IMG/VR virus record: IMGVR_UViG_3300044695_005573
Coordinates: 1-54,913 of that record
DNA from: a virus
Reading direction: 5' to 3' (one strand)
Length of the DNA stretch: 54,913 nucleotides
A program made the translations under genes and the position numbers. A model generated the notes under the pieces. That model did no database searches and was not told where the DNA came from. It saw only the letters and a program-made list of their open reading frames with translations. Positions 1 to 54,913 of the stretch are shown here, one piece after another. The stretch's first letter is position 1. Every line of letters starts with the position of its first letter.

Positions 1-194
1 GTCTGTGCCGAGTTGGTGTCCGTGTAGGTCAACGTCAGATTGGCATCCGAAAGGTAGTTCGGGTTGCCATAGCCGATGATGGCCTGCTCGAGCGCGGTGC
101 CGAGATTGGTGTTGGTGATCGTACCCCAAGTGCCGGAGTTCTCGCCGGTCGCTTGAAGCTCGATCTTCAGGTTTGTTGAATACGAACTAGGCAT
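1..194 (-). CDS. Partial phage tail protein N-terminus, truncated by the window edge
   Basis: Sixty-four codons are visible from an ATG at 194. The start region (PSSYSTNLKIELQATGENSG, then TWGTITNTNLGTALEQ) is a well-known opening of tail or fibre-associated proteins in environmental phages. It lies just downstream of the repeat-rich fibre-like gene. Homologues I know are several hundred residues long. If the right end of the window is joined to the left, the frame reads only three more codons (Thr-Ser-Lys) and stops at a TAA overlapping the next ATG. That would make a 67-aa short form. Whether it is truncated by evolution or only by the edge depends on circularity. Confidence 0.75.
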   Translation of the reverse strand, partial: MPSSYSTNLKIELQATGENSGTWGTITNTNLGTALEQAIIGYGNPNYLSDANLTLTYTDTNSAQ

Positions 195-206
195 GTGAGT
201 GTCCCT

Positions 207-1112
207 TTACGTCGAAATCTGAGTCCAAACCACCGTGTTTCCGTCGTTGACTATGACCCAATTCTGTGTCTGTGCGTCATCGACATTCTGCCAGTTAGGC
301 GTCTGATTGTCATTAATCACGCCCCAGACAAGTACAGATCCCACCTGGGCCGTCCCAGAGACGCCCACCAGGGTGACATTGGCGTCGGAGGTGGTTGTAA
401 CCGACCCAACTTGGCCTGTGGCAGAGACGCCCGAGACGGGCACGTTTTGCTCGGTAACAACCGTTACATCGCCAAGCGCCGTGGTTCCCTGAACCCCCGT
501 AAGCGTTACGCTTCCCGTGCCAGTAATGCTAACGGAGCCGACGGCCCCCGTGGCAAAGACGCCCGTGACAAGGACATCAGTGCCGGCGGTGACCGTAACA
601 GAACCCACGGCCCCCGTGGCTTCCAGCCCCGTAACCGATACGTTGGCGTCGCCCGCGATCTGTGCCGTGCCGATCGCACCCGTGGCCTGAAGGCCCGTGA
701 CAAGGACACCTGCTCCCCCGGTGACTGTGACAGAGCCAACCTGGCCAGTGGCTTGAAGCCCCGTAACCGAGACATTCGCCCCGGCATTTATCGTAACGGA
801 GCCAACCTGGCCGATGCCCTCAACGCCCGTAAGGCTGACTTCGGCTGTGCCCGTGACCTGGACCGAGCCCACAGAACCCGTGGCTTGAAGCCCCGTGACG
901 GGGACATCCGCCCCCGCCGTAACGGTGACGGTACCAACCTGCCCTGTCGCAAAAACGCCCGTAAGGCTGACATTAGCGTCAGCCGCAATAGTGACGGAGC
1001 CAACCTGGCCCGTCCCCGTCGGAAGTGCCGCGAGGCTTTCACCCCAAGGATCGTCGCCCCAGCCTACGCCAGAAGCATTCCACCCTTGGAAGGCAACGAC
1101 GGCATCGGTCAC
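207..1112 (-). CDS. Repeat-rich fibre-like or adhesin-like structural protein
   Basis: A 301-aa protein. After a short N-terminal segment (about residues 1-33) it consists of about ten consecutive 22-residue repeats with the pattern TGQVGSVTVTxGAxVxVTG followed by two or three variable residues. A Trp/Asn-rich C-terminus (about 262-301) follows. The alternating Val/Thr strands and Gly turns suggest a beta-solenoid or stacked fibre, but no catalytic motif is visible. It sits at the distal end of the tail gene block, directly before the partial tail gene. A virion-surface fibre or decoration role is inference. The repeat type resembles VTVTG-rich proteins often annotated as hypothetical in marine phages. 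Confidence 0.75.
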   Translation of the reverse strand: MTDAVVAFQGWNASGVGWGDDPWGESLAALPTGTGQVGSVTIAADANVSLTGVFATGQVGTVTVTAGADVPVTGLQATGSVGSVQVTGTAEVSLTGVEGIGQVGSVTINAGANVSVTGLQATGQVGSVTVTGGAGVLVTGLQATGAIGTAQIAGDANVSVTGLEATGAVGSVTVTAGTDVLVTGVFATGAVGSVSITGTGSVTLTGVQGTTALGDVTVVTEQNVPVSGVSATGQVGSVTTTSDANVTLVGVSGTAQVGSVLVWGVINDNQTPNWQNVDDAQTQNWVIVNDGNTVVWTQIST

Positions 1113-1125
1113 TTCCGCCTCTTAC

Positions 1126-1563
1126 TTAGGCGATGCGGATGATCGCGTTGGTCGCGTCTGCCGTCGGGAAGATGATCGTGAAGGTGCCGTTCGTCGAGGT
1201 CTTGGCCCCACCGAAGTCCAGAATACAGACCGAAGGGTCGCCCGCCGCCGAGTCGTTGTAGATCATCGCCCCAAAGGCCGTGATCGTCGCGCTCGTGAAC
1301 GAAAGATCCGCAAAGTCCGTAAAGGCCGTGGTGCCGCTCGAGGTCGGGGTGACATTGGTCAGCGTACCGCCGCCCGCCGAGTAGGTACCGGAGTTCGCTA
1401 CTTCGTTGGTGGCCGTATATGCCGTAGTCGCCGCGGTAAACGAGGCACTGTTGTCGTACAGCGCAAGCTTAAAGGTATTGCCCGTGCTAGCCGTGAAGTC
1501 GTGCACCGCCCTCATCAGCTCCACCTTGAAGCTGGTGCACATGAAGTTGCCTGAAAATGCCAT
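1126..1563 (-). CDS. Conserved phage structural protein, 145 aa
   Basis: The N-terminus (MAFSGNFMCTSFKVELMRAV) followed by a Thr/Ser/Gly-rich beta-type body is a pattern I recognise from conserved hypothetical proteins beside tail genes in environmental phages. There are no transmembrane segments or enzyme motifs. The gene lies 2 nt from the upstream gene end and 13 nt before the repeat-rich fibre-like gene, all on one strand. A small virion or tail-tip component is the likeliest role, from context only. Confidence 0.7.
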   Translation of the reverse strand: MAFSGNFMCTSFKVELMRAVHDFTASTGNTFKLALYDNSASFTAATTAYTATNEVANSGTYSAGGGTLTNVTPTSSGTTAFTDFADLSFTSATITAFGAMIYNDSAAGDPSVCILDFGGAKTSTNGTFTIIFPTADATNAIIRIA

Positions 1564-1565
1564 TT

Positions 1566-1853
1566 CTACTCTCCTAACAGATGAACCAGCTCTGGATGCC
1601 CCGCTTCACGAAGGCGCTGGGCGATCGTGGCACGGTCCTGCTCGACGGCCTCCTTCAGATAGAAGGCGACCACATGCTTGACGCGGTCCTTGAAGACCCG
1701 CGCCTGCGCCTGAATGACCGGATGTGACTGGTCACCGACGAAAATGATCTTGTCCGCGGCCCGTTGAGCGAGCTCGTCGGCCGCCCAACCACGGGAGTCC
1801 GTGGTCACGACCTGTACGGCGTTCGTTAGTCCGGGCATTTCTACAGTGATCAT
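1566..1853 (-). CDS. Small conserved hypothetical protein, 95 aa
   Basis: The first third is beta-like (MITVEMPGLTNAVQVVTT). The remainder is helical and charged, ending in HPELVHLLGE. The start codon overlaps the stop of the upstream connector-type gene (ATGATC at 1853/1850), so translation is coupled to the head-tail connector genes. I do not recognise a family with confidence. By position it could be a minor connector or tail protein. Confidence 0.65.
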   Translation of the reverse strand: MITVEMPGLTNAVQVVTTDSRGWAADELAQRAADKIIFVGDQSHPVIQAQARVFKDRVKHVVAFYLKEAVEQDRATIAQRLREAGHPELVHLLGE

Positions 1854-2506
1854 GGGCCGGGCGACTCCGATTTAACCGGGATGCGGATCATACCATCACG
1901 GTACTCGTCGCGGCGGCGGCGTCCCTGCTGCTCGATGCCGAGACCCTGGATCGCCTGACGGTACGAGTTCTGGAAGTACTGCATCATCTCCGGCGGCCCC
2001 TTAGTGTAGCTGTACGCCTGAATCATGCAGGCATAAAACAGGGCTTCCGGGGCGTTATTGCTGATCCAAGTCGTCGTATTGGTCGACGAAAGCTGCGCAG
2101 GGCGGTAGATGTAGCCAAGTTCGACCACAAAGTTCGCATTCGGGGTGGGCGCAATGTAGAACGTGTTCTGGTCCCACACCGAATAGTACTTGGGGACGTC
2201 CGTGCTGGCCCCGTTGGGCCAGTATTCCTTCATGAAGGAAGTGTCACGGAAGTCCAAAAAGATCTGATCGCTGCCCGAGGTGATCATCATGTAACGATGA
2301 GTGAGGATGTCACTCGGGGCGGTCAGAAATTTGTTGCCGGAAGTCATGTTTCCACTGACTTCGAGCTTAAAAACGTCCAAATCGATCTCGCGGAGGATCT
2401 GATTCTCCGCGAAAGTGATGAAGTTGTTGATTACGGCATCCGTAAAGACGTTACTACCCACTTCGGAGTAGTTTCTGATGTTCGTAACGAGCTCGCTGTA
2501 GTTCAT
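1850..2506 (-). CDS. Head-tail adaptor-like protein (gp7/gp8 adaptor type)
   Basis: A 218-aa protein. The N-terminus (MNYSELVTNIRNYSEV) and the central Leu/Arg helices followed by a mixed beta region with YIYRPAQLSST are typical of phage adaptor proteins that ring the portal. The C-terminus carries an Arg-rich stretch (GRRRRDEYRDG), plausibly contacting DNA or the portal. It overlaps both neighbours by 4 nt, with a second adaptor-like gene two positions upstream. Role in head completion is inferred from family resemblance and context. Confidence 0.7.
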   Translation of the reverse strand: MNYSELVTNIRNYSEVGSNVFTDAVINNFITFAENQILREIDLDVFKLEVSGNMTSGNKFLTAPSDILTHRYMMITSGSDQIFLDFRDTSFMKEYWPNGASTDVPKYYSVWDQNTFYIAPTPNANFVVELGYIYRPAQLSSTNTTTWISNNAPEALFYACMIQAYSYTKGPPEMMQYFQNSYRQAIQGLGIEQQGRRRRDEYRDGMIRIPVKSESPGP

Positions 2507-2853
2507 GTGACCGTCACCGTGACCGATCCGACCGTACCCAAGGCAATCAGCGCCTGTCCTAGCACATACGGACGCATATCAGCCGTGTTAAGGACCGATC
2601 CATAGCTCTGAAAAGCCGTAAAACCAGGCGCTCCAACGAACACCGAGACGGGTTCAATGCGGTCTGGTCGCGGATCGCGCAGCGCAATGGCGTCTCCGCG
2701 GTACCGCAAAGGCTCCAACTGGGGCTCTTTCGGCTCGTAATCGTCCGGGCAGACCATGAACCCCTGCCATTGCTTGCGCAAGACGTTGTAGGGGTACCGT
2801 TGGCCGCAGAAATCGCACAGCCCATACGAGAATTTGCCAGTTGCGTAGGCCAT
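2503..2853 (-). CDS. Cys-motif structural protein with VTVT tail, 116 aa
   Basis: Start chosen at 2853 because its ATG shares one base with the upstream stop (TAATG). The N-terminus has a CxxC pair (LCDFCGQRYPY) and a third Cys in FMVCPDDYEPKEPQLEP, a pattern I know from conserved proteins lying between connector genes in podovirus-like phages. It may bind a metal, although a fourth Cys is lacking. The C-terminus ends GTVGSVTVTVT, the same core as the repeats of the fibre-like protein at 207-1112. Probable small virion protein; function unknown. Confidence 0.75.
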   Translation of the reverse strand: MAYATGKFSYGLCDFCGQRYPYNVLRKQWQGFMVCPDDYEPKEPQLEPLRYRGDAIALRDPRPDRIEPVSVFVGAPGFTAFQSYGSVLNTADMRPYVLGQALIALGTVGSVTVTVT

Positions 2854-3518
2854 TAAACGCCCATATCGGGCACAAACTGCACGCTGGCAGTGTCCCGATC
2901 CTCCATCGCAGCTCTCAGGAAGTCTTCCTCGTAGATGGCCTTCAGCGCAGCCGTCCGATCCGGGGCAAACTTGAGCGAAAGCTGGTACGCAAGCCCCGAA
3001 GCCAAGCATGGCAAGAAGCGGAAGTTAATGTCCGCCGTGTTGGTGTACCCACCAGCATCCTGAATGCGCCGAATGCGGTAGTACACGAAGGTATACGTCT
3101 GATCCGCCGCCGGATAGAAGAAAACCTTGGTCGGATTGGCGCGCTGTACGTAAAACTGCGCCGGCCGAGCCTCAGAGGTCTTGTTCGGGACGTTCAGGTA
3201 GTCCTCGCGGCTGATACGCTCGATGTAAACATCACTGTTGATGCCCTGGCTATTCTGGCGAATGATCGCCTCGAGCACATTGACCGTATCAGTAGGCAAT
3301 GTGATCTCTTTGACACCCTGCGTCAGCGTATAAGTCGCCTGTTCAATGGTCCAAAGGTTCAAGCCACGGTTGGCCCAGTCCAGAAACAGCAAATTGAGCG
3401 AGCGGCGTGCGGAGTTGAGCTGATAACCGCTCGTCGCCCGCATGCCGCAACGCTCAAATGCCTCTTCAACCAGATCGTCAATCGACAGGTTGAAGTCTGT
3501 AGTGCCTGACGTAGCCAT
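2853..3518 (-). CDS. Head-to-tail connector / tail adaptor protein (gp4-like)
   Basis: A 221-aa protein. It starts with MATSGTTDFNLSIDDLVEEA, then FERCG, then a helix that reads SARRSLNLLFLDWANRGLNL, a pattern shared by head-to-tail joining proteins of podoviruses (P22 gp4-like adaptors). The C-terminal half has a YRIRRIQDAGGYTNTADI block and an aromatic LPCLASGLAYQLSLKF helix also typical of this group. It precedes the Cys-motif protein with a 1-nt overlap. Assignment rests on motif memory and position after the capsid genes. Confidence 0.8.
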   Translation of the reverse strand: MATSGTTDFNLSIDDLVEEAFERCGMRATSGYQLNSARRSLNLLFLDWANRGLNLWTIEQATYTLTQGVKEITLPTDTVNVLEAIIRQNSQGINSDVYIERISREDYLNVPNKTSEARPAQFYVQRANPTKVFFYPAADQTYTFVYYRIRRIQDAGGYTNTADINFRFLPCLASGLAYQLSLKFAPDRTAALKAIYEEDFLRAAMEDRDTASVQFVPDMGV

Positions 3519-3521
3519 CGA

Positions 3522-3779
3522 TTAGCCGCAGGATCCGCCCATGCGCATCTTCTTGACCTTCATCTTCTTCTTAGCCGCACCGCCCTTCTTGTAGCCGCCA
3601 GGCATCCCGCCGCCCATCATGCCCATGGCCATGCGCTTGTGCTGATTGACATCGCCCCCCACGGCCATCATCAAGACCTTGCCGGTCTTCTTGCTGGGCT
3701 CGGAGAGCATCTTGTTCTTCGGGCCACTGCCCACGGCACCGCCACCACGGACGGCACAACCCATTCCACGACCTGCCAT
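3522..3779 (-). CDS. Small Gly/Met/Lys-rich basic peptide
   Basis: 85 aa of low complexity: the N-terminal AVRGGGAVGSGP, then GMMGGGMPGGYKKGG and a Lys/Met-rich end KKKMKVKKMRMGGSCG. It is strongly basic. Such peptides occur in the head/tail regions of environmental podovirus-like phages; the role is unknown, perhaps DNA or membrane contact in the virion. Gene spacing is 1-3 nt on both sides. A similar shorter peptide is encoded immediately upstream. Confidence 0.6.
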   Translation of the reverse strand: MAGRGMGCAVRGGGAVGSGPKNKMLSEPSKKTGKVLMMAVGGDVNQHKRMAMGMMGGGMPGGYKKGGAAKKKMKVKKMRMGGSCG

Positions 3780-3780
3780 T

Positions 3781-3945
3781 TTAGTACCCTCGCATCGCGC
3801 GACCGCGCGAATCCTTGCTCTTGCTCTTCATGGCACGGCCTTTCTTATCGGCCATACCACCCTTTTTCATCTTGCCGACGCCGTCGGCAGCAAAGGCCGG
3901 AACCTTCTTCCCGCCCTTCATCACCATCTTCAACTTACCAGGCAT
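3781..3945 (-). CDS. Very small Lys/Met/Gly-rich peptide, 54 aa
   Basis: Read from ATG at 3945 to TAA at 3781. The sequence begins MPGKLKMVMKGGKKVPAFAA and continues with KMKKGGMADKKGRAMKSK, ending SRGRAMRGY. Composition matches the neighbouring 85-aa peptide, so the two may be diverged copies. It sits 3 nt after the membrane/coiled-coil gene and 1 nt before the next gene, which supports it being translated. Function unknown. Confidence 0.55.
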   Translation of the reverse strand: MPGKLKMVMKGGKKVPAFAADGVGKMKKGGMADKKGRAMKSKSKDSRGRAMRGY

Positions 3946-3948
3946 AAC

Positions 3949-4197
3949 TTACTCCCTCGCGCTGCGAATTTCGTCCAGTTTAGCTTCAAGACGATTGAAC
4001 CGTTGGTCGACATGTGCGACAAACTTCTCGATCCGATCGTCCACCTCTTTGCGAGTGATGTGATCTCTCGCAATCTCCTCGCGGGTCCGGTTAAGCAAAA
4101 TGCTCAACCGAGCCAGCTCGTCAAACTTACCCTTTAGCATGAACCCCATCCCGGTCACTATCGCGGACAGGATGATGTTCCAGATCATGATCTCCAT
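3949..4197 (-). CDS. Membrane-anchored coiled-coil protein, 82 aa
   Basis: One hydrophobic segment at about residues 5-22 (WNIILSAIVTGMGFML) is followed by a highly charged heptad-type helix (residues 30-80, with RKEVDDRIEKFVAHVDQRF). The layout resembles XhlA-like or holin-accessory proteins and small tail-associated coiled coils. The neighbours are structural, not lytic, so a lysis role is uncertain. A second small one-TM protein is encoded with the holin at 54250-54441. Confidence 0.55.
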   Translation of the reverse strand: MEIMIWNIILSAIVTGMGFMLKGKFDELARLSILLNRTREEIARDHITRKEVDDRIEKFVAHVDQRFNRLEAKLDEIRSARE

Positions 4198-4200
4198 CGG

Positions 4201-4524
4201 CTAACACTTCCATCGCCGGCGAGCCTGCCTGATCCTGCTGTTTGGATCCTTGGCAGCCTCTGGGTACATTTTCATCTGGCCGGCGGAACGCGCGCAAAAC
4301 GACTTGCGTCGTTTGGCCCGGGCAGCACTCGGATTGCTTTCCGTCACGGCCGTCTGGAGCTTACTTCCGGGGTTGGCACGGCGATACGCAGCCACGCCCT
4401 GTCGGGTCATGCCTGCGCCCTGCTTCGTAGGGCGAAAGTTGCCGCTTTTAACGGAGGTCTTGATGCCCATGCCCTTGCGCACGGCACCGCCTCCACGCAG
4501 CGCAATGCCCATGAAGCCAGGCAT
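4201..4524 (-). CDS. Basic conserved phage protein (resembles DUF6321)
   Basis: 107 aa. Gly-rich N-terminus, then GMTRQGVAAYRRANPGSKLQ, TAVTESNPSAARAKRRKSFC and ending RIRQARRRWKC. The sequence TESNPxxxRAKRRKSFCAR and a terminal basic-W-x-C are features I associate with DUF6321 proteins found beside tail genes in cyanophage-like podoviruses; the family name is from memory. Strongly basic, so nucleic-acid contact is possible. It shares one base with the gene upstream (stop/start at 4524). Confidence 0.65.
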   Translation of the reverse strand: MPGFMGIALRGGGAVRKGMGIKTSVKSGNFRPTKQGAGMTRQGVAAYRRANPGSKLQTAVTESNPSAARAKRRKSFCARSAGQMKMYPEAAKDPNSRIRQARRRWKC

Positions 4525-4826
4525 TACGCCGGGGCCCCACCCACGTACAGCACGGTAACACTCTTGACCTCGGCATCCGCGATGGTGACATACACGCCAT
4601 CCGTCGCCAGAATTCCGTCATCGGGAATGATGAGATCGTAGGCTCCAGCAGCCGCCGGAGTCTTGATGTCAAGAATCGTGGTGCCCGAAACGCCGCCCGT
4701 CTTGAGGGTAAAACTCGAGGCAGTCGTTGAATTGGTAAAATACACGCCCTGAACACGCGTGCGACCATTCACCGCGTCGCCCGAAGCGACCACGGTTTTG
4801 GCTTTGACGTCACTTGCAAAACTCAT
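4524..4826 (-). CDS. Small beta-rich virion protein, 100 aa
   Basis: The sequence alternates short beta strands and Gly/Ala turns (RVQGVYFTNSTTASSFTLKT, LDIKTPAAAGAYDLIIPDDG) with a hydrophobic end SVTVLYVGGAPA. This composition is typical of small phage tail or capsid decoration proteins. The 110-aa protein at 48769-49101 has the same organisation, so the two may be distant relatives. Ribosome-binding sequence AAGGAAG lies upstream of the ATG. Function is inferred from context only. Confidence 0.65.
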   Translation of the reverse strand: MSFASDVKAKTVVASGDAVNGRTRVQGVYFTNSTTASSFTLKTGGVSGTTILDIKTPAAAGAYDLIIPDDGILATDGVYVTIADAEVKSVTVLYVGGAPA

Positions 4827-4860
4827 TGTTCTGCTTCCTTTGTCTAGGTGAAGCCGGATC

Positions 4861-4886
4861 GCCCCGGGTCATTGTTGACCCGGGGC
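4861..4886. other. Perfect 10-bp stem, 6-nt loop hairpin between two structural genes
   Basis: GCCCCGGGTC at 4861-4870 pairs exactly with GACCCGGGGC at 4877-4886. In the transcribed (minus) direction an A-run precedes it and no U-run follows, so it does not look like an intrinsic terminator for the late genes. It could stabilise or mark an mRNA processing point after the gene at 4898. On the plus strand a T-run follows 7 nt later. Confidence 0.6.
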
Positions 4887-4897
4887 GCTTCCGTTTT

Positions 4898-5611
4898 TTA
4901 GCGCGTCGCCGAGGCGAAGAGGTAGTCGAGCTTCGTCGAACGGGTGCCCGTAGCACTGCCCGACAAAGACATCGCCGCCAACGCCAACTCCGTGGTCGGA
5001 ATGTTGGTCGTGTGCGTCGCAACAAGCTTGCGGTTCACGAAAAACTCCACCAACCCCGTGCCGCTCACGCGGAAACCAAGGGTGATGTCGGTGTCGTCAA
5101 CAAGATCAACGCCCGAGTCCGTCGAGGTCTCGGTGCCGCCAGACTCCGTCTTGCAGAGGATCGAGGCATTGCCGTCGTCCACCTGGAACACGATGCGATC
5201 GGCAGCCGTCAACATGGCTTCCGGGTTGGTCGCAAAGTTAACGGTGAGCCCGACGCAAATGTCGGTCTGATCGGCGTCGTTGCACTGGAGGCGGGTCTCA
5301 AACCACACCACCTTATCGGCAGCGGCCTTGTAGACCTCGTTGCCTTGAATTGACGCGCCGTCGTCGTCCGTCGTAGCAGCCGAGGTCAGCGCAAGGAGCC
5401 CATTGACCGTGTCGGCAACAATGCCGGCAGAGGCTCCCGAATCCTTGACCACGGTCCAGTCGTTGGTGCTGTCAAGCGCAACGCCGAGAAAGTCGTCCAA
5501 GTACGAGACGACGGCCGGGTTTGCGGAAATGGTGAGATCGGTGCCCCAGGCGCCCGTGACGGTGCCCTTGCCCGAGTACTGAAGCGGGCCAGAAAAATGC
5601 GTAACAGCCAT
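4898..5611 (-). CDS. Probable capsid decoration or surface protein, 237 aa
   Basis: A beta-rich protein with acidic Asp/Thr-rich loops (ATTDDDGASIQG, CNDADQTDICVG, DSGVDLVDDTD). The segment VVWFETRLQC followed by later strands ending in EFFVNRKLVATHTTN is reminiscent of concanavalin-like folds. It is the first gene after the major capsid terminator and is followed by a stable hairpin, so it may be expressed as its own unit. A head decoration or fibre-like role is inference; I do not recognise a precise family. Confidence 0.65.
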   Translation of the reverse strand: MAVTHFSGPLQYSGKGTVTGAWGTDLTISANPAVVSYLDDFLGVALDSTNDWTVVKDSGASAGIVADTVNGLLALTSAATTDDDGASIQGNEVYKAAADKVVWFETRLQCNDADQTDICVGLTVNFATNPEAMLTAADRIVFQVDDGNASILCKTESGGTETSTDSGVDLVDDTDITLGFRVSGTGLVEFFVNRKLVATHTTNIPTTELALAAMSLSGSATGTRSTKLDYLFASATR

Positions 5612-5719
5612 GTTGTCCTCACATGCGAGTTAGGTACGGCTGTCTGCATGTCGTCAGCCGGGTCTGTCAGACGTACCTGGATTGCCCCGGAACAGCTCAA
5701 CTATACGTCAGGAAATCCA

Positions 5720-5747
5720 ATAAAAGAAGGGGGTCTTTCGACCCCCT
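5720..5747 (-). terminator. Rho-independent terminator after the major capsid gene
   Basis: In the minus direction AGGGGGTC, a GAAA tetraloop and GACCCCCT are followed by TCTTTTATT. It begins about 15 nt past the capsid stop codon at 5762. It would let the capsid message accumulate above that of downstream genes. Confidence 0.85.
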
Positions 5748-5761
5748 CCTGTTTGCCGCTA

Positions 5762-6670
5762 TTAGGCAGCGCCGGGCGAGCCGAAGATGCCCCGCGGGTC
5801 GCTGAAGCCGAAGCTATAGCGCTCGCGAGCCTTGTACCGCACGTTGCCGGTGTCGAAGTCGCCCTCGAAACCAGTCTTGATGGCAACACGCTGGAACATC
5901 TTCATGCCGTTCGGGGCGTCGGTTTTGATAAACCAGGCGTCCGGGTCGGTCAGGAAGTGGTTCACGGTGTAGCCCTGCGGCACCATGCCCATGTTCTTCA
6001 CGGCGTTGATGTCGTTATCCGCAGTGCCGACACGGAGGGTCGACTTGAGGATACGGTCAGCCGTAAACATGAGTTCCTTCGGGATGATGAGCTTGAGGCC
6101 CTGAACAGCGATCTTCAGGCCACGCTCATCGGTGAACTTGGCGATGTCGATCAGAGCCTGCTCAAGGGAGGTCTCGCTTAGGTCAGCCGAAACGGCCAGC
6201 TCGTTGGCGAGGTCCGGGCCCGACAGGGTCGGGTGGTCCGTCGCGCAAAGCGGCTTGCCGTCACCACCAGTCGAGGTCGTGAACGCGCCGTTAAGCACGT
6301 CAGCGGCCTTGATCTGCTTGGTCTGCGCCATCGAACGGGCGAGCGCCTTGGTGTAACGCGCAGCGAGTCGGTCGTAGAGGTTGTCCTCAACGGCTTCTTC
6401 GGTGAGCGAGAACGCCAGAGCGATCGTCTCGTGGGTGTAGCGAGCGGTGTAGACTTCCTGCGCCTGGTCGTACGCGACGCCAGCGCCTTCAGACTTCACC
6501 GGAGCCTCGGCAAAGCCGGACTCCATCACCTCTTCCTCGAACGCACGATCAGAGCTCTCGACCGAGTAGATCTCGGCGTGCTCGTTCTCGTAGTTCTTGT
6601 ACTCGAGGCCGAACAGGGCGTTCAAACCCGGCTCGAGCTCCTTAACAAGTTGTGCACGTGAAATTGCCAT
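5762..6670 (-). CDS. Major capsid protein (Mu gpT-like / HK97 fold)
   Basis: 302 aa, beginning MAISRAQLVKELEPGLNALF and continuing FGLEYKNYENEHAEIY. The hallmarks of gpT-like major head subunits are visible: an acidic N-terminal segment, YTARYTHETIALAFSLTEEA (residues about 73-92), a central ALARSMAQTKQIKAADVLN helix, and ATDHPTLSGPDLANEL. The C-terminal region RYSFGFSDPRGIFGSPGA also fits. It forms the icosahedral shell. Placement after scaffold and accessory head genes, and the dedicated terminator downstream, support high-level expression. Confidence 0.93.
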   Translation of the reverse strand: MAISRAQLVKELEPGLNALFGLEYKNYENEHAEIYSVESSDRAFEEEVMESGFAEAPVKSEGAGVAYDQAQEVYTARYTHETIALAFSLTEEAVEDNLYDRLAARYTKALARSMAQTKQIKAADVLNGAFTTSTGGDGKPLCATDHPTLSGPDLANELAVSADLSETSLEQALIDIAKFTDERGLKIAVQGLKLIIPKELMFTADRILKSTLRVGTADNDINAVKNMGMVPQGYTVNHFLTDPDAWFIKTDAPNGMKMFQRVAIKTGFEGDFDTGNVRYKARERYSFGFSDPRGIFGSPGAA

Positions 6671-6688
6671 GTCTTTATGCCCCTATAA

Positions 6689-7267
6689 TCAGGTTACGGC
6701 CTTGACGCCGCTGCTGCCATACAGGTGCTCGTTGATTTTCACAACGACCACAGCAAAGTCCCCAAGAGCGTTGCCCGGAACATTCCAGAGGCCAACGATC
6801 TTCAGGTTCAGTGCCGCTGTATCCGCGATGGTGGACGAATCCAGTTCCATCGAAGAAACACCCGTGGTGGAGCTTCCGCCCGTCCCAACGACATCGGCGT
6901 TCTTGCCGATATCAGCCTGCTCAATGTCCTCATCCGCCTGGATGATGAACAACTGGCTCGGATCGTCGATCACGTCGGCAACAATCTTGCCCGAGGTGAC
7001 GTTGACGCTGCCCGGATAGAAGTTCTTCCAGGTCGGCTTGCCGGTCGTCGGATCGATATAGAAGCAGCCGTTAAACACTCCGAGAGCCGCAGCATGCGTC
7101 CCCGGGAGAAACTTAACGACATAGCCATTGACGATCGTCACCAGGTCGCCCTGGTAGATCGCCCCACTCTGGTTGTCCACAATCTCGTATCCGTACTGCT
7201 TCTGAGCACCAGTCGCAGACAGATTGCCGAGAGGACGGAGACCAAAGGCTTTGTCTACATTTGCCAT
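6689..7267 (-). CDS. Capsid accessory/decoration protein, 192 aa
   Basis: The opening MANVDKAFGLRPLGNLSATG followed by YGYEIVDNQSGAIYQGDLV is a recognisable start of a protein encoded just upstream of the capsid gene in many environmental phages. It is beta-rich, with a Ser/Thr/Gly loop (about 128-140). A head decoration or minor capsid role is likely. It is separated from the capsid gene by 18 nt and from the next gene upstream by 20 nt. Confidence 0.75.
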   Translation of the reverse strand: MANVDKAFGLRPLGNLSATGAQKQYGYEIVDNQSGAIYQGDLVTIVNGYVVKFLPGTHAAALGVFNGCFYIDPTTGKPTWKNFYPGSVNVTSGKIVADVIDDPSQLFIIQADEDIEQADIGKNADVVGTGGSSTTGVSSMELDSSTIADTAALNLKIVGLWNVPGNALGDFAVVVVKINEHLYGSSGVKAVT

Positions 7268-7287
7268 TTGATTATCCTCAAAAAAAG

Positions 7288-7773
7288 TTATTCACTGGCT
7301 TTTTTAGAGCCGCCGAATGAAACGCGAGACCTACGGGTCGGTCGCTCAATCTGCATGCTTCCATGAGCATTGCTCTTCATGAGCTCGTTGTCCGCAGCCT
7401 GCATTTGGTTGTTCGCTCGTTCGCGGTAATACTTGTTGCGCTCTTCAACCGTCTCTTCCGGGATACGTGCCAGAAGCAGACCTCCCACGCTGATCACACC
7501 AGCGTGTCGGCCATCATCCGTCGTTGAGACCGGAAAGTCAGGGTACTCGTCTCCACGAACCAGCTCGTACCCCTCACGGAGACGACCTGCAATGTTCGTG
7601 CGGTCTTCCACCCCGCCTGCCGAAGCCCGAATCCAACGATGCTTGTATCCCATAGGAGCTGGTGGCGCATCAAGCCGAGAAGGAGGTGCCCACGGACGGC
7701 GTCGCGCGGTCTTCGTACGAGATTCGGTCTCGCGCGAAGCGCGGTTCAGAGAAGGCAATTTGACGTCCGACAT
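7288..7773 (-). CDS. Conserved head-region protein, 161 aa
   Basis: Basic N-terminus (residues 1-40), then the signature RPWAPPSRLDAPPAPMGYKH and RWIRASAGGVEDRTNI, followed by a Glu/Arg-rich helix (EETVEERNKYYRERANNQMQ). I recognise this as a conserved protein lying between scaffold and capsid genes in uncultured marine and freshwater phages; its function is not established. It may assist head assembly. It starts 3 nt after the scaffold stop. Confidence 0.7.
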   Translation of the reverse strand: MSDVKLPSLNRASRETESRTKTARRRPWAPPSRLDAPPAPMGYKHRWIRASAGGVEDRTNIAGRLREGYELVRGDEYPDFPVSTTDDGRHAGVISVGGLLLARIPEETVEERNKYYRERANNQMQAADNELMKSNAHGSMQIERPTRRSRVSFGGSKKASE

Positions 7774-7776
7774 GTG

Positions 7777-8682
7777 TTACTCCTTCACGTACTTGGCGTA
7801 TTCCTCGAGAGGAACACCCAGCTTTTTAGCAATTGCCACTTGACTTGGGGTCAATTTGACAGTGCGGCGTGCTGTGTTGTTGATCCCGGAGGATCGGGAG
7901 GCAGGCGCAACCGGTTGCACGTTACGGGCCCTGCTCTGCGTGCTCGCCCCGCCGTCCCCAAACTTCTGGGGAAAGGCGTCTCGAATACGTTTGTCAAGTT
8001 CATCATAGTACTCATCCGAGCTAGGGTCAAATCCCTCAACTTGGATCAACTGGCGGTGAATACCCCAGGCGGCATGGGTCATGACGTTGTCCCGGCCATA
8101 CCACTTGTTCTTTTCCGCCCACTCCTCCACTCGCGGGTCCACCTGCTGCTGCTGGGCGGGCTGCTGGGCCTGATAAGCCGCCTGCTGGGCGGCATACTGC
8201 TGCTGTTGCAAGTAGGCCTGGCGCTGGGCCGTGGCAGAGTCTAGCTGCCCCTGCTCCATCGTCAGGGCGGTCAACCGCTGCTGGGCCTCGGTTTCGGTGT
8301 CAATGTCACCTTCCTCACGGGCCTTGCGGATGATCTGCTTGAGGGCCACCGCCTGCGTCTCAACCCGGCTCTTGGCCTCAACCAGCCGCTCCTCGTCCGT
8401 ACGGACATACTGCTGCTCGAGCTCCTGAGCCCGGGCCTGCACCTGCTTGGCATACTCCAAGGCCGCCTGCTCACGGCGCTGGGTCTCGCGAAGCCGGGCC
8501 GTCAGCTTGTTGATGCGCTTCTGCACCCCCTCGCTGTACTGGTCCAGCTCCTCTTCCTTACGAGCCTGCCGCGGCTCCTCTTCCGTCACCAGAGGCAGCC
8601 TTGGGGCCTCCTCCTCAACGGGCACCTGTACGGTCGCGGGCTGCTCGCCCTCGCCGACGTTAAATTCCAACTGTTCGTTCAT
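7777..8682 (-). CDS. Scaffolding-type protein
   Basis: 301 aa. Start chosen at 8682 because AAGGAGAT lies 6 nt upstream; an in-frame GTG at 8700 overlaps that site and is unlikely. The acidic N-terminus (about 1-45) leads into a long coiled coil rich in Glu/Arg/Gln (about 45-150), then a Gln/Ala stretch (YLQQQQYAAQQAAYQAQQPA). The C-terminus has a small basic helix ending EEYAKYVKE. This is typical of phage scaffold proteins that guide capsid assembly and bind coat through a helical C-terminus. It lies between portal/GroES and capsid genes. Confidence 0.85.
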   Translation of the reverse strand: MNEQLEFNVGEGEQPATVQVPVEEEAPRLPLVTEEEPRQARKEEELDQYSEGVQKRINKLTARLRETQRREQAALEYAKQVQARAQELEQQYVRTDEERLVEAKSRVETQAVALKQIIRKAREEGDIDTETEAQQRLTALTMEQGQLDSATAQRQAYLQQQQYAAQQAAYQAQQPAQQQQVDPRVEEWAEKNKWYGRDNVMTHAAWGIHRQLIQVEGFDPSSDEYYDELDKRIRDAFPQKFGDGGASTQSRARNVQPVAPASRSSGINNTARRTVKLTPSQVAIAKKLGVPLEEYAKYVKE

Positions 8683-8693
8683 CTCGGATCTCC

Positions 8694-9161
8694 TTACCAC
8701 ATGTGAAGGACGTCTTCAGGATCGGCAACGATCCCCAAGACCTCATCGTCGTTAATCAAACGAATCTCCCCGCCATCGATCGGGATCCGCGCGCCGGCAT
8801 AGCGGCCGAAGATGATCCAATCCCCCTCCTTGCACCACGGGCCGGTCGGGAACTTGACCTCATCGCCATAGGCGATAGGCCCAACCTTGAGGACATAGCC
8901 ACACACCGTCGAAACCTGCTGCTTGCGCTGGGTCTCTTCGGCCAAGGCAATGCCACCCTTGGTCTTCTCCGCACCCCGGTAGGGCAGGATCGCAATGCGC
9001 CACCCGGTCGGAGTGGGGATGCGGTTGAGTACCGCCGCATGGAGCTTGTCGGGCTTGAGCCCTTCGGCCGTGTAGGCATCTTCCAGGGATGGAACATGCG
9101 CTGCGGCCTCTTCCGCCCACTTTTTCTCTAAAGCCGTGGGCTCTTTAACTATCGCATTCAC
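8694..9161 (-). CDS. GroES-like co-chaperonin
   Basis: 155 aa. After an N-terminal helix (1-45), residues about 48-150 match the Cpn10 pattern: an opening strand PTGWRIAILPYRGAEKTKGG, then IALAEETQRKQQ in place of the mobile loop, GYVLKVGP, KEGDWIIFGRYAGARI and EVLGIV. Viral GroES homologues such as T4 gp31 cap the host GroEL to fold large capsid proteins. Placement between the portal and scaffold genes supports a head-folding role. It lacks the usual short N-terminus and is longer than bacterial GroES (about 97 aa). Confidence 0.85.
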   Translation of the reverse strand: MNAIVKEPTALEKKWAEEAAAHVPSLEDAYTAEGLKPDKLHAAVLNRIPTPTGWRIAILPYRGAEKTKGGIALAEETQRKQQVSTVCGYVLKVGPIAYGDEVKFPTGPWCKEGDWIIFGRYAGARIPIDGGEIRLINDDEVLGIVADPEDVLHMW

Positions 9162-9173
9162 GTTGGTTCTCCT

Positions 9174-9374
9174 TTAGATCAAAAAGCCGTCGTCATCCGT
9201 TCGAGACTTCAGTAGTCGCTTTACGGAATCCTCAACCAGCTTCAATCCTTCAAGGCGACCCATCATGAAGCGATACCGCTCCATGTCGGCGATCGTTCCA
9301 TTTAGGACGATTTGTTCCGAGCTTTCTCTAAGAGATCTGATCTCACGAAGCACTGCTTCTGCAAATTCAAGCAT
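9174..9374 (-). CDS. Small coiled-coil phage protein, 66 aa
   Basis: An almost entirely helical peptide (MLEFAEAVLREIRSLRESSE, then RLEGLKLVEDSVKRLLKSRT) with no Cys or membrane segments. It sits between the GroES-like gene and the small DUF6496-like peptide gene. Small helical proteins in this location are common in environmental podovirus genomes; the role is unknown. GGAAAC precedes the start. Confidence 0.6.
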   Translation of the reverse strand: MLEFAEAVLREIRSLRESSEQIVLNGTIADMERYRFMMGRLEGLKLVEDSVKRLLKSRTDDDGFLI

Positions 9375-9431
9375 GGTTGGTTTCCATGAAAAAGCAGCCA
9401 GTTTTGCGCACCGGCCGAGGCGCTTATCGAC

Positions 9432-9680
9432 TTAGTAAATCTTGACTGGGCGGTTGCCATCCTTCTTCTTGACCGTGCGCACAGCACCCATGACGCCGCC
9501 GTCCTTCATGCCGCGCGACTTGCCGGCCTTCGCATACGCGATCGCTGCCGCCTGTTTCACCGCAGCGGACTTGCTCTTCGGCTTGCTCGTGCCAATGCGG
9601 CCCTTTTCCTTGTAGGTGCCGACAAGCTCGCCGATGTTGCGGCTGATCGTCTTCTGGCTCGATCCCTTTTTAAGCGGCAT
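9432..9680 (-). CDS. Small basic protein resembling DUF6496
   Basis: 82 aa from ATG at 9680, which is preceded by GAGGAGGGCGA. It overlaps the last 11 nt of the portal gene. The core KTISRNIGELVGTYKEKGRI followed by SKSAAVKQAAAIAYAKAGKS matches what I remember of DUF6496 peptides (PKSxxQAxAIAxxxAGxS) scattered through phage head modules. It is strongly basic. Function unknown; the tight overlap suggests it is made in proportion to the portal. Confidence 0.65.
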   Translation of the reverse strand: MPLKKGSSQKTISRNIGELVGTYKEKGRIGTSKPKSKSAAVKQAAAIAYAKAGKSRGMKDGGVMGAVRTVKKKDGNRPVKIY

Positions 9681-12003
9681 TTCGCCCTCCTCGTTGTAAC
9701 TGAAGTTGTAACTTCGCCTGGTCAATCTGCATCGACTGCTGAGCCTTTTGCGACTCAAGCTGCAACTTCGCCTGATCCAACTGCATCTTGGCCTGGTCGG
9801 CCGCGGCGCGCTGATCGAGCTCCTGCTTCTTGAGCGCCACCAACGGGTCCTCCCCGCCGCCAGCCGCCTCGCCAGAAAGTTGCCCTTGCAGGTTCTTGAG
9901 CTCCTGCAAGTAGGTGGCGATCTTGATCGCGACCATGCCTTCCTTCTGGATCGGCGACACCAGTCGATCGGGGTCGGTGCCGTACGCCTTGAAGATGTCC
10001 GCCTCAACGTCCTCTTCAGCCTTGATGCGCACGTGCTCGAAAATGTGCTGCTGAAGCTCCATAGCCGACATTGGAGCCGACTGAAGGATCGGTGACATGC
10101 CCATGATCAAGTGAGCGACGATGTGCGCGTCATGCTGCTGGCCCGGGAAGGCCTTGAGCTTCATCCCGTTCAACACAGAAGAGTTCTCGGACGCCGGATC
10201 ACGGGGCATCTGGTTGTTCTGCGGGATCAAGATGCCGTCGATGTCGCGGATGTTCAGCGCGGAATACACACGGTAGTACGCTTCGTACATGTTGTGCATC
10301 TGCGGGGCGCCCTGCGCCATCTGCAACTGCATCTGTGCAAGCTGGATGCGCTGCGCGGAGCTGAAAATGTTCGGGTCAGCAACCGGCAGCACCGAAACGA
10401 TCTTGTCGAAGTCCGTGCGCTTGACCTTGCGGCTCGCCCCCGGCACATCGTACGGGTACTCATCCTCAAGATACTGTCCAAAGCCCTCAAAGAGCAGCCG
10501 GAACTCAAGCGACTGGGCGTAATGCAGGCGCTTGTGGATCGCCGACATCACCATGGAGCCACGCTCGAGCAATGCGAGCGTCGTGCCGACCTGCGCGTAC
10601 TGATTTCCGTCGCCGACCTGCATGTCGGCCGTGCTCGAGAGGCGCTTGCCGGCGTCTACGAGGAATCCAAGCAGCGCAAACAGCACTTGGCTCGGCTCCT
10701 TGTACGGAAGCGGCAGCAAAGACGACTGCAACTCCGCGCCACCGGCGTCAATGTCGCGCCACTCGCCCGGTTGGATCGGATCCGAGTCGTCCGCGATGCG
10801 CGCGCCCTTGGCCTTGAAGCCCGCAGGCAGGTTGGCAAGCGTTCCGGCGTCGATCAACTGCCGCAACGCGCTCGTCGCCGACTTGGAAAGGCCGCCGATG
10901 AGGTGCACAAAGCCCAAACCGTACGCGCCGGGGCCTTCCACCAGCACGTAATGGACAAAATAGTTGCGCCGACGCTTCAGTTCATCGTCTTCGCGCCAGT
11001 TTCGGCGGATTCCGATGACCTTGAGCGAGTCTTCGGCGAGCGTAACGACGTACGGAAGCTTGATTCCCGTCGGTTCGCCGTCTTCGCCAATCTCTTCAAA
11101 GCCCGGCAGGTCCAAATCGACCAGCATTTCGAGCAAAAATACCTCGCCAGCCTGGTCCGTCGGCTGCACACCCGTCACTTTGTCGATTGCCGCCTGGATT
11201 TTGCTCGGGTCCGCGGGCGTCGGCTCAAGGTCAACGGCAATATCGAGGTATTCGCCGATCAAAACGCGCTTGCGGAACTCGTTTGAGTCCATCGCAATGC
11301 GGTGCGTCAGCCGCGAACACTGCGAAACAACGCTCGAACCGTTGTACGGGATGTACACATCGTCCGCCAGACACAGGCGGGAGACCATCCGACCGAGCTG
11401 AAAGTCGTAATAGACCTTCTTGAAGGTCGATCCGCCGTATCCGGTGTAGTACAGGAGCTGGTCGAACTCCGGGGTGTACTCCTCCATCACCGTCGTGAGC
11501 TGGTAATTCATGAAGTCCTGCACGCGCGCGGCTTGCTGGAACTTGTCGACGGTCTCTTTGCCTAGTACTTGCGTGCGAACCGGGCCACCCGCGGGCAGCA
11601 ATTCTTTAAACGCCTGCGACTGGAACTGGATGATCGCCTCTTGCAGCATCGGATGCGTCGCGCCAGAGGCGCCACGGAAGGGCTTGGTGCGCTCTTCCAT
11701 GCGCAGGCCCAGCAATTCCAGGCCCTTGGCGTACATCTGCTCCCAATCCGACCGCGATCCCTTGTCCGCCTCGAACATCGCCGAGACATCGATGGCAATC
11801 CGACCAAGGTCATCCGGGTCTACGACCTCCGCAAGGTTCGCGTAGAAGTCGACCTCTTTCGCCTCATCCTCGCCAATCTCGATGACCGCCCCGCCATCCG
11901 GCTCCAGGACGATCTCGATCTCCGGGGCCTCCTCTGGCGGACCCCCGGCAATGACCAGGACGCCTGCGTCAGGGGCTTGGTTGATCGCTTTATCAATTGG
12001 CAT
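9670..12003 (-). CDS. Portal protein
   Basis: 777 aa, of the size of P22-like/podovirus portals. The acidic N-terminal arm (about 1-70) is followed by LLGLRMEERTKPFRGASGAT, a highly recurrent portal signature, then HPMLQEAIIQFQSQAFKELL and YYTGYGGSTFKKVYYDFQLG. A C-terminal Gln/Lys/Leu coiled-coil barrel region (about 690-777, with repeated QAKLQLxxQ units) fits the portal barrel. It forms the dodecameric DNA gate at one capsid vertex. Encoded between the 1370-aa protein and head genes, with an 11-nt overlap of the small DUF6496-like gene. Confidence 0.93.
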   Translation of the reverse strand: MPIDKAINQAPDAGVLVIAGGPPEEAPEIEIVLEPDGGAVIEIGEDEAKEVDFYANLAEVVDPDDLGRIAIDVSAMFEADKGSRSDWEQMYAKGLELLGLRMEERTKPFRGASGATHPMLQEAIIQFQSQAFKELLPAGGPVRTQVLGKETVDKFQQAARVQDFMNYQLTTVMEEYTPEFDQLLYYTGYGGSTFKKVYYDFQLGRMVSRLCLADDVYIPYNGSSVVSQCSRLTHRIAMDSNEFRKRVLIGEYLDIAVDLEPTPADPSKIQAAIDKVTGVQPTDQAGEVFLLEMLVDLDLPGFEEIGEDGEPTGIKLPYVVTLAEDSLKVIGIRRNWREDDELKRRRNYFVHYVLVEGPGAYGLGFVHLIGGLSKSATSALRQLIDAGTLANLPAGFKAKGARIADDSDPIQPGEWRDIDAGGAELQSSLLPLPYKEPSQVLFALLGFLVDAGKRLSSTADMQVGDGNQYAQVGTTLALLERGSMVMSAIHKRLHYAQSLEFRLLFEGFGQYLEDEYPYDVPGASRKVKRTDFDKIVSVLPVADPNIFSSAQRIQLAQMQLQMAQGAPQMHNMYEAYYRVYSALNIRDIDGILIPQNNQMPRDPASENSSVLNGMKLKAFPGQQHDAHIVAHLIMGMSPILQSAPMSAMELQQHIFEHVRIKAEEDVEADIFKAYGTDPDRLVSPIQKEGMVAIKIATYLQELKNLQGQLSGEAAGGGEDPLVALKKQELDQRAAADQAKMQLDQAKLQLESQKAQQSMQIDQAKLQLQLQRGGRNAA

Positions 12004-12041
12004 GTTGATATCCTAATACATTTAATGCAAAAAGGCCACGA

Positions 12042-15000
12042 CTAATCTTCGTTCATGCCCAGGCGCTGACGAATGGCTTGGATAGATCCTTCGTCAGGAA
12101 GGTTCTGCGGAGCATTTGGTAGTTGATTAAGGCGCACGTTGACGGGTCTCCCCTGCCCAGGCGGCAGCACTTTTCCGGCATACAAACGAATAGCTTTATA
12201 TAGCGGATCGCCGCCACCTTCGGAAGCGCCTGCAAGATGCCCTTCGGTGCTACCTTTGTACCCTGGGGGCAAAGGGTTAAAATCGTAGTTTTCTTGAAAC
12301 ACCAACTGCTTTGTTTTTGGATCAACGGTGTAACCAATACGGCCAAACGTGCGGTTTAGGGCTACTGGGGTGTGACTACCAAAAACACTAAGGCCACTAG
12401 GGTCACTAGGGTTTTTTAATGCGTCAATTAGGTAATCTTCATATCCCAAATTTGGGCCAATGCTAAATATATTGGCTACGTCGGCTACGCCGGCAGACCT
12501 TAGTCCCACCTCGCGCTCGTAAGTCTGTGAGTCGCCCGAAGCCAAATCAATAAAATCTTGTGTAATTACCCCTTTTTTATATTGTTTAATAGCGTCTAAA
12601 TCTTTTTTATATTGTGCAAAAAATTCTGGATACAGGATCTTGCCTTTGTTTTTCGCAGCAACAGCTTTTTGATGGCTAGCTAATGATTTAACTAAATATT
12701 TTTCGTACGTAGTTAAATCCGGCTCAATAGATTTGTATTTGCTGCGAACGACAGACATAAGCGCTTGGCGCTCTGGTTCCTTCATGGAGGCTTCGGTAAT
12801 CGGGTCTTTACGAGCATCGACAACAGACTCAAGGAAGATGCGCTTGTGTAGTGGCAAATCTTCGCGATTGACGTTTCTGCCATATAGCCCAAGTCCTGCG
12901 CCAACTAGTTTGTCGGCAAAGGTCAGATCGGGATTAAACCCTACCCCTTCCTCGCGAAGATCAGGCTGCTTAATCGGCGCGCCGCTCGGGGGACTCGTCG
13001 GGATTGAACGCGACAAATCGGAGCGCTCTAGTAACGAACGATACAAATCCGCGCTCGTCTCTCCCGTGCTCGGGCTACCCTTCGCACGCCTCTTGGGTTC
13101 TGTTTTCTTGTTCTTGTCCCCCGTACGCTCTTTTAACGCAGGTACCACAATCTGCACCGGACGACTAACTCCGGCCTGCTTTGCCTTCCGAATAAAAAAG
13201 TTGTCTTTTTCATTAACGTCACCCGTGAAGTCATACGTGTCTTTGACCACATACGATCCGTCAGGCATCTCCTTAAACGAGAACGTACCTAGGGTGTTAC
13301 GCAAGTTTGCCGTGGAAAAAAGCGAGCGGTCTGTGTCAGGCCCCGGCAAACCACCAAGGCGCTCATAGCGGTCTTTGTACGCGTCATGATGCGCGTATGT
13401 CACGGTGTTGGGCAGGGCCTTCCCTGTTTTTCTATCAGAAACCGGACGGGTCTTTGCCAACTCAATCAATCGGCGAAGTTTTGCCAATTCCGCTCCAGAC
13501 AAACTAGCCTCTGTAATTGGCTCCGTCCGCTTGGAAGATTCGCCCGACATCGACTCTAGGTACGTCCGAATGTGTAGCGGCACTATCCGCTCATCCGTTT
13601 CGTCAACCTCACCGCCCTCGTTAAACCGACGCGTCATCAGATCCCCGAGCCGCGATAACTGCTTCTTGGTCAGCCGGCCCTCGCCAAACGTATCACGCAT
13701 CAAATCCTTCGCCGACATCGCATCCCGCGAACGCACAGACTCGGACATCTTGAGAAGCTCCGCGAGCGTGTCAGGCGCGCGCCGTGGCTCTTGGGCCGTG
13801 GTCAACGACTCAAGCTCCATGGCCATGCCCTTCGCAGTGCCCCTGTCCGTCTCTTGACTGATCGGTTGCCGCGTCGCACGACGCACAGTCTGCGAGACCG
13901 GCGTCGCGTCAAACTCCACCTGCGTCTCACCAGGCGACTCCGACAAACTCTCCAACATGCCACGCGCAGAGTCGATGTTCTTCATCGACTCCGCATACGA
14001 GTCCTTGCTGTCACCCTTCAAGAGCGCAAGCAACTCAGCATCCGAAGACGGACCACCCTTCGCACGCCCCGTCGGACGCACCGCCCCAGGCGACAGGATG
14101 ATGTTGCCAAAACGGTCCGTGTAATACCCCGCGTTCTGCGCCCCACCCAACATCGTCGGCCCAAGGTTCGGGTTCGCAGCAAGCGCCTGCAACGGCAGAT
14201 TGCTCGTCTGCAAGCTCGGCAGCCGTGTGCTCGAGGGCAACGTGCCAGGGCTCAAGGCCCCAGGAGTCGGCGTGAAATACGGGGTCGATGTGCCTTGGCC
14301 CGGGGCAACGGGCAAGGGGTTCGCAATATACCCCGGCGTCGGAATGTTCGCGGTCGGGATGTACCCGCCACCAGGAATGCCCGTGGCCGGAGGCGACACA
14401 GGGATGTTGACCGGAGGCTGCGCAGGGGTGGGCGCAGGGGCGGGCCTGCCACCGCCCGTCTGCGGAGGAGGCGTTCTGCCACCACCAGGAGTCCCGCGTC
14501 CGGTCCGCGGCTCACGGCCGGCAGGGGGCTTTCCAATCCGACCAAGCAACCGGCCGACATCGCTGTTCGGGTCGATCGCGTTCCAGTTAAAGTTGAACCC
14601 GCCGCGCGCCGGCGTGCCGGTGTCCGGCTTCTCGTCGCGATCGTCGATGCCGTTCAGGTTCCTGTCGATGAAGTCGGCCGTACGGACAGGACCCATCTCG
14701 TCCTTCGGCGGCCGGGTGGTCGGAGGATTGACCGGCAACCTGCTGTCGATCAGCCCGGGGGGCGCCGTTCCGGTACCACCTCCGGTACCACCGCCCGGGG
14801 GCGGCTCCTCCCTCGGAGGAGGCCGGTTCCTCTGCTCTTCCTCCGCCCTGCGGCGAGCTTCCTCCGCTGCACGGCGGGCGGCCTCTTCAGCCGCCATCCG
14901 ACGAGCGTTCTCTTCCGCTAGGCGACGGGCTTCCTCAGCCGCTCGAGCAGCCGCCGCATCCTGCATCGCACGACGAGCAGCTTCCTCTTCAGCCGCTCGA

Positions 15001-16154
15001 CGAGCGGCCTCTTCAGCGGCTCTACGGGCGGCTTCATCGGCGACGCGCTTGGCGTCTTCCTCGGCCTTACGACGAGCTTCTTCTTCCGCGGCTTTGCGGG
15101 CGGCTTCTGCTTCTGCTGCACGACGGGCTTCCTCCTCTTGCGCTGCTTGGCGAAGTTGTTCATCCCGGAAACGGGCTATGTCTCCTTCCTCCGGTCGTGG
15201 GCCGGGGCCACCGGGCATGTAACTACCCCCCAAACCAATCCCTGAGAGATTGATGCCAGTCGTGAGCCCGCCAAACCCCGCGGCATTGATCCTGGCTAAC
15301 TCCGCCAACTGTTCCGGCGTCAGGGTCGTCGTGGGGGAGGTGCCCGTGAACTGAGCGAGATTGTCGGCTGCGCTGCCAGGGGCGGTAATCGGTTCGTCGT
15401 TTTCCGTACGAGGCACCCGATCACGCTCTTCTTGCTCGCGAATGAATGCCTCAACACTATCCTGTTTTTGCGGACGATTGCCAACGCCCCCGTCAAACGG
15501 GGGCCGTAAAAGATCCTCCTGCTCGCGCGTCTCTCGCCTCAGACGAGCACGCTCGGCCGCATCCGCACTCATGGCCATGCCAGAGGTTGTCGGCGGCGAG
15601 GCGGCGGGCTCGAAAACCGGAGCGGCTTCTGTCCGCGGTCTCGGGATGTAGTCCCGCTCTTCCTCCACAGGAGGCAGGAAGGACGGCCGGCCATACACCG
15701 GACTCGGCGGAGCGCCAGGGGACTCGTAAACCCTCGGCGGGGTGTACGCAGGGGGAGCAAACTGCTGAAGATCCGCCGCCGCAGAGCCAGGCTGCGCGGC
15801 CACCGGGGGCTCCGACTCAGGCTCTACCTGAGTGCGCATCGTGTCAGGGGCCACCGAAAACCCGGGGAACGGGGGAGCCACAACCTCCGATCGAGGCGCA
15901 GGCATCATCGGGTTATCCCCAAACAAGCCTAACGGCTCCTCCCCCTCACCAAGCGCCTCCATCCCAAACACAGGCTGATACTCGCGCAGCTTCGTCTTCG
16001 GGTTCTTGGTCCCCGCGCCACCGAGCTTCTTCAACAGCTCACGGGCCTTGGGGCTGAGGTAAGCCAACTCCGTGTCGCCCCCACGGCCTGCGGAAGCAAC
16101 CTTCTTGATAAACGACGCTGTGTCTTTCTTCGCGGACTTCTTGGCTTTGGCCAT
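12042..16154 (-). CDS. Giant Pro-rich / coiled-coil structural protein with duplicated C-terminal module
   Basis: 1370 aa. The N-terminus is Lys-rich, with the motif LGGAGTKNPKTKLREY (residues about 43-59), also seen in the 781-aa virion protein. There follow a Pro/Glu-rich linker, an Ala/Glu/Arg coiled coil (about 325-445, many EEAARRAAEE units), a Pro/Gly-rich stretch (about 445-690), and a C-terminal region with two related modules. Module 1 (about 855-1010) has PLHIRTYLESM, PITEAS and KDTYDFTGD. Module 2 (about 1085-1350) has PLHKRIFLESV, PITEAS and ENYDFNP. The sequence at 12.4-12.7 kb is AT-richer than its surroundings. Probably virion-associated; function unknown. Confidence 0.8.
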   Translation of the reverse strand: MAKAKKSAKKDTASFIKKVASAGRGGDTELAYLSPKARELLKKLGGAGTKNPKTKLREYQPVFGMEALGEGEEPLGLFGDNPMMPAPRSEVVAPPFPGFSVAPDTMRTQVEPESEPPVAAQPGSAAADLQQFAPPAYTPPRVYESPGAPPSPVYGRPSFLPPVEEERDYIPRPRTEAAPVFEPAASPPTTSGMAMSADAAERARLRRETREQEDLLRPPFDGGVGNRPQKQDSVEAFIREQEERDRVPRTENDEPITAPGSAADNLAQFTGTSPTTTLTPEQLAELARINAAGFGGLTTGINLSGIGLGGSYMPGGPGPRPEEGDIARFRDEQLRQAAQEEEARRAAEAEAARKAAEEEARRKAEEDAKRVADEAARRAAEEAARRAAEEEAARRAMQDAAAARAAEEARRLAEENARRMAAEEAARRAAEEARRRAEEEQRNRPPPREEPPPGGGTGGGTGTAPPGLIDSRLPVNPPTTRPPKDEMGPVRTADFIDRNLNGIDDRDEKPDTGTPARGGFNFNWNAIDPNSDVGRLLGRIGKPPAGREPRTGRGTPGGGRTPPPQTGGGRPAPAPTPAQPPVNIPVSPPATGIPGGGYIPTANIPTPGYIANPLPVAPGQGTSTPYFTPTPGALSPGTLPSSTRLPSLQTSNLPLQALAANPNLGPTMLGGAQNAGYYTDRFGNIILSPGAVRPTGRAKGGPSSDAELLALLKGDSKDSYAESMKNIDSARGMLESLSESPGETQVEFDATPVSQTVRRATRQPISQETDRGTAKGMAMELESLTTAQEPRRAPDTLAELLKMSESVRSRDAMSAKDLMRDTFGEGRLTKKQLSRLGDLMTRRFNEGGEVDETDERIVPLHIRTYLESMSGESSKRTEPITEASLSGAELAKLRRLIELAKTRPVSDRKTGKALPNTVTYAHHDAYKDRYERLGGLPGPDTDRSLFSTANLRNTLGTFSFKEMPDGSYVVKDTYDFTGDVNEKDNFFIRKAKQAGVSRPVQIVVPALKERTGDKNKKTEPKRRAKGSPSTGETSADLYRSLLERSDLSRSIPTSPPSGAPIKQPDLREEGVGFNPDLTFADKLVGAGLGLYGRNVNREDLPLHKRIFLESVVDARKDPITEASMKEPERQALMSVVRSKYKSIEPDLTTYEKYLVKSLASHQKAVAAKNKGKILYPEFFAQYKKDLDAIKQYKKGVITQDFIDLASGDSQTYEREVGLRSAGVADVANIFSIGPNLGYEDYLIDALKNPSDPSGLSVFGSHTPVALNRTFGRIGYTVDPKTKQLVFQENYDFNPLPPGYKGSTEGHLAGASEGGGDPLYKAIRLYAGKVLPPGQGRPVNVRLNQLPNAPQNLPDEGSIQAIRQRLGMNED

Positions 16155-16195
16155 GGCGCATCATCCTCAGAGGAGCGGCCTTGACATTCTAGGCC

Positions 16196-17659
16196 TCAGT
16201 AGTATTCAGGAGCAAGCGTGCGTCCAGACGGCTCCGGTTTCTCGTCCGTGTTCAGCGTCACGAAGTTGCCCTGACGGAACCGCATGATCGCCTGCGTCGT
16301 CGAGTCGACCATGTCGTCGTTATCGCCGTTCGGGAACGCAGCGCACTCCTCGACCAGCTCTTCCGCCCAATCAGTGTCCGGGGCCCAGACCATCCCCGAC
16401 TCAAACACAGGCGCCACCGCATGCGCCCGGCTGATCTTGTCCGTGCCCGAACGACGACCGCCAGGGGTGTACATGGTGACAGGGATGCCCAGCCGCCGCA
16501 GCTCCTGCTGGAGCGTGACACCCGTGGCCTTCGCCTCGATCAGCACATTATCAGGATTCCAGTGCTTGTACTCGTCCTTTGCAATGCGCTTGAGCTCCGG
16601 GAAGTCCCACCGGCCTCGTACAACATCCAACAGGATGATGTTCGGCCCCGAGTCCTGGTCCGGGTAAAACACTCCCCAGGTCGTGATCACCGAGAAGTCC
16701 GCCGTCTCCTTCTTGCTGTAGGCCGTGTCATAGCTCTGGATGATGTAGTTCACAAGCGGGGGATTCGGATCCGGCCAGACCCGCCACCACTCACGCTTGA
16801 GGATTGCACCCTCGTCGTTTGTCGGCTGCTGCTGGTACATCGCGTTCCACTTCTGGACCGATAGCGATGCCTTGACCGATTCCAACTCCTCGAGCTTCCA
16901 GAACTCCGGCCACAACGGCTTGCCACTCGGCAGGATCGCCGGGAACTCAATGACCTCCCACTTGTCCGCGCCACGGCTGGCCTGCGCCTTGAGCAGCCGG
17001 GCCGTCAGGTCCTTCGTTCCCCAGCGCGTCATCACGAGCACGATCGCACCGCCCGGCTGCAAACGGGTACGCGGACCGCCCTGGTACCAGTCCCAGGCGT
17101 TATCTAGCGCAAGCTCCGACAGCGCGTCCTGTTCCGAATGCGGGTCGTCGATGATCAAGATGTCCGCACCGCGGCCGGTCACGGCACCGCCCACGCCGAC
17201 TGCAAAGTAACTACCGCCCGCGTTCGTGTCCCACCGGCCGGCAGCCTTGCTGTCCTGCTTCAGGACCACCTCGGGGAACAGCTCCTTGTAGCGGTCACTG
17301 TCCATCAGGTCACGCACCTTGCGGCCGAACTTAACGGCAAGCTCCGCCGTGTGCGTCGCCTCAAGGGCCTGAAGGTTGGGGTTACGGCCCATCAGGTACG
17401 CGGGCAGCAGATACGACGCAAACTCCGACTTGGTGTGACGGGGCGGCATGTTCACGATCAGCCGCTTCAGCGTCCCGCTGGCAATGCGGTCAAACGCACT
17501 CGCCATGCGCCGGTGATGCTCGCCCAGGATTGCCGAGGGCCACACATAGCGCACGAAGTCGATGAAGTTCTTGCGCGCCTTGTCCTGCGTGTCGAGCAGC
17601 ATCAGCCGGTATTCCAACCGCAGACGCTCCTCCTCGATCTCCTTCGGAACGGCGCTCAT
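16196..17659 (-). CDS. terL: Terminase large subunit (TerL)
   Basis: 487 aa from ATG at 17659. An in-frame GTG at 17698 would add 13 residues; neither has a strong ribosome-binding site. Visible motifs: Walker A-type MPPRHTKSEF (71-80), Walker B LIIDDPH (168-174), C-terminal nuclease acidic residues in SYDTAYSKK (Asp311) and VLIEAKATG (Glu375), and GDNDDMVDS near the end. It packages DNA into the prohead by ATP hydrolysis and cuts concatemers. The small subunit is encoded 5 kb away at 22596-23309. Start placement is the main doubt. Confidence 0.95.
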   Translation of the reverse strand: MSAVPKEIEEERLRLEYRLMLLDTQDKARKNFIDFVRYVWPSAILGEHHRRMASAFDRIASGTLKRLIVNMPPRHTKSEFASYLLPAYLMGRNPNLQALEATHTAELAVKFGRKVRDLMDSDRYKELFPEVVLKQDSKAAGRWDTNAGGSYFAVGVGGAVTGRGADILIIDDPHSEQDALSELALDNAWDWYQGGPRTRLQPGGAIVLVMTRWGTKDLTARLLKAQASRGADKWEVIEFPAILPSGKPLWPEFWKLEELESVKASLSVQKWNAMYQQQPTNDEGAILKREWWRVWPDPNPPLVNYIIQSYDTAYSKKETADFSVITTWGVFYPDQDSGPNIILLDVVRGRWDFPELKRIAKDEYKHWNPDNVLIEAKATGVTLQQELRRLGIPVTMYTPGGRRSGTDKISRAHAVAPVFESGMVWAPDTDWAEELVEECAAFPNGDNDDMVDSTTQAIMRFRQGNFVTLNTDEKPEPSGRTLAPEYY

Positions 17660-17678
17660 GGGGTCGAATTGCTTTTCA

Positions 17679-17716
17679 TATGCGCAAAATTTTTGCACAA
17701 GTTGACAAGTTGATCA
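17679..17716 (-). promoter_or_regulatory. Palindromes and direct repeat at the TerL start
   Basis: The 5' part of terL overlaps a near-palindrome TGCGCAAAATTTTTGCACA (17680-17698). Next to it is a directly repeated CAAGTTGA followed by TTGATCAA (17698-17715). Such a cluster can be an operator or a protein-binding site controlling late transcription. No clear -10/-35 pair is seen here. Confidence 0.4.
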
Positions 17717-17869
17717 ACCGGGGTGGTTTTTTTCTACCCGGGTACCCCGTTCTCTTTAGCCGCACATTGACTGTCTGAAATCAGGCATACGCCCGCGAAG
17801 CCAACAAAGCGGCCTGTTTTTTGGGCCCCGGGGCGCGGAATTCCCCTAGGCCGTGGCGCCGTGCAGCTC

Positions 17870-17903
17870 GCTCAAAGATTGTTCAAAGAATTGCTCAAAG
17901 ATT
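17870..17903 (+). repeat. Three tandem 11-12 bp direct repeats
   Basis: GCTCAAAGATT, GTTCAAAGAAT and TGCTCAAAGATT follow each other without gaps. They directly border the heptanucleotide array. Iteron-like sites of this kind can bind an initiator, repressor or the small terminase; no function is shown by the sequence itself. Confidence 0.7.
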
Positions 17904-18217
17904 ACGGCCCACGGCCCACGGCCCACGACCAGCGGGCGGCGGACCACGGACCACGGCCCACGACCAGCGGACGGCGGCCCACGACCAGCGGGCGGCGGAC
18001 GGCGGGCGGCGGACGGCGGGCGGCGGGCGGCGGACGGCGGACGGCGGGCGGCGGGCGGCGGGCGGCGGGCGGCGGACGGCGGGCGGCGGGCGGCGGGCGG
18101 CGGGCGGCGGGCGGCGGGCGGCGGGCGGCGGACCACGGACCAGCGGGCGGCGGACCACGGACCAGCGGGCGGCGGGCGGGCGACCACGGCCCACGACCCA
18201 CGACCCACGGCCATCGA
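17904..18217 (+). repeat. Heptanucleotide (7-bp period) repeat array, about 310 bp
   Basis: The stretch is built from 7-bp units, mainly GCGGGCG and GCGGACG in the middle and ACGGCCC, ACGGACC or ACGACCC at the edges. It lies in the 760-bp gap between the terL start and the clamp gene. The period of 7 makes several frames open, producing fake Pro/Ala/Arg/Gly proteins; I read no gene here. The G-rich plus strand could form quadruplexes. The remainder of the gap (18218-18370) shows nothing else I recognise. Confidence 0.85.
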
Positions 18218-18372
18218 TACCACGAACACCATTTCACGGCGCACGGGCCAAGGGCCAGGAACCTGGCAGGGAAAGCATCGGGGCGGCCCCCCAGGACGGG
18301 CGGGCATGGCCGACGGGAGGCGGCGCGATAGGCCGGGAAGGGTGCCGGATTAGATACCGGCGCCTAAGAGGC

Positions 18373-18398
18373 AAAAAAAGGGCCGCACATGGCGGCCC
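18373..18398 (-). terminator. Rho-independent terminator after the clamp gene
   Basis: In the minus direction GGGCCGC, a 5-nt loop and GCGGCCC are followed by seven T. It begins about 24 nt past the clamp stop codon and would end the early transcription unit before the repeat array. Confidence 0.9.
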
Positions 18399-18421
18399 CT
18401 CAGTTAGCGCACGGGCGGGGA

Positions 18422-19078
18422 CTAGGCGGCTTCAGCGGCTTCAGCGGCTTCAGCGGCTTCAGCGGGTTCGGTGACTTCAGCGACTGCGATCGCGGACGGT
18501 GTGACCAGCCATGAGGGGTTATCCAACGGTTGCGGGTCGCCGCGCATGGGCATGATTACGCCCACGGCGTCGCCCGTCAGTACAACACGCGCAGCGGCGT
18601 CGCCGTTATGCCGGATGCTGGGCGAGTAGGCTCCCCCTAGCAGCTTGTGAACCTTGCCGAACGCGCCGATATAGTCCGCGTTGAATTGCGACACCTCGCC
18701 GGACACGGTGAGCGGTACAACCCTGCGCCAGTCGGGATACTTATCGTCCATCAGCGGGGAGGATGACACGGTGCTACCGTTGTCAATCGTCGCCGTGCGC
18801 GTGGTCGGGTCAATCGTTACGGTGATAGGACGCTTCAATACAGCCTTGACGCCTTCCAACGCCTCGCGCCGGATGATGTACTGACCAGGTACGAGCGCGG
18901 GCGCGTCATCGGTCGCGGTGAGTGCCACGGCTAGCAGCTTATGGCCGTCCGTTGCAACGGCTACAGCATCTGATGCGCGAACATCAATGCACACGGAATT
19001 CAAATAGTGGCGGATGTCGTTCTTGCCCGCGATAACGAGCAACGCTTTAATGGTGTCGGCGGGGGTATGAAATTGCAT
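18422..19078 (-). CDS. Short beta sliding-clamp-like protein
   Basis: 218 aa. Residues about 1-60 (ALLVIAGKNDIRHYLNSVCI, then VAVATDGHKLLAV) resemble a DnaN clamp domain with its ATDGHKL signature. A further clamp-like domain follows (DKYPDWRRVVP, about 111-121). Bacterial beta clamps are about 365 aa with three domains; this has about two, like T4 gp45 (228 aa). The C-terminus is a run of Glu-Ala-Ala units from four 9-bp DNA repeats (about 18424-18460). It likely encircles DNA and tethers the phage polymerase. It has its own promoter and terminator. Confidence 0.8.
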   Translation of the reverse strand: MQFHTPADTIKALLVIAGKNDIRHYLNSVCIDVRASDAVAVATDGHKLLAVALTATDDAPALVPGQYIIRREALEGVKAVLKRPITVTIDPTTRTATIDNGSTVSSSPLMDDKYPDWRRVVPLTVSGEVSQFNADYIGAFGKVHKLLGGAYSPSIRHNGDAAARVVLTGDAVGVIMPMRGDPQPLDNPSWLVTPSAIAVAEVTEPAEAAEAAEAAEAA

Positions 19079-19130
19079 GGTAGTGTCCTCTTTCTAACTT
19101 TCTATGGCGGGGCGGGATGCCCCGACGCGA

Positions 19131-19160
19131 ATAGTAGCCGAAATCAAAAAAGGAATGCAA
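19131..19160 (-). promoter_or_regulatory. Promoter for the clamp gene, cassette A
   Basis: TTGCAT (19155-19160) and TACTAT (19131-19136) are separated by 18 bp. The 5' leader contains a GGGGCATCCCGCCCC hairpin and the conserved AGAAAGTTAGAAAG (19090-19103) ending in the ribosome-binding site GAGGA. Confidence 0.8.
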
Positions 19161-19163
19161 GCG

Positions 19164-19200
19164 AAAAAAAGGCCGCCGGAAAACAGCGGCACGGGCGGCC
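19164..19200 (-). terminator. Terminator upstream of cassette A promoter
   Basis: GGCCGCC and GGCGGCC pair across a 16-nt loop and are followed by seven T in the minus direction. The T-run abuts the TTGCAT of the next promoter, so one unit ends and the next starts within 40 bp. Confidence 0.75.
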
Positions 19201-19213
19201 CTTCATAAAGGGT

Positions 19214-19441
19214 CTACGCTGCTATCGTCGCGACATGGGGCGCGATGCGGAACGCGTCGCGGGTTGGCATATAGTCAAGGTGCCCGGCGGCTACCGCCCA
19301 TTGGCACTCCCGCAGGTGTTCAGCCAATGCAGCGTCAGCGTCGCCGTAGCTGTCGAAAGTTTCGGGGTCACCGTCTAGGCTCCACACATTCTCCCAATGG
19401 TTGCCGGTAAGGGTGAGCACTACCCATTGCTGCGCGGTCAT
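19214..19441 (-). CDS. Small hypothetical early protein, 75 aa
   Basis: The sequence starts MTAQQWVVLTLTGNHWENVW and is Ala-rich at the centre (DADAALAEHLRECQW). It looks like a small soluble protein, acidic overall. Its ATG overlaps the stop of the upstream gene (ATGA at 19441/19438), so the two are translated together. I do not recognise a family. Confidence 0.6.
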   Translation of the reverse strand: MTAQQWVVLTLTGNHWENVWSLDGDPETFDSYGDADAALAEHLRECQWAVAAGHLDYMPTRDAFRIAPHVATIAA

Positions 19442-19728
19442 GCCTTATCCTCCGCCTTAATATCGTCGAGCATATGCGTGGCGATCTCGTACCAGTTGAC
19501 ATCCTTCAGGAAGGCACGGGCGTAGTCCCCGGCGAGACATTCTAACGAGCCATCCTGCGTAACAACGCTATCGGCGTATTCTTCCAACAGTTGGCCAAGG
19601 CCGTAGGCGTCATCGTCGGCGACTTCGGTCGGGTACAAATCGCGGATGTCCAGACAGTCGAATATCTCTAGCGCAACGCGCCAAGTGGCGTAGTTAGTCC
19701 AGCCGTTGTACTTGGTGTCGGTCGTCAT
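19438..19728 (-). CDS. Small early protein (resembles DUF7249), 96 aa
   Basis: Start set at ATG 19728, preceded by AGAGGACAATCCACC. The opening TTDTKYNGWTNYATWRVALE is a pattern (NGWTNYxTWxVAL) seen in small phage and plasmid proteins, which I believe belong to DUF7249. The remainder is acidic and helical. It is first in a two-gene unit behind a cassette-type promoter. A takeover role is possible but not shown. Confidence 0.65.
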   Translation of the reverse strand: MTTDTKYNGWTNYATWRVALEIFDCLDIRDLYPTEVADDDAYGLGQLLEEYADSVVTQDGSLECLAGDYARAFLKDVNWYEIATHMLDDIKAEDKA

Positions 19729-19780
19729 GGTGGATTGTCCTCTTTCTAACTTTCTAGGGGGGCGGGATGCCCCGACGCGA

Positions 19781-19810
19781 ATAGTAATACGAAACAAAAA
19801 CGGGATGCAA
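19781..19810 (-). promoter_or_regulatory. Promoter, cassette B
   Basis: TTGCAT (19805-19810), an 18-bp spacer and TACTAT (19781-19786). From the T-run through the GGGGCATCCCGCCCC leader hairpin to AGAAAGTTAGAAAGAGGA it is nearly identical to cassette A. It drives the 96-aa and 75-aa genes. Confidence 0.8.
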
Positions 19811-19813
19811 GCG

Positions 19814-19850
19814 AAAAAAAGGCCGCCGCTGTATGGGGCGTCCGGCGGGC
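19814..19850 (-). terminator. Probable terminator of the gene at 19853
   Basis: A stem of 8 bp with one mismatch (GCCCGCCG against CGGCGGCC in the minus direction) is followed by seven T. It begins right after the stop codon and abuts the cassette B promoter. Confidence 0.6.
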
Positions 19851-19852
19851 AG

Positions 19853-20056
19853 TTACAAGGAAGGGGGCGCACCTTTAGCGATAGCGTTAAAGGCTAGCCA
19901 GTAATTCAGGGCGGCGCGATAGTCATCGCACCGAATCCGGTCATGCAGCTCGCCGCGTGCGTCGCGCACGAGCACGGTATAAGGCGCGTCATGGCTGGCG
20001 GTTTTCTCCAACATGGCTAGCCAGCCGTTACGGTGGATTTTAAGTTTAGTCTTCAT
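19853..20056 (-). CDS. Small hypothetical early protein, 67 aa
   Basis: Start set at ATG 20056. The sequence begins MKTKLKIHRNGWLAMLEKTA and continues with a mixed-charge helix including YRAALNYWLAF. Nothing recognisable beyond this. It follows the 75-aa gene by 19 nt and ends in a terminator, so it is the last gene of that unit. Confidence 0.55.
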   Translation of the reverse strand: MKTKLKIHRNGWLAMLEKTASHDAPYTVLVRDARGELHDRIRCDDYRAALNYWLAFNAIAKGAPPSL

Positions 20057-20075
20057 GCCTTGGGTGTCTCCGTAG

Positions 20076-20303
20076 TTACTGGGCGGTGATCTGGCAATAA
20101 TCGGCACAGTCATAGCGGCGGCCGACGGACATATAAAGAGACTTGCCGGACACCTTGAAAAACGGACGGCCAGCCGCAGCAAATTGTGCGGCGGTTTTCG
20201 GGGTTACTTTAGTAACACGCAACGCAGTAGCGACATAAATAGTTTTGCCAGACGCTAACGCATCGGTAATCCATGACAGGGTTTCGGCGGCGGGGTTTTT
20301 CAT
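20076..20303 (-). CDS. Small hypothetical early protein, 75 aa
   Basis: Start set at ATG 20303, behind AGAAAGGAGACGACACACC. The opening MKNPAAETLSWITDALASGK leads to a beta-type middle and a C-terminal Cys/Tyr patch (RRYDCADYCQI). No family recognised. It is the first gene behind the third cassette promoter. Confidence 0.6.
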   Translation of the reverse strand: MKNPAAETLSWITDALASGKTIYVATALRVTKVTPKTAAQFAAAGRPFFKVSGKSLYMSVGRRYDCADYCQITAQ

Positions 20304-20336
20304 GGTGTGTCGTCTCCTTTCTAACTTTCTATGGAG

Positions 20337-20366
20337 ATAGTACTCGAAAACAAAAACGAAATGCAA
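20337..20366 (-). promoter_or_regulatory. Promoter, cassette C
   Basis: TTGCAT (20361-20366), 18-bp spacer, TACTAT (20337-20342), then AGAAAGTTAGAAAGGAG (ending about 20314). Same architecture as cassettes A and B but without the GC-rich leader hairpin. Confidence 0.78.
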
Positions 20367-20375
20367 GCCCCCTTC

Positions 20376-20549
20376 CTATGTCTCGTCCTCTTCGATGCTC
20401 AAAGTCTCCTCCTCGTACCGCTCATCCTCGCCGTCACACAAGACACTAAAGTCCTCATGCGCGGCGACATACGCATCGTCCTCGTTCTCTGCCTCGACCG
20501 TCACCGTCTTGGTCACAGTTGCACGAATCGTCACTCTGTAGGTCTTCAT
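20376..20549 (-). CDS. Very small acidic early protein, 57 aa
   Basis: Start set at ATG 20549, coupled by ATGA overlap with the gene upstream. It begins MKTYRVTIRATVTKTVTVEA, a beta hairpin with alternating Thr/Val, then runs into a very acidic tail (ENEDDAYVAAHEDF, then EDERYEEETLSIEEDE). Small acidic proteins of this kind sometimes mimic DNA; that is speculation here. Confidence 0.6.
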   Translation of the reverse strand: MKTYRVTIRATVTKTVTVEAENEDDAYVAAHEDFSVLCDGEDERYEEETLSIEEDET

Positions 20550-20746
20550 GCCTCGTCCGCCTCGTTTTCGTAGGTGTGCCACGGGTTGCCGCAGTTATCC
20601 AAAATCTCGTCGTCGGTCATCTCTTGCAGTCTGCACACGATGGCGTGACGCAGCTCTTGCCCCGTGACCTCGCCTTCCGGCGAGTCGTTCTCCAGCTCGA
20701 AACCGAAAGCGAACGCGTGGTTGAACCGCGCCATATGCTTGCTCAT
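20546..20746 (-). CDS. Small hypothetical early protein, 66 aa
   Basis: Begins MSKHMARFNHAFAFGFELEN and carries EMTDDEILDNCGNPWHTYEN near the end. Acidic and probably soluble. It is linked to both neighbours by ATGA overlaps (20743-20749), part of a three-gene run of tiny genes behind the promoter at 21158. I recognise no family. Confidence 0.6.
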   Translation of the reverse strand: MSKHMARFNHAFAFGFELENDSPEGEVTGQELRHAIVCRLQEMTDDEILDNCGNPWHTYENEADEA

Positions 20747-21108
20747 GCCTTGTCCTCCCCGCCAAAACTAGCCGCGTCACCATCTGCATAGGCCAACGCC
20801 TCAGCAATGTAGCCGTGCGCCTCGCTGCCCTCTTCGACTAACCCATACGCCGCACGCAAAGCGGTCGCAATGCGAGTCAGTTTTTCGCCATCGCTTATCT
20901 CGTCGTCGTCCTCGTCGTCGGCGTCCCACTCTGTATAGTAAGAATCGCCCTCGCAGTCATCGCACCAGTCCTCCCATTCCTCGAGAGTGAAGTGCTTATG
21001 CAAGCACTCGTCGCTGCAGTAGTAAGCCCTGCCACCGTCGAAACAGTAGCCCTCGTTCATGCCCTTACCGCACTCCGAACAGGTGCGAGCGTGCTTCTTG
21101 TAGGCCAT
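20743..21108 (-). CDS. Zinc-finger early protein, 121 aa
   Basis: Begins MAYKKHARTCSECGKGMNEG. Cys residues at about 10, 13, 22, 31 and 35 (CSECGKGM, YYCSDECLHKHF) form a treble-clef-like zinc-binding N-terminus, and two more Cys lie in WCDDCEGD (about 48-51). A very acidic segment (DADDEDDDE) and a helical C-terminus follow. Such small phage zinc proteins often contact host DNA or RNA polymerase, but no target is known. It heads its operon, with AAAGGAGAAAGTCACC before the ATG. Confidence 0.7.
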   Translation of the reverse strand: MAYKKHARTCSECGKGMNEGYCFDGGRAYYCSDECLHKHFTLEEWEDWCDDCEGDSYYTEWDADDEDDDEISDGEKLTRIATALRAAYGLVEEGSEAHGYIAEALAYADGDAASFGGEDKA

Positions 21109-21157
21109 GGTGACTTTCTCCTTTCTAACTTTCTAGGGGGCACGATGCCCGAGATGA

Positions 21158-21185
21158 ATCCTATCAACTCGTCAACCGTTGTCAA
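21158..21185 (-). promoter_or_regulatory. Promoter of the zinc-finger operon, cassette D
   Basis: TTGACA (21180-21185), 16-bp spacer, TAGGAT (21158-21163), then the conserved AGAAAGTTAGAAAGGAG leader (21118-21134). The -35 element matches the sigma70 consensus better than the other cassettes. Confidence 0.72.
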
Positions 21186-21253
21186 CTACTTTCGATTCCT
21201 CTTCAACCTACCCTCCCCCGAACATCTGGCTTCTTTCTCCTTTCTGGTGAGAC

Positions 21254-21379
21254 CTAGCGGCCCCTTCGGTGCAGTATCGATTGCCAAAGCATGAAAAGTA
21301 CGAAACGCACAATGTTCTTTTTTGGTGGCGGTTCATCCGGTAGTTTCAACGGCCCCGGGGGGAACGGTTTCCTTTTCAT
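21254..21379 (-). CDS. Putative 41-aa membrane-type peptide
   Basis: Read from ATG 21379 to TAG 21254. A basic/proline N-terminus (MKRKPFPPGPLKLPDEPPPK) is followed by a hydrophobic stretch (VRFVLFMLWQSIL) and a basic end. It fills most of the otherwise empty 300 bp between the 65-aa gene and the zinc-finger operon promoter. No strong ribosome-binding site precedes it (GGTGG 10 nt upstream). The call is tentative; otherwise this gap holds only a small hairpin around 21404-21427. Confidence 0.35.
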   Translation of the reverse strand: MKRKPFPPGPLKLPDEPPPKKNIVRFVLFMLWQSILHRRGR

Positions 21380-21416
21380 TCGGGCGCCACCGGAAGTGCC
21401 CGGACAACATGAATGT

Positions 21417-21614
21417 TCATGTGTTGTCTCCCTCGCCGATAGTCTCCTCGTACTCAGTCCGCAACTCCTCCTCGTCCATGTTGCTGTAACCGATGAAGCC
21501 CGACTCTAGGTAGTCGCCAAGCAGCGCGGTGTCGCCGCGTGACATTGCTTCGCGGATGTAGTCAATCGCTTCGAGCGTCAACGCCTCAACCATTTCGGCG
21601 CGTGTCTTGTTCAT
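21417..21614 (-). CDS. Small helical early protein, 65 aa
   Basis: Begins MNKTRAEMVEALTLEAIDYI and continues with an acidic helical C-terminus (NMDEEELRTEYEETIGEG). No metal or membrane motifs. Coupled to the zinc-ribbon peptide upstream by ATGA overlap. Similar proteins occur in phage early regions; the role is unknown. Confidence 0.65.
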   Translation of the reverse strand: MNKTRAEMVEALTLEAIDYIREAMSRGDTALLGDYLESGFIGYSNMDEEELRTEYEETIGEGDNT

Positions 21615-21751
21615 GCAGCCTCCGATTCGCTTTCGTATGGTGCGGTTTCAATTCCGCAGTGCGGACAGTCATCGCTGCACTCGCATTCCCAACTGTCCTG
21701 CCACAATAGATCGCAGGATTCGCAAAAGTAGTAACTAGTGAGGGTGTTCAT
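21611..21751 (-). CDS. Tiny zinc-ribbon peptide, 46 aa
   Basis: From ATG 21751: MNTLTSYYFCESCDLLWQDS, then CECSDDCPHCG and an acidic end. Two CxxC pairs about 20 residues apart make a rubredoxin-like or zinc-ribbon knuckle. Both ends overlap neighbours by 4 nt (ATGA), which strongly supports that it is translated. Function unknown. Confidence 0.65.
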   Translation of the reverse strand: MNTLTSYYFCESCDLLWQDSWECECSDDCPHCGIETAPYESESEAA

Positions 21752-22185
21752 GCTGTCACCTGCTTAGTGTTCAAAGCCTCTGAAACGCAAACGCCTAGTG
21801 CGCTTGCCCCGGCTTCTACTATGTCTTCTCCCGGATAGACGCTGAAAATCACGCTATCGTCGCGCGCGCCATCGATCCACGCTTCGTAGGTGTCCGCTAC
21901 GCCGCAGTCGTCCGCTACGCCGCAGTCATCGAAAGCGTCCTCTTCTCCCAAATGCTCGACTACTTGATACACCACACGCTCGCATGAGTGTCGCGTCGAT
22001 CTGCGCGACCATCGCTGCTCGTTGGAGCCGACGATCCAGACCCAGCCGCCGTGGACTTGGGTTGCGTAGCCGCTGTAGGTCTCCACGCGATCACGAATTT
22101 GCTGCTCGTAGTCGCGCTCCGTTTCCTGCGACTCGTGGCCCCAATCACCGAAACGCTCGTCGTTTCGCACAATTTCATTTTTCAT
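21748..22185 (-). CDS. Hypothetical early protein, 145 aa
   Basis: Begins MKNEIVRNDERFGDWGHESQ. A Trp-containing middle (GGWVWIVGSN, RWSRRST) and a hexapeptide duplication DCGVAD-DCGVAD, encoded by an 18-bp tandem repeat at about 21894-21929, stand out. The C-terminus is Ser/Ala-rich. First of a three-gene overlapping set behind its own promoter. No family recognised. Confidence 0.65.
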   Translation of the reverse strand: MKNEIVRNDERFGDWGHESQETERDYEQQIRDRVETYSGYATQVHGGWVWIVGSNEQRWSRRSTRHSCERVVYQVVEHLGEEDAFDDCGVADDCGVADTYEAWIDGARDDSVIFSVYPGEDIVEAGASALGVCVSEALNTKQVTA

Positions 22186-22235
22186 AGCCTAGCCTCTTTC
22201 TGACTTTCTACGCTGGAACATCCCAGCCCCGCGAA

Positions 22236-22263
22236 TCTATACCAACGGCTCACGCCTCCGCAA
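22236..22263 (-). promoter_or_regulatory. Promoter of the 145-aa gene, cassette E
   Basis: TTGCGG (22258-22263), 16-bp spacer, TATAGA (22236-22241), then the leader variant AGAAAGTCAGAAAGAGG (ending about 22193). The -35 overlaps the last codons of the VRR-NUC gene. Confidence 0.65.
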
Positions 22264-22672
22264 GGGTGTACATCAGCATGTTCCACGGGACCGCACCGTA
22301 GTGATAGCCCACAACGGGGTCCGTATCGATGCCGGACTTCGCGAGCTCGAACACTTGTCGACCCGCATACAGCAACAACCGCCCTTCCCTCGAGGCCACT
22401 TTGCCGGGCGGCACATACAGCACCAAAATGAAGGTACGCACCCCAAGCTCCGCGTGCCGGGCGTGAAAGGCAATCTGATGCGGCGACAAAGCCACCTTGC
22501 GCCCGCGTTTCACCACCTTCAGCTCGACCGGGACAAACTCCCCCGTCTGCTTCAACGCGATGAAGCAGTCCGGGATGCCCAGATTTACCCGCGACTCAAT
22601 CCGGGTAATAAGGCAGTTTGGGAGGTTTTCCTTTAGCCTTTGGTACAGGCTTGTTTCGGGCTTTGACGGCAT
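22250..22672 (-). CDS. VRR-NUC family nuclease
   Basis: 140 aa from ATG 22672 (AGGAG 10 nt upstream). The opening MPSKPETSLYQRLKENLPNC leads into the catalytic core GIPDCFIALKQTGEFVPVEL with Lys two residues after the Glu, giving the D...ExK signature of VRR-NUC/PD-(D/E)XK enzymes. SPHQIAFHARHAELGV is a further family mark. VRR-NUC enzymes cut structured or branched DNA, so junction processing during replication or packaging is plausible. The start overlaps the end of terS by about 77 nt. Confidence 0.85.
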   Translation of the reverse strand: MPSKPETSLYQRLKENLPNCLITRIESRVNLGIPDCFIALKQTGEFVPVELKVVKRGRKVALSPHQIAFHARHAELGVRTFILVLYVPPGKVASREGRLLLYAGRQVFELAKSGIDTDPVVGYHYGAVPWNMLMYTLAEA

Positions 22673-23309
22673 CCACAGGCTCCTCGGAGGGCTCCGGTTC
22701 GGGGGGTTCCAACTGGATCGGCTCCTCGAGGCTTTCCTCCACCTGCTGCGGCGTGACATCGATGATGGGGCTGCCGTTGCCGTAGAGCTTCTTGATTTCC
22801 TCGAGCTTGCGCATGACCTCCTCCTTACTCATGGAGTCAATCGTGCCGTGCCGAATCTCCTTGCGGTCGATGTAAATCGTCCCAAGGGCCTGCCCTCGAC
22901 GATACTCGGCCTGTACGGCGGCCCCGTAGGCCCCCGCGGACAGCGCTTGGTCCCGGATGACCTGAAGGTCCCGCATGTGCCGCTCGTAGGTCGTGCCGTA
23001 CTTCTCGGCCATCTCCGCCCGGACCTTCTGGATGGCCGCGACGATGTGCGGGTTGACATCCGGGTTGGTCAGATCCTCCGCCCTACGCTTGGCGTTCTTC
23101 TCGGGCCACCCTGCACGAACCACGGCCTCCTGCAACGTCACATGGCCGTCCCCCGACACAAACTCGTGGACGAACTTCCATTCCTGCGTCGTGAGCTCGC
23201 GGCTCTTATGGGGCTTTACGGGCCGTGCCAGCTTCTCCAGCGTCTGGGGCTGGATACCCCTGCCCATCTTCTTGCTGAACTCCTTGTCGGCCTTGCTGCG
23301 CAGTTTCAC
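22596..23309 (-). CDS. terS: Terminase small subunit (TerS)
   Basis: 237 aa from a GTG at 23309 that overlaps the stop of the upstream gene (GTGA) and has GGAGGGTGG just before it. The DNA-binding N-terminal part shows ELTTQEWKFVHEFVSGDGHV, then TLQEAVVRAGW and KRRAEDLTNPDVNPHIVAAI, the classic terminase small subunit HTH pattern. A helical oligomerisation region and a Pro/Glu-rich tail follow. It recognises the packaging site and activates TerL, which is encoded 5 kb away and under other control. An upstream in-frame ATG would add 26 residues. Confidence 0.85.
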   Translation of the reverse strand: MKLRSKADKEFSKKMGRGIQPQTLEKLARPVKPHKSRELTTQEWKFVHEFVSGDGHVTLQEAVVRAGWPEKNAKRRAEDLTNPDVNPHIVAAIQKVRAEMAEKYGTTYERHMRDLQVIRDQALSAGAYGAAVQAEYRRGQALGTIYIDRKEIRHGTIDSMSKEEVMRKLEEIKKLYGNGSPIIDVTPQQVEESLEEPIQLEPPEPEPSEEPVDAVKARNKPVPKAKGKPPKLPYYPD

Positions 23310-23521
23310 GCCACCCTCCAGACCCGCCAGCCGTCCTCGACCTTCCGGCACGAAAACTTCGTCCCGTGGCGCTTGGAGAACATCCACGCGGCACTACGGG
23401 CGTTCTTGGCCGACTCGGCATCGGCTAACAGGAAACTGTCCCCTACGGCCATGACAGGGAATGGGTACTTCTCCCGCTGGGCTTCGGCGGGGATGGGTAT
23501 GCCTGAGTCAACTCTTAACAT
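23306..23521 (-). CDS. Small conserved protein (resembles DUF7303), 71 aa
   Basis: Begins MLRVDSGIPIPAEAQREKYP, then VMAVGDSFLL and AKNARSAAWMFSKRHGTKFS before VEDGWRVWRV. The order (short start, 'VGDSF', Ala/Arg helix, final 'RVWRV' strand) matches a common phage family that I believe is DUF7303; this is from memory. It precedes terS with overlapping stop and start. Role unknown. Confidence 0.75.
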   Translation of the reverse strand: MLRVDSGIPIPAEAQREKYPFPVMAVGDSFLLADAESAKNARSAAWMFSKRHGTKFSCRKVEDGWRVWRVA

Positions 23522-23568
23522 GCCACTAGTCTACTCCGAGCAATTCGGGATCGTCTAGGGGCTAGAGG

Positions 23569-23790
23569 CCGCGGTAGTAGAACCTCAGAGGGGTCTACTA
23601 GTTTTTCATTTCAGAAAAACGACCCGCGCGCGCACCCCAGAGAAATTACCCCTATTGAACCTCCGTAAGTCTCCGTGTAGCTCTAACACGTTGATCTACA
23701 AACCTTCTTACGCCTATTACGGCATTACGGTGAATTTTAAAAATTTTTGAAAAAAAATTCACTAGACCCCTCTGGGGTTCTACTGCCGGC
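23569..23790. repeat. Long imperfect inverted repeat around an AT-rich core, candidate origin or regulatory region
   Basis: The arm at 23569-23601 (contains AACCTCAGAGGGGTCTACTA) is matched in reverse by the arm at 23760-23790 (contains ACTAGACCCCTCTGGGGTTC). They agree at most positions over about 30 bp. Between them lies an AT-rich run with AATTTTAAAAATTTTTGAAA at 23732-23751. The 347 bp between the 71-aa gene and the HNH gene are otherwise non-coding. This layout resembles replication origins and transcription control hubs; neither is proven. Confidence 0.6.
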
Positions 23791-23829
23791 GTGTTTCGGG
23801 CACTTTTGTATACTTTTCATTGACCGGAC

Positions 23830-23838
23830 TGGTATATT
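23830..23838 (+). promoter_or_regulatory. Extended -10 promoter candidate for the HNH gene
   Basis: TGGTATATT gives an extended -10 box; the -35 is weak. A short heptamer repeat (TGGTCCA twice, 23845-23858) lies in the leader just before the start codon, resembling units of the array at 17.9-18.2 kb. Confidence 0.45.
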
Positions 23839-23868
23839 GCCCCGTGGTCCATGGTCCATGGTGAACAA

Positions 23869-24153
23869 ATGAAGCAAGTTGACCTTGAACATATTGACAG
23901 GTGGTACGCCTACGATCCGAACACGGGGGAGGTCTACCGTAAAACGACCTACGCCACCCTCTGCACCCCCGATGGTTATGGTGGGTACAAGGCCAGTATT
24001 CGCGGCAGGATGTGTTCGGTTCACAAGATCGCGTGGTTCTTGAGCCACGGCGAATGGCCCACGTTCCAGTTACGGCACCGGGATGGGGATCGCCGTAACA
24101 ACCGGATCGAGAACTTGGAGCCGGTGTCGCTGAAGCGGGCTAACGCAGCCTAG
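23869..24153 (+). CDS. HNH endonuclease, probable mobile gene
   Basis: 94 aa on the strand opposite to all its neighbours. Start set at 23869; an in-frame ATG at 23851 would add six residues. The sequence AYDPNTGEVYRKTTYATL is a typical HNH_3 lead-in, and VHKIAWFLSHGEWPTF, RHRDGDRRNNRIENLEPVS contains the paired His/Asn and ends the HNH core. Free-standing HNH genes are homing elements, spreading by cutting DNA that lacks them. Its position in the intergenic region fits insertion. It is followed by a terminator facing the other way. Confidence 0.85.
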   Translation: MKQVDLEHIDRWYAYDPNTGEVYRKTTYATLCTPDGYGGYKASIRGRMCSVHKIAWFLSHGEWPTFQLRHRDGDRRNNRIENLEPVSLKRANAA

Positions 24154-24181
24154 AAAAACCCCCGGGTCTTTCGACCCGGGG
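24153..24181 (-). terminator. Strong rho-independent terminator of the 24.2-25.8 kb operon
   Basis: In the minus direction CCCCGGGTC, GAAA loop, GACCCGGGG, then GTTTTTCT. Nearly the same stem (and the same tetraloop) as the terminator after the capsid gene. Ends transcription of the small genes before the HNH gene. Confidence 0.88.
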
Positions 24182-24235
24182 TCCGCGGCAGGTGATGGCT
24201 TGGGGTCTGGAGGAGCGCCGCGGGAAACCTGAGCT

Positions 24236-24484
24236 TTACTGGACGCCGGCGCCCATGGCCTTCTTGAAGTCCCCTTCGAGCATACGGGCGGCCGTGCGGC
24301 CGGTCATGATTTCGCCGAATTCGATTTCGGAGATATCGACCTCGAGGGGGCCTGGGACGAGTCCAGGAACAACGACCACGGGCCCGACGAGCCCGTAGCG
24401 TGTGCCGTTGATCGTGAGGGTGATCATCTGCACGAGTGGGGCGCGGTCCGGTTCCTCGAGGCTTAGGTCGTCCATGTCGTTCAT
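24236..24484 (-). CDS. Small hypothetical protein, 82 aa
   Basis: Start set at ATG 24484, overlapping the stop of the upstream gene (ATGA). It begins MNDMDDLSLEEPDRAPLVQM and has a Pro/Val-rich core (RYGLVGPVVVVPGLVPGPLE) resembling a small beta fold. No known family. It is the last gene of its operon, before the terminator at 24153-24181. Confidence 0.55.
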   Translation of the reverse strand: MNDMDDLSLEEPDRAPLVQMITLTINGTRYGLVGPVVVVPGLVPGPLEVDISEIEFGEIMTGRTAARMLEGDFKKAMGAGVQ

Positions 24485-24717
24485 TCCCTGATGTTGCGCT
24501 TGGCGTCGAGCCAATGCAAATCGAGCAGCAGTCGCTCGATGTGCGAGGACAGCCCGTCGCGTTCCTGTTTGAGCCCTTTGACTTCCTCTGCGAGGGACTC
24601 GAGGAGGACGTTTTGGACTTCGATGCGTCGGCGCAGCGCGAAGACATACTCCCGGAGCTGGAGGTCGTGGATCGGGATGGGCGGGTCGTCGGTCGAGTTG
24701 ATCGCGGGGACTAGCAT
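24481..24717 (-). CDS. Small coiled-coil protein, 78 aa
   Basis: Begins MLVPAINSTDDPPIPIHDLQ, then a helical region (about 20-75) with heptad Leu/Val spacing (LRRRIEVQNVLLESLAEEV). The ATG lies within the last codons of the upstream gene (7-nt overlap). Likely a small soluble oligomer. No function suggested by sequence. Confidence 0.6.
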   Translation of the reverse strand: MLVPAINSTDDPPIPIHDLQLREYVFALRRRIEVQNVLLESLAEEVKGLKQERDGLSSHIERLLLDLHWLDAKRNIRE

Positions 24718-24917
24718 GTTGCGGTCTCCCTCTCGTAGTAGCCTTCTTGGTTCAGGATGGCGCGTACCATGCTCTCAGCGGCGAGGGCGTCCTCGACCAG
24801 CGGCCGGAGGGCCTTGGTCCGTGGCTCGTGGTTATAGCCTCCTGTGAGCTCGAGGGTGAGCCCTTGGAGGGCCATGTTGGCCTCGTGGAGGGCGAGGAGG
24901 GTGTCTTTGCGGTTCAT
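24711..24917 (-). CDS. Small hypothetical protein, 68 aa
   Basis: Start set at ATG 24917, overlapping the stop of the DUF6378-like gene (ATGA). Begins MNRKDTLLALHEANMALQGL, a helical protein with a mixed Leu/Ala face, ending with YERETATC. No recognised family. Confidence 0.55.
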   Translation of the reverse strand: MNRKDTLLALHEANMALQGLTLELTGGYNHEPRTKALRPLVEDALAAESMVRAILNQEGYYERETATC

Positions 24918-25432
24918 CGTGGGGTCCCCCGCAGCCGGTCGGAGATGAGCTTGGCGTAGCCGGCGATATCGTCCCAGTTGTCGACCTTGTCGGGGTTGCC
25001 GTTGACGATACGGGACATCTTGCTGGCGATCATCTCGAGGGCTTCCCATTGGTCGTCGGCGAAGGTGCGGCCGTGGTCTGAGGCGTGGTCGGCCATGGCG
25101 CGTTTGAGGGCTTGGGCGAGGCGGGAGTTATCGGCGAAGGTGCCGTAGTCCGTGGCCCGTGAGTCGAGGATATCGTCGATGGGGTCTTTGTCCGTTGTCT
25201 TGAGGTCATCGAAGAGTGCTGTGGTCTCCTCGTTGCTGAGGAGGGCGGCGTTCCACTCGCGCGCGTCGGCCTCGGACTTCCCTGCGGCCTTCTCGCGAAG
25301 CTTGTAGGCGTAGGGGATGGAGATCCCGAAACGCTTGGCGACGGCGCTGACCTTGGCGCCGGGGCTGTCGTGGAACCAGTTGATGGCGCGTTGGGCGGCA
25401 TCGGACTTCTTCAGTTTCTTACCGGATTTCAT
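24914..25432 (-). CDS. HTH-containing protein (resembles DUF6378)
   Basis: 172 aa from ATG 25432 (AGGAAG upstream). The N-terminus has an HTH-like sequence (AKVSAVAKRFGISIPYAYKL, residues about 26-45). The C-terminal part HGRTFADDQWEALEMIASKM, then VDNWDDIAGYAKLISDRL, is typical of a phage protein family I know as DUF6378; the name is from memory. This combination could be a DNA-binding regulator or a nucleotide-pool protein. First of four overlapping genes in its operon. Confidence 0.7.
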   Translation of the reverse strand: MKSGKKLKKSDAAQRAINWFHDSPGAKVSAVAKRFGISIPYAYKLREKAAGKSEADAREWNAALLSNEETTALFDDLKTTDKDPIDDILDSRATDYGTFADNSRLAQALKRAMADHASDHGRTFADDQWEALEMIASKMSRIVNGNPDKVDNWDDIAGYAKLISDRLRGTPR

Positions 25433-25649
25433 TGGGCACTTCCTTCTGTTGGTAAAGATAGGCGACACAAGAGGGTGGGAAAGCCGCTTCGCCTGAGTCG
25501 TAGGCACAGGCCGCGGCGATCGGGTCGGAGGCGCTGTTGATGTACTCTGTTCTCAGATGCAAGTCGTACGCGCAGTACGCAAAAACACTGAGAAGAATAG
25601 AGCCAAGCACGCCGCAGACAGCAACAAAAAACTTTATATCACTTTCCAT
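25419..25649 (-). CDS. Small single-pass membrane protein, 76 aa
   Basis: Start set at ATG 25649 (AGGAGATTGAA upstream). It has a hydrophobic segment at about residues 7-26 (FFVAVCGVLGSILLSVFAYC) and a small soluble C-terminus with three Cys. It overlaps the HTH gene start by 14 nt. The leader repeats the AGAAAG motif of the cassette promoters. Role unknown; an inner-membrane protein is likely. Confidence 0.6.
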   Translation of the reverse strand: MESDIKFFVAVCGVLGSILLSVFAYCAYDLHLRTEYINSASDPIAAACAYDSGEAAFPPSCVAYLYQQKEVPNEIR

Positions 25650-25678
25650 TTCAATCTCCTTTCTATGCTTTCTAACGA

Positions 25679-25837
25679 TTAAAAATATTCTCTTCCGCCC
25701 CTCGAGCATCTCCAGTTTGGCTTAGGGAGATGCGGGTCGATGGGCCTGCGTTTATTGCGCAGGAACCAAGTTATACCCGCAAAGACGGATAAAAACAAGA
25801 ATAGACCCAGTCCAGACATGAGTATCTCCTTTGTCAT
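25679..25837 (-). CDS. Tiny membrane peptide, 52 aa
   Basis: Start set at ATG 25837, overlapping the HNH stop (ATGA). MTKEILMSGLGLFLFLSVFA is an N-terminal hydrophobic helix followed by basic/Pro-rich residues (FLRNKRRPIDPHLPKPNWRC). Small phage membrane peptides of this sort occur in early regions, but no function can be read. Confidence 0.5.
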   Translation of the reverse strand: MTKEILMSGLGLFLFLSVFAGITWFLRNKRRPIDPHLPKPNWRCSRGGREYF

Positions 25838-26205
25838 TTCTTCTTTCTCGCAGCCTTTATACCTCGCCTTTCCTCGAAGTGCAAGATGCGGTGGCAGTTG
25901 GCGCAGAGGGGGATACATTTCTCCTCTGCCTCGCGGATAGCCTCCTTGATGTTGTGGTGTTTGACAATAAGCTCATTCACCGAGCGTTTGTTGTGGCGGA
26001 TCACGTGGTGAAAATCGATGACCGCGGGGTGGGAGAACCCGCAGTGGAAGCAGAATTGCTTGGAGCGGTAGTCGAGCCAGGCCTTCTTGACCGAGGCGCG
26101 GCGGGTGCCGCTTTGTTTGATGACGTGCTGGGTGTTCTTCAAATACCAGCGACGCGAGTACTCGCGTTGCCGTTCGCGTCGGACGTTGGCGTCCTTGAAC
26201 GGCAC
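25834..26205 (-). CDS. HNH endonuclease with zinc-binding Cys pairs
   Basis: 123 aa. A basic N-terminal helix is followed by CFHCGFSHPAVIDFHHVIRH (C52, C55, D64, H66, H67), and later CIPLCANCHRILHFEER (C101, C104, H105, H109). The two CxxC pairs and the DFHH/CH residues make a complete HNH fold. Unlike the HNH genes at 23.9 and 52.4 kb it is on the main strand and tightly packed between its neighbours, so it may be a resident nuclease, for example a packaging-associated one, rather than a mobile one. Confidence 0.85.
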   Translation of the reverse strand: MPFKDANVRRERQREYSRRWYLKNTQHVIKQSGTRRASVKKAWLDYRSKQFCFHCGFSHPAVIDFHHVIRHNKRSVNELIVKHHNIKEAIREAEEKCIPLCANCHRILHFEERRGIKAARKKK

Positions 26206-26630
26206 TAGAGCCGTCGTTTCCAGTAGAGGGCTCGTGCAAAGGAGTAGGGGATGGCGGGCTCGTAGAGCCGAAAGCCACAGGTGATGAGATTGTTGGCGCT
26301 TGGTGCGTTATCCGTGGTGTCTGAAACCGCCCAGTTGTACCCCTGGCGCTTGGCCCAGAGCAGCCGCGCGCGGATGAGCCGGCGTTGGATGCCTCCGCCC
26401 CGGGCGAGCGGTGTGACACCGCAGCGGCCGAGGTAGACCCCGTCAGGGATTTGTTGGGAAGGAGACAGACACGCGAATGCGACCGGCGTGCGCCGGTGGT
26501 AAGCGATCCACCAGACCCCCTCTTCCGGGAAGTACAAAGCATCGTGCGGCAGACAAGCCCGTTGCAGCTCGATGAGTGTCTCTTCGACTTCCGGGTTGGA
26601 AGGATCGACCTTTTCACAGACGACCTTCAT
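26205..26630 (-). CDS. GNAT-family N-acetyltransferase
   Basis: 141 aa. The acetyl-CoA motif region GVTPLARGGGIQRRLI (residues about 71-86) with R/Q-x-x-G-x-G spacing is followed by the characteristic strand WAVSDTTDNAPSANNLITCG and FRLYEPAIPYSFARALYW, matching motif B. GNAT enzymes move an acetyl group onto an amine; in phages they may modify host proteins, nucleotides or DNA-bound bases. The substrate cannot be read here. It lies between an HNH gene and small genes, with a 1-nt overlap downstream. Confidence 0.85.
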   Translation of the reverse strand: MKVVCEKVDPSNPEVEETLIELQRACLPHDALYFPEEGVWWIAYHRRTPVAFACLSPSQQIPDGVYLGRCGVTPLARGGGIQRRLIRARLLWAKRQGYNWAVSDTTDNAPSANNLITCGFRLYEPAIPYSFARALYWKRRL

Positions 26631-26657
26631 AGGGCGTCAGTGTACGGAAGATCCCTG

Positions 26658-26963
26658 TCATTTCAATGTCGTGCCGTAGTATTTTAGGATTGTTTCAAGG
26701 CAGAACAGGTGGCCCTCGAGGGTCTTGATATCCAGGTCGCGATCGGTGTCGAAGATGGCGGAGCCTCTGCCGGCCTTGCGTGCCGCGAGGTCCGTGGTCA
26801 TTGAGCCGTAGGTCGCGGTCAGTTCCTGGACGACGAGCTGTTCGATGAGATCGAGGGGCAGATCGAGCGTCACGGACGCGGGCTTGGACTTAGTGGGTTT
26901 GGTCAGGAACTTCCTGGCGCCCTTGTTGCCGAGGGTGCGTTTTAGGACGGCGTTACGGGTCAT
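26658..26963 (-). CDS. Hypothetical protein, 101 aa
   Basis: Basic start (MTRNAVLKRTLGNKGARKFL, then TKPTKSKPASVTLDLPLDLI), followed by a helical region. Its end DIKTLEGHLFCLETILKYYG is probably an amphipathic helix. No clear family. ATGA coupling with the upstream gene (26960-26963) makes it part of the early small-gene run. Confidence 0.55.
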   Translation of the reverse strand: MTRNAVLKRTLGNKGARKFLTKPTKSKPASVTLDLPLDLIEQLVVQELTATYGSMTTDLAARKAGRGSAIFDTDRDLDIKTLEGHLFCLETILKYYGTTLK

Positions 26964-27202
26964 GGCTGCTCTCCTATGACGAACACTGGGGTGTAGTCCC
27001 CGACGTAAGAGCCGATGACGTTGTAGTGCATGTGTTCAACGGCGTCTTCTTCGGTCATCTCGTCGCGTGTTATCAGTATCTCTACGCACTTGTTGTAGTC
27101 GTACACGGCTAGCAGTTTGGTGTGCTGCCACCCAAGACCGATCAAGGCTTTCTCAAAGCCGTCAGCGTACAGCGTGTTCGGGTCAAGTGGTTCTTCGGTC
27201 AT
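26960..27202 (-). CDS. Small conserved protein, paralogue of the gene at 32783
   Basis: 80 aa beginning MTEEPLDPNTLYADGFEKAL. The segment YADGFEKALIGLG and the C-terminal EEDAVEHMHYNVIGSYVGDY-TPVFV have near-matching counterparts in the 99-aa gene at 32783-33082 (KIDGFDSALVGIA and EEAEEYISYNIEGAYVGET-TPIIV pattern, aligned with small differences). This is a common phage family of unknown role. It overlaps its upstream neighbour by 4 nt. Confidence 0.7.
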   Translation of the reverse strand: MTEEPLDPNTLYADGFEKALIGLGWQHTKLLAVYDYNKCVEILITRDEMTEEDAVEHMHYNVIGSYVGDYTPVFVIGEQP

Positions 27203-27450
27203 TTGCTCCCCCTTGCCCGGATTGCGTTAACAATTTCCTGCGCGTTGTTATCGCTGACGCACAGCCCATAAACAATCTTCGCACACGCCTCCCGCTCGGC
27301 TGCTGCGACAAGGGCGGCGAAGCGTTGGTCACGAACTTCCAACCATATCTCGACCCGTGACTTTCCGGGGTGATATTCGCCTTTTTCGTAGATAGTGTCG
27401 GCGTAATCTTCGGCCTCCCGCGCCATCCGGGTGATGTCCTCGCGTGTCAT
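27199..27450 (-). CDS. Small conserved protein, tandem copy 1
   Basis: 83 aa from ATG 27450. MTREDITRMAREAEDYADTI and AAEREACAKI also appear, with few changes, in the gene directly upstream at 27447-27713, as does the ending AIRARGSK. The pair is a tandem duplication. The Tyr/Glu/Asp/Gly-rich N-terminal half matches small phage proteins of unknown role. Stop and start overlap (ATGA). Confidence 0.75.
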   Translation of the reverse strand: MTREDITRMAREAEDYADTIYEKGEYHPGKSRVEIWLEVRDQRFAALVAAAEREACAKIVYGLCVSDNNAQEIVNAIRARGSK

Positions 27451-27713
27451 GTCTTGCTCCCCCTCGCACGGATGGCGGCTGCAATCGTCCAAGCCGCGCC
27501 AGATTTTGGTGGATCTGTCAGCAACAGGGTCTGATTCTTTAACTGACCATCCGCAATTTTCGCACACGCCTCCCGCTCGGCTTCGGCAACGAGGGCGGCG
27601 AAGCGAACATTAAAGACTTCCAACCATCCGGGGTGATACTCGCCTTTAGCGTAGATGGTATCAACGTAATCCTCCGCCTCCTGCGCCCATCGGATAATGT
27701 CCTCGCGTGTCAT
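27447..27713 (-). CDS. Small conserved protein, tandem copy 2
   Basis: 88 aa from ATG 27713. It begins MTREDIIRWAQEAEDYVDTI, then RFAALVAEAEREACAKI. It has a five-residue insertion before the C-terminal AIRARGSK compared with copy 1. Both copies keep one Cys (ACAKI). Retention of two copies in a compact genome suggests selection or a recent duplication. Function unknown. Confidence 0.75.
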   Translation of the reverse strand: MTREDIIRWAQEAEDYVDTIYAKGEYHPGWLEVFNVRFAALVAEAEREACAKIADGQLKNQTLLLTDPPKSGAAWTIAAAIRARGSKT

Positions 27714-27892
27714 GTCTTGTCCTCCTTCAGCGCAGCGTCGAACACGGCTATCGCAGCCCGGATTGGTCGCAGCGGTTCGCACTCATCACAATCCGAATCG
27801 CCGCAATCGGTGTCGGCGAAACAGACAAGGAAGTACAACTCTGAGCGCATCCGCTTAATCACGGCGCGGGGCAGGGTAATTGTTTCGGTCAC
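27710..27892 (-). CDS. Very small Cys-rich protein, 60 aa
   Basis: Begins MTETITLPRAVIKRMRSELY, then a Cys/Asp run (CFADTDCGDSDCDECEPLRP). Four Cys in 17 residues could hold a metal. Overlaps both neighbours by 4 nt. No family known to me. Confidence 0.6.
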   Translation of the reverse strand: MTETITLPRAVIKRMRSELYFLVCFADTDCGDSDCDECEPLRPIRAAIAVFDAALKEDKT

Positions 27893-28137
27893 GGCTGCGC
27901 CCCCGCTGACAACTGGACTGCGTACAATGCAAAGACGATGCCCGTCAAGAGGATGATGCCTAGTGTGACGCTTAAAAAAGTATGCGTCTTATCTGCATCT
28001 GCTAACTCACGGCGCACTGCGTTCAGTTCAAGATCTTTGCGGAAGAGCGCGTCCTTGAGGTGTCCGTTCTCTCGCACAAGGTCACGTATCTGTTTGTTGA
28101 GCCGGTCCCTTGAGTACTCCATAGTTTTATCGTTCAT
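27889..28137 (-). CDS. Coiled-coil membrane protein, 82 aa
   Basis: The N-terminal two-thirds is a charged coiled coil (MNDKTMEYSRDRLNKQIRDL and DLELNAVRRELADADK); the C-terminus has one transmembrane helix (HTFLSVTLGIILLTGIVFAL). An N-in tail-anchored arrangement is possible. Spanin or membrane-associated roles are conceivable but it is far from the lysis genes. The neighbour spacing (4-nt overlap) supports expression. Confidence 0.6.
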   Translation of the reverse strand: MNDKTMEYSRDRLNKQIRDLVRENGHLKDALFRKDLELNAVRRELADADKTHTFLSVTLGIILLTGIVFALYAVQLSAGAQP

Positions 28138-28148
28138 GTCCTAACCTC

Positions 28149-28328
28149 CTATTTCTTCGAGGAAGGGGGCCTTGACTTCCAGCCCTGCGATGTTTGTTGA
28201 AACCCTACAGCAAGGAGTGCCTCGGGGGTGCGGCATGCCCCGTCGACACGCTTGTGGCTGCGGAAGCTCTCGGGCGTAGCGAAAACCTGTTTGCACTCCG
28301 TGCAGCGACGGATCTTTGCGACGCTCAT
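28149..28328 (-). CDS. Small zinc-finger protein, 59 aa
   Basis: ATG at 28328 overlaps the upstream stop (ATGA). The sequence opens MSVAKIRRCTECKQVFATPE, then SFRSHKRVDGACRTPEALLA and VGFQQTSQGWKS. Cys at 9, 12 and 32 with His at 25 gives a C2HC knuckle. I recognise the pattern CTxCK...SHKR...ACRTPEAL...GW from a family of small phage proteins. A different reading frame over the same bases (28141-28335) gives a longer ORF that lacks these features; I prefer this one. Confidence 0.75.
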   Translation of the reverse strand: MSVAKIRRCTECKQVFATPESFRSHKRVDGACRTPEALLAVGFQQTSQGWKSRPPSSKK

Positions 28329-28522
28329 TGATCACGCGTCTCGAGCATGATGTCCGCGAGCCGATAGGCTTTATGCACGGCAGAGTACACAGACTCCAGG
28401 TCGTCTCGTGTCACAAGCCCTGACAATGCGTGAGCGGCGAAGTAATCGCGCAGCGTGAGGCCACCTTGGATGCTGGCGTCCCCGTCGTCGTTGACTACCC
28501 GATCAGGAAAGATGTTGGTCAT
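28325..28522 (-). CDS. Small conserved phage protein, 65 aa
   Basis: Begins MTNIFPDRVVNDDGDASIQG, then LTLRDYFAAHALSGLV and a helix YSAVHKAYRLADIMLETRDQ. The phrase LRDYFAAxAL..L...AYxLADxML is common in phage proteins of unknown function. ATGA coupling on both sides. Role not assigned. Confidence 0.7.
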   Translation of the reverse strand: MTNIFPDRVVNDDGDASIQGGLTLRDYFAAHALSGLVTRDDLESVYSAVHKAYRLADIMLETRDQ

Positions 28523-28773
28523 TCTAGGTCTCCGTCGTCGTATTCATTTTCAGCAAGTTCCTCGATGATCTGGTCTTCGAGCAGGATGCGTTGAGATTCA
28601 CTCAACACCTTGAGTATGTTTACTCGCGAGACCTTCCCATCGGGCTTCTCCAGTGAGGCATAAGCGGCCTGGATATCGATCATCGGGGGTAACATGACGC
28701 CCTTGACATCCATGGCCTCGAGCACCTCAAAAGTGAGTTCGACGCTTAGGCTTAACTGTGTCAGATGTTTCAC
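28519..28773 (-). CDS. Small hypothetical protein, 84 aa, GTG start
   Basis: GTG at 28773 is preceded by AGGAAGAAA and gives VKHLTQLSLSVELTFEVLEA as its start. The region RVNILKVLSESQRILLEDQI is helical, and the end is acidic (ENEYDDGDLE). It overlaps the end of the upstream gene by 47 nt. No family recognised; the GTG start is favoured because no ATG lies near the ribosome-binding site. Confidence 0.6.
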   Translation of the reverse strand: MKHLTQLSLSVELTFEVLEAMDVKGVMLPPMIDIQAAYASLEKPDGKVSRVNILKVLSESQRILLEDQIIEELAENEYDDGDLE

Positions 28774-29200
28774 TTTCTTTCTTCCTGTTAGCCTCAATGC
28801 GGGCGAGGAGCTCCGCTTCCTTATGCGTCTTGTCAAAGAGCTCGTCGATAAGCGGGCGTAGGATGGACCCCATGCCAGCCTTGTAGAACTTCTGGAGTTC
28901 CTTGATCTTCTGGTAGGTCTCCAGATGGATCATGATCGACTTGAACTTTGTGCCCTTGCGCTTTTCGGGCGAATAGCGGCCGGGGTAGCGGTACAGGCGC
29001 CTGCGCCGGTACTTCCAGACATAAGCTTTTAGCTTATCGAGCTTTTCTCTTGCCCCTTCGTCTCCGTTTTCCACGCGTTCAGTTAAGCGCTTAACCCCAA
29101 TGCGTGGAAAGCGCTTGTTGAAGTCGTCGTAACTCAGGTTGGTCCACTTCAGACCTTTCGGCAAAACACTGGTGTCGCCTTTTTTCTTGCGGCTAGGCAT
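28727..29200 (-). CDS. Basic protein, possible ribbon-helix-helix regulator
   Basis: 157 aa from ATG 29200 behind AAAGGAGAACCGT. It begins MPSRKKKGDTSVLPKGLKWT. The region KSIMIHLETYQKIKELQKFY (about 99-118) followed by a helix and a turn is like a ribbon-helix-helix DNA-binding core. The first half carries many Arg/Lys residues (WKYRRRRLYRYPGRY). It is first in its operon, with its own promoter. An early transcription regulator is possible; this is inference. Confidence 0.55.
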   Translation of the reverse strand: MPSRKKKGDTSVLPKGLKWTNLSYDDFNKRFPRIGVKRLTERVENGDEGAREKLDKLKAYVWKYRRRRLYRYPGRYSPEKRKGTKFKSIMIHLETYQKIKELQKFYKAGMGSILRPLIDELFDKTHKEAELLARIEANRKKESETSDTVKPKRRTHF

Positions 29201-29223
29201 ACGGTTCTCCTTTCTTGTCCTCG

Positions 29224-29252
29224 ACTCTACGCGTTCGATACCCGAAACGCAA
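29224..29252 (-). promoter_or_regulatory. Promoter of the small-gene operon after polA
   Basis: TTGCGT (29247-29252), 17-bp spacer, TAGAGT (29224-29229), then GAGGACAAGAAAGGAG. The -35 directly follows the polymerase stop at 29253. Confidence 0.68.
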
Positions 29253-31121
29253 CTACTCTTTTGCCTCGCCCCATGAGGGCCCGATCTCCACATCCACCCG
29301 GGAGGGGACCTCGAGGGAGACGGCTTGGGCCATGATCCGTGCGGCTTCTTCCGCTTCGGACCGATCGTTCACGCTGACCGCTATTTCGTCGTGCACTTGC
29401 AGGAGGAGGCGGAACCCGGCCTTGTTGAGGGCGACCATGGCGGCCTTGGTCTGGTCGGCGGCGGACCCTTGGATGAGGCGGTTGAGGCCCTTGTAGGTCA
29501 TCGCACGTTTGATCCGTGGTCCGTATTCCACGACCGCTTGCTCGCGCGGGAGGGCCTTGTTGATGCCGTATTCGACGGGTTCCCAGAGGGGGAAGCGGCA
29601 CTTTCGGCCGAGGAGCGTACGGATCGAGCCCCCGGAGGCCGGGTGTTCGATGCGCTTCATGACGGAGTTTACGGTGCCCTTCAGGAACGGGACGTTCATG
29701 TGGAAGCTGTTGATGAGCTCTGCGGCCTCGTCGAGGGGCAGGTCGAGGGAGTTGGCGAGCTTTTGCTTGCCCATCCCGTACATCAGCCCGAGTCCGATTG
29801 TCTTGGCGGCCTTGCGCTGGATCCCCGCCATATCTGCCACCATTTGGTGGAAGTCGGTATCTGGGTTGTTGCGATATGCGTCTGCCATGCGTTCCGCTCC
29901 CGGGAGGTCGAGTAGGGTGGCATAGTGGACGAGAAGCCGAGGCTCCTGTGAGCTGAAGTCATTGGCCGCCCAGAGCTGTCCTTCTTCGGGGAGGAAAAGC
30001 GAGCGAACCATCGGACCGATGATTTCATGACGCGCGGGTACCTGTTGTAGGTTGGGGTTGTTCATGGAGAGGCGCCCGGTGACGGTTCCGCCGTCTTCGG
30101 AGCGCATCTGGTTGATATGCGGGTGGATGCGCCCGTCGGCGGCGCTGTGCTTGAGATAGGGCTCGAGGAAGGTGCCGTGGGTCTTGTTGAACTCACGGGC
30201 TTCGATGATGAGCTTGGCGATCTCGTGCTCATGGCCGTCGAGGAAGCTTTTTGTGAAGCTCGGCAGGCCGGTGGTGGTCTTGGGGTAGGGGATCCCGAGC
30301 TTGTCAAAGGCCTTGGCGATGCTGGCCGCGGCCCATATGTCAACTTTTTCGCCAGAAATTAACTTGATCTGCTTAATGTGTTCGTTTTCTTTACGCTTAA
30401 AGTCAGCGATGAGTTGCTCGCACTTGTCGCGGTTGAAACGGATGCCCTGAAAGGTGAGGTCGATCAGCACCGGCAGCAGCTCGGTTTCGAGGGTGAAGAT
30501 GGACTCGACTTCGTCCTTACGGAGAAGCGCCTTCAGGTGATGCCAGAGCTTGAGCGTGAGCGCCGCGTCCTGTTCGGCGTACTCGCCGACGTACATCGCC
30601 GGCAGTTTCCAGAGCTCCTTCTTGGCGTGCACGCCGAAGTCGGAGGCGGCGTCCTTCAGGCCCTGCTCGGACTTGACCTCCTTGAGGTAGTCAAAGCCGA
30701 GGCTGTTGAGGGCGTAGCTGAAGCGGTTCTCATCGATGAGGGGCGCCGCGAGCATGGTGTCGTAGACGGTGCCGTTGACCTTGAACCCGGATGCCCGCAG
30801 CCAGCCGAGATCGTAGGCGGCGTTGTGCATGACCTTGTCGCACGGCAGCTCGAGGACTTTCTTCATCCAGCGGTTGACGATGCGTTCGTCGAGGTTGCCC
30901 CCGCCCTGATGGGCGATCGGGAAGTAGCCCTTCCATCCGTCTACCGCGACCGCATAGCCGACGATGTAGCCGTCCTTGCGGGGCCATCCTGGCCCCATCG
31001 AATCCATGTGGGGGTCACACGTTTCAAGGTCGATCGCAATCTCCGTTGCGGAGGAGAGGTCTGGGAAACTGGCGGGCGGAACCCACTCGGAGGGTCGCTC
31101 GAACATAGGCATGGTCTTCAA
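29253..31121 (-). CDS. polA: Family A DNA polymerase with 3'-5' exonuclease
   Basis: 622 aa, no 5'-3' exonuclease domain. Exonuclease motifs: AIDLETCD (D31, E33), HNAAYD (99-104), and YAEQD (181-185). Polymerase motif A ANDFSSQEPR (D388), O-helix QRKAAKTIGLGLMYGMG (R436, K440, Y448), motif C LQVHDEI (H577, D578, E579). The position equal to E. coli Pol I Phe762 is Leu444. Replicates the phage genome. Its ATG overlaps the helicase stop (ATGA). Leu at this site has been linked to altered fidelity and speed and to slower or temperate-like phages. Start is secure by coupling. Confidence 0.96.
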   Translation of the reverse strand: MKTMPMFERPSEWVPPASFPDLSSATEIAIDLETCDPHMDSMGPGWPRKDGYIVGYAVAVDGWKGYFPIAHQGGGNLDERIVNRWMKKVLELPCDKVMHNAAYDLGWLRASGFKVNGTVYDTMLAAPLIDENRFSYALNSLGFDYLKEVKSEQGLKDAASDFGVHAKKELWKLPAMYVGEYAEQDAALTLKLWHHLKALLRKDEVESIFTLETELLPVLIDLTFQGIRFNRDKCEQLIADFKRKENEHIKQIKLISGEKVDIWAAASIAKAFDKLGIPYPKTTTGLPSFTKSFLDGHEHEIAKLIIEAREFNKTHGTFLEPYLKHSAADGRIHPHINQMRSEDGGTVTGRLSMNNPNLQQVPARHEIIGPMVRSLFLPEEGQLWAANDFSSQEPRLLVHYATLLDLPGAERMADAYRNNPDTDFHQMVADMAGIQRKAAKTIGLGLMYGMGKQKLANSLDLPLDEAAELINSFHMNVPFLKGTVNSVMKRIEHPASGGSIRTLLGRKCRFPLWEPVEYGINKALPREQAVVEYGPRIKRAMTYKGLNRLIQGSAADQTKAAMVALNKAGFRLLLQVHDEIAVSVNDRSEAEEAARIMAQAVSLEVPSRVDVEIGPSWGEAKE

Positions 31122-32617
31122 AGTCTGAACCCCTTGTAAGAATTCTTGGGTAGAACGAAGTGTAAGGATTGCTTGGCGCGAGTAATACCGACATAGAGCA
31201 GCCGGTTGATGTCGTCGGAGTTCTTGTCGTACTCCTGCGCGAACTTGGTAGAGAGGTCGCCGATGAGGAGGACATTGTCCGCCTCGCCGCCCTTCGCCCC
31301 GTGGATCGTGGAGAGCTTGATCGGCACCTTGCCCGTGATCTTCACGCCGCGGCGTAGGAGCGCGATGAGGTAGTTGCGCTTGTCCTCGGCGATCTTCGTC
31401 AGCGCCTCGTGCCAGATCGCATCGGTCAGTAGGCCGTGGTCCTTGGTCAGCGAGGCGTGTGTATAGGCTATATCTACGCTTGCCGTTTTCAGCCCCTTAT
31501 GTCCGCGTTTGACGGCGCTGGGGTCGAGGAACTTGTATATGGTTTTGACTGTCTCGAAAGGTATCTCCCCACCTTTTCGTAAGCGTTCCCAGCCGATGAC
31601 GGCGGAGAGGACGGACTCGGGGATGCTCCGTTGTCCGTGGCGCTCGAAGAGCAGGCCTTGGGATTTGATCCACTCGTGCATATCGGTGAGCATGTAGTTT
31701 GCGGCGGCGAGCACGAGCCATTCGCCCTTGGTGATATCGACGTGGTGGAAGTCGTTGTAATAGGCGATCGCGCCGCCTTCGGTGCGGGGCTTCCAGATTT
31801 TAGGCTGGCGCTTACGGATACGGTTTACGACCTGATCGGCGAGCGCGTGGATCTTGGAGGGGACGCGGTAGGATTGATCGAGGACTTTGACCTGGCCTTC
31901 CAGTGTCAGGAAGGAGTCGACATCGGCTCCAGCCCATGTGTAGACCGCTTGGTCGTCATCGCCGGCGATGTAGGTATGTTCGGCGCGTTCAATCAGCTCC
32001 TTGACGAGCCGCCACTGTAGCTGGGAGAGGTCCTGCGCTTCGTCGATGATGAGTGTTTTTAGCGACGGAAGTCTGTCAGGATCATCTAGGACTCTTTCCA
32101 GCAAGTCCGTAAAATCGAGAAGTCCGCGGGATGCCTTGTAATGTCTATACGCTCTGTCAACGTACTCGAAGTGGTGCCACTCGATCGCCATGCGGCTTTC
32201 GTTGTAGTGCTGGCGAAGATCCTTGCCCTTGATCCGCGCGATATTGACCTCGTTCAGGATGGGGTGGTCCGCCTTAATGGCAAACTCCTCTTCACCCTTC
32301 TCCACTCCCAACTCAATCCCCGCCTCTTTAGCGAACTCTGCGTAGTGTTCGGGGCCCATCATGTCCTTGCTGGTGATGCCGAGACAGCGATAAGCGAGCG
32401 AGTGCAGGGTACGGAACCACGGGAAGTCTAGGTCCGGGTTCAGCGCAGGGAACTTCTGGATCGCGCGGTCACGGGCCTCGGTCGCGGCCTTGCGGGTGAA
32501 CGCAAAGTAGCCGATCTGCGTCGGATGGATATCCTCCGCAAGTTCGTTTTGCACCACCGAGAGCAGGTAGGTCGTCTTGCCTGCACCGGGGGGACCGAAG
32601 ACCTTCTCGACGCTCAT
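31118..32617 (-). CDS. UvrD/Rep-like SF1 helicase
   Basis: 499 aa. Walker A FGPPGAGKTT (7-16), TLIIDEAQDLS (Walker B, motif II), GDDDQAVYTWAGAD (motif III), then STIHGAKGGEADNVLLIGDL and YVGITRAKQSLHF (motifs V and VI). This is smaller than bacterial UvrD (about 720 aa), as in many phages. It unwinds DNA 3' to 5' and likely works with the polymerase it overlaps. Located between the short 58-aa gene and polA. Confidence 0.93.
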   Translation of the reverse strand: MSVEKVFGPPGAGKTTYLLSVVQNELAEDIHPTQIGYFAFTRKAATEARDRAIQKFPALNPDLDFPWFRTLHSLAYRCLGITSKDMMGPEHYAEFAKEAGIELGVEKGEEEFAIKADHPILNEVNIARIKGKDLRQHYNESRMAIEWHHFEYVDRAYRHYKASRGLLDFTDLLERVLDDPDRLPSLKTLIIDEAQDLSQLQWRLVKELIERAEHTYIAGDDDQAVYTWAGADVDSFLTLEGQVKVLDQSYRVPSKIHALADQVVNRIRKRQPKIWKPRTEGGAIAYYNDFHHVDITKGEWLVLAAANYMLTDMHEWIKSQGLLFERHGQRSIPESVLSAVIGWERLRKGGEIPFETVKTIYKFLDPSAVKRGHKGLKTASVDIAYTHASLTKDHGLLTDAIWHEALTKIAEDKRNYLIALLRRGVKITGKVPIKLSTIHGAKGGEADNVLLIGDLSTKFAQEYDKNSDDINRLLYVGITRAKQSLHFVLPKNSYKGFRL

Positions 32618-32790
32618 GGCTCGATGGGCAATGTTGGGTAGTAAGGGGCAATTTGTATAGCGAACTGCTCGGGCTGTTCGGCCTGCTTGTCCTGTGCGTC
32701 TCGATAATCGTCGTATACGCCGACGATCGACACCGGGTGATCCGGTTTGATCCAGTACACGACGAACACCATGAGTTGATGGTTATGCAT
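32614..32790 (-). CDS. Very small hypothetical protein, 58 aa
   Basis: Start set at ATG 32790, overlapping the last 8 nt of the upstream gene. It begins MHNHQLMVFVVYWIKPDHPV and continues with SIVGVYDDYRDAQDKQAEQP, an apparent alpha/beta fold ending in Pro-rich residues. ATGA-type overlap with the helicase. Function unknown; position ties it to the replication operon. Confidence 0.6.
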   Translation of the reverse strand: MHNHQLMVFVVYWIKPDHPVSIVGVYDDYRDAQDKQAEQPEQFAIQIAPYYPTLPIEP

Positions 32791-33082
32791 CGCCGTCTCT
32801 TGTAAGTTCTTCTTCCGCGGCAAGGATCTCTTCGACTCGATCCATCGCACACGGCCATACGATGATGGGAGTGGTTTCGCCGACATAGGCGCCCTCGATG
32901 TTGTAGCTGATGTACTCCTCTGCCTCGTCCAGGGAGAGCCCGGACTCGTGCATGAGGATGGTGACGATGGCATCGCCGTCGTAGATCAGCGTGTCGATGC
33001 GGCGTGCACCGCCGCCTTCTGCTCGCTGCCACACAGTTGCTATGCCGACTAGTGCACTGTCAAAGCCGTCTATCTTGAGCAT
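32783..33082 (-). CDS. Small conserved protein, paralogue of the gene at 26960
   Basis: 99 aa beginning MLKIDGFDSALVGIATVWQR. The block LDEAEEYISYNIEGAYVGET followed by TPIIVW matches the 80-aa gene at 26960-27202. The ending is acidic (AAEEELTRDGDA). This family is frequent in phage replication regions; the role is unknown. The start shares one base with the primase stop. Confidence 0.72.
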   Translation of the reverse strand: MLKIDGFDSALVGIATVWQRAEGGGARRIDTLIYDGDAIVTILMHESGLSLDEAEEYISYNIEGAYVGETTPIIVWPCAMDRVEEILAAEEELTRDGDA

Positions 33083-34614
33083 CAGAATGGACTCCTGCTT
33101 TTCTTCTGTTCAGGGGTGTCAAACGGGGAATCTTGCCGCTCGAAGCGGGGGATGCGCCAGCACCGCGTCGCGCGGTTCTTGAGGAAAAGACTGATTGGCT
33201 CGCCGCCGATGTCGCGCATGCGCTGTGCCATTTTTGGCAGAGTCATGCCCTTGAAGTTGTTGCGCGTGAGGTGTGCCTCGAGGTCCTTCATGCGGAAATA
33301 TGTGCGGCCTTCCTCGTCGTTGGTCCACGGCCGGCCGAGCAGAATCTCGTCCCGATCGAGGGCCTGCTGCAAGTGTGTGCAGAACTCCTCGAGGAGGTCG
33401 TTGAAGCGGCCCGTGACGGTGGTGTCTTCACTCGCGACCGTGATCTGCTCCGTCTCAACCATCTCGGTGAGCAGTGCGTTCAGGAGCTGTTCCCAGTCGG
33501 GCTTCTTCACCGCCGGGGGCAACAGGTTGAGCTTCTCGACGCAAGACTTCTGGAAGGCCATCTGGTTGAACAGGCTCTCAGTGTCAAGCTCGATGCGCTT
33601 GCCGTTGACGTCGAGAAACCAAAGTGGCGGTTCGCTCGCGTACTTCGAGAGCGCAGAGAGCTGCGGGGAGTCTGGCCCGTGGGCCCCGATCCCAAACTTG
33701 CGAGTCCTGCACAGGCCGCTATTGCAGAAGCTATTGAGCGGCGCGTCTTTGCACTTGTACCGATACTCCTTCTTATTGATCTGTTTGATCAACATCTGCA
33801 CTTCGTTGTTCGGAAGCGGAGGGCTCACGTACTTGTAGTTGTACTCGACGATCAGGTTGTCCCACGTCGCCGGGTGCGCGCGCTTGAGGTACAGGCCGAT
33901 GTTGAAAAGCGCGTTGTTCCGTGTGCCCTCGGGCACGCCTTGTGCGCAGATAGCCTGTAGGCATGGTGGGCCGTCCTTGATCGGTGATTCAGGGGCCTTG
34001 GGCTCCTCTGGAAACTTCAGGTCCGGGTCCTGTACGAACTGGTCGTACAGGGTGTAGAACTCTTCAAGGGAGGCGGCCTTCCCGTCGTCATTGAAGGCGT
34101 AACGCATGGTGTCGTCGCCGCCGAAATACGGGAGGTTCAGGAAGTTGCCTGTGTCCCCGCGCTCGACGAGGATTTCGGCCTGTTTCGGGAAGATCTCGCG
34201 ACCGGCCTCGCCAAGGAGCGCCGCGGAGGCCTTCAGGTAACGCTGCATCGAGGCAGCGGGGATCGGTTCCTTGACGAATAGGAACACGTGTGCCCCGCCT
34301 GACTTGCTGCGGCACACGACAAGGGGCAGCTCAAGGCTGCGTATCTTCTTGATCAGCCCTGCGTGATCGAGAGGGTACTGATCAATATCAATGCATCCCC
34401 AAATGCAGGAGTTATCTGCGCGGATGGGGATGATGCCCAGAGAAGGCTCCACGCCTTCAAGGTGCTTCTGCCAGAGATCATCAGTTGGCGGCTTACGAAC
34501 GACAACGGCTTTGCCGGCTTGCTTGCCATTACCCTTGTCGCCCTCGATCCTGTAAGTCCCATAGGCGATGTCTAAGCCCAGAAATATCGCCTTGAACCTT
34601 GTGATGTCGGTCAT
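33082..34614 (-). CDS. DNA primase of the archaeo-eukaryotic (PrimPol) type
   Basis: 510 aa. Catalytic DxD in WGCIDIDQY (D76, D78), then CRSKSGGAHVFLF with the conserved SGGAH (105-109), characteristic of AEP primases of the TOTE/PrimPol kind. A C-terminal domain (about 225-315) has PEGTRNNALFNIGLYLKRAH and Cys residues in CKDAPLNSFCNSGLCRTRKF, likely metal-binding. Synthesises primers for replication; some relatives also polymerise DNA. Between the SSB-like gene and small genes upstream of the helicase. Confidence 0.88.
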   Translation of the reverse strand: MTDITRFKAIFLGLDIAYGTYRIEGDKGNGKQAGKAVVVRKPPTDDLWQKHLEGVEPSLGIIPIRADNSCIWGCIDIDQYPLDHAGLIKKIRSLELPLVVCRSKSGGAHVFLFVKEPIPAASMQRYLKASAALLGEAGREIFPKQAEILVERGDTGNFLNLPYFGGDDTMRYAFNDDGKAASLEEFYTLYDQFVQDPDLKFPEEPKAPESPIKDGPPCLQAICAQGVPEGTRNNALFNIGLYLKRAHPATWDNLIVEYNYKYVSPPLPNNEVQMLIKQINKKEYRYKCKDAPLNSFCNSGLCRTRKFGIGAHGPDSPQLSALSKYASEPPLWFLDVNGKRIELDTESLFNQMAFQKSCVEKLNLLPPAVKKPDWEQLLNALLTEMVETEQITVASEDTTVTGRFNDLLEEFCTHLQQALDRDEILLGRPWTNDEEGRTYFRMKDLEAHLTRNNFKGMTLPKMAQRMRDIGGEPISLFLKNRATRCWRIPRFERQDSPFDTPEQKKSRSPF

Positions 34615-34689
34615 TTCTGCTTTCTCGAAAGAAGGGGCCTACTCGCAGTGAGTGGGGGGAAATGGCACTGCTTTCGGCCCCAGGAAACA

Positions 34690-35463
34690 TCAGAACGGTG
34701 CGGAACCCGAGGATGCCTCACCGTCGCTATCGTGCTTGGTCTTCACCGCACCGGAAGACACCGATGCCGCGAAGCTCTTACAAATAGCGTAAATGCTCTC
34801 GTCTTCGACAGTACCGATGCGCTCGACTTCCCAGCCGAACCACTTACCCTTGTCGTTCGACTCAGGCTGCGTGGACAGGCGGTACATCTGGCTGTACATC
34901 GGGGGCGTGAACAGACCGTTCTTGCCCTGAAGCTTAACCGCTTGCATCATGCTATTCCACTTGCGGCTCTTCTTGAGCTGCGTGGACTTCATGACCACAA
35001 GCGCCGGGGACGGGGTGCCATCCGCGTCAACGATCATGACGTAGTGGTTAGCCGTGTTCTCGATGTAGTTGCCGTTGTCGAGGTAGTCCTTGTTGTCACC
35101 GGGCTCCCGATGAGTCCTGGACAGGATGTCGCTGGTAGCCGGGTAAATATGGAGCGGCGCTCCAGATCCGCTACCCCGCGGAGCCCACTCGATGTACTGG
35201 CGCACATAGGCGCACGGCACAACTGTGATGCCCTTTTTGCCGTCATAAAGCTGATTCGTTACCGTATTCAGGATCATGCCGGGCAATGCGCCGTCGAGCT
35301 CGCCCACTTCCGGCGAGGTGTTCGTCAACAGTCGCAGGAAGGGCAGGGCGAAGTCGTCCTGATTCATCCCGGAGAAGCTGCTGCCGGCATCCTCCTCGAA
35401 AGCCGAGGCGATCGCCAAAGCGGTGGAGGATTGGGGCTTTTCTGCAAGTGCTGTTTTAGCCAT
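34690..35463 (-). CDS. Single-stranded DNA-binding-like protein
   Basis: 257 aa from ATG 35463. The N-terminal part is a Met/Phe/Leu-rich region (NQDDFALPFLRLLTNTSPEV). The middle carries KDYLDNGNYIENTANHYVMI, ALVVMKSTQLKKSRKWNSMM and LFTPPMYSQMYRLST, a block I know from phage SSB-type proteins. The C-terminus is acidic and ends in Phe (HDSDGEASSGSAPF), as in SSBs whose tail recruits partners. Between the 183-aa coiled-coil gene and the primase. Function by pattern and context. Confidence 0.75.
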   Translation of the reverse strand: MAKTALAEKPQSSTALAIASAFEEDAGSSFSGMNQDDFALPFLRLLTNTSPEVGELDGALPGMILNTVTNQLYDGKKGITVVPCAYVRQYIEWAPRGSGSGAPLHIYPATSDILSRTHREPGDNKDYLDNGNYIENTANHYVMIVDADGTPSPALVVMKSTQLKKSRKWNSMMQAVKLQGKNGLFTPPMYSQMYRLSTQPESNDKGKWFGWEVERIGTVEDESIYAICKSFAASVSSGAVKTKHDSDGEASSGSAPF

Positions 35464-35476
35464 GGTTCGTAGTCCT

Positions 35477-36028
35477 TTATGATTTGATCGAGGCCTTTTT
35501 ACCGATGTACGCGCCGAAGAGTTCCATGGGGAACTGCTCGCCACGTGTCACCCGCTCCTTGACCCAGGCCTTGAGGGTCGAGGGTTCGATTTTCTCGGAC
35601 TGCTCGACAGGGAAACCCTGCTGACCAAGCATCCCGAGGAGACGGTTGCACAGCTCGTCTTCGCCACGCCCAAAGCGCACGCTGACGGTGTTCTTAATGA
35701 TGTCGTCAAAGCCGTGGTCCCTGAGCCATTGGAAGGCTTCGGCACGCCGGGCTTCACTGATCGAGGCGCTGTAGAAGGGCTTTATGTCGATCGAGCTGCC
35801 GTCATCCATACGGAACGACGTCATGCCGAGCTCCGAAAGCGCTTCCGGGATCGTCTCCTCGGTCAGCTTGCGGTATTGCTCTTTGTGCCCTTTAAGGACG
35901 TCTTCCGCATCGCTGATCTGCTTTTCCAGCGACTTGGCGCGACGGGCCAATGCGGCAATGCCACTGATCTGGTCGTCTTCGACCTTCAGGGCGTCCGCTT
36001 CGTTTTCAAACAAGCTCGTAAGGTTCAT
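35477..36028 (-). CDS. Conserved coiled-coil early protein, 183 aa
   Basis: Start set at ATG 36028. It begins MNLTSLFENEADALKVEDDQ, has a long charged coiled coil (ISGIAALARRAKSLEKQISD then AEDVLKGHKEQYRKLTEETI), and continues with a MTSFRMDDGSSIDIKPFY strand region. Its size and coiled coil recall Gam-type proteins that shield DNA ends, but key residues cannot be judged by eye. Located directly upstream of the SSB-like gene, which fits a DNA-end or recombination role. Confidence 0.65.
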   Translation of the reverse strand: MNLTSLFENEADALKVEDDQISGIAALARRAKSLEKQISDAEDVLKGHKEQYRKLTEETIPEALSELGMTSFRMDDGSSIDIKPFYSASISEARRAEAFQWLRDHGFDDIIKNTVSVRFGRGEDELCNRLLGMLGQQGFPVEQSEKIEPSTLKAWVKERVTRGEQFPMELFGAYIGKKASIKS

Positions 36029-36350
36029 CAGATTCTCCTTTCTTGAAAAGATCAACCTCGAGGGGGATGTAGCGGCGTTCCCGCTTGTCCCACTTGAGGC
36101 ACTTGAAGCGTCCATTGTTCTTGAACGCTGCCACCGCACAACAGATTCCTATTGCCGATGGATCGCCGATCAACAACAAATAGTCGTTGTCGGTGAATTT
36201 GTCCAGCTTACGCTGGATGCGACGTACCGTCGGTACGACAGAAAACGCAATCTGCGCGTTAGGCGGCAGGATTGTGTCGATTTGGCCGTAATCCTGAGCA
36301 CTTGCAATGTTGTGCTGCAAGGTCTCGGAAACGACGTACACTTTAGGCAC
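36006..36350 (-). CDS. Conserved phage protein, 114 aa, GTG start
   Basis: GTG at 36350 lies 9 nt after AAGGAG and gives VPKVYVVSETLQHNIASAQD. The core LPPNAQIAFSVVPTVRRIQR, DYLLLIGDPSAIGICCAVAA and NNGRFKCLKWDKRERRYIPL is a frequent phage pattern of unknown function. First gene of the early block behind the promoter at 36383-36411. It may regulate early expression; not known. Confidence 0.75.
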   Translation of the reverse strand: MPKVYVVSETLQHNIASAQDYGQIDTILPPNAQIAFSVVPTVRRIQRKLDKFTDNDYLLLIGDPSAIGICCAVAAFKNNGRFKCLKWDKRERRYIPLEVDLFKKGESDEPYELV

Positions 36351-36382
36351 GGGGCAGTTCTCCTTTCTCAAGTTCTGGGACT

Positions 36383-36411
36383 AGTGTAGACTCGCGCTTC
36401 AGGGATTGCAA
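36383..36411 (-). promoter_or_regulatory. Promoter of the early block
   Basis: TTGCAA (36406-36411), 17-bp spacer, TACACT (36383-36388), then GAGAAAGGAG. It faces left, away from the SNF2 helicase gene that starts at 36436, so the region is divergent. Confidence 0.72.
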
Positions 36412-36435
36412 GCCCTGTCAGAAAGCGAGATCAAC

Positions 36436-37887
36436 ATGAGCCAATTTTTACAGACTTATCGGTTTAAAAACAAGCCTTTCGCGCATCAGGCCGCGTATCT
36501 TCAGCGGTTCTGGGACCATCAGGTCGCCGCCCTGTTCGCGGACATGGGCACTGGCAAGAGCTTCATGCTCATCAATAACGTTGCCATGCTCTACGATCAA
36601 GGCCGCATTAATGCTGCGCTGATCGTCGCGCCGAAGGGCGTGTACCGCAACTGGGTCGACACCGAGATCCCGAAGCACATGCCGGACCATGTGGTCTACC
36701 GCATGGCGCTGTGGGCAGCAACGCCACGCAAGGCGGAGGAGCAGGCCCTTGATTCGTTGTTCGAGATCACTGAGGACTTGAAGATCCTCGTGATGAACAT
36801 CGAGGCATTCTCGACGCCAAAGGGCACGAAGTTCGCTCAAAGATTTCTGTTCGTCCACAACGCGATGATGGCGATCGATGAGTCGACGACGATCAAGACG
36901 CCAAACAGCAAACGCAGCAAAAACACTGAAAAAACAGGCAAAACGGCGAAGTATCGTCGCATCATGACGGGCTCGCCGGTGACCAAGTCGCCCCTTGATC
37001 TGTATCAACAGTGCGCGTTCCTGTCAGAGGCGTGCCTGGACTCACCGTCCTACTACGCGTTTCAGGCGCGCTATGCCGTGACCTTCGAGCGCCGCGTCGC
37101 GACACACAGCTTCAAGCAGATCATCGGCTATCGAAAGCTCGACGAGCTCAAAGAAAAGCTTGATCGCTTCAGCTTCCGTGTCAAGAAGGAGGAGTGCCTC
37201 GATCTGCCCGACAAGCTCTATGTCAAGCGCGAGGTCGACCTCACCGACGAGCAGGTCAAGGCGTACAACGAGATGAAGACGATGGCGCTGGCGCAGTTCA
37301 ACGAAGGGCTGATGTCCACGGTGAACGCGCTGACGCAGTTGATGCGGCTGCATCAGATCGTCTGTGGGCATGTCAAGCTCGACAGCGGGGCCGTGCTGTC
37401 GCTGCCCAACAAGCGGGTGGACGAGCTGATGTCCATCGTCGAAGAGACGGACGGAAAGATCATCATCTGGGCCACCTACCGGCATGACATCGAGGCCATC
37501 AAGAAGGCCCTTCAGGGCGAATACGGCATGGAAAGTGTCGGTACGTACTACGGGGACACGGAGTCGGACGAGCGCCAGCGGGTGGTCGCGGAGTTCCAGA
37601 ACCCCGAGAGCAAACTGCGCTTTTTCATCGGTAATCCGAGCACCGGCGGCTACGGCCTGACACTAACGGCGGCCAATGTGGTCGTCTACTACAGCAACAG
37701 CTTCGATCTCGAGAAGCGGTTGCAGTCCGAGGACCGCGCGCACCGCATCGGGCAGACCAAGAATGTGACCTATATCGACCTGATAACGCCCAAGACGGTG
37801 GACGAGAAGATCGTCAAGGCCCTGCGAGACAAGATCAACATCGCGACCCAGGTTATGGGCGAAGAGGTGATGAAATGGTTGATTTGA
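36436..37887 (+). CDS. SNF2-family SF2 helicase/ATPase
   Basis: 483 aa from ATG 36436. Walker A DMGTGKSFM (36-44), DEAH-type AIDESTTIK (147-155), then TGSPVTKSPLDLYQQ, a helicase C domain with IIIWATYRHDIEAIKKAL and SEDRAHRIGQTKN (motif VI). It runs opposite to the other early genes and is linked to the next gene by a 13-nt overlap. SNF2-type phage helicases move along duplex DNA and are found in DNA-metabolism modules; the specific job is unknown. The weak AAAGCGAG precedes the start. Confidence 0.9.
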   Translation: MSQFLQTYRFKNKPFAHQAAYLQRFWDHQVAALFADMGTGKSFMLINNVAMLYDQGRINAALIVAPKGVYRNWVDTEIPKHMPDHVVYRMALWAATPRKAEEQALDSLFEITEDLKILVMNIEAFSTPKGTKFAQRFLFVHNAMMAIDESTTIKTPNSKRSKNTEKTGKTAKYRRIMTGSPVTKSPLDLYQQCAFLSEACLDSPSYYAFQARYAVTFERRVATHSFKQIIGYRKLDELKEKLDRFSFRVKKEECLDLPDKLYVKREVDLTDEQVKAYNEMKTMALAQFNEGLMSTVNALTQLMRLHQIVCGHVKLDSGAVLSLPNKRVDELMSIVEETDGKIIIWATYRHDIEAIKKALQGEYGMESVGTYYGDTESDERQRVVAEFQNPESKLRFFIGNPSTGGYGLTLTAANVVVYYSNSFDLEKRLQSEDRAHRIGQTKNVTYIDLITPKTVDEKIVKALRDKINIATQVMGEEVMKWLI

Positions 37888-38594
37888 TCCCGATCAAGCG
37901 CCTGTATCAGTACGAGAAGCTCAAGCGCATCGATTCGCCCGAGGGCCGGCGGTACGTCGACGGTAATGCAAACGCATTGCCTAGCGTCACCACGGTGCTG
38001 TCGGCGACCAAGGACAAAAAGGCCCTTGATGCGTGGGCCGCGAGGGTTGGTGAGGCAGAAGCGAACCGGATCAAAAACGAGGCGGCCACTGTCGGCACGC
38101 ACATGCATGCGGTGATCGAGCGGATGATCGCGTACCGGGACCTACCGCGCCCGACCAACTGGCTCATGGTCAAGGGCTATGAGATGGGCTATCGGCTCGT
38201 CAACGAGTACTTCATGAACCTCGGGGAGATCTGGGGCTCGGAAGTGCCGCTGTATTACCCTGGCAAGTACGCTGGAACGACTGATTTGGTGGGCGTGTAC
38301 CGTGGCAATCCTGCTATCGTCGACTTCAAGCAGTCGCTGAAGCCGAAGAAGCACGAGTGGATCGAGGACTACTTCCATCAACTCGCAGCCTACGCGCTCG
38401 CGCACGATGCGGTGCATGGCACCACGATCAAGCACGGCTACGTGCTGATCTCGCTACAGACGGGCGGCACGCAGGAATTCAGCACCAGTGGCGCTGAATT
38501 TGATCGCTACAAGGCGGCCTGGCTGGAGCGTGTTGAACGCTTCCTTAGCCAGGCATCGGCGGCACCCCCGCCTGCATCGCAGCCGCCCCCGTAA
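37875..38594 (+). CDS. PD-(D/E)XK nuclease (RecB/Cas4-like exonuclease)
   Basis: 239 aa from ATG 37875, overlapping the helicase by 13 nt. The nuclease core has GTHMHAVIERM (about 75-85), AGTTDLVGVYRGNPAIVDFK (D in TDL and DFK, about 134-153), and a following HQLAAYALAHDA. Such RecB/Cas4-like phage nucleases resect DNA ends for recombination. The C-terminus is Pro-rich and its last 50 nt overlap the opposite-strand gene end. Paired with the SNF2 helicase. Confidence 0.88.
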   Translation: MVDLIPIKRLYQYEKLKRIDSPEGRRYVDGNANALPSVTTVLSATKDKKALDAWAARVGEAEANRIKNEAATVGTHMHAVIERMIAYRDLPRPTNWLMVKGYEMGYRLVNEYFMNLGEIWGSEVPLYYPGKYAGTTDLVGVYRGNPAIVDFKQSLKPKKHEWIEDYFHQLAAYALAHDAVHGTTIKHGYVLISLQTGGTQEFSTSGAEFDRYKAAWLERVERFLSQASAAPPPASQPPP

Positions 38595-41500
38595 TCGCAT
38601 CGTTCGGGAAGAGCTGCTGGAGCATCATCCGGCTCTGCGAAGACGGCGGGCCGCCACTTGTCGGCGGAGGGCCCGCGGGCGGCGGACCTCCCTGTCCGGC
38701 AGGCATGCCTGGCATACCACGAGTCGTGGGGGCCGGAGGCGCGGTACGGATGCGGCGAGCTTCCTCGCGACGACGAGCGGTATCTTCCCGTTGCTCTCTG
38801 GTGACGTTAAGCGCAGGAATCGTGGCGCGCTGGCCCGTCTGCATGAGGATGCCGGCAGCGCTGAAACGGTCGCGGACCTCGCGGAGGAACGCCAGATTTT
38901 CTTCATCTGTGCGTCCCTTGCGCAGCAAGGCAGCCATGATTTTCGGGTCCGCCGCCGCTTCCTTCAATGCGGCCAGGGCATTGAGCCGTGGCATTTGATT
39001 GAAGAGCTGCTGGGCCGTGCTCGACACGGCGCTGGCCGCGGCGAGCGAGCCCGGGCCGCTTGGGATCGCATTGGAGCCCAGATGCAGCGCAATAAAGCGC
39101 ACCGCAAAAGCATCCAATGGACTGCCACCTGCCAGGACGTTCTCGAGGAACGCACGGTTGCCCCTGGCCTCTTGGATGCGACGCATTGGGATGAGCAAAC
39201 GGCGAAGGTTCTTCACTTCGTCGGCAGTCATCAGGCCTTGCGTACGCAGGACGTTGATGATCGACGGCTGCCCCGGGGCAAGCGGCCTGAAGAGGTTGTC
39301 GTCAAAGGCCTTGACGCTGAACTGATTGCCCGTACCGCCGGCCTTGGTGTACGCCCACTCCAGGATGGAGGACTTCAGCCCATCCAAAGCGGACTGGCGA
39401 TTCGGGCCGGCCCTGTTGACCACCTCGATGAGCTGACGCACTCCGGCCACCGGCGTACGGCTTGCCAGGATGTCCGAAACTGCCGCGGTGGGCTTTTCCC
39501 CGCCCACAAGCACCGAGGCGAACGCTTCTTGGTTACGCAACTGCCGTGCCGCGGCGGAGTTGGGGTCTTTAAGTGCAGCAAATGCAGTCTCTGCATCCAG
39601 CGCATTCGTCAGATCGTTCTTCAACGAACCGAACTTGTCCAATGTGTTCTGATTACGCGCCATCCAGTTGGCAAGCGCCGCCTGATTGACACGGCCCGTC
39701 TGCGGATTGACGATCGTCGGGTCCGTCATCGCCATGCGCAGCACACGCTCCATGGCATCTGTGACGGATATCACGCGCTCCTTGGAAGCCTTCGCCAGCG
39801 GTTCCATGTCCTTGAGCTGCTGCCGGACGATAGCGATCTGCGACGAAGGCGCCTTGATGGAACGAAGCTGCGCGAGCTGCTGCGTCAGCGCGTCATACTG
39901 TCGCCCGAAGAGGCCAACGGCGTCCTCGATCTGCTCCATGCGCGCAAAGGTCAGGTCGCTGTCGCGACCGAACATGCGGCTGACGAGGATCTCCGGCGGG
40001 ATGCGCTCGGCACCGGCCTTGGTCACCGCCGTGACGTCCCGAGCGTAGCTACGAGTAAAGTTATCGTTCAGCGAACGCGAGAACTGACGCGCGCGATCGT
40101 ATGCCTTGGTGTTGAGCTGCGAGAAGTCATCGAGGATGGACTCGGCAAGCATGCCAAACATACGGGCATCACTCGGCGAGCGCTGCCCTGTGCTCGAGGC
40201 CGAATCGCGGGCCCAGCCAAGCAGGTCTCCACGGATGCGGATGAGCTCGTCCACCGGGGTCTTGTTGCCCAGCGGCTCGTAGATCGTCTTTCCGCCGCGA
40301 CCAGGTCGCAGGCCGCCGATGAGGAACTCCTCGGGCACCTTTCCGGTTTCAAGGTACTCAGGCGTACGCATGCCACGCTGGTACGAAGCGATCGCCGTCT
40401 CGTTGATGCCAAGACGGCCCATGATTGAGCGAAGCTCGGTAGGCAGTGACGAGTAACGCTCGGGCGTCATGTTTGACGCCATGTCGAGGAACGTCGTCAG
40501 CATCTTCTTAGGGACAAGCGTCTTAGGGACAATCTCGCCTTTCCGCACGCGCGTGCTCTGTTGGAACGCGGCGCGCCAGAGCGACTTTTCGTAATCACGG
40601 ACCTCGTCAAGCGCCTGGTTGACGCTGCGCTTGATGGTGTCGCCGATCAACAGGCGATTAGCCGCCGTGTCCGTTTGGATACGGGACACCGCGTTGGCGG
40701 CGTTACGCTCTGCGATACCGATTCGGCCAAGGATCATGCTGTCGTATGTCTGCGCCTGCATCTCTGCGGCAGCACGTAGCATGGCTGGACTGCCCACCTT
40801 CTGAAGGGCCTCGATCAGCGACTGCTGCGCGCGCATTGCAAGTAGCGACTGATTTTCAACGCGCGACTTGAACATCGGATCGCCGCGGGCGAGGCTCAAT
40901 TCAAGGATTGAGAGCCCCGGATCGCCTGTCGCTTGAGCCGCGGTTGGTCTTGCATCAGGCGGGAAGTCCTTCTCGAGCTGCTTGATGAGGTTCTTGTAGT
41001 AACGCTCGCGCAAGAAAGCCGCCCGTTGCAGGGCATCTGGCGTACCAAGTTGCTCGAGCTCACGGATCGGGGCAGATTCCTTGAGGACGCCATCCAGGAC
41101 CCCATACAGGCGATTTGCGCGCGCCTGGTCCACCACCCCTTCGTTGAACTGGCGGCTGACGACGTTTTTGAGCGTGTCGTACCCGGTCCCGATACCGTTC
41201 CAAAGCAGGCGGCCCGGCGTAAACACGCTCGCGCCAAACTCAGAGGCGAAACGCACCCCAGCCTGACCGGGGTAAAAGGCTTCCGCGGCACCGCCGGCTG
41301 CGCCTGCCGCACCCGCGGTCAGTGCCTCTGCCCCGAGATACGTCTTCGGGTTACGGCGCGCCATGCTGGAAGTGTAATCAATGAGCTTGTAGAGACGGGA
41401 CCCGACATTATTGCCCGTATAGACGGCTGCGGGCGTGCGGAGAAGGAATGCGGCCGGACTGGCGGCTAACATGCCGCCTGCGGTGATGGCCCCCTCACGA

Positions 41501-42216
41501 TACGGAACAAGGTCCTCCCGCGGCGGGGACGGAAAAAAGTCTGCGAGCGTATCGCTCAACAGGTACGTGCCGCCGTAAGCTCCAGCCGCAGCAATAAACG
41601 GAATGGCGGCGGCCAACGGAACAGGAAGCGCGGCAGCGGGGGCGGTTGCAGTGAATGTAGCCGCAGCGGCCACTGACGGCGCACCATACCGAACCGCGCC
41701 CTCTGCGAGGCCCAACCCCACCTGAGCGGTCTTTTGCCCGACTGTGGGGCCGGAAGGAACCGTTAACCTTTCTGCCCAGTCAGGTAAAGGCTCTTCCTTT
41801 AATGGCTCGATAATTACATTTGAAATGTTATCTAAAGCACTTGGTTCTGGGGCCAAATAAGGCGCCAGTTGCGCTTCTAGTTCCTCAGTAGACAATTGAG
41901 GCGGCGGCTGCGGGCTTACGACTCTGTCCATAGTCGGTGCAGCCTGATCCCCCTCTCGTCCATCAAAACGAAAAACTCGATTGCCAATCGTGACTTCAGA
42001 GATGCCCGATGACGCAGGAGGAGGTGCCGAAGTGGGCTGCATATTCGGCAACTGCGAAAACAACGCCTGTCGCTTGTCCACAGGGATGTTGTTGAACGTG
42101 TCCGGGTTCATAGCCAACTGTGGGTTTAGCCCAAGGTCCGCTATAGACGCGCGAACGGTAGCCACCTGTTCCGGTGTGAGGTTTTCAAACCGAAAACGAT
42201 CCGAAGGCGTTGCCAT
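38545..42216 (-). CDS. Giant virion protein, candidate ejection protein, 1223 aa
   Basis: Begins MATPSDRFRFENLTPEQVAT. A long hydrophobic Ala/Gly region (about 175-345: VAAAATFTATAPAAALPVPL, then AAIPFIAAAGAYGGTYLLSD) suggests membrane interaction. A large helical Arg/Leu/Glu part (about 350-1150) and a Pro/Gly-rich C-terminus (RGMPGMPAGQGGPPPAGPP) follow. This layout fits internal virion/ejection proteins of podoviruses that cross the cell envelope during infection. The first 150 residues are encoded by AT-richer DNA. The last 50 nt overlap the convergent nuclease gene. Confidence 0.75.
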   Translation of the reverse strand: MATPSDRFRFENLTPEQVATVRASIADLGLNPQLAMNPDTFNNIPVDKRQALFSQLPNMQPTSAPPPASSGISEVTIGNRVFRFDGREGDQAAPTMDRVVSPQPPPQLSTEELEAQLAPYLAPEPSALDNISNVIIEPLKEEPLPDWAERLTVPSGPTVGQKTAQVGLGLAEGAVRYGAPSVAAAATFTATAPAAALPVPLAAAIPFIAAAGAYGGTYLLSDTLADFFPSPPREDLVPYREGAITAGGMLAASPAAFLLRTPAAVYTGNNVGSRLYKLIDYTSSMARRNPKTYLGAEALTAGAAGAAGGAAEAFYPGQAGVRFASEFGASVFTPGRLLWNGIGTGYDTLKNVVSRQFNEGVVDQARANRLYGVLDGVLKESAPIRELEQLGTPDALQRAAFLRERYYKNLIKQLEKDFPPDARPTAAQATGDPGLSILELSLARGDPMFKSRVENQSLLAMRAQQSLIEALQKVGSPAMLRAAAEMQAQTYDSMILGRIGIAERNAANAVSRIQTDTAANRLLIGDTIKRSVNQALDEVRDYEKSLWRAAFQQSTRVRKGEIVPKTLVPKKMLTTFLDMASNMTPERYSSLPTELRSIMGRLGINETAIASYQRGMRTPEYLETGKVPEEFLIGGLRPGRGGKTIYEPLGNKTPVDELIRIRGDLLGWARDSASSTGQRSPSDARMFGMLAESILDDFSQLNTKAYDRARQFSRSLNDNFTRSYARDVTAVTKAGAERIPPEILVSRMFGRDSDLTFARMEQIEDAVGLFGRQYDALTQQLAQLRSIKAPSSQIAIVRQQLKDMEPLAKASKERVISVTDAMERVLRMAMTDPTIVNPQTGRVNQAALANWMARNQNTLDKFGSLKNDLTNALDAETAFAALKDPNSAAARQLRNQEAFASVLVGGEKPTAAVSDILASRTPVAGVRQLIEVVNRAGPNRQSALDGLKSSILEWAYTKAGGTGNQFSVKAFDDNLFRPLAPGQPSIINVLRTQGLMTADEVKNLRRLLIPMRRIQEARGNRAFLENVLAGGSPLDAFAVRFIALHLGSNAIPSGPGSLAAASAVSSTAQQLFNQMPRLNALAALKEAAADPKIMAALLRKGRTDEENLAFLREVRDRFSAAGILMQTGQRATIPALNVTREQREDTARRREEARRIRTAPPAPTTRGMPGMPAGQGGPPPAGPPPTSGGPPSSQSRMMLQQLFPNDAITGAAAMQAGVPPMPG

Positions 42217-42219
42217 GTG

Positions 42220-44364
42220 TTAACGCTTCCTCTTTTCTAGTTCCAACGCGGCGGAATTTACATCGCGTCGTATGGTCCCGTTAATCAAGACCTCTGTTGT
42301 TCCCGGAGGCAGGTTGAGCATGTCTGCTTCGCTATACACGGACGGCGGAAGATCAAAGTAACTGAGCAGACGCTCAAGCGTCGACACCTTGGCCCGTGCT
42401 TCGCCTACCTGCTCTGGACGCAGTGTTGCGCCCAATGATCCCGGACGAGTGTCGGACTTCTTGCGGTAGTCGTCCAGCACTTGATTAATAATCGTGGAAA
42501 GACCGATAAGATGCGTCCCGTAGGCTTCTGGATCCTTCCAAACCCCGGGTTTGATCTTCAACATACCCTGCAACATGCGCTGCTCTGTCACGCTGTTCTG
42601 CGCGCTCTTGAGGAAGGCCTCCGTGGCCTCCTCCGCAACAATTTCTGCCTGTGAACGCGCAAGTGTGATGTCCTTAAACGGATCGCCAAGCACCGGGGTC
42701 TGCGAAACGGCTGCATAAACGGCCGCGAAGGGGCCTGAAACTCTCGAGCGATTGCCCCACAACGATATCGGAGCTGTCATCGCCACTTCCCGCGACAAAC
42801 GTGCGGGCTCATCAGCAGGACGATCCGATGCACGCGCGGTGCCCGCCTCGGTTCGCTGTTCTCCGCCCGGAGAAAGCAACGGAGCAGGCGCTTCGACCAC
42901 CTCGCCAGGAGCCGCCTCGACGCGAGTGGTCTCGTCCGTAACCGGCTTGTGATCAAGCGTGACCTGCGTGCCAGGAGGAACACTACCGCTCTTGCGCATG
43001 TCCTGCGCCTGTATGACGAATGCGGGCAGTTGATTACCTGGGAGTTTCGTCGGCTCGCCCGTTGGTCTTCCAGATACCGGATCAATAGCTTGCGTATATC
43101 GCGGCTGCGTATAGTCTGTAATGGCCGAAGCGATAAGGTTGTTCTCCTCCAGCGTTGTCTGGCCCGTGGCATACCGTTCCATAAGCCCCGGGGCGTTGAA
43201 GATTTTAAACGCCCAGTTGCCCGTGAAACTGCCTGCCCCGCGCCGTTCTGCGGCCTTGAATCGCGCATCTGCCTGAAGAATTGTGTTGAGCACCGCTCGC
43301 TTCTCTGAAGCAAGCTTGGTGTTGATCTGCTGGATCTCATCACGATCCTTCTCGCCCGCCTGCAACGCCAAGAGCTTGAGCTGACGCTGCGTCGTCTCGA
43401 TGTCGTTGACGCGCTTTTGAATGGCAGCGGGAAGATTGCTGAACGCCCCGGCCAGCCGCGACACCGGCGAGCCGCGGAGGGCTTCGCCGCGCGGGCCGCG
43501 GTTCGAGGCGAAATTAAGCGCCGCCCCGGCAATGTCAAACAGCATGTTTGCCTTGGTGGCCTCACGGTCCGGGGCAAGCATCTGCTCGTACTGAGGAAGC
43601 CGTGCCGCCATCGCTTGTTCAAGCGTCGGAACTGCTTGCGGACGCTGGGACAACGAGCTCATCGCCGCCATTTGCGCCATTTCAGTCATCTCAGGAGAGT
43701 AAAGCATGCCCGCGGCAGTGCTTCTTTCATCGTACGGGGTCACGCCCTCCTCATCGGACCCGTCCTGAAAACGCTGGACAAGCCCGCCGTCCTTCATCTG
43801 GATCGGAGGCAGTCCTTCCGGCGGAATCGGCTGGCCATCCGGCCCCGTCATCGGTCCCGGAGGTGCCATGCCGCCCCCAGGGGGAGGGCCGGCAGCAGCG
43901 AGAAGAGCGGCCATGTCACCGCCGGCAGGCGGTGTGGCTCCGCCAGGAGGAGGAGGCGGAGCACCGGGAGGCATAGCTCCCATGGGTCCCCCCGGGGGCG
44001 GCGGCATTGGAGGTTGTGGCCCTTGGGCCATGGGCTCTGATTGGGGCAGCGCGCCGATCCCGCCGCCCTGCGCGAGCACCGGCTGGAGCATCGCAAGGAC
44101 AGAATCGGGAGTTTCGGTCGCGGCCTCGTATCCCACCAGATCGGCAAGCTCTTCGCGACGCGCATCGACCGAGCGCATGTCGCCGCGAAGGTTGTTCATA
44201 AGGATTTCAGGCGAATCGACGCGACGGTTGAGCATTTTTGCGGAAACTGCGTCGTCGGAGTTTTCCTCCTCTTCGCGTTCGTTCTCTTCCTCGCCAACAT
44301 CGTCGAGGAAGCCCTGCATAATGCCGACGTTTTCGTAGTCGTCCATCATCTTGTCTTTCATCAT
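42220..44364 (-). CDS. Virion-associated protein, 714 aa
   Basis: The acidic N-terminus (MMKDKMMDDYENVGIMQGFL, then EEENEREEEENSDD) leads to PDSVLAMLQPVLAQGGGIGA, a phrase recurrent in environmental phage virion proteins. A Pro/Gly/Met stretch (about 110-180) with MPPPPGGPMG repeats comes next, then helical regions. The end is Lys/Arg-rich. Between two other giant proteins with 3-12 nt gaps. Ejection or internal virion role is inference. Confidence 0.72.
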   Translation of the reverse strand: MMKDKMMDDYENVGIMQGFLDDVGEEENEREEEENSDDAVSAKMLNRRVDSPEILMNNLRGDMRSVDARREELADLVGYEAATETPDSVLAMLQPVLAQGGGIGALPQSEPMAQGPQPPMPPPPGGPMGAMPPGAPPPPPGGATPPAGGDMAALLAAAGPPPGGGMAPPGPMTGPDGQPIPPEGLPPIQMKDGGLVQRFQDGSDEEGVTPYDERSTAAGMLYSPEMTEMAQMAAMSSLSQRPQAVPTLEQAMAARLPQYEQMLAPDREATKANMLFDIAGAALNFASNRGPRGEALRGSPVSRLAGAFSNLPAAIQKRVNDIETTQRQLKLLALQAGEKDRDEIQQINTKLASEKRAVLNTILQADARFKAAERRGAGSFTGNWAFKIFNAPGLMERYATGQTTLEENNLIASAITDYTQPRYTQAIDPVSGRPTGEPTKLPGNQLPAFVIQAQDMRKSGSVPPGTQVTLDHKPVTDETTRVEAAPGEVVEAPAPLLSPGGEQRTEAGTARASDRPADEPARLSREVAMTAPISLWGNRSRVSGPFAAVYAAVSQTPVLGDPFKDITLARSQAEIVAEEATEAFLKSAQNSVTEQRMLQGMLKIKPGVWKDPEAYGTHLIGLSTIINQVLDDYRKKSDTRPGSLGATLRPEQVGEARAKVSTLERLLSYFDLPPSVYSEADMLNLPPGTTEVLINGTIRRDVNSAALELEKRKR

Positions 44365-44376
44365 TATCCTGGCCCC

Positions 44377-46314
44377 TTAAAAGAGTCCGGCTGCTTTTGC
44401 GCCCGCCGCGGCGGACAACCCCGCCAATCCGATGCCCGCCGCCTGCTGGAACGGGCTCGCCGAAGGCTGACTGACCGCGGATGTTGCCATCTGCGTGGAC
44501 GGCGCACCGCGATAGATGTCGGAGAGGAAGGCTGCCTGCTGGTACGGGGAGTATAGACGCTGCATCTGCGTTGCGCGCTGTGCATCGAGCGACTGCTGGT
44601 TGAACGCCTGCTGCGCCTGCCCGGTGTTGTACAGGAAGTTGATATCGGACTGCTGCATGCCCTGCGCCGCTTGACCGATGCCGAGCTGCTGAAGGCCCTG
44701 CTGCCCATACTGCGCGCCCAACTGACCAAGCCCCTGCGCCGTCTGCTGGCCGATGCCAAACTGCTGACCGGCAAGTGCGCCAATACCCTGTCCGATGTTC
44801 TGGAACTGCCCCGACTGCTGCCCGTAGATGCCGGCAAGCGCCTGCGCAGCGTTCGTGCGCCCCGCGCCTTGCTGCATGAGCAGGTTGGCAATGTTCTGCT
44901 GGATGTTCGATTCCTGACCGGCCAGCGCGCCCTGCTGCGAAGCAAGATTGCCGTAGCCCTGAGCAGCCTGCTGGTACAGGCCCGCGGCGGACTGGCCCAA
45001 ACGAGCCTGTTCCACGCCGAGCTGACCAAGGCCCTGGCCCGCAGCGATCTGCTGCTGCGAGAGGTTGCCGTAGAGGCCTGCGCCCGACTGTCCCAGTTGC
45101 GCCTGCTGCGCGGCCTGCTGGCCTACGGTCTGGCCGATGTTGGCGATCTGCCCCGCAGCCGCCTGTTCGGCCGCCGCGCGCTGCGCTTCGAGCGAGCCCA
45201 TGGCCTGCCCGGCCTGCACTCCGAGCTGCCCGATCGCCTGGCCGCCCTGCAATGCACGCTGCTGCTGCTGTTCAAAGGAGGCCATTGCATTGGCCTGCGC
45301 CTGTGAGTAGCCCTGAGAGAGGAGGTTGGCAATCGAACCCGCCTTCTGCTCCATAAGCCCGCGCTCGAGTTCGGCACGCTGCACGCCTTCGCGCTCGCCG
45401 CCAAAGGCCCCCGCACGCACCGCCTGAGAGGAAAGCCCCTGCTGGGCGATCGCACCCTGACGGCTGATCTGCCGCATCGTCTCGTCGATGACCTGCTGAC
45501 GATACGGGTCCATGAAGGCCTGCGCGCGCGAGGGGTCATAGCCCCCCATGCCGCCACCGATGCCGCCAAGGCCCCCCGCCAGCCCAAGCTGGACAGCGCC
45601 CTGCGCACCACCCATCTGCGGCACGCCACCGGCGCCCGCAGCACGCTGGGCAGCGTTTTGCAGAAGCTGCTGCGAGCCGGAGAAGTCCGCGCCCATGGCC
45701 CCGGCGGCCATGCGCTGTGCGTCGGTGACCCCGCGCATGCCCTGCCCGATCGCCGCCGTCGCCGGCGTAAGGTCCGCCTGCGAAGCGCGGGCGGCCATGT
45801 TCTGCGAGGTCGCAAGGGCATTGATGCCCGTGCCGATGTCCTGGTAGGCCGCGCCAAAGCGCCCCGTCGTATCCGACTGAAGCGCACGCTGGCCGGCAAG
45901 ATCCATGTAGCCAAGGCCGGTATTGATCTGGCCAATACCGCCGCCCATGCCCGCCGCAGCGGCTCCAGCCTGCCGCATCGCGGCCGCGGCGTCCCCAAAC
46001 TGTGCCCGGGTGTCGGCGCCACGGAGAACGTCCGCCGCCTCACGGGTCATGCCCATGCCACCGGCAATTCCTTGGTTTGCAGCGGTCACATAGGGGCTAA
46101 ACGCCCCCACCCCCTGCTGTTCGGCAGCGCGCATCGCGGCGATCTGCGCGGGGGAGAAGCCCGCAACCTGATATCCCGGAATCTGCTCGGCAAATCCGGG
46201 CTGGAAGGCCAACTTTTGCGCTTCCTCAAGCAGCCGAAGCTTGTATGCCTCGATTTCCGGGGCTTCTCGGACAATCTGCTGCGTGACTGAAGTATCGCCT
46301 GCTACGGATGCCAT
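44377..46314 (-). CDS. Ala/Gln/Gly-rich virion protein, 645 aa
   Basis: Begins MASVAGDTSVTQQIVREAPE, then a low-complexity helical body. Repeats of the type GQLGxxQAxxGQSAAGLYxQ occur across about residues 330-560. The central block ITRQ is absent, but DPYRQQVIDETMRQISRQGA and SSQAVRAGAFGGEREGVQRA (about 260-320) is a signature I recognise from many marine and freshwater phages. It is likely a fibrous or coiled-coil internal protein. Spaced 1 nt from its upstream neighbour. Confidence 0.78.
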   Translation of the reverse strand: MASVAGDTSVTQQIVREAPEIEAYKLRLLEEAQKLAFQPGFAEQIPGYQVAGFSPAQIAAMRAAEQQGVGAFSPYVTAANQGIAGGMGMTREAADVLRGADTRAQFGDAAAAMRQAGAAAAGMGGGIGQINTGLGYMDLAGQRALQSDTTGRFGAAYQDIGTGINALATSQNMAARASQADLTPATAAIGQGMRGVTDAQRMAAGAMGADFSGSQQLLQNAAQRAAGAGGVPQMGGAQGAVQLGLAGGLGGIGGGMGGYDPSRAQAFMDPYRQQVIDETMRQISRQGAIAQQGLSSQAVRAGAFGGEREGVQRAELERGLMEQKAGSIANLLSQGYSQAQANAMASFEQQQQRALQGGQAIGQLGVQAGQAMGSLEAQRAAAEQAAAGQIANIGQTVGQQAAQQAQLGQSGAGLYGNLSQQQIAAGQGLGQLGVEQARLGQSAAGLYQQAAQGYGNLASQQGALAGQESNIQQNIANLLMQQGAGRTNAAQALAGIYGQQSGQFQNIGQGIGALAGQQFGIGQQTAQGLGQLGAQYGQQGLQQLGIGQAAQGMQQSDINFLYNTGQAQQAFNQQSLDAQRATQMQRLYSPYQQAAFLSDIYRGAPSTQMATSAVSQPSASPFQQAAGIGLAGLSAAAGAKAAGLF

Positions 46315-48660
46315 TTATTTGCCCTCAACCTTGCCGCCTTCCAGCATTTTCATCAGTTTGTACATGCGCCGCGCGCCTTTGCGGCGACTTCCGCCGCCGG
46401 CGTTGCGAACAGCACGTGCCGTGAACACGAATTCCCCGTCCGAAAGCATCGCCGGGATCGAATCCGAGGTTCCCGTGCCGGGGCCGTCGATCGGGCCCGT
46501 TTTACGCGGGAAATGGGTCGGTTGACCACCGTCACGCAGCCCCTGGGCGGCCATAATCCCCTGGTTATTTTGCTTGTTTAGCGTTTGAACGGCCTGTCCC
46601 GCGGCCATTGCCGCCTCCGGGCCGCCGTACAACAGCCCTTCGGTCTGCGCCACCTGGAAAGGATCCTTCGCCGCCTGCTTGACCGCATTCGTCACGGCAC
46701 CGCCCTGCCGATACCCAGTGGGGCGCGCCGGCTGAACCGGGTTCCCGTACAGCAACGGCACGCCGTACGTCCCGGAGACGTTATACGGCTGCGGGATGCC
46801 TTCCGGCATGTTCGTCGGGGAGCCGCTCGGGGTGAAGTACCTCGGAACAGGGCTCACGGGCATCGTCGGATAAGGCCCGGGGGCCGTGGGGCTTGGGCCG
46901 CGGTTCGTGTTCAGTGCGTCAAGCCCATACGACGGGGTTTCCACCACCGGGTTGTAGGGCTTCAGCACCGTGGGCGTGAGGCCGCCGGCGAACTTTTCCG
47001 GGTTGTCGCGGATGTAGTCTTCGCCCGTGTAGTTACGATCGAAGAGCGGGTTCTCGTCCGACTTCCCTGCTTTAAATCCGCCGGCGAGGCCGGAGACGGT
47101 AAGCGCCGTTGCGACACCCGGCACGTATCGACCAAGCTTTGAGGTCGCCTCGGGGTTGACAAGAAACGCGTTCTTGAAGCCCTCGAACGTCGGCTTCTCG
47201 CCACCCGGGGCGAGGGTTCTGAGGTAACTCCCCATGCGCCCAAACATGCCCGAGCCCGGCGTGGTGGCGGGGGTTGCGGAGACGTCGGTGGCCCGGGCCA
47301 GCGCCTGCTCAAACCTAGCGCCCGAGACGCCGGAGGGCGTCACGTAGGGCACCGAAGAGCCAACGGGCTGTGTCTGCGGAGCGCCAGCGCCTGTCGTTTC
47401 ATATGGTCCGCTAACGACACCTCGCATCGCATCTGGATTAGGCGTATCAGACCCGCCTGCAACCATGTCGTAGGCTTGCCCAGCTTGCGTCCGCATGGGA
47501 ACTCTTTTCCCGGTGACACTGACCTCTTGAAGCTGGTCAGCTCCCGGGGGCTTATAGGACATGCCCGCCATGACGCCTGACTGAAGGCCCATGCCAAGGG
47601 CTTCCTGCGTGCCCATGCCCGCGAGTTTGCCGACCGTCGCGCTTGTGAGGCCCGCGCCAATGCCCTGCGCAAGCTTACCCCCCTCGGTAACCCCAGGAAT
47701 CTTGCCCGCATACTTTGCGATGCTCGAAACCGGGTTGACGCCGAACGCCGTGCCGCCCGCGCCGAAATAGCTCGTCGCGGCATTGATCAACAGGCTCTTA
47801 GCGTTGATCTTCTCACCGGCCATGGCAGAAACGCCCGCAGCCGCCGCGGTGGAGGCCAGGGCGGTAGAGGCCGCCGCAGCGGTCGTGGACAAGGCCACGC
47901 CTGCGGCAGTGCCCGTGGCAGCGCCTACGACGCTCGCCGCGGCCGGTCCGAGGACCGTGGCAAGTGCGACCGTGGCGATTACGCGAAAGATCGGGTTTTT
48001 AAGGACCTTCTTGACCGCCTTCTTGACGCTCTTAAAGAGCTTCTTCAGGAAGAATTCAGGCAGGCCGGTCTTGGGGTTGATCGTCCCGGAACCGCCCATG
48101 GCCTTGAGAAGCCGCGCTTCCCCCGGGGTGATATGGGCAAGGATCGAGTCGCCATTGCGACCCTGAGAGGCCAGATACTTAGCTACATCGGCCAGGCCAC
48201 CCTGGGCCATGGCCATCGGCTCAAGGCCTTCGACGGCCGGCGACATCTCCATCGGGGCCTGCGCGCCCTGAGCGCCGGAGGCCTGATACTCGTTAAGAGC
48301 CATGATGGCAACGCCGAGGAAGGCCGGGTCGTACTCTTCCGGCAGGTCATCGGCGTCCATCATCCCGGTGTCGATCAGGCGCTGGCGAAGCTGCGGATAC
48401 TCGTCCGGCTTCTGCGACATGTACTCGAGGACCTCGAGTAGCGCCGAAACCTCAGCCGGGCTGAGGTCCAGTTCGTCAATGCTTTCCCTGACCGCCTGGC
48501 GGACAGCCTCTGCTTGCGCAGGGTCGCCCGAAGACATGCCCAATGCCGTCAGAGCGGCGTCGTAACTGTCCGCGCTCGAGACGTAAAGCGGCTGGTCCGT
48601 GGGCCTTGGATCTTGCATGGCTTGCCCTGCGGGCAGGCCCATGATGCCTTCATTTTCCAT
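46315..48660 (-). CDS. Virion-associated protein with GSGTINPKTG motif, 781 aa
   Basis: The N-terminus is acidic (about 1-150). Then AQGGLADVAKYLASQGRNGD, SILAHITPGEARLLKAMGGS and GTINPKTGLPEFF (about 155-207) form a known block in environmental phages. A hydrophobic Ala/Val/Thr-rich segment follows (about 225-285). The C-terminus IDGPGTGTSDSIPAMLSDGE, then ARRMYKLMKMLEGGKVEG is also typical. Starts its own unit behind the promoter at 48735. A virion internal or ejection role is inferred. Confidence 0.78.
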   Translation of the reverse strand: MENEGIMGLPAGQAMQDPRPTDQPLYVSSADSYDAALTALGMSSGDPAQAEAVRQAVRESIDELDLSPAEVSALLEVLEYMSQKPDEYPQLRQRLIDTGMMDADDLPEEYDPAFLGVAIMALNEYQASGAQGAQAPMEMSPAVEGLEPMAMAQGGLADVAKYLASQGRNGDSILAHITPGEARLLKAMGGSGTINPKTGLPEFFLKKLFKSVKKAVKKVLKNPIFRVIATVALATVLGPAAASVVGAATGTAAGVALSTTAAAASTALASTAAAAGVSAMAGEKINAKSLLINAATSYFGAGGTAFGVNPVSSIAKYAGKIPGVTEGGKLAQGIGAGLTSATVGKLAGMGTQEALGMGLQSGVMAGMSYKPPGADQLQEVSVTGKRVPMRTQAGQAYDMVAGGSDTPNPDAMRGVVSGPYETTGAGAPQTQPVGSSVPYVTPSGVSGARFEQALARATDVSATPATTPGSGMFGRMGSYLRTLAPGGEKPTFEGFKNAFLVNPEATSKLGRYVPGVATALTVSGLAGGFKAGKSDENPLFDRNYTGEDYIRDNPEKFAGGLTPTVLKPYNPVVETPSYGLDALNTNRGPSPTAPGPYPTMPVSPVPRYFTPSGSPTNMPEGIPQPYNVSGTYGVPLLYGNPVQPARPTGYRQGGAVTNAVKQAAKDPFQVAQTEGLLYGGPEAAMAAGQAVQTLNKQNNQGIMAAQGLRDGGQPTHFPRKTGPIDGPGTGTSDSIPAMLSDGEFVFTARAVRNAGGGSRRKGARRMYKLMKMLEGGKVEGK

Positions 48661-48734
48661 AGGTGTCCTTTCCAGTTTGTGCCAATGACCCTACAGGGGG
48701 TCGCGCGCCGGGAAAGGACGCGAACATGGCTCTG

Positions 48735-48764
48735 ATTATGGGGCAAGTTGTCAAGGGTTGTCCA
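48735..48764 (-). promoter_or_regulatory. Promoter candidate for the giant virion protein genes
   Basis: TGGACA (48759-48764), 18-bp spacer, CATAAT (48735-48740). The first gene starts at 48660, 75 nt downstream. A nested TTGACA (48749-48754) is too close to the -10 to be its partner. Confidence 0.55.
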
Positions 48765-48768
48765 CTTG

Positions 48769-49101
48769 TCACGAGCGGTCGATTTCCAGGTAGGAAAGGT
48801 AAAAATCGACATCCGCTACGCTTGCGGTCACTTTCAGCACGTCCCCCGCGACTAGCACACAAGGCACCCCCGAAAAGATGTCCATCGTCTGGCTCGTTGG
48901 CAGGGCATAGGTCTTTAGAAGCTTGTACGGCGTTCCGCCCCCGCCTGGGTAGATGGCGGCACTGATGTTGGCGACACTGGCGTTGTCGTTCGTGACCCGA
49001 AGCGACGAAAGAACGGCATTGTTGGCCGCAGGAGCCGTGTAGATAGTCGTCTCCGTAGCGGCGCTCGGGGTTAGATACAGGCGTAAGTATTTGTTTGCCA
49101 T
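48769..49101 (-). CDS. Small beta-rich virion protein, 110 aa
   Basis: Begins MANKYLRLYLTPSAATETTI, continues with YTAPAANNAVLSSLRVTNDN and ends DFYLSYLEIDRS. The all-beta composition is typical of small tail or decoration proteins, with an organisation similar to the 100-aa protein at 4524-4826. 1 nt from the upstream gene. Function inferred from context. Confidence 0.68.
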   Translation of the reverse strand: MANKYLRLYLTPSAATETTIYTAPAANNAVLSSLRVTNDNASVANISAAIYPGGGGTPYKLLKTYALPTSQTMDIFSGVPCVLVAGDVLKVTASVADVDFYLSYLEIDRS

Positions 49102-49102
49102 G

Positions 49103-49816
49103 TCACATCGCCGAGATGAAGTTAATGGTCAGGATGACCGACGAGATAACGGGGCGCGTTGGACTAGTATCTACCGGATACTGCTCAAGAAAAACATCCG
49201 TACTGCTCGCCCACCAAGCAAGTTGAAGGTAGTTAACCGAAGGATCGTTGACTGTGAATATGCCCGTGATTGTGGGCACTATATGCGACCACGTCGTGGC
49301 ATCTTTGCGTGCTGCGATGTCAAAACGGCTCCGACTGGCCGGGTAGTTAACACCCGTGTCCTTGGCCCAGATCTCAAACTCTTGTGCCGCATTGCTGCGG
49401 TTAGAAACCTGAATCCGGATTGTAACGAGGTAGTTCCCCGCACAAGGGACATAGATCTTGGTGTTGTCAACAACGCGAATCCCGTTAGCAACTGGGGTTG
49501 AGTTGTAGGTAATAAGTTCTTCGGTGGTGATGCTGGTTAAGTCTTGATCCTCGTCTGACATCAACATCGCATGCGGCAGGATGATGCCGTTGCTGAGTTG
49601 AAAGCCCCGGACACCGCCCGCAAAACCACCGCCCGCACCGGAACCTGCCGCGAACCACGAGCCCGCACCAGCCTTGTCGTCACTGACGGTCGGCGTGTAA
49701 GTGTTGTTAAGCTGGAAAACGACCTGCTCAAGCGAGCGCACGAGCTGGTCAAACTGCTCCTGACTGTAGCCCGCAGCCGCTGCGTTAGGCAGACGGACGT
49801 TGAAGATCTTACTCAT
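49103..49816 (-). CDS. Tail protein with C1q/TNF-like C-terminal domain, 237 aa
   Basis: Begins MSKIFNVRLPNAAAAGYSQE, then FDQLVRSLEQVVFQLNNTYT. After a Gly-rich hinge (GSGAGGGFAGGVRG, about 58-71), the C-terminal half (YNSTPVANGIRVVDNTKIYV, then CAGNYLVTIRIQVSNRS and FDIAARKD) resembles C1q/TNF-like jelly rolls common on phage tail tips. Overlaps the upstream tail protein gene by 4 nt. Likely receptor-contact or tail-tip protein. Confidence 0.72.
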   Translation of the reverse strand: MSKIFNVRLPNAAAAGYSQEQFDQLVRSLEQVVFQLNNTYTPTVSDDKAGAGSWFAAGSGAGGGFAGGVRGFQLSNGIILPHAMLMSDEDQDLTSITTEELITYNSTPVANGIRVVDNTKIYVPCAGNYLVTIRIQVSNRSNAAQEFEIWAKDTGVNYPASRSRFDIAARKDATTWSHIVPTITGIFTVNDPSVNYLQLAWWASSTDVFLEQYPVDTSPTRPVISSVILTINFISAM

Positions 49817-51666
49817 CTCAATCCATCAGGTTGGATGTCGACACGCATCGTGCCGAAGCGCCAGTTGGTGTTGAGCTCAGAACTTTCGATCTGCAACGAA
49901 ATCTGCCGCCCACGCGCGCGCGTGTCCACCTTGTCTGTACCCGGAGAAATGACGTACGGATCAAGCGAGCTTGGCGTCGCAGCAACCTGCGGATACAAAC
50001 GCAACAGCAGCCGCACCGTGAGATCGCCCTCTTGGTTCTTGAAGTCCGGGATGAACCGCTTCATGAACAACACCTGATCGCCATCGCCGATATCGAAGTA
50101 CCCCGACTTCACATACGCAAGGATCGGATCCCCGTTGCCGTTCTTACCAAACTCCTGGTTATAGACCACGGCCCGCCCAGGGGTGAGTCCATAAATCGTG
50201 CTGATCGTAGCCTCGGTACCGTCGCTATCGTACTGTGTCGCCATCGGAAAGGAATAAGTACCAAGGTCCACCCAAGCGGAACGCGCCATAGTGCCCACAG
50301 ACCATACCTGCTCGAGGTAGTTAAAGGTCACAAAGCGATCGATGTAGTCAGTGTCCGCCGTGCAGTACCACCAGGTCACTTCGTTGAACTGCGTGTTGAT
50401 CCCCACATGCACTTTCTGTGCTTGCGTAAAGTTCAGGTCCTTGAATACATAGTCCTGGACCGTGCAGGGGAGCTTCTTGACGACACCGTCGAACACGAAG
50501 AAGGCGTCCTTGCTCATCCAGTACGCCACGCCGTTCACATCCGCCGACGCATGCGGCCCGATAAGGCCACAGTTGGCCCCGAGCTGCTGGAAGCCAAAGG
50601 TATACGGCGGTCCAAGGTACTGCATGCCATGCAGTGCCGTGTCCGTCCAGATCAAGATCTGTCCGCGCGAGCGAAGCGCCGAGACGATGTAGTTTCCGTC
50701 CGTCAGGCGCTGGCCGCCAGCCGTATTGGTCGCCGTGGCGACGAATGTGTTGATGTCTTCTTGGTTTGAGAAGCGCACAAACATCGGATCCTGCGACGAA
50801 GGCGTCCCGATGGTCGATTCCGTACCAAAGCAGACCAGATGCCGGTCAGGCGTCGACACCAACGCGTATTTGCTCTTGGTCGGCGCGCCAGAAATGGCCG
50901 TTGCCCGCACGCCAATGCCCGTGCTCGGCAGCCACTCGTAGATGCCGCCGTCTACAACCTGCATGATGAGGTTTTCGCCGAAGCTATCGAACTGCCAGAC
51001 GCGGGAAAAGAGCGCAATCGAGGCAGACGGCGGGCGCGGGGTGCCCCAAGTGCTCAAGCCCCATGTCCCAGTGCCCCAGCCAAAGTCCGAGTAGCTTACC
51101 GCTGCCCCCGTGTTGATCTGATAGGCCGCCGTGGCCGTGCCTGCCGCCGTGGCGGTCGAGGTCGCGTTGGTCGGCGCCTGGATGGCGTACTCATTGGCGT
51201 TCAGAACCTCGATAACCTCAAACTCGTTGTTCAAACTCGCGTTCGGAATGCCACCAGGGTCGCCCGTTGTCGCAGAAAGCGTGACAAAATCCCCCGTAAT
51301 GGCCCCGTGGCCGCTGTCATTGACCACTACGCGGTTGGAACCGTTCGTCGTATCGAAGGTAACGCCCGTGTTCGTGTCACGGATGGGCGTAATGTCCGCC
51401 CAGGTGCCGCCGTAGTAGACGTAAACCTTCTTGTTGGTGCCGACGGCAACGTAGGGGGAGCCGTCAAGGTCCGTCCAAGTGAAGACTTCGCTCGGCATAC
51501 CCACCAAATAGGCGATGGTTTCGCCAAACGGGGCCCATCCGCCGACCTTTTCAGGCAGTCCATAGCGAAAACGGACGTAATCGGAGTCGATCCATCCGCC
51601 TTCTGCGCCATATTCGGTGTTTTGCTTGTCTACACCCGGCTTTAAGAACAGTCTGAGTAGTGCCAT
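49813..51666 (-). CDS. Tail protein, likely gp10-like tail stabilisation protein
   Basis: 617 aa. Begins MALLRLFLKPGVDKQNTEYG, then WIDSDYVRFRYGLPEKVGGW, the standard opening of P22 gp10-like tail proteins in environmental podoviruses. The rest is a beta-rich propeller-like body (about 200-560) with a fixed spacing of aromatic strands such as GFQQLGANCGLIGPHASADV and NGVAYWMSKDAFFVFDG. It connects the portal/adaptor ring to the tail needle. Followed by a 4-nt overlap with the C1q-like gene. Confidence 0.82.
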   Translation of the reverse strand: MALLRLFLKPGVDKQNTEYGAEGGWIDSDYVRFRYGLPEKVGGWAPFGETIAYLVGMPSEVFTWTDLDGSPYVAVGTNKKVYVYYGGTWADITPIRDTNTGVTFDTTNGSNRVVVNDSGHGAITGDFVTLSATTGDPGGIPNASLNNEFEVIEVLNANEYAIQAPTNATSTATAAGTATAAYQINTGAAVSYSDFGWGTGTWGLSTWGTPRPPSASIALFSRVWQFDSFGENLIMQVVDGGIYEWLPSTGIGVRATAISGAPTKSKYALVSTPDRHLVCFGTESTIGTPSSQDPMFVRFSNQEDINTFVATATNTAGGQRLTDGNYIVSALRSRGQILIWTDTALHGMQYLGPPYTFGFQQLGANCGLIGPHASADVNGVAYWMSKDAFFVFDGVVKKLPCTVQDYVFKDLNFTQAQKVHVGINTQFNEVTWWYCTADTDYIDRFVTFNYLEQVWSVGTMARSAWVDLGTYSFPMATQYDSDGTEATISTIYGLTPGRAVVYNQEFGKNGNGDPILAYVKSGYFDIGDGDQVLFMKRFIPDFKNQEGDLTVRLLLRLYPQVAATPSSLDPYVISPGTDKVDTRARGRQISLQIESSELNTNWRFGTMRVDIQPDGLR

Positions 51667-51675
51667 GGGCGCATC

Positions 51676-52119
51676 CTACTTGATTGGACCGCCGACGAGC
51701 CACGCATCGCAAGTACGATCGCCGGCACACTTGAAGTGGAACAGCTCACAGTACCCGAGATTGGCCGCCGCGACCACATCCGGGGCGTAATTCTCGTGTT
51801 CCATCTCCTCGTCGTAGTCATGGATGCCCTTCTCGATACAGGCAATCATCTCCGGGGTCTGGATGAACGCCGCGCAGTTGCCACAGCGGGCCTTCTTGGC
51901 CTCGCGCACCGTGGTCTGCCAAAGCTCGGCCTTCTTGTCCCAGAAAGCACGCGACTCGGACTCCGGGTTCAACGGCCCGTAGCCATACTCCTCAATCGCA
52001 TTGTTGCGATTCTTGAGGTTGACATGGATATCCATCGTCGCTTCCGGGCAGCCCTTCTGGCCGCGCTCGTACGACTTACGAATCTCCTGCCCGATCGCGT
52101 CCTTCTTGACACTCGCCAT
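51676..52119 (-). CDS. Conserved Cys-motif phage protein, 147 aa
   Basis: Begins MASVKKDAIGQEIRKSYERG, then CPEATMDIHVNLKNRNNAIE and EYGYGPLNP. The Cys cluster RCGNCAAFIQTPEMIAC, LGYCELFHFKCAGDRTCDAW and VGGPIK is a conserved pattern in cyanophage-like podoviruses, reminiscent of an iron-sulfur (HiPIP-like) ligand arrangement. It begins upstream of the tail genes. Function unknown; the redox-cofactor idea is from the Cys spacing only. Confidence 0.78.
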   Translation of the reverse strand: MASVKKDAIGQEIRKSYERGQKGCPEATMDIHVNLKNRNNAIEEYGYGPLNPESESRAFWDKKAELWQTTVREAKKARCGNCAAFIQTPEMIACIEKGIHDYDEEMEHENYAPDVVAAANLGYCELFHFKCAGDRTCDAWLVGGPIK

Positions 52120-52147
52120 GCTTCACCCGTACGGTTACTTCTTTCCC

Positions 52148-52399
52148 TTACTTGCCTTTTTGGCGGAAGCTGCGCGTTTTAGCAGCAATGCCTTTGGGCT
52201 GCGCGACGAACTGCTTGCCTTGCGCTTTACCTTTTCGCTTGGCGGCAGAAGTTCGGGCGTACTCAGCAGGGCTGAGAGCTTTAATCGCAGCTTCTGGTAG
52301 ATATCTCTCACCCGTGTCAGAAGATCGTTTACCAGACCTTGTACGCCAACGCTGATCCCCCCAAGCCTTGAGCGATTGTTGACTTTTTCGTAGCGCCAT
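52148..52399 (-). CDS. Small basic conserved phage protein, 83 aa
   Basis: Start set at ATG 52399 (MALRKSQQSLKAWGDQRWRT); a GTG at 52411 would add four residues. The core SDTGERYLPEAAIKALSPAE, then YARTSAAKRKGKAQGKQFVA and QPKGIAAKTRSFRQ, is a very common phage pattern. Strongly basic. The homologous small proteins are usually next to structural genes. A longer ORF in another frame is discounted because it lacks this pattern. Confidence 0.75.
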   Translation of the reverse strand: MALRKSQQSLKAWGDQRWRTRSGKRSSDTGERYLPEAAIKALSPAEYARTSAAKRKGKAQGKQFVAQPKGIAAKTRSFRQKGK

Positions 52400-52413
52400 G
52401 ACATAGTCCACCT

Positions 52414-52938
52414 ATGGAGCACAAAACACAGGAAATTTGGAAACTGATACCTGACACGAATGAACGGTATTCGATAAGTGATTATGGCGTAGTCCGCTCA
52501 AACTGGGCAGATATTCCGCAACGAAATTTAACGCACCGTAAGCGTATTGAAAAAACTTCGTTACTAAAGGCTTGGCTGCACACAACTGGGTACATGCGAG
52601 TCGCTTTAGGTCGTGGAAAACAAAAATATATTCACCGGCTAGTAGCCCAAGCTTTCCTACCAAATCCCGACAATTTGCCTCAAGTTGACCATATGGACGG
52701 GAACCGTACGAATAACCATGTTTCAAACTTGCGTTGGGTAACGGTGCAGCAAAACGCAATAATGGGCGGAGATCGTCACAACTGGGATGCCCAGCGAATT
52801 GCAAGTGCAAAGCGTCGTATTTACGACGTAAAGAAAAAAGAGTTCCAAGCCTTGCTAGATCAAGGTTGTAGTTTGAGATACGTTGCAAAACTATTTGGTA
52901 CATCACATTCCGTAATTAGCCGTATCGTCAAAGGCTAG
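52414..52938 (+). CDS. NUMOD4 + HNH homing endonuclease with C-terminal HTH
   Basis: 174 aa on the opposite strand. NUMOD4 motif EIWKLIPDTNERYSISDYGV (7-26), then an HNH core (HRLVAQAFLPN, VDHMDGNRTNNHVSNLRWVT, about 74-110), and a helix-turn-helix LDQGCSLRYVAKLFGTSHSV ending in ISRIVKG. Such proteins are typical homing endonucleases. The gene is noticeably AT-richer than all neighbours and its codons differ, so recent acquisition is likely. Its end is 4 nt inside the next opposite-strand gene's stop region. Confidence 0.9.
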   Translation: MEHKTQEIWKLIPDTNERYSISDYGVVRSNWADIPQRNLTHRKRIEKTSLLKAWLHTTGYMRVALGRGKQKYIHRLVAQAFLPNPDNLPQVDHMDGNRTNNHVSNLRWVTVQQNAIMGGDRHNWDAQRIASAKRRIYDVKKKEFQALLDQGCSLRYVAKLFGTSHSVISRIVKG

Positions 52939-53123
52939 TCTCTGTATCTCCCGCCTTTGGCTTTGTACTGCTTAGCCAATAGCTGACTTTTTCTCGCGCT
53001 CCACTGCCCCGCGGCAGTACCCTGCACCGCACGGGACTTGATTGACTTGAACAGGCTCTCACGCATGGCAGGCTTCGTGTAGTTACCCGCTGCGTTGACC
53101 TTACTCTTGGCTTTCTTCCTCAC
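52935..53123 (-). CDS. Small basic conserved phage protein, 62 aa, GTG start
   Basis: GTG at 53123 overlaps the upstream stop (GTGA). The sequence VRKKAKSKVNAAGNYTKPAM, then FKSIKSRAVQG and GQWSARKSQLLAKQYKAKGG is a known small phage protein pattern (KSKVNAAGNYTKPxxRxxLF). Basic. Its stop lies within 4 nt of the HNH gene end. Function unknown. Confidence 0.72.
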   Translation of the reverse strand: MRKKAKSKVNAAGNYTKPAMRESLFKSIKSRAVQGTAAGQWSARKSQLLAKQYKAKGGRYRD

Positions 53124-53335
53124 GGCAAAGTTCCTCCGCTGGCTGCCGGCATGGTCGTCACCTGGATCGCAATGTGCTGCTTCAGGTTCAACAACTGCCC
53201 GCAGTCCGAACAAGTGTCCGCATCCAACTCCGCCTCGTCCAGATCGTAGCCACAGGCGTCGCAATAGACTTCGATCACATGCGCAGGCTCGACCAGACCC
53301 TGGTCCGTGGTCCGCGGTTCAAGCGCGAGCTTCAT
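53120..53335 (-). CDS. Zinc-ribbon conserved protein, 71 aa
   Basis: Start set at ATG 53335 behind GGGGGTCAC. It begins MKLALEPRTTDQGLVEPAHV. Cys in YCDACGYDL and TCSDCGQLL (two CxxC pairs) make a zinc ribbon (about 24-46). The 5' end contains the heptamer TGGTCCG twice on the plus strand (53301-53314). GTGA coupling with the downstream gene. Role unknown. Confidence 0.68.
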   Translation of the reverse strand: MKLALEPRTTDQGLVEPAHVIEVYCDACGYDLDEAELDADTCSDCGQLLNLKQHIAIQVTTMPAASGGTLP

Positions 53336-53375
53336 GTGACCCCCGCCCGAAGTTCCAGTTTTTGCAAAGGCATCG

Positions 53376-53714
53376 TTATACCTTGCGTTCAAAATGAGGA
53401 ACATCCTTGAACGACTTCCAGAACCCGCCCCATTGATTCTTCTCGTTGAGGCTCTCCCAATACTTGCCAACCGGCGTAAGAGCAGGGATGTCGTAGGTCA
53501 GTTTGCCGTCCTTGAAGAAGTTAAGGTCGATGGCACACCGCTTGAGGTGGATGCTGTTCATCGTCTTGCTACGCCCAGTCTTGACATAGATGGCTTGCTG
53601 TTCCGGGGTACGGGCAAGTTCACCGCCCGTCACCACAAAGCCCAACTCCGTCGCCTTGTTGATGAGTTTGGCAACATCCAGCAGGAACGCCGCTTGTTCT
53701 TTTACGAGGCTCAT
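53376..53714 (-). CDS. M15-family peptidase, endolysin
   Basis: 112 aa. The zinc site is visible: SIHLKRCAID (H56, D63) and PHFE (H107). GGELARTPEQQAIYVKTGRS is a typical lead-in (substrate site). M15 endolysins cut the peptide bridges of peptidoglycan (D-Ala-D-Ala or L-Ala-D-Glu type bonds). It has no signal peptide or cell-wall-binding domain, as expected for a holin-dependent Gram-negative phage enzyme. Its start overlaps the holin stop (ATGA). Confidence 0.92.
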   Translation of the reverse strand: MSLVKEQAAFLLDVAKLINKATELGFVVTGGELARTPEQQAIYVKTGRSKTMNSIHLKRCAIDLNFFKDGKLTYDIPALTPVGKYWESLNEKNQWGGFWKSFKDVPHFERKV

Positions 53715-54253
53715 TTCATGGCCTCCTTCATAGCATCGGTCTTTTCCTTACTACCAACGCTGCTGCCGAAGTAGTACGAAACGACCTGCGTGGCGACCGC
53801 AGACAGCACGCCTAAAATGTAGATGAGGATGTCCTTGCGGCTGGGGTCAATCGGACTCGCTTGGAACAGCACAATGCCGAAGAGCGTGAAGGTGATGCCA
53901 AGCAAACCAAGCGCCAGAATCGGCGTGATGAGTTTGTTTAGCAGCGGTGCCTTGTCGGATGTGACAATCTGCGTCTCGCGCACCCGCGCATCGTTGGTAT
54001 CCTTCAAGAGCATCTCAAGTTCAGCGAGGTCAAGTTTGTCCTCTTCCAGACGCAACTTAAGCAGTTCCTCTTCATGCTCCATCTGGGCAATCTGCACCCG
54101 CGCCAAATCCTCGCTGGACATATCGGGCTTCAGTTCAACGCCCAACTTCTTTTCGACATAGTCCTTGCCCTTTGCCATGACGGCGTTGGCAACGAGGTTC
54201 AACCCGTTACCAAGGAGGGGTGTAAGGATGGCTTGGATTGCGGCAGGTATCAC
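53711..54253 (-). CDS. Holin-like protein, 180 aa
   Basis: The central part is a charged helix (about 45-95). The C-terminal half has two or three hydrophobic segments: NKLITPILALGLLGITFTLF then LIYILGVLSAVATQVVSYYF. The C-terminus GSSVGSKEKTDAMKEAMK is a common ending of 3TM-type phage holins. It precedes the endolysin gene with an ATGA overlap and would form the membrane holes that release it. Topology is inferred. Confidence 0.82.
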   Translation of the reverse strand: MIPAAIQAILTPLLGNGLNLVANAVMAKGKDYVEKKLGVELKPDMSSEDLARVQIAQMEHEEELLKLRLEEDKLDLAELEMLLKDTNDARVRETQIVTSDKAPLLNKLITPILALGLLGITFTLFGIVLFQASPIDPSRKDILIYILGVLSAVATQVVSYYFGSSVGSKEKTDAMKEAMK

Positions 54254-54441
54254 TTAATGGACTCCAGCCACATCATCGTCACCGTGCCAAACGCGGTCAG
54301 CAGGATGACGATAATTGCCCCGCCAACCTGCATAAGCAGGCTTTCCAGACGCTTTAGCCGCGCATGGATGGCTTCGTAGCGCACCGCGCAAACATCGATG
54401 TGAGAGGTCACAGTCACCTCAAGGTCTTGTACCGTGGTCAC
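54250..54441 (-). CDS. Small single-TM protein, lysis-region, GTG start
   Basis: 63 aa starting from GTG 54441 (overlaps the stop of the 48-aa gene). MTTVQDLEVTVTSHIDVCAV, a short charged helix, then a C-terminal membrane segment (VGGAIIVILLTAFGTVTMMW). It could be an antiholin, spanin component or accessory, but no lipobox is visible. Coupled to the holin by ATGA overlap. Confidence 0.62.
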   Translation of the reverse strand: MTTVQDLEVTVTSHIDVCAVRYEAIHARLKRLESLLMQVGGAIIVILLTAFGTVTMMWLESIK

Positions 54442-54584
54442 GGCTCCCCGTCCTTCACGACCTGCGGCTCTGCCTGCTCCTTAATTTTGACTACAAGGGG
54501 CCACGCACCCGAAGAGGTGGGCAGTTGACCCAGCACTTGCAGGATGGCGTTGACCTCTTCCGTGGTCAGCGTAAGGTTAATCAC
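54438..54584 (-). CDS. Very small conserved phage protein, 48 aa, GTG start
   Basis: GTG 54584 overlaps the stop upstream (GTGA), and its own stop overlaps the next gene (GTGA). It reads MINLTLTTEEVNAILQVLGQ, then LPTSSGAWPLVVKIKEQAEP and QVVKDGEP. This opening (INLTLTxEEVNAILQVLGxL) is widespread in phage tail-lysis regions. Function unknown. Confidence 0.75.
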   Translation of the reverse strand: MINLTLTTEEVNAILQVLGQLPTSSGAWPLVVKIKEQAEPQVVKDGEP

Positions 54585-54904
54585 GGCGACACCCACGGCA
54601 GCGGCGGCGAGACGACGGGCGGGTTCTTCTGGGCCTCAATCTGGCCCTCCACCGCAGCCTCTGTAGCGTCCTTGTCCACGCCGTTAGCCCAGACCCAGCC
54701 AAGCACTTGGTCGAGCGTCAAATCGGCGTAGGGGGTGAAAGCACCCTCGACGACGGGAAACGAACAGGTCGAGTAGACGCTGCCGTTGTAGTCGCCGTCT
54801 ACGCCGTTGCATTGCCAATGAGCCGTGACTACATAGTCAGCGCCTTCAGCAGACTGCGGGAGGCAGTCGAGTTGCGAGATGTTCCAGTTAATTACGGTAG
54901 CCAT
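54581..54904 (-). CDS. Conserved phage protein (resembles DUF7936), 107 aa
   Basis: Begins MATVINWNISQLDCLPQSAE, then ADYVVTAHWQCNGVDGDYNG, SVYSTCSF and DLTLDQVLGWVWANGVDK. A strongly recurring pattern in environmental phages; the DUF name is from memory. Nine bases from the right edge. Ring-joining the window makes its ATG overlap the stop (TAATG) of the partial gene at 1-194. Probably a virion or tail-accessory protein. Confidence 0.8.
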   Translation of the reverse strand: MATVINWNISQLDCLPQSAEGADYVVTAHWQCNGVDGDYNGSVYSTCSFPVVEGAFTPYADLTLDQVLGWVWANGVDKDATEAAVEGQIEAQKNPPVVSPPLPWVSP

Positions 54905-54913
54905 TATTTGCTC

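What the first reader, a model, noticed from the sequence alone, without database searches (positions are those of the whole stretch)
17904..18217. Heptanucleotide repeat array between terL and the clamp gene
About 44 units of 7 bp, mainly GCGGGCG/GCGGACG, with a G-rich plus strand and no likely gene, lie between the late and early blocks. A long tandem array of this kind is unusual in a phage genome. It may be a packaging-site, a replication-fork barrier, a quadruplex or an expandable element. It also causes false ORFs in both strands.
Basis: partly seen in the sequence, partly recalled or inferred. Interest (0 to 1): 0.65.

Follow-up and report, generated by a model that had tools for sequence, protein, structure and literature searches.

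The report
Family-wide heptad array upstream of terL
A run of about 44 seven-letter DNA repeats just before a phage's packaging-motor gene is the tidiest example of a seven-base-periodic stretch that most related freshwater and marine phages carry in the same place, probably a protein docking site (perhaps for starting DNA packaging) whose letters drift fast while the seven-base spacing is kept.

Summary
The array is real: 314 bp, 44 in-phase heptads, lag-7 identity 0.80 against 0.41 (sd 0.03) in shuffles. It is not a private oddity. It belongs to the long intergenic region (roughly 600-1200 bp) upstream of terL. In 88 deduplicated relatives that were not found through the motif (TerL identity down to about 57%), the best autocorrelation lag is a multiple of 7 in 29/43 and 38/45 loci, against about 13% by chance. 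The consensus is 5'-GYGRNCC-3', unspaced, biased to the terL-sense strand. A motif trained on one clade finds tandem heptads in the other, and training on the second clade alone gives the same consensus. Words and length turn over fast: phages with 99.9% identical terL have badly aligning arrays. The region is tethered to terL, not to the clamp gene. Conserved quadruplexes, RNA structure, a gene, or an assembly artefact as the source of the family feature are not supported. Most likely it is a cis-acting protein-binding array; packaging initiation (a terminase-bound pac-like region) is the leading but unproven function. Many relatives carry perfect host-type parS palindromes between array and terL. 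The window's exact array was not seen in any other contig.

The parts
17904..18217 (-). heptad array, 44 in-phase 7-bp units; terL-sense consensus GYSGNCC (GCCGCCC, GCCGTCC, GTGGGCC, GTGGTCC)
   Evidence: family consensus GYGRNCC
17988..18179 (-). homogeneous, recently expanded core (about 27 copies, GCCGCCC/GCCGTCC on the sense strand)
   Evidence: TRF; genome-wide top period-7 signal at 17994
17870..17903 (-). three imperfect copies of an ATCTTTGA-containing 11-bp direct repeat at the terL-proximal edge; homology with close relatives starts about here
   Evidence: TRF; sequences
17772..17829 (-). conserved element GGGGCCCAAAAAAC..GGCC..GGGC..GCC.GATTTCA.ACA between array and terL; candidate recognition or cleavage site (inferred)
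   Evidence: alignment of 43 clade-1 loci
17699..17771 (-). terL-proximal upstream segment; in many relatives this interval holds a parS palindrome at about -64 from terL; absent in the window
16196..17698 (-). terL, large terminase subunit (first ORF start used; true start codon uncertain)
   Evidence: phrog_38 E 2.9e-117
18377..18401 (-). intrinsic-terminator-like hairpin after the clamp gene (such sites are about as frequent in shuffles, so pattern evidence only)
18422..19078 (-). DNA polymerase III beta-clamp-like gene; incidental neighbour
   Evidence: PF02767
22596..23387 (-). terS, small terminase subunit; candidate heptad-binding protein (inferred)
   Evidence: phrog_51 E 1.1e-5; conserved in 12/12 long relatives

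Best explanation
Shown: the array is the window's version of a terL-tethered intergenic region that carries, across a phage family, unspaced tandem 7-bp repeats (consensus 5'-GYGRNCC-3' on the terL-sense strand) about 200-700 bp upstream of terL, followed by a conserved element and the terL start; its words and length change very fast by block duplication and deletion. Inferred: a protein docks cooperatively side by side on the heptads (7-bp steps, three heptads = two helical turns), so the spacing is kept while individual words drift. Inferred further, with less certainty: the protein is the phage terminase, probably through its small subunit TerS, and the region with the adjacent conserved element is the packaging-initiation (pac-like) region of the concatemer. 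The homogeneous core in this window is a recent slippage or unequal-crossover expansion of such heptads.
For: Tandem-heptad pattern search of 2.9 million viral contigs gave 40 stretches; 27 hold a TerL relative and in 20 the heptads lie 170-530 bp upstream of terL on its strand. Best lag is a multiple of 7 in 29/43 and 38/45 unbiased loci, against 24 (a coding, conserved lag) in terL itself. Motif trained on clade 1: held-out clade 2 shows 32 pairs at offset 7 against 0-2 at other short offsets, 3 on the antisense strand, 1 in terL; clade 2 alone yields the same consensus GYGRNCC. Genome-wide, the strongest period-7 signal is upstream of terL in 7 of 9 long genomes and second in one more. The region stays long where the upstream gene is reliable although the upstream gene changes. 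TerS is conserved in 12/12 long relatives, a few kb upstream of terL on the same strand. Position next to the terminase gene fits where pac or cos sites usually lie (general knowledge).
Against: No genome ends or packaging data exist here; full-length contigs start at unrelated places relative to terL, which argues against a unique cos end but not against headful or redundant-end packaging. No binding protein was identified; TerS has not been shown to bind. Some relatives (for example L022, L025-L028, about 93% TerL identity) have few canonical GYGGNC heptads, and the marine pelagiphages HTVC023P and HTVC027P have a related TerL but no such array. Sequences are related by descent, so counts are not independent events.
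Confidence: 0.38

Rival explanations
1. Non-functional, slippage-driven spacer: the only sizeable non-coding gap between a terminator and the terL promoter accumulates tandem duplications, and 7-bp units happen to be favoured and inherited.
For: Region changes fast by block indels of many sizes (1 to over 100 bp); other units also expand (9, 10, 12-15, 20-24 bp); TRF best period is a multiple of 7 in only 25 of 63 arrays. GC-rich heptad words of this kind also occur scattered in many bacterial genomes.
Against: The same degenerate consensus and strand recur in two clades whose other words have turned over; the gap has stayed long in compact genomes; the period is locked to this place genome-wide.
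Confidence: 0.27
2. Replication or partition region: iteron-like heptads for an initiator or host protein, combined with host ParB sites and, in some members, DnaA boxes.
For: Perfect parS core TTYCACGTGRAA in the terL-upstream 700 bp of 88/167 loci, 118-fold enriched, median -64; DnaA box TTATCCACA 33 hits in 11 loci, 40-fold enriched.
Against: The window itself has no parS-like site there and DnaA boxes are in few members; GC skew does not switch sign across the region in the window or in relatives. No RHH, ParB or ParA gene was recognised among the window proteins scanned.
Confidence: 0.2
3. Upstream activating or insulating array for late transcription from the terL promoter.
For: Lies between a terminator-like hairpin and the first late gene, upstream of a conserved promoter-proximal segment with a TATAAT-like box in clade 2.
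Against: No promoter-like site by consensus in the window region; 300-700 bp of repeats is long for an operator.
Confidence: 0.1
4. G-quadruplex or structured-RNA element.
For: Two canonical G4 motifs in the window array on the plus strand; antisense G4 motifs somewhat above expectation in clade 2.
Against: No sense-strand G4 in any relative; antisense G4 in only 15/43 and 7/45 loci; RNA fold no better than shuffles (z +1.87); no Rfam match.
Confidence: 0.03

Closest known systems
parS heptad arrays of plasmid pSM19035 (omega, an RHH ParB)
   Same: contiguous, unspaced 7-bp non-palindromic repeats (7-10 copies of WATCACW) near promoters, bound cooperatively one dimer per heptad; four or more contiguous heptads needed (PMC9499535)
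   Different: different heptad (GYGRNCC), more units, fast-changing, in a tailed phage next to terL; no RHH, ParA or ParB gene recognised among the proteins scanned
T7 SRL/SRR arrays beside the terminal repeats
   Same: imperfect repeats of a 7-bp word (CCTAAAG) in a non-coding stretch near the terminase gene and the genome end
   Different: read directly from NC_001604, the T7 words recur about every 11-14 bp and are not contiguous; T7 array lies downstream of terL; no terminal repeat is demonstrated here
Phage P1 pac site (several hexamers TGATCR; from memory)
   Same: short repeated words recognised at packaging initiation
   Different: hexamers inside the pacase gene, Dam-methylated; not intergenic heptads
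Heptanucleotide STRR arrays of cyanobacteria and other bacteria (from memory)
   Same: tandem 7-bp units in intergenic DNA, variable in number
   Different: dispersed in host chromosomes; here one fixed, strand-oriented place in a phage family

Membership tests
pac or packaging-initiation region | terminase binds and cleaves there / virion ends map there | not testable with these tools
   no reads or virion DNA; contig ends are not informative
pac or packaging-initiation region | lies near the terminase genes and is kept across the family | tested here: met
RHH-type heptad centromere (omega/parS of pSM19035) | contiguous 7-bp repeats | tested here: met
RHH-type heptad centromere (omega/parS of pSM19035) | WATCACW heptad | tested here: not met
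   consensus is GYGRNCC
RHH-type heptad centromere (omega/parS of pSM19035) | cognate ParA and RHH ParB genes nearby | tested here: inconclusive
   none recognised by Pfam/PHROGs among the early-region proteins scanned; not all ORFs were scanned
T7 SRL/SRR array | 7-bp words flanking a terminal repeat | tested here: inconclusive
   words present but contiguous, unlike T7; the window's ends share no repeat and its true ends are unknown
Iteron replication origin | GC-skew switch at the site | tested here: not met
Iteron replication origin | initiator-binding repeats with DnaA boxes | tested here: inconclusive
   DnaA boxes in 11/167 loci only
G-quadruplex element | conserved four-tract G motif | tested here: not met

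The most novel reading that the evidence does not exclude
A so far undescribed kind of phage cis-element in which the 7-bp step and strand are under selection while the words drift, read by an unknown phage-coded protein lattice, and which in most of the family works together with a host ParB site (parS) at the terL promoter, so that packaging or late expression is coupled to the host chromosome-partition machinery.
Probability: 0.15. Interest if true: 0.8.

Novelty: new variant of a known kind. Interest (0 to 1): 0.52.

Why it matters
If the heptads are a protein-binding lattice, this family gives a natural series of hundreds of variants of one cis-element with fixed spacing and drifting words, good for finding the partner protein and its recognition code. 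If they mark packaging initiation, they would help place the packaging region in abundant aquatic phages related to pelagiphages. The parS sites beside terL raise a directly testable question about phages using host ParB. Repeat-rich terL-upstream regions may also help explain why some assemblies of such phages end just before terL.

Tried and rejected
Quadruplex and RNA structure: no conserved support. Link to the clamp gene: clamp relatives are followed by genes. Identical array elsewhere: a 30-bp stretch of the window array has no exact match in IMG/VR. T7 SRL/SRR as the same thing: T7 words are spaced, not contiguous. GC skew for an origin: no switch. First motif training on clade 2 fell into the AT-rich terL-proximal part; it was repeated on -750..-280 and then gave the GC heptad. 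Papers: no description of a heptamer array at a phage terminase or of phage use of host parS was found, but the library misses most subscription journals. Two failed scripts were repaired (and 67/68; 77/78).

Full report
Observation. On the terL-sense (minus) strand it reads as 44 in-phase heptads, with a homogeneous core of about 27 units (17988-18179) and mixed heptads at both ends. Lag-7 identity is 0.80, against a shuffle maximum of 0.52 in 2000 trials. In the window it is by far the strongest period-7 site: excess 0.49, next 0.13.

Neighbours. terL (16196-17698) and the gene on the other side (18422-19078) are both on the minus strand. The latter is a beta-clamp homologue (the best PHROG hit is labelled RusA-like, but the Pfam clamp domain passes its cut-off). 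The array is therefore upstream of terL. No tRNA, Rfam RNA or promoter-like site was found; one terminator-like hairpin follows the clamp gene.

Relatives. TerL relatives were fetched from IMG/VR in two rounds: a close clade (L008-L087, mostly 79-100% identity to the window TerL) and a second clade reached with the L219 TerL (L252-L331; members of that clade are about 57-62% identical to the window TerL). Nearly all have a long, repeat-rich stretch upstream of terL. Direct-repeat density is 0.17-0.27 at -600 to -200, and 0.004-0.007 inside terL. The metagenome-assembled phage DSL-LC04 has it too. The marine pelagiphages HTVC023P and HTVC027P and 023Pt_psg01 do not.

The heptad is family-wide. 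A four-unit heptad pattern scanned over all IMG/VR contigs hit only 40 stretches. Of these, 27 have a TerL relative, and 20 have the heptads 170-530 bp upstream of terL on its strand; two more lie in the region on the other strand. Those 40 loci were left out of the tests that follow. In 43 and 45 deduplicated loci the best lag is a multiple of 7 in 29 and 38 (5 of 37 lags tested, about 13% by chance); inside terL it is 24. A 7-bp tandem motif trained on clade 1 is C-G-Y-G-R-N-C; on held-out clade 2 it gives 32 pairs at offset 7, 0-2 at the other short offsets, 3 at offset 7 on the antisense strand and 1 in terL. Training on clade 2 alone gives G-Y-G-R/N-N-C-C, the same consensus in another rotation. 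A caveat is shared descent: these are not independent events. The looser pattern used was chosen by eye after reading loci of both clades, so only searches are a held-out test, and the choice of period 7 itself came from the window and clade 1.

Fast turnover. Window and L013 have terL 99.9% identical and the terL-proximal 190 bp identical, but the array region aligns at 84.6% with 234 gap positions and the upstream gene is unrelated. Within the tight group, differences are block indels of many sizes. Other units expand too, for example GGGATGCTC in L013 and CTCGAGCTGGCGATC in L036. So slippage or unequal crossing-over is active, and heptads are the recurrent ground pattern rather than the only unit.

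Tethering. The upstream gene differs between relatives, and clamp relatives (L334-L347) are followed by ordinary genes. The array goes with terL. In long relatives the strongest period-7 signal of the whole genome is at this place in 7 of 9 (window included) and second in one more, whose top site lies upstream of terS.

What lies between array and terL. Clade 1 has GGGGCCCAAAAAAC..GGGC..GCCCGATTTCACACA; clade 2 has TAGGG.CCCC and GGGCCATGTTTYTCACAAATA, then a TATAAT-like box. In 88 of 167 loci a perfect parS core lies here, median -64 from terL, 118-fold enriched over the rest. The window itself lacks it.

Mechanism. Unspaced 7-bp repeats bound side by side are established for the RHH protein omega of pSM19035, where at least four contiguous heptads are needed (PMC9499535). 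By analogy I infer a protein lattice here. The place, tied to terL and next to a conserved element, makes terminase the first suspect, with TerS (conserved in 12/12 long relatives) as binder. This last step is inference; nothing here shows binding or cleavage. Packaging sites with repeated short words are known in P1 (memory), and T7 has spaced CCTAAAG words near its ends.

Rivals. A neutral, slippage-prone spacer explains the turnover but not the shared consensus, strand and place. A replication or partition region is suggested by parS and DnaA boxes in some members, but GC skew does not switch there. A G4 or RNA element is not supported.

Limits. No reads, no isolate with mapped ends in the array-bearing clades, host unknown. 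The window's own array length could be affected by assembly of a short tandem repeat; no second contig holds the same 30-bp stretch. Intergenic lengths are reliable only where the upstream ORF is long. Enrichment figures compare with coding-rich sequence.

Noticed in passing
L016, L025, L048, L062, L252, L277, L288 and others, about -64 from terL: Perfect bacterial chromosomal parS palindromes (TGTTTCACGTGAAACA / TGTTCCACGTGGAACA), sometimes two in tandem, beside the terL promoter in 88/167 loci, 118-fold enriched; no paper on phage use of host parS found.
   Followed up: partly
L297 and L331, about -260 from terL: Clusters of perfect DnaA boxes (TTATCCACA) in the terL-upstream region; 33 hits in 11 loci over the family.
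   Followed up: partly
L252, L255 upstream of terL: Repeated palindrome TTGTGATCACAA, 13 hits in 5 loci and none elsewhere in the loci.
   Followed up: no
clade-1 terL-upstream regions, especially the roughly 80%-identity group: E. coli-type Chi octamer GCTGGTGG at 0.68/kb on the terL-sense strand, none on the other, against 0.03/kb in downstream genes; CCTGGTGG at 1.91/kb. Oriented so that RecBCD entering from a cut on the terL side would meet it correctly (knowledge plus inference).
   Followed up: partly
G010 (L363:17800-17960): Heptad-like words also upstream of terS in one relative, with the strongest period-7 signal of that genome.
   Followed up: partly
window 18426-18482: 9-bp tandem repeat GCGGCTTCA, 6.3 copies, at the 3' end of the clamp gene, coding an alanine-rich C-terminal tail.
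   Followed up: no
clade-1 terL-upstream regions: T exceeds A on the terL-sense strand in all 43 loci (skew +0.26), not so in clade 2; 4- and 6-bp palindromes exceed expectation in clade 1 (3037 against 2240; 997 against 669).
   Followed up: no
window 12042-16154 (-): A 1370-aa ORF between terL and portal with no PHROGs match; the same place in DSL-LC04 holds a gene annotated PcfJ-like.
   Followed up: no
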